Assembly: GCA_023390695.1 (NCBI GenBank)
Contig: JAEWCJ010000007.1
Coordinates: 1 to 8,767 of the forward strand
Source of the DNA: Pseudomonadota bacterium
GTDB taxonomy: Bacteria; Pseudomonadota; Alphaproteobacteria; Rhizobiales; Xanthobacteraceae
Length of the DNA stretch: 8,767 nt
Direction: 5' to 3'
In this document: positions 1-8,767 of the stretch, in pieces
How the letters are laid out: each line of letters starts with the position of its first letter
Position numbering within the stretch: position 1 is the stretch's first letter
Notes under the pieces: generated by a model
Told to the model about the DNA's origin: nothing
What the model saw: only the letters and a program-made list of their open reading frames with translations
Databases searched by the model: none
Position numbers and translations under genes: made by a program

Positions 1-1804
1 CGTCGTCATGCACTTCCAGCAGATGGGCGGCGAACATCTGCGCCTTCGCCTTGATCTTGCGCGCGGCCATCGCGGTCGCCGCGCCCGACACCGGCGTCGA
101 GCGCGAACCATAGGTGCCGAGCCCATAAGGTGCGGTGTCGGTATTGCCTTCCTCGACCGTGATCTGGTCGGCGGCGATGCCGATCTCGCTGGCAATGATC
201 TGCGCGTAGGTGGTCTCGTGTCCCTGTCCCTGCGACTTGGTGCCGAGCCGCGCGATCACGCTGCCGGTCGGATGGATGCGGATCTCGGCCGAGTCGAACA
301 TCGCAATGCCGAGAATGTCGCAATTGCGCGAAGGGCCGGCCCCCACGATCTCGGTAAAGAAAATGACGCCGATACCCATCAATTCGCGGGTCTCGCCGCG
401 TTTGAAGGCCTCGCGTTTGGCCTTCTGCTCTTCGCGCAGCGCCGTGTAGCCGACGGCATCGAGCGCCTTCTGCATGGCCATGTGATAGTCGCCGGAATCG
501 TATTCCCAGCCGAGCGCCGAGGTATAGGGAAACTGCTCGCGCCGGATGAAGTTCTTCATGCGGAACTCGGCCGGATCCATGCCGAGCTTCTGCGCCATGA
601 TATCCATCGCGCGCTCGATGCAATAAGCCGCCTCGGTGACCCGGAACGAGCAGCGGTACGCAACGCCACCCGGCGCCTTGTTGGAATAGACGCCGTCCAC
701 GGCCACATGCGCGACCGGAAAATCGTAGGAGCCGGTGACGATATTGAAGAAACCGGCCGGCCATTTGCTGGGATCGGCGCAGGCGTCGAAGGCGCCATGG
801 TCGGCAAGCGTATGAACGCGAAGCCCGGTCACCTTGCCGTCCTTGGTACAGGCGATTTCCGTGGTCATGTGATAGTCGCGCGCGAAGGCCGTGGTCGACA
901 GATTCTCGATCCGGTCCTCGACCCATTTTACCGGCCGCCCTGTCACGATCGAAGCGACGATCGCACAGATATAGCCGGGATAGGCGCCGACCTTGTTGCC
1001 GAAGCCGCCCCCGATATCGGGCGCAATCACGTGAATCTTGTGTTCGGGGATTTTCGAGATCAGCGAGGCCACCGTGCGGATGACATGCGGCGCCTGGAAC
1101 GTACCATAAAGCGTCAGGTCGCCCTTGATCTTGTCGAAGGACGCGAGGCACTGGCAGGTCTCGAGCGGGCAAGGATGCACACGCTGATACGTGATCATCT
1201 CCTTGATCGTCACATCGGCCTTGCGAAAGGCCGCGTCGGTGGCGTCCTTGTCGCCCATCTCCCAGGTGAAGATATGATTGTAGTGCTTGCGCTGGCCGTG
1301 CGCGCCTTCGGTCTTGTCCTTGATGTCCTCACGCAGCACGGGCGCATCGGCCGCCATCGCCTTGAACGGATCGATCACGACCGGCAAGGCCTCGTATTCG
1401 ACTTCCACCAGATCCGCCGCATCGGCCGCTGCATAACGATCTTCCGCAACGACGAACGCGACCTCCTGGTTCTGATACAGCACCTTCTCTTCCGCCAGCA
1501 CCGCAGCGACATCGCCGGCCAGCGTCGGCATGTAATGCAGGCCGAGCGGCTTCAGATCCGCCGCAGTGAGCACGGCCAGCACGCCCGGCACCGCCCTGGC
1601 CTTCGCGGTGTCGATTTTCCTGATACGCGCATGTGCGTAGGGCGAACGCGTGAAGTCGCCGTAAAGCATGCCGGGTATCTTGACGTCGTCAACATAAGTG
1701 CCCTTTCCTTGCGTGAAGCGAATGTCTTCGACGCGCTTGCGCTTGCAACCCAGGCCCTGCAGCTTTTCGGCGCGTTCCGTCGCGGTGGGGGTCATGTCGT
1801 TCAT
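1..1804 (-). CDS. coxL: Aerobic CO dehydrogenase, molybdenum (large) subunit, form I; 3' end cut by window edge
   Basis: This is the catalytic subunit of the (LMS)2 molybdenum-copper CO dehydrogenase, which oxidises CO with water to CO2 and passes electrons through CoxS and CoxM to the respiratory chain. The first 601 residues are visible; the family is about 800 residues, so roughly 200 are missing. Visible motifs are GGGFG (265-269), the active-site loop AYRCSFR with Cys385, and the molybdopterin-contacting GQGHETT (526-532). AYxCSFR defines form I enzymes, whose cysteine holds the copper of the Mo-S-Cu centre; form II relatives carry AYxGAGR. The catalytic glutamate near the C terminus lies outside the window. 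The ATG at 1804 overlaps the coxS stop by four bases (ATGA) and has an AGGAGG ribosome site seven bases upstream, which decides the start and suggests translational coupling. No frameshift was seen. Confidence 0.96.
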
Positions 1805-2301
1805 TCTGCGGCCTCCTGGTACTGCGTGCCGTTCAGCTTGGCGGCGGCGTATTGGATCGCCTTCACGATGTTCTGATAGCCGGTGCAACGGCACAGATTG
1901 CCGGCAATACCGAAACGGATCTCCTCCTCGCTCGGTGAGGGATTCTCCTGCAGCAGCCTGTGCGCACGGGTGATCATGCCCGGCGTACAGAAACCGCATT
2001 GCAGACCATGCATTTCGCGAAAACCTTCCTGCAGCGCGTGCAGCGTGCCGTCGGGATTGGCGATGCCTTCGATGGTGAGGATCTCCGCGCCGTCCGCCTG
2101 CACCGCGAACATGGTGCAGGCTTTCACCGATTTTCCGTTGATATCGACCGTGCACGCACCGCAATGGGTGGTATCGCAACCGATATGCGGACCGGTGAGG
2201 TTGAGCTGTTCCCGCAGAAAATGGATCAGCAAAGTGCGGGGCTCGACCAGAGCCTCTTCCGTCTTGCCGTTGACGGTCAGGGTGATGTGCGATTTGGGCA
2301 T
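1801..2301 (-). CDS. coxS: Aerobic CO dehydrogenase, iron-sulfur (small) subunit
   Basis: A 166-residue protein carrying two [2Fe-2S] clusters that relay electrons from the CoxL molybdenum-copper site to FAD in CoxM. The N-terminal plant-ferredoxin-like domain supplies C42, C47, C50 and C62 (motif [10 protein letters not shown], then C62). The C-terminal helical domain supplies C102 and C105 (QCGFCTPG) and C137 and C139 (NLCRCTGY). All eight ligands are present, and their spacing matches the well-studied Oligotropha carboxidovorans CoxS as I recall it. Length is normal for the family. The start at 2301 lies 14 bases after the coxM stop, with a moderate AGAGAG-type ribosome site. The stop overlaps the coxL start. 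The order M-S-L is the canonical one for this enzyme. Similar subunits occur in xanthine dehydrogenase-type enzymes; the CoxL motif decides for CO dehydrogenase. Confidence 0.96.
1812..1817 (-). promoter_or_regulatory. Ribosome binding site of coxL inside the coxS 3' end
   Basis: A perfect AGGAGG on the minus strand lies seven bases before the coxL ATG, within the last codons of coxS. Together with the ATGA stop/start overlap it fixes the coxL start at 1804 rather than at the in-frame ATG three codons later. Confidence 0.8.
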
Positions 2302-2315
2302 GGGATTTCTCTCTG

Positions 2316-3182
2316 TCAGGCGCGCGCGCGGTCTTTGGCGCGGGCAAGAGCGCGGGCGAACATCACGCCCGCCATCTTGGTGCGGTAGCGCGCCGGACCA
2401 CGGCCATCCGAGGCTGGCGCGGTGATGGCTTCGGCCGCGGCCACCGCTTTCTTCACCGTTGCGTCATCCAATGCAGAGCCGATGAGAATTCTCGCGGCGT
2501 CCTCGGCCCACAATGCCGTTTCCGCAACATTGGTCAGGCCGATGGAACAGGTCGCAACCCTGTCGCCGTTCATCGTGAGGATCACCGCGGCAGCCGCAGT
2601 CGCGTAGTCGCCGATCTTGCGCTTCAGCTTTTCGTAGGCCCAGCCGTGACCAGCCGGCGGCGTCGAGATGCGGATCGCGGTCAGGATCTCGCCGGGCTCC
2701 AACGCAGTAAAATAGGCGCCCTGATAGAAATCGCGCGCGGCGATCCGACGCTCGCCGGCTTTGCCGGTGAGTTGATAAACCGCATCCAGGCACATCATCA
2801 CGCCCGGCATGTCGTTGCCCGGATCGCCATTGGCGACATTGCCGCCCAGCGTGCCGAGATAACGCACCTGCGGATCGGCGATCACTAGCGACGTCTCGCG
2901 CAGGATCGGGAGCTTGGCGGTGAGCAAATCCGAGCCGATCAGCTCATGCTGCGTCGTCATGGCTCCGATAACGATGTCGGCGCCGTCTTCATGAATTCCC
3001 TTGAGATCGGCGACACCAGCAAGGTCGATCAGATGCGCCGGACTTGCCAGCCGCAGCTTCATCATCGGTATGAGGCTATGTCCTCCAGCCAGCGGGCGCG
3101 CATCGTCGCCAAGCGATGCCAGCAGACCGACGGCGTCTTCGACGGATGCGGGGCGATGGTAGGCAAAAGATCCGGGGATCAT
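2316..3182 (-). CDS. coxM: Aerobic CO dehydrogenase, FAD-binding (medium) subunit
   Basis: A 288-residue flavoprotein of the molybdenum hydroxylase family. It takes electrons from the CoxS clusters onto FAD and delivers them to the quinone pool. The two FAD pyrophosphate-binding motifs are visible: AGGHS at residues 32-36 and TLGGN at 111-115, positions that match the known CoxM proteins as I recall them. The motif [20 protein letters not shown] is typical of the family. The C-terminal third is the usual CO dehydrogenase flavoprotein C-terminal domain. The start at 3182 is supported by an AAGGAG ribosome site five bases upstream and by the conserved N terminus ([11 protein letters not shown]). 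It is the first gene of the coxMSL run. Upstream lie a possible promoter, a folded leader and a four-copy repeat array, so transcription control of the operon probably acts here. Confidence 0.95.
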
Positions 3183-3187
3183 CGGCG

Positions 3188-3193
3188 CTCCTT
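3188..3193 (-). promoter_or_regulatory. Ribosome binding site of coxM
   Basis: AAGGAG on the minus strand, five bases before the coxM ATG at 3182. It sits directly downstream of an inverted-repeat leader (3196-3244), so folding of that leader could influence its access. Confidence 0.7.
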
Positions 3194-3195
3194 CC

Positions 3196-3244
3196 GGGCG
3201 CCCAAGCCCGCTGGCTTACGGCCAGTGTCCTTTGACGGGCGCCC
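3196..3244 (-). promoter_or_regulatory. Possible folded leader of coxM
   Basis: The self-complementary octamer GGGCGCCC occurs twice, at 3196-3203 and 3237-3244, so the two copies can pair with each other as an outer stem. Between them lies CTGGC-TTACG-GCCAG (3211-3225), a 5-bp stem with a 5-base loop. On the coxM transcript the structure would end two bases before the AAGGAG ribosome site. It may be a leader structure affecting translation or mRNA stability; no known riboswitch class is recognised. Each octamer could also act alone as a palindromic protein site. Confidence 0.35.
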
Positions 3245-3247
3245 TCC

Positions 3248-3275
3248 TCCATATGATTGCGGCAAGCGTGTCCAA
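3248..3275 (-). promoter_or_regulatory. Candidate coxM promoter (sigma-70 like)
   Basis: On the minus strand TTGGAC (3275-3270) and TATGGA (3253-3248) are separated by 16 bases, a weak match to -35 and -10 boxes. The pair lies between the four-copy repeat array and the coxM leader, where an activator-dependent promoter would be expected, with the nearest repeat 27 bases upstream of the -35 box. Weak boxes would fit a promoter that needs an activator. This is inference from spacing; the sequence match alone is not strong. Confidence 0.25.
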
Positions 3276-3302
3276 GGGTGCGCCGCAGCAACAAGTGAAG
3301 GA

Positions 3303-3370
3303 GCACGAAACGGGCCGGAGAAGCACGAATGGCTGCCGCAACGCACGAATGGCGGCAAGCCAGCACGAAT
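3303..3370 (-). repeat. Four direct repeats of ATTCGTGC at exact 20-bp period (candidate CO-regulator operator)
   Basis: On the plus strand GCACGAA starts at 3303, 3323, 3343 and 3363. The first copy is followed by A and the other three by T. On the coding (minus) strand this reads ATTCGTGC three times and then TTTCGTGC, with 12-base spacers. The spacers differ from one another, so this is not a simple tandem duplication; only the octamer is kept. LytTR-domain regulators typically bind paired direct repeats about two helical turns apart, with a spacer near 12 bases. The array lies between a LytTR regulator gene (coxC-like) and coxMSL, upstream of the candidate coxM promoter. I infer that it is the operator for that regulator. 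A related partial copy (TCACGAAT reading) ends at 3423. Confidence 0.7.
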
Positions 3371-3423
3371 TGCGACAGCGGTCCTGACCTAAAAGCTCGG
3401 CTTATGCGGACAGCATCACGAAT

Positions 3424-4713
3424 CTATTGCGACGCAGCATGCGCTGCAGGCTCGGTCTGCGACGGCACCGTTTCTGCCGACATTGCCTTGATGCGCGATT
3501 TCAGCCAGCCGATGCGGCTGCGGCTGACCGGAACGGCGTAATGCTCGGTGGCCGCGAGTTCGACCAGTTCCGTGTCGCCCGAGCGCCGATAGCCGATCAC
3601 CCGCTCTATGTTGACGATGTGACTGCGATGGATGCGCACGAACCGGTTCTGGTCGAGCCGGCCCTCGATGTCGCCTATCGACAGCGGACAGAACAACTTG
3701 GCACTGCCATTGAAGATATATGCGTAGTGCGCGTTGGCATGGACCGCGACCACGTCGTCAACGGACAGGAATTGCGTGGCCCCTTCGCGCTCGATCGGCA
3801 AATGGCGGGCCTTGCGTGCCGGCGGCCCACCGGCGCCGCCCAGGGGACCATAATTTCCGCGGCCCGGTTCCCCCTCCATGGCTCCAGGAACGAGATCGGC
3901 GCCGGCAGATGTTTCGCCAACGGCGGGCGGCGGCAAGCCAGCCAATTCCGCTTCGGACGGCACGTCATCGCGCGACCGGTCGGGCACCAGGAACAGCAGG
4001 AATATGCCGGAGACGCAAAAACCGACAATGGCGACCACGATAGCCAGCAGATCGGACGACAGAGCGGGCGCTTGCGATGGCGCGCCGGCATGCGGAAACA
4101 GCGTCATGCCCTCCATCGCCATATAGTGCATGCCAGATACGGCGATGCCGAAGGCAACAGCCGACAGCAACAAGGGCGGCCGTCTTCCGCGCTCCGTCGC
4201 AAGCCAGAGCGCAAGGCCGGACGCCACGATCGCAATGGCCAGGCTGGCCGCGACATATGGAGAAGAGTGAACCATATGCGTGCTGGCATGCAGCGCCGTC
4301 ATGCCGATGTAATGCATCGAGACGATGCCCGCGCCCATCAGGCATGCAGACAGCGTGAGCCGCATCGGTGTCAGCAGCCCTGAACTGGTGAAGTAAACCG
4401 CGATACCGACCACGATCACGCAGACGAGGAACGAGAGCAGCGTGGGGAACGCCAGATAATCGACTGGAAATGGCAGCCGGGCGGCCAGCATCCCGACGAA
4501 ATGCATGGTCCAGATTGCCAGTGCGAGAGAAAGCGCGGCGGCGGCCAGCAGCAGGCGTCTACGCATGCCGGTTGCCTCGCGGACCTGCACCGCCAGACCC
4601 AGACCGACATAAGCTCCCTGAATCGCCATTACGACCGAGAGCAGCACAAGCCATGGCTCATACGTTACCGGCAAGCTGTCATCCTCATAGGCAGCGTTCG
4701 GCAACCGCCTCAT
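3424..4713 (-). CDS. coxC: Membrane MHYT sensor-LytTR DNA-binding regulator, CoxC-like
   Basis: A 429-residue predicted integral membrane transcription factor. The N-terminal MHYT domain has about seven membrane segments (roughly 21-42, 52-77, 85-110, 117-140, 152-171, 178-206, 223-245) and three signature motifs: MHFVGM (70-75), MHYIGM (133-138) and MHYMAM (195-200). MHYT domains have been proposed to sense diatomic gases (O2, CO, NO) through a bound metal. A proline- and glycine-rich linker (about 246-302) leads to a C-terminal LytTR DNA-binding domain (about 303-410; FVRIHRSHIVNIERV is characteristic). This MHYT-LytTR architecture is that of CoxC and CoxH in the Oligotropha cox cluster, where coxC directly precedes coxM, as here. 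CoxH has the same layout, so the name rests on position. Start: ATG at 4713 with a weak AAGG site; an in-frame TTG at codon 14, preceded by GAGG, is an alternative. Likely role: CO-responsive control of coxMSL. Confidence 0.88.
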   Translation of the reverse strand: MRRLPNAAYEDDSLPVTYEPWLVLLSVVMAIQGAYVGLGLAVQVREATGMRRRLLLAAAALSLALAIWTMHFVGMLAARLPFPVDYLAFPTLLSFLVCVIVVGIAVYFTSSGLLTPMRLTLSACLMGAGIVSMHYIGMTALHASTHMVHSSPYVAASLAIAIVASGLALWLATERGRRPPLLLSAVAFGIAVSGMHYMAMEGMTLFPHAGAPSQAPALSSDLLAIVVAIVGFCVSGIFLLFLVPDRSRDDVPSEAELAGLPPPAVGETSAGADLVPGAMEGEPGRGNYGPLGGAGGPPARKARHLPIEREGATQFLSVDDVVAVHANAHYAYIFNGSAKLFCPLSIGDIEGRLDQNRFVRIHRSHIVNIERVIGYRRSGDTELVELAATEHYAVPVSRSRIGWLKSRIKAMSAETVPSQTEPAAHAASQ

Positions 4714-5005
4714 ATAGGCGCCTTAGAACAAATATAGGCTATTTCGGGAGCCGGGACGAGCGTGCTTGTGATCGCATCAAGACGAATTTGACAGGAGCGG
4801 CAGAGACCTCATGTCACAGGCTTTCTCGGCGAATTTTCAGACTCTCACGATCCGCAATGCCCGTAACCGGTGCTCCAGCCTGAAATCGATCCACGCAGAA
4901 GCACATGATGCCGCTCCGCCGTCAGGCAATGCGGGATACCCGCCCGTTTGCCCTTTGAATGCTGGATCAGCTTGGCTGATTCCCCGCGCTCGGGAACCGG
5001 ACGCG
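4714..5005. other. Non-coding stretch upstream of coxC-like gene
   Basis: No convincing gene is seen in these 292 bases. Open frames crossing it are continuations of frames antisense to the neighbouring exported-protein gene. It should contain the promoter of the coxC-like gene, but I find no convincing -35/-10 pair. Small inverted repeats are GCGGG-ATA-CCCGC (4931-4943) and TTCCC-N7-GGGAA (4980-4996). The second lies just past the stop of the gene ending at 5006 and might help end its transcript, but it has no T-tract. One partial match to the coxM array octamer (ATTCGTCT on the minus strand, 4787-4780) is present. Confidence 0.5.
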
Positions 5006-5335
5006 CTAGCCGCGCACCCAGCGGCAACGCATCTGCGGCGTGACGACAGTGCCGCTCGGCCGATGCTCGGTCAGATACCAGTCCTCGCATTGGCGATAGG
5101 CCGGGGCAGGCGCCGGCCAGGAATATTCGTCCGGCCGCGGATAGGGCCAGAAGGACGGCTGCGACTGCGGCTGCACCCGGATGCGGGTGCGCGCGCGGCG
5201 CTCCTGTGCGGACAATTCCGACGGCGCATGAAGGCCGGCATTCTGGGCAACGGCGGGTGTACTCATGCCGAGCGAAAGGATGCCAGCCGCTGCCAACACT
5301 GCAAAAGCCGCAAGGCCTGACCTGAAAATGCTCAT
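5006..5335 (-). CDS. Small exported protein of unknown function
   Basis: A 109-residue protein that I cannot assign to a named family. A signal peptide is clear: basic start (MSIFRSG), hydrophobic core to about residue 22, and an AVA cleavage site after residue 30, so the mature protein of about 79 residues is probably periplasmic. The mature part is basic (RRARTRIR), then rich in proline and tryptophan (about 57-80), and ends in a compact segment with C83 and C104 that could form a disulfide (EDWYLTEHRPSGTVVTP between them). The style is common among conserved hypothetical proteins of Hyphomicrobiales. It runs in the same direction as the cox genes but is 292 bases from the coxC-like start, so co-transcription is uncertain. 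There is no visible link to CO metabolism. Confidence 0.75.
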   Translation of the reverse strand: MSIFRSGLAAFAVLAAAGILSLGMSTPAVAQNAGLHAPSELSAQERRARTRIRVQPQSQPSFWPYPRPDEYSWPAPAPAYRQCEDWYLTEHRPSGTVVTPQMRCRWVRG

Positions 5336-5430
5336 GCGCGTCGCTCCGCTCGTCCGGCTGCAAGCTCTCCCATCACGCCGGACAGGTCAACCCGATAGCG
5401 AGCCCGCCTGTGTCGCTCTATGCTCGCGGT

Positions 5431-5658
5431 ATGCGAGACCAGAGACAGGATGGCGAGGAACAGGCTGCCCAACGCGAGCTGGAGAAGCTGCGGCATGAGG
5501 GCGACACCCTTGGCGGGATTTTTGTGCGATGGTTGACGCCGCGTGCGACCGAGACGGGCGATCCGATCGAATTATGGGGCACCCGTATCGGCCGTGGCCT
5601 GAGCGCGGTCGCGCTGCTGGCCATCTGCCTGTATCTGGTTTGGGTCTACCTTCGTTAG
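5431..5658 (+). CDS. Small single-TM membrane protein, unknown function
   Basis: A 75-residue protein from the ATG at 5431; a GTG at 5410 would give 82 residues. Neither start has a good ribosome site, so the choice is uncertain. The N-terminal half is charged and probably helical (EEQAAQRELEKLRHEGD). A middle segment, GGIFVRWLTPRATETGDPIE, follows, and the C terminus is one membrane helix (about the last 20 residues, AVALLAICLYLVWVYL). The charged residues before the helix suggest a membrane-anchored protein with a cytoplasmic N-terminal part. I recognise the general type as a conserved hypothetical of Hyphomicrobiales but no function. It is divergent from the exported-protein gene at 5335, with the promoters of both in the short gap between them. 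Confidence 0.65.
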   Translation: MRDQRQDGEEQAAQRELEKLRHEGDTLGGIFVRWLTPRATETGDPIELWGTRIGRGLSAVALLAICLYLVWVYLR

Positions 5659-5726
5659 TTGCTGCGTCGTTCCTGGGGCCGATCCGGGGGTCCATCTGCC
5701 GATGAAGGTTTGTCAACGAAGGATAG

Positions 5727-5748
5727 ATTGCCGGCCCAACCCGGCAAT
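5727..5748. promoter_or_regulatory. Perfect 8-bp inverted repeat before the metallopeptidase gene
   Basis: ATTGCCGG (5727-5734) and CCGGCAAT (5741-5748) are exact reverse complements with a 6-base spacer (CCCAAC). The element ends 11 bases before the ATG at 5760 and touches the region where a ribosome site would be. It could be an operator or a leader hairpin limiting translation. There is no T-tract, so it is a poor terminator for the gene ending at 5658. Confidence 0.45.
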
Positions 5749-5759
5749 GATGACGGATT

Positions 5760-6188
5760 ATGGACGACAATCCCCTTGCAAATCCCCTCGCCTGGCGCTC
5801 GGTCAGGGCGCTGTCGCTCGCCGAGATGGAAGTGATCGCCGAGGAATCGTTTCGCCGCCTGCCGGAGACCTTCCGCGCGCTTTGTTCCGATCTCGTGATC
5901 CAGGTCGACGACTTCCCGACCGAGGACGTGGTGCGGCAGATGCGGCTGCAGAGCGAATTCGAGATTCTCGGATTGTTTCAGGGCGTCGGGCTGCCGTTCC
6001 AGTCGGTGTCCGATCCCGCGCGCATGCCGAACCTGATCTGGCTCTATCGCCGCCCAATCCTGGATTACTGGGCGGAGCATGAGGAGACGCTGGGCTCCAT
6101 CATCACCCATGTCCTGGTACATGAGATCGGTCATCATTTCGGATTGTCCGACGACGACATGGAAGCGATCGAGGCAAGCGTGGAATAA
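5760..6188 (+). CDS. Minimal zincin-like metallopeptidase family protein (DUF1025 / zincin_1)
   Basis: A 142-residue cytoplasmic protein with no signal peptide or membrane helix. The zinc-binding signature HEIGHHFGLSDDD (121-133) is near the C terminus: H121, E122 and H125 give HExxH, and the run of aspartates D131-D133 would supply the further ligand typical of this short family. The N-terminal half (LSLAEMEVIAEESFRRLP, then VDDFPTEDVV) matches the layout of the small metallopeptidase family PF06262 as I know it. Length is usual for the family. Substrate and biological role are unknown in general. The start at 5760 has no strong ribosome site and follows a perfect inverted repeat, which may mean low or regulated translation. 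The next gene starts 43 bases downstream in the same direction, so the two may be co-transcribed. Confidence 0.88.
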   Translation: MDDNPLANPLAWRSVRALSLAEMEVIAEESFRRLPETFRALCSDLVIQVDDFPTEDVVRQMRLQSEFEILGLFQGVGLPFQSVSDPARMPNLIWLYRRPILDYWAEHEETLGSIITHVLVHEIGHHFGLSDDDMEAIEASVE

Positions 6189-6231
6189 CGCGGCGAGGAA
6201 TTCATTCGACCGCCCTTCTTCGAGAGGACAG

Positions 6232-6630
6232 ATGCGAACCAAGCCGTGCCTGACATCCGCCGACGTTCTGAACATGGCCGCCGCCTGCAAGGCCGAGGCC
6301 CAGACCAACAAATGGAGCGTGACCATCGCCATCACCGATGATGCCGGCGCGCTGCTGTATCTGGAGCGCATGGATGGCGCTGGCCCCACCACGGCGGAGG
6401 TCGCGGCCGCCAAGGCGCGCACCTCGGCGCTCACCCGCCGCCCGAGCAAATTCTGGGAGGAGCGGCTGAAGGACCGCCCCGGCTTCGTCAATTTCCCGGG
6501 CGTTCTGCACATCCAGGGCGGCCTGCCGATCATGTACGAGGGCGAATGCGTGGGCGCGATCGGCGTTTCCGGCGTGGCCTCGCACGAGGACGAGCAGATC
6601 GCCCAAGCCGGGCTGAACAGCCTCGCCTGA
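6232..6630 (+). CDS. GlcG/HbpS-like heme-binding family protein (DUF336)
   Basis: A 132-residue single-domain protein of the GlcG/HbpS family (PF03928). Family signs are the N-terminal helix (TSADVLNMAAACKAEA), the strand motif VTIAITDDAGALLYLERMDGA (about 30-50), the helix with AAAKARTSA (58-66) and the C-terminal GGLPIMYEGECVGAIGVSG followed by HEDEQIAQAG (96-127). Members bind heme or act as accessory proteins in oxidative metabolism; the exact role of this one cannot be read from the sequence. No signal peptide is seen, so it is probably cytoplasmic. The ATG at 6232 is chosen because an AGAGGA ribosome site lies just upstream (6223-6228) and the family N terminus fits; a longer frame back to 6079 overlaps the metallopeptidase gene and is not credible. 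Confidence 0.88.
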   Translation: MRTKPCLTSADVLNMAAACKAEAQTNKWSVTIAITDDAGALLYLERMDGAGPTTAEVAAAKARTSALTRRPSKFWEERLKDRPGFVNFPGVLHIQGGLPIMYEGECVGAIGVSGVASHEDEQIAQAGLNSLA

Positions 6631-6674
6631 CCACCTGCGCACGGCCCGCAGGGCAGCCATTTCACCCATCTGGC

Positions 6675-6706
6675 GGACCGCAACCGGCCTTGACCGGCTG
6701 CGGTCC
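6675..6706 (+). promoter_or_regulatory. Strong hairpin between the GlcG-like gene and leuD
   Basis: GGACCGCA (6675-6682) pairs with TGCGGTCC (6699-6706). After one A/C mismatch CCGG (6684-6687) pairs with CCGG (6694-6697), leaving a 6-base loop. This 12-bp stem with one mismatch is GC-rich and would be very stable in RNA. No T-tract follows on the plus strand, so it is not a standard intrinsic terminator. A competing pairing, GGCGGA (6672-6677) with TCCGCC (6708-6713), is possible. It may end or protect the upstream transcript, or act as a leuD leader. No leucine-rich leader peptide is seen. Confidence 0.5.
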
Positions 6707-6750
6707 ATCCGCCTACAGGAAAGCGAGGAATGCGTGCCCGAGCACGCCAA

Positions 6751-6755
6751 AAGGA
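6751..6755 (+). promoter_or_regulatory. Ribosome binding site of leuD
   Basis: AAGGA lies seven bases before the ATG at 6763 and selects it over the in-frame ATG at 6730. The latter would add 11 residues that do not resemble the conserved LeuD N terminus. Confidence 0.65.
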
Positions 6756-6762
6756 CCCGACG

Positions 6763-7368
6763 ATGGACAAGTTTACCGTGCTGGAAGGCGTCGCGGCGCC
6801 GCTGCGAGTGGTCAATGTCGACACCGACATGATCATCCCGAAACAATATCTGAAGACCATCAAGCGCACCGGTCTCGGCAAGGGCCTGTTCTCGGAGAAG
6901 CGCTACAATGACGACGGCAGCGAGAATCCGGATTTCGTGCTCAACCAACCGGCCTATCGCAACGCCAAGATCCTGGTCGCCGGCGACAATTTCGGCTGCG
7001 GCTCCTCGCGCGAACACGCACCCTGGGCGCTGCTCGATTTCGGCATCCGCTGCGTGATCTCGACCTCGTTCGGCGACATTTTCTACAACAACAGCTTCAA
7101 GAACGGCATCCTGCCGATCCGTGTTTCGCCCGAGGAACTGGAGAAGCTGTTTGACGACGCCGAACGCGGCGCCAACGCAACGCTGACCATCGACCTCGAG
7201 AATCAGGAAATCCGCGGTCCCGATGGGGGCGCCATCAAGTTCGAGATCGATCCCTTCCGCAAACACTGCCTGCTCAATGGCCTCGACGATATCGGCCTGA
7301 CGATGGTCAAGCAGGACAAGATCGACACTTTCGAAAACAAGACCAAAACCGAGCGGCCCTGGCTGTAA
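6763..7368 (+). CDS. leuD: 3-isopropylmalate dehydratase small subunit
   Basis: A 201-residue cytoplasmic protein, full length for the family. With LeuC (the [4Fe-4S] large subunit) it isomerises 2-isopropylmalate to 3-isopropylmalate in leucine synthesis. The swivelling aconitase-type domain is clear: [12 protein letters not shown] (19-30), the long LeuD-type insertion with [12 protein letters not shown] (37-48), the signature [17 protein letters not shown] (74-90), and a C terminus with [18 protein letters not shown] (163-180). GCGSSREH contributes substrate-binding residues in the family. The conserved start [14 protein letters not shown] and a good ribosome site support 6763. leuC and leuB are not in the window; in many alphaproteobacteria leuC and leuD are separated by other genes. 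A stable hairpin lies about 56 bases upstream of the start, and a small exported-protein gene follows after 10 bases. Confidence 0.97.
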
Positions 7369-7378
7369 CGAGACGTCC

Positions 7379-7714
7379 GTGAAAGCGTTTCTGTTCATCC
7401 TATTCGCGGCTGTGCTGATGCTGCCAACGGCGGCATCTGCGCAGCGCACGAAATTCGACGGCCTGCGACAATGCGAGCGCTACGGTGCGCTGCAATTCCG
7501 CAAGCACAATCCGTCCTTCCGCCGGTTTCTGATCGACCGCTCGACCGTGAGCGAGGACAAGTTCGTCGATCAGGTCGGACAGCAATTCGTCTCGACCATC
7601 TATCACGGCAAGGCAACCTTCGAGGCCGGGGGCGGACCGAAACAGGTGCGCTTCATCTGCCTGCATGCCGGCTACCGACGCGGGCCGGTTTTCGTCTATA
7701 CGCTGCCGGAATAG
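7379..7714 (+). CDS. Small exported protein of unknown function, directly after leuD
   Basis: A 111-residue protein that I cannot assign to a named family. A signal peptide is clear: MK start, hydrophobic core FLFILFAAVLMLP, and cleavage at ASA after residue 21, leaving a mature periplasmic protein of 90 residues. The mature part is basic, with C32 (GLRQCERYGALQFRKHN) and C94 (RFICLHAGYRRGP), which could form a disulfide; it ends in FVYTLPE. The start is a GTG only 10 bases after the leuD stop, with a weak ribosome site, so translation may depend partly on ribosomes leaving leuD. Co-transcription with leuD is likely by spacing, but a function in leucine synthesis is not expected for an exported protein. 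Confidence 0.78.
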   Translation: MKAFLFILFAAVLMLPTAASAQRTKFDGLRQCERYGALQFRKHNPSFRRFLIDRSTVSEDKFVDQVGQQFVSTIYHGKATFEAGGGPKQVRFICLHAGYRRGPVFVYTLPE

Positions 7715-7912
7715 CTATCTTGGTCAATCCGGGACACGCCGAAGGCACAGGCCTGGAATCCAGTTTTATAGGCACTACTTGTTTCTTCGTGTGCCATAGC
7801 GCGCCAAAGCCAAAGATGCGCGTGAACGCGCTTATGCCGTGCGGCTCGACCATGCGGCCGCTGCGTAGCGGTCCTCGAAGGATAATCGGCTGGCATCTAT
7901 AAGACAGTTGCC
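7715..7912. other. Convergent intergenic region with several palindromes
   Basis: No gene is seen between the exported-protein gene (plus strand) and the lyase gene (minus strand). Palindromes are CAGGCCTG (7748-7755), CTGGA-A-TCCAG (7753-7763), GGCAC-N15-GTGCC (7771-7795) and GCGCGT-GA-ACGCGC (7818-7831). The minus strand of about 7725-7800 resembles a type of dispersed intergenic repeat found in Bradyrhizobium-like genomes; that is from memory, not a search. The GGCAC/GTGCC hairpin could help end transcription of the plus-strand gene, but there is no proper T-tract. Confidence 0.4.
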
Positions 7913-7957
7913 GTCGTCCTTCGAGGCTTGCGCTTCGCGCAAATACCTCAGGATGAC
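7871..7957. repeat. REP-like palindromic intergenic element
   Basis: CCTCGAAGGA (7873-7882) and TCCTTCGAGG (7917-7926) are exact 10-bp inverted repeats 34 bases apart. The second arm also begins a compact palindrome: GTCGTCCTTCGAGG (7913-7926) faces CCTCAGGATGAC (7946-7957), a near reverse complement, and encloses a perfect TTGCGC-TTC-GCGCAA hairpin (7928-7942). CCTCAGGATGA / TCCTTCGAG ends are typical of dispersed repeats in Bradyrhizobium-like genomes (recalled, not searched). The element ends 10 bases before the lyase stop on the minus strand, between convergent genes, where it could act as a two-way transcription end or mRNA stabiliser. Confidence 0.6.
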
Positions 7958-7967
7958 GGATTGAGCC

Positions 7968-8767
7968 TTAGCCTCGCGCCGCGATCGCGTCCGCGATGGC
8001 AACCATCCTGCGCGCAATATCCGCATGCATGCGCTCGACCATACGGCCATCAAGCTGCACCACGCCTTTATCCTTATTCTCCGGCTGATCGAAGGCGGCG
8101 ATGATCTTCTTCGCCTGCGCGATTTCTTCGGCGTCCGGCGAAAATGTATCGTTGCACGGCGCGATCTGATTGGGATGGATCAACGTCTTGCCGTCCATGC
8201 CGAGATCGCGTGCTTGCGCGCATTCCTGCACGAAGCCGTCCATGTCGCTAAGATCGTTGTAGACGCCATCGAGAATGGAAATGCCATAGGCGCGTGCCGC
8301 CAGCACGCAGGTGGTCAGCCAGGGCAACATCGTCCAGCGCCCGGGCACCAGACGCGTGCCGGTCTCCTTGGCGAGGTCGTTGGTGCCCAGCACGAAGCCC
8401 GCCAGTCGTGTCTCCGAATCCTTGGCGGCCGCCGCGATCGACCGAATATTGAAGATCGCAATCGGCGTCTCGATCATCGCCCAAATCCGGGTCTTATGAT
8501 CCGTCCCCATGTCGAGCAGGCGCTGGCCCAGCATTTCAAGCTGATCGGCGCTGGAGATTTTCGGCACCAGGATGCCATCCGGCGCCGCGTGCGCTGCCGC
8601 GTTCAGATCCTCCGCATGCCAGGGCGTGTCGATGGCATTGACGCGAACGAACACTTCGCGGGCGCCAAAACCACCGGCCTTCACCGCCTCCGCCACCTGC
8701 TTGCGTGCTTCCATTTTCGCGTCCGGCGCGACGGCGTCTTCGAGATCGAGGATCACGCCATCCGCCG
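7968..8767 (-). CDS. CitE-like HpcH/HpaI family CoA-ester lyase (malyl/citramalyl-CoA lyase type); 5' end cut by window edge
   Basis: The last 265 residues are visible; family length of about 290-320 suggests 25-55 N-terminal residues lie beyond the window. These TIM-barrel enzymes cleave or form acyl-CoA esters such as L-malyl-CoA, beta-methylmalyl-CoA or citramalyl-CoA, with Mg2+. Visible family motifs, numbered from the first full codon in the window, are ADGVILDLEDAVAP at the start, FVRVNAIDTPW (about 40-50), a Mg2+-ligand glutamate in MIETPIAI, a Mg2+-ligand aspartate in LGTNDLAKE, and the C-terminal MDGKTLIHPNQIAPCNDTF. The tail with KGVVQLDGRMVERMH is usual in malyl-CoA lyase-type members rather than in the citrate lyase beta subunit, and no citrate lyase alpha or gamma gene is near. 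The exact substrate cannot be read from the sequence. It converges on the leuD-side genes across a palindrome-rich gap. Confidence 0.9.
   Translation of the reverse strand, partial: ADGVILDLEDAVAPDAKMEARKQVAEAVKAGGFGAREVFVRVNAIDTPWHAEDLNAAAHAAPDGILVPKISSADQLEMLGQRLLDMGTDHKTRIWAMIETPIAIFNIRSIAAAAKDSETRLAGFVLGTNDLAKETGTRLVPGRWTMLPWLTTCVLAARAYGISILDGVYNDLSDMDGFVQECAQARDLGMDGKTLIHPNQIAPCNDTFSPDAEEIAQAKKIIAAFDQPENKDKGVVQLDGRMVERMHADIARRMVAIADAIAARG

What the first reader, a model, noticed from the sequence alone, without database searches (positions are those of the whole stretch)
3303..3370. Four-copy, exactly 20-bp-phased octamer array between a LytTR regulator gene and coxMSL
Seen: GCACGAA(T/A) begins at 3303, 3323, 3343 and 3363 with unrelated 12-base spacers, so the octamer rather than a tandem block is conserved. 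Known: LytTR domains bind pairs of direct repeats about two helical turns apart. Inferred: this is the operator through which the adjacent MHYT-LytTR (CoxC-like) protein controls CO dehydrogenase. Four sites in phase could bind two LytTR dimers on one face of the DNA, which would suit a membrane-tethered regulator.
Basis: partly seen in the sequence, partly recalled or inferred. Interest (0 to 1): 0.75.

Follow-up and report, generated by a model that had tools for sequence, protein, structure and literature searches.

The report
Conserved CoxC-type operator before coxMSL
Four evenly spaced copies of a short DNA word sit just before the genes for a carbon-monoxide-burning enzyme, and the same word at the same spacing is found at that spot in most related bacteria checked, so it is very probably the switch site of the neighbouring membrane CO sensor.

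Summary
The array is real: ATTCGTGC/TTTCGTGC (minus strand) four times at exactly 20 bp, between an MHYT-LytTR gene (CoxC-like) and form I coxMSL; 0 of 3000 shuffles of the gap reached four in phase. It is strongly conserved. With the window left out, TTCGTGC is the most widespread 7-mer in 72 distinct coxC-coxM gaps (63 of 72). In a held-out set, 55 of 61 coxM genes with a LytTR gene upstream on the same strand carry the array. The octamer fits the published CoxC (TTNNNGCN) repeats and nearly RcoM1's TTCNNGCA (PMC11347149). What differs from the literature: the published CoxC operator is at PcoxB and overlaps its -35; this one is at a separate, predicted coxM promoter, lies upstream of a conserved TTG (-35) at 15 or 26 bp from the last or third repeat (one helical turn apart), has four copies where two or three are usual, and is abutted by a second, clade-limited element, GTCR-N6-CTGACGCA. 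A. carboxidovorans OM5 itself carries a three-repeat version here that the paper's main text passages I saw do not mention. Activation or repression remains open.

The parts
3363..3370 (-). octamer site 1, ATTCGTGC (followed by T)
3343..3350 (-). octamer site 2, ATTCGTGC (followed by G)
3323..3330 (-). octamer site 3, ATTCGTGC (followed by T)
3303..3310 (-). octamer site 4, TTTCGTGC (followed by T), nearest to the predicted promoter
3371..3388 (-). window's copy of the second conserved element GTCR-N6-CTGACGCA, abutting site 1 (here GTCAGGACCGCTGTCGCA, one mismatch)
   Evidence: column conservation over 70 distinct arrays; TGACGCA in 56 of 72 gaps; in the held-out set only 23 of 61
3289..3294 (-). 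predicted -35 of a coxM promoter, TTGTTG, 15 bp after the start of the TTCGTGC of site 4
   Evidence: TTG at 15 or 26 bp (plus or minus 1) in 65 of 70 distinct arrays (offsets chosen after seeing the data); 30 of 61 in the held-out set
3265..3270 (-). predicted -10, CACGCT, 18-bp spacer
   Evidence: hexamer nAnnnT at 17 or 18 bp behind the TTG in 49 of those 65; at seven other spacer pairs 0 to 19 of 65. Not met in OM5. No transcript data
3424..4713 (-). CoxC-like regulator, MHYT sensor (Pfam PF03707) fused to LytTR DNA-binding domain (PF04397, residues 315-408)
2316..3182 (-). coxM, medium (FAD) subunit of aerobic CO dehydrogenase
1801..2301 (-). coxS, small (2Fe-2S) subunit
2..1804 (-). coxL, large subunit, cut by the window end; AYRCSFR motif of form I (meaning of the motif recalled)
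   Evidence: translation

Best explanation
The array is the operator of a promoter that starts just upstream of coxM, and the MHYT-LytTR protein encoded next door (a CoxC orthologue) binds it through its LytTR domain, one domain per octamer, all on the same face of the helix. The membrane MHYT part senses CO (shown by others for A. carboxidovorans CoxC) and changes occupancy of the operator, so that CO dehydrogenase is made when CO is there. Shown here: the array, its conservation, its tie to coxM and to MHYT-LytTR genes, and its match to published CoxC/RcoM1 repeats. Inferred: binding, CO response at this site, and the promoter.
For: Phased octamers. TTCGTGC is the most widespread 7-mer in 72 other distinct gaps (63), second is TGACGCA (56). 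In 75 gaps, 97 TTCGTGC on the cox strand and 0 on the other, 5.5 per kb against 0.13 per kb in the rest of the loci on that strand. Of 120 octamer-core pairs up to 65 bp apart, 114 are 19-21, 39-41 or 60-61 bp apart. Scan of 83 sequences, both strands, 1.9 Mb: 72 chains of score 15 or more in coxC-coxM gaps, 4 others at or directly behind the end of a coxC-like gene, 1 stray. Held-out 55 of 61. The array stays with coxM where 2.4 kb separate coxC from coxM (L049). The two clusters that have an array but no regulator found in the 4-5 kb upstream (L202, L203) lie in genomes with an MHYT-LytTR match spanning both domains on another contig; G739, with no such match, has no array. Repeat spacing equals RcoM1's and the sequence fits CoxC's TTNNNGCN (PMC11347149). 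Pfam MHYT + LytTR.
Against: No binding, footprint or expression data for this DNA. OM5 CoxC was shown to act at PcoxB, where its sites overlap the -35 and it represses; nothing that I found in print tests the coxM gap. OM5 and some relatives carry a second MHYT-LytTR protein (CoxH), which could be the binder. Three of 76 gaps score under 13 (L011, L030, L067; L067 has its array at the coxC end) and six of 61 held-out cases do (L122, L130, L136, L174, L184, L189). G483 has a regulator match about 11 kb from coxM and only one good octamer there; L154 in G401 has no array although that genome has a CoxC at its other cox cluster. L014 has a CoxC-like gene (55%) and neither coxM nor an array. The promoter distances were picked after looking at the data and hold in only 30 of 61 held-out cases.
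Confidence: 0.88

Rival explanations
1. The array is an operator, but the binder is another LytTR protein (CoxH, or an RcoM-type regulator) rather than the adjacent CoxC.
For: OM5 has two MHYT-LytTR genes; 2 of the 27 matched family genomes have two near full-length matches (G176, G201). RcoM1 reads nearly the same octamer (TTCNNGCA), and a cluster with an RcoM-like LytTR gene on the opposite strand (L192) has TTCGTGCA upstream of coxM.
Against: The array lies directly behind the coxC-like gene in most clusters examined; the three clusters with a LytTR gene on the opposite strand score below 13 (L192 11.5, L193 9.2, L164 7.0). The window holds only 8.8 kb, so a second regulator nearby cannot be excluded.
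Confidence: 0.2
2. CoxC on the array acts purely as a repressor, as at PcoxB, blocking the coxM promoter until CO releases it.
For: Published repression and CO release at PcoxB in E. coli (PMC11347149). The last octamer lies only 8 bp from the predicted -35 in the window, close enough for hindrance.
Against: In 26 of 70 distinct arrays the predicted -35 is a further 11 bp away; the allowed distances differ by one helical turn, which simple blocking does not need.
Confidence: 0.42
3. The phased repeats are chance or a decayed tandem repeat without function.
For: The octamer allowing one mismatch is not over-represented in the window as a whole.
Against: 0 of 3000 shuffles; cross-genus conservation with diverged spacers; held-out confirmation.
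Confidence: 0.01

Closest known systems
CoxC operator at PcoxB of Afipia carboxidovorans OM5 (Durante-Rodriguez et al. 2024, PMC11347149)
   Same: Same regulator family (MHYT-LytTR, 48% identity to the window's protein), same gene cluster type, direct repeats of an octamer fitting TTNNNGCN.
   Different: Published operator is upstream of coxB, three repeats, overlaps the -35. By comparing the printed mutant primers with pHCG3, the published repeats TTACCGCC, TTTGGGCA, TTGCGGCA start 29 and 26 bp apart, not 20. The conserved motif suggests another register there (TTCATGCG, 21 bp, TTGGTGGA, 20 bp, TTTGGGCA), but weak: 10.7 for the first two sites against 24.6 for OM5's own coxC-coxM gap.
RcoM1 operator of Paraburkholderia xenovorans LB400 (as described in PMC11347149)
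   Same: TTCNNGCA repeats with 12-13 bp spacers (20-21 bp start to start), upstream of the -35 of its target promoter.
   Different: RcoM1 is a haem-sensor LytTR activator; three repeats; none of the window's four sites has the final A. In a related plasmid cluster (L192) the LytTR gene stands on the opposite strand.
Generic LytTR sites (AgrA, AlgR and others; consensus recalled)
   Same: Direct repeats about two helical turns apart.
   Different: Usually a pair of 9-bp repeats with another consensus; not linked to CO.

Membership tests
Operator of a CO-sensing LytTR regulator (CoxC/RcoM1 type) | 8-bp direct repeats fitting TTNNNGCN (CoxC) / TTCNNGCA (RcoM1) | tested here: met
   all four sites read TTCGTGC[T/G] on the cox strand: four of four fit TTNNNGCN; none of four has the last A of TTCNNGCA
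Operator of a CO-sensing LytTR regulator (CoxC/RcoM1 type) | 12-13 bp spacers, two-turn phasing | tested here: met
   12-bp spacers, 20/20/20; 114 of 120 core pairs up to 65 bp at 19-21 bp or multiples in 73 distinct gaps
Operator of a CO-sensing LytTR regulator (CoxC/RcoM1 type) | three repeats | tested here: not met
   four here; among 70 distinct arrays 24 with two, 38 with three, 8 with four
Operator of a CO-sensing LytTR regulator (CoxC/RcoM1 type) | next to aerobic CO dehydrogenase genes and a cognate LytTR regulator gene | tested here: met
Operator of a CO-sensing LytTR regulator (CoxC/RcoM1 type) | bound by the LytTR domain; mutation of repeats abolishes binding and control | not testable with these tools
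   needs EMSA/footprint and reporter
CoxC repressor operator as at PcoxB | overlaps the promoter -35 | tested here: not met
   array ends 8 bp upstream of the predicted -35; the promoter itself is a prediction

The most novel reading that the evidence does not exclude
The coxC-coxM array, not the published PcoxB site, is the main and ancestral operator of the CO dehydrogenase genes in Alphaproteobacteria, and there the membrane-tethered MHYT-LytTR protein works as an RNA-polymerase-contacting activator (or switches sign by promoter), in Hyphomicrobiales together with a second factor that binds the abutting GTCR-N6-CTGACGCA element.
Probability: 0.3. Interest if true: 0.68.

Novelty: new variant of a known kind. 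Interest (0 to 1): 0.52.

Why it matters
Aerobic CO oxidation is a widespread survival trait, and CoxC is described as the first MHYT transcriptional regulator studied (PMC11347149). A conserved operator directly before the enzyme genes gives a defined DNA target for CO sensing in many genera, predicts a second CoxC site in the model strain OM5 that can be tested with protein already made, and asks whether the published sign (repressor) holds at the enzyme's own promoter. The motif also allows candidate CO regulons to be read from sequence.

Tried and rejected
Reading L075 and L078 as cases where the array serves a different target gene (an EAL-domain gene, Pfam) was rejected: both seem to hold coxM remnants between array and EAL gene (clear in L078, E 8e-8; weaker in L075, E 5e-4), so they look like decayed cox loci. 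A leader RNA element before coxM was considered: no Rfam match at E up to 1 and the window's leader folds little better than shuffles (z -1.2; -0.7); 5 of 22 leaders folded have z of -2.5 or lower (L011, L033, L041, L047, L065); left open. The two-octamer pattern as a genome-wide marker was rejected as too loose: 27 places in 17 of 26 genomes or records (control pattern: 3 places), and by coordinates at least 8 of the 27 lie away from the coxC locus of their genome (neighbours not examined). The three-octamer pattern in viral contigs gave 3 contigs, none with a coxM- or coxC-like match. An array in the 3 kb upstream of coxC was sought in 15 loci and the window, cox strand only: the highest score is 11.9 (single octamers); the best two-site chain is OM5 PcoxB at 10.7. 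No relative among solved structures by sequence at E up to 0.01. A structure prediction was not run; it would not decide binding.

Limits of method: the weight matrix was built from the same gaps that it then scored; independent checks are the model-free 7-mer count without the window, the strand asymmetry and the held-out set. Rows dropped: L014, L020, L056, L057, L075, L078 (no coxM with a start found) before gap counts, L029 and L049 (gap over 700 bp), L029; 6 of 86 further loci without a coxM start and 11 duplicates. Loci were capped at the best 80 of 521 confirmed and the best 30 of 40 places. For arrays of fewer than four copies the promoter test used both the last site and the place 40 bp after the first. 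Because sampled genomes are related, counts are not independent events.

Full report
OBSERVATION. The window holds, on the minus strand, an MHYT-LytTR gene (3424-4713; Pfam MHYT and LytTR), then a 241-bp gap, then coxM, coxS and most of coxL. In the gap the octamer ATTCGTGC occurs three times and TTTCGTGC once, with start-to-start distances of exactly 20 bp. A test that does not use the motif (longest constant-period chain of any 7-mer) gives 4 for the gap; 3000 dinucleotide shuffles gave at most 3, once. The octamer by itself is not unusual in the window: its phasing is.

CONSERVATION. A scan of genome contigs with a CoxC alignment gave the best 80 of 521 confirmed loci, to which A. carboxidovorans OM5 and Bradyrhizobium betae plasmids were added. 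Of these 82 loci and the window, 77 have both coxC and coxM. In 75 gaps under 700 bp, TTCGTGC occurs 97 times on the cox strand and not once on the other; 70 of 75 hold TT[C/G]GTGC. After removing identical gaps and leaving the window out, TTCGTGC is the most widespread 7-mer of all (63 of 72 gaps), followed by TGACGCA (56 of 72). Of 120 pairs of octamer cores up to 65 bp apart, 82 are at 19-21, 27 at 39-41 and 5 at 60-61 bp. A weight-matrix chain scan of all 83 sequences on both strands (1.9 Mb) found, at score 15 or more, 72 chains in gaps, one at the coxC end of L067, three behind coxC-like genes in loci without a usable coxM (L056, L075, L078), and one stray. Gaps scored: 76; with a chain of 13 or more: 73, of which 70 distinct; below: L011, L030, L067. 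The 70 have two (24), three (38) or four (8) copies; the four-copy ones all have CoxC at least 62% identical to the window's, and the window alone has exact TTCGTGC four times at 20 bp.

HELD-OUT TEST. New loci were drawn with CoxC as query in a sample of the family (198 genomes) and with CoxM in samples of the class (289), phylum (398) and order (249) of a near relative, plus four plasmid loci. Of 86 loci, 6 had no coxM start; of 80 scored, 11 duplicated earlier ones; of 69 left, 61 have a LytTR match upstream on the same strand and 55 of these 61 have a chain of 13 or more. Among them are Rhodobacterales plasmids (Marivivens L194, Roseivivax L195). Of the 8 others, 2 have an array (L160, L188). 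About 4-5 kb upstream of coxM was read for these and no LytTR gene found, but both genomes (G542, G1008) hold an MHYT-LytTR match spanning both domains on another contig; G739, without an array, shows only an MHYT-part match. Against: G401's second cox cluster has no array although the genome has a CoxC with an array at its other cluster; G483 has a regulator match about 11 kb from coxM and only one good octamer. Fisher tests: 55/61 against 2/8 gives p = 0.0002; against 2/5 (leaving out the three with an opposite-strand LytTR gene) p = 0.016; relatives are not independent.

MATCH TO KNOWN BIOLOGY. Of PMC11347149 I saw the abstract and outline, the first part of the Discussion, and passages. 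It reports that OM5 CoxC binds, by its LytTR domain, three direct repeats TTNNNGCN at PcoxB, represses there, and lets go on CO in a copper-dependent way; it cites RcoM1 as binding three TTCNNGCA repeats with 12-13 bp spacers. The window's four sites fit TTNNNGCN and the RcoM1 spacing. A search of that paper's main text for coxM, coxMSL and intergenic found one passage, in the Introduction; the supplement was not seen. Searches for other reports (listings) showed none that describes an operator between coxC and coxM, and passages of PMC6011924 do not treat it. Subscription papers such as Santiago et al. 1999 (seen only as a reference) were not available.

WHAT IS NEW. First, OM5's own coxC-coxM gap carries TTCGTGCA, TTGGTGAC, CTGGTGCG at 20/20 bp, scoring 24.6 against 10.7 for the best two sites of the PcoxB region. 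Comparing the printed mutant primers with the plasmid, the published PcoxB repeats start 29 and 26 bp apart; the conserved motif allows another register (TTCATGCG, TTGGTGGA, TTTGGGCA; 21 and 20 bp), which is an inference. Second, a TTG that looks like a -35 lies 15 bp (39) or 26 bp (26), plus or minus 1, after the last or third repeat in 65 of 70 distinct arrays (shifted controls: mean 11.7, highest 41), and in 49 of these 65 a hexamer nAnnnT follows at 17 or 18 bp (seven other spacer pairs: 0 to 19), though not in OM5. In the held-out set the TTG is met in 30 of 61. These offsets were chosen after seeing the data. One helical turn between the two distances suggests contact with RNA polymerase. 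Third, GTCR-N6-CTGACGCA abuts the first repeat: TGACGC at the exact place in 58 of 70, 67 with at most one mismatch, but 23 of 61 in the held-out set, so it is clade-limited. In the window it has one change.

MECHANISM. Shown by others: CO sensing by MHYT and release of DNA at PcoxB in OM5. Shown here: a conserved array at the presumed coxM promoter, tied to MHYT-LytTR genes. Inferred: this CoxC orthologue binds it, in a CO-dependent manner, setting coxMSL transcription. The sign is undecided: the published precedent says repressor; the geometry resembles LytTR activators. CoxH as an alternative binder is not excluded.

VERDICT. The finding is confirmed and its interpretation well supported. 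It is a new variant of a known kind: a CoxC/RcoM-type operator with four repeats, at a separate coxM promoter.

Noticed in passing
L081 (OM5 pHCG3) 7210-7378: The model strain's own coxC-coxM gap holds three phased repeats (TTCGTGCA, TTGGTGAC, CTGGTGCG at 20 bp); the passages of the CoxC paper that I found do not mention them.
   Followed up: yes
window 3371-3388 and 70 distinct arrays: Second conserved element GTCR-N6-CTGACGCA directly before repeat 1; in five loci (L005, L006, L015, L023, L060) it is an exact palindrome GCGTCAG-N5-CTGACGC. Binder unknown.
   Followed up: partly
L081 4189-4263: Published CoxC repeats at PcoxB start 29 and 26 bp apart; the conserved motif suggests a different register with 21 and 20 bp.
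   Followed up: partly
L075 3842-5138 and L078 1591-2901: Seemingly decayed cox loci: regulator and array kept, coxM reduced to remnants, an EAL-domain gene follows.
   Followed up: partly
L049: coxC and coxM are 2.4 kb apart; the array sits before coxM, not behind coxC.
   Followed up: yes
L012 coxC-coxM gap: Two separate octamer pairs about 400 bp apart in a 568-bp gap.
   Followed up: no
window 3183-3258 and relatives: Leader of coxM can fold into a hairpin near the ribosome site; hardly better than shuffles in the window, but z of -2.5 or lower in 5 of 22 leaders folded.
   Followed up: partly
L197 (viral contig), near 2751-2797: TTCGTGCA repeated four times at about 20-bp period in a contig without a cox match; meaning unknown.
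   Followed up: no
window 4714-5335: The next longer reading frame upstream of coxC on the same strand (5006-5335) has no Pfam match, so no coxB was recognised there; no dedicated coxB search was made.
   Followed up: no
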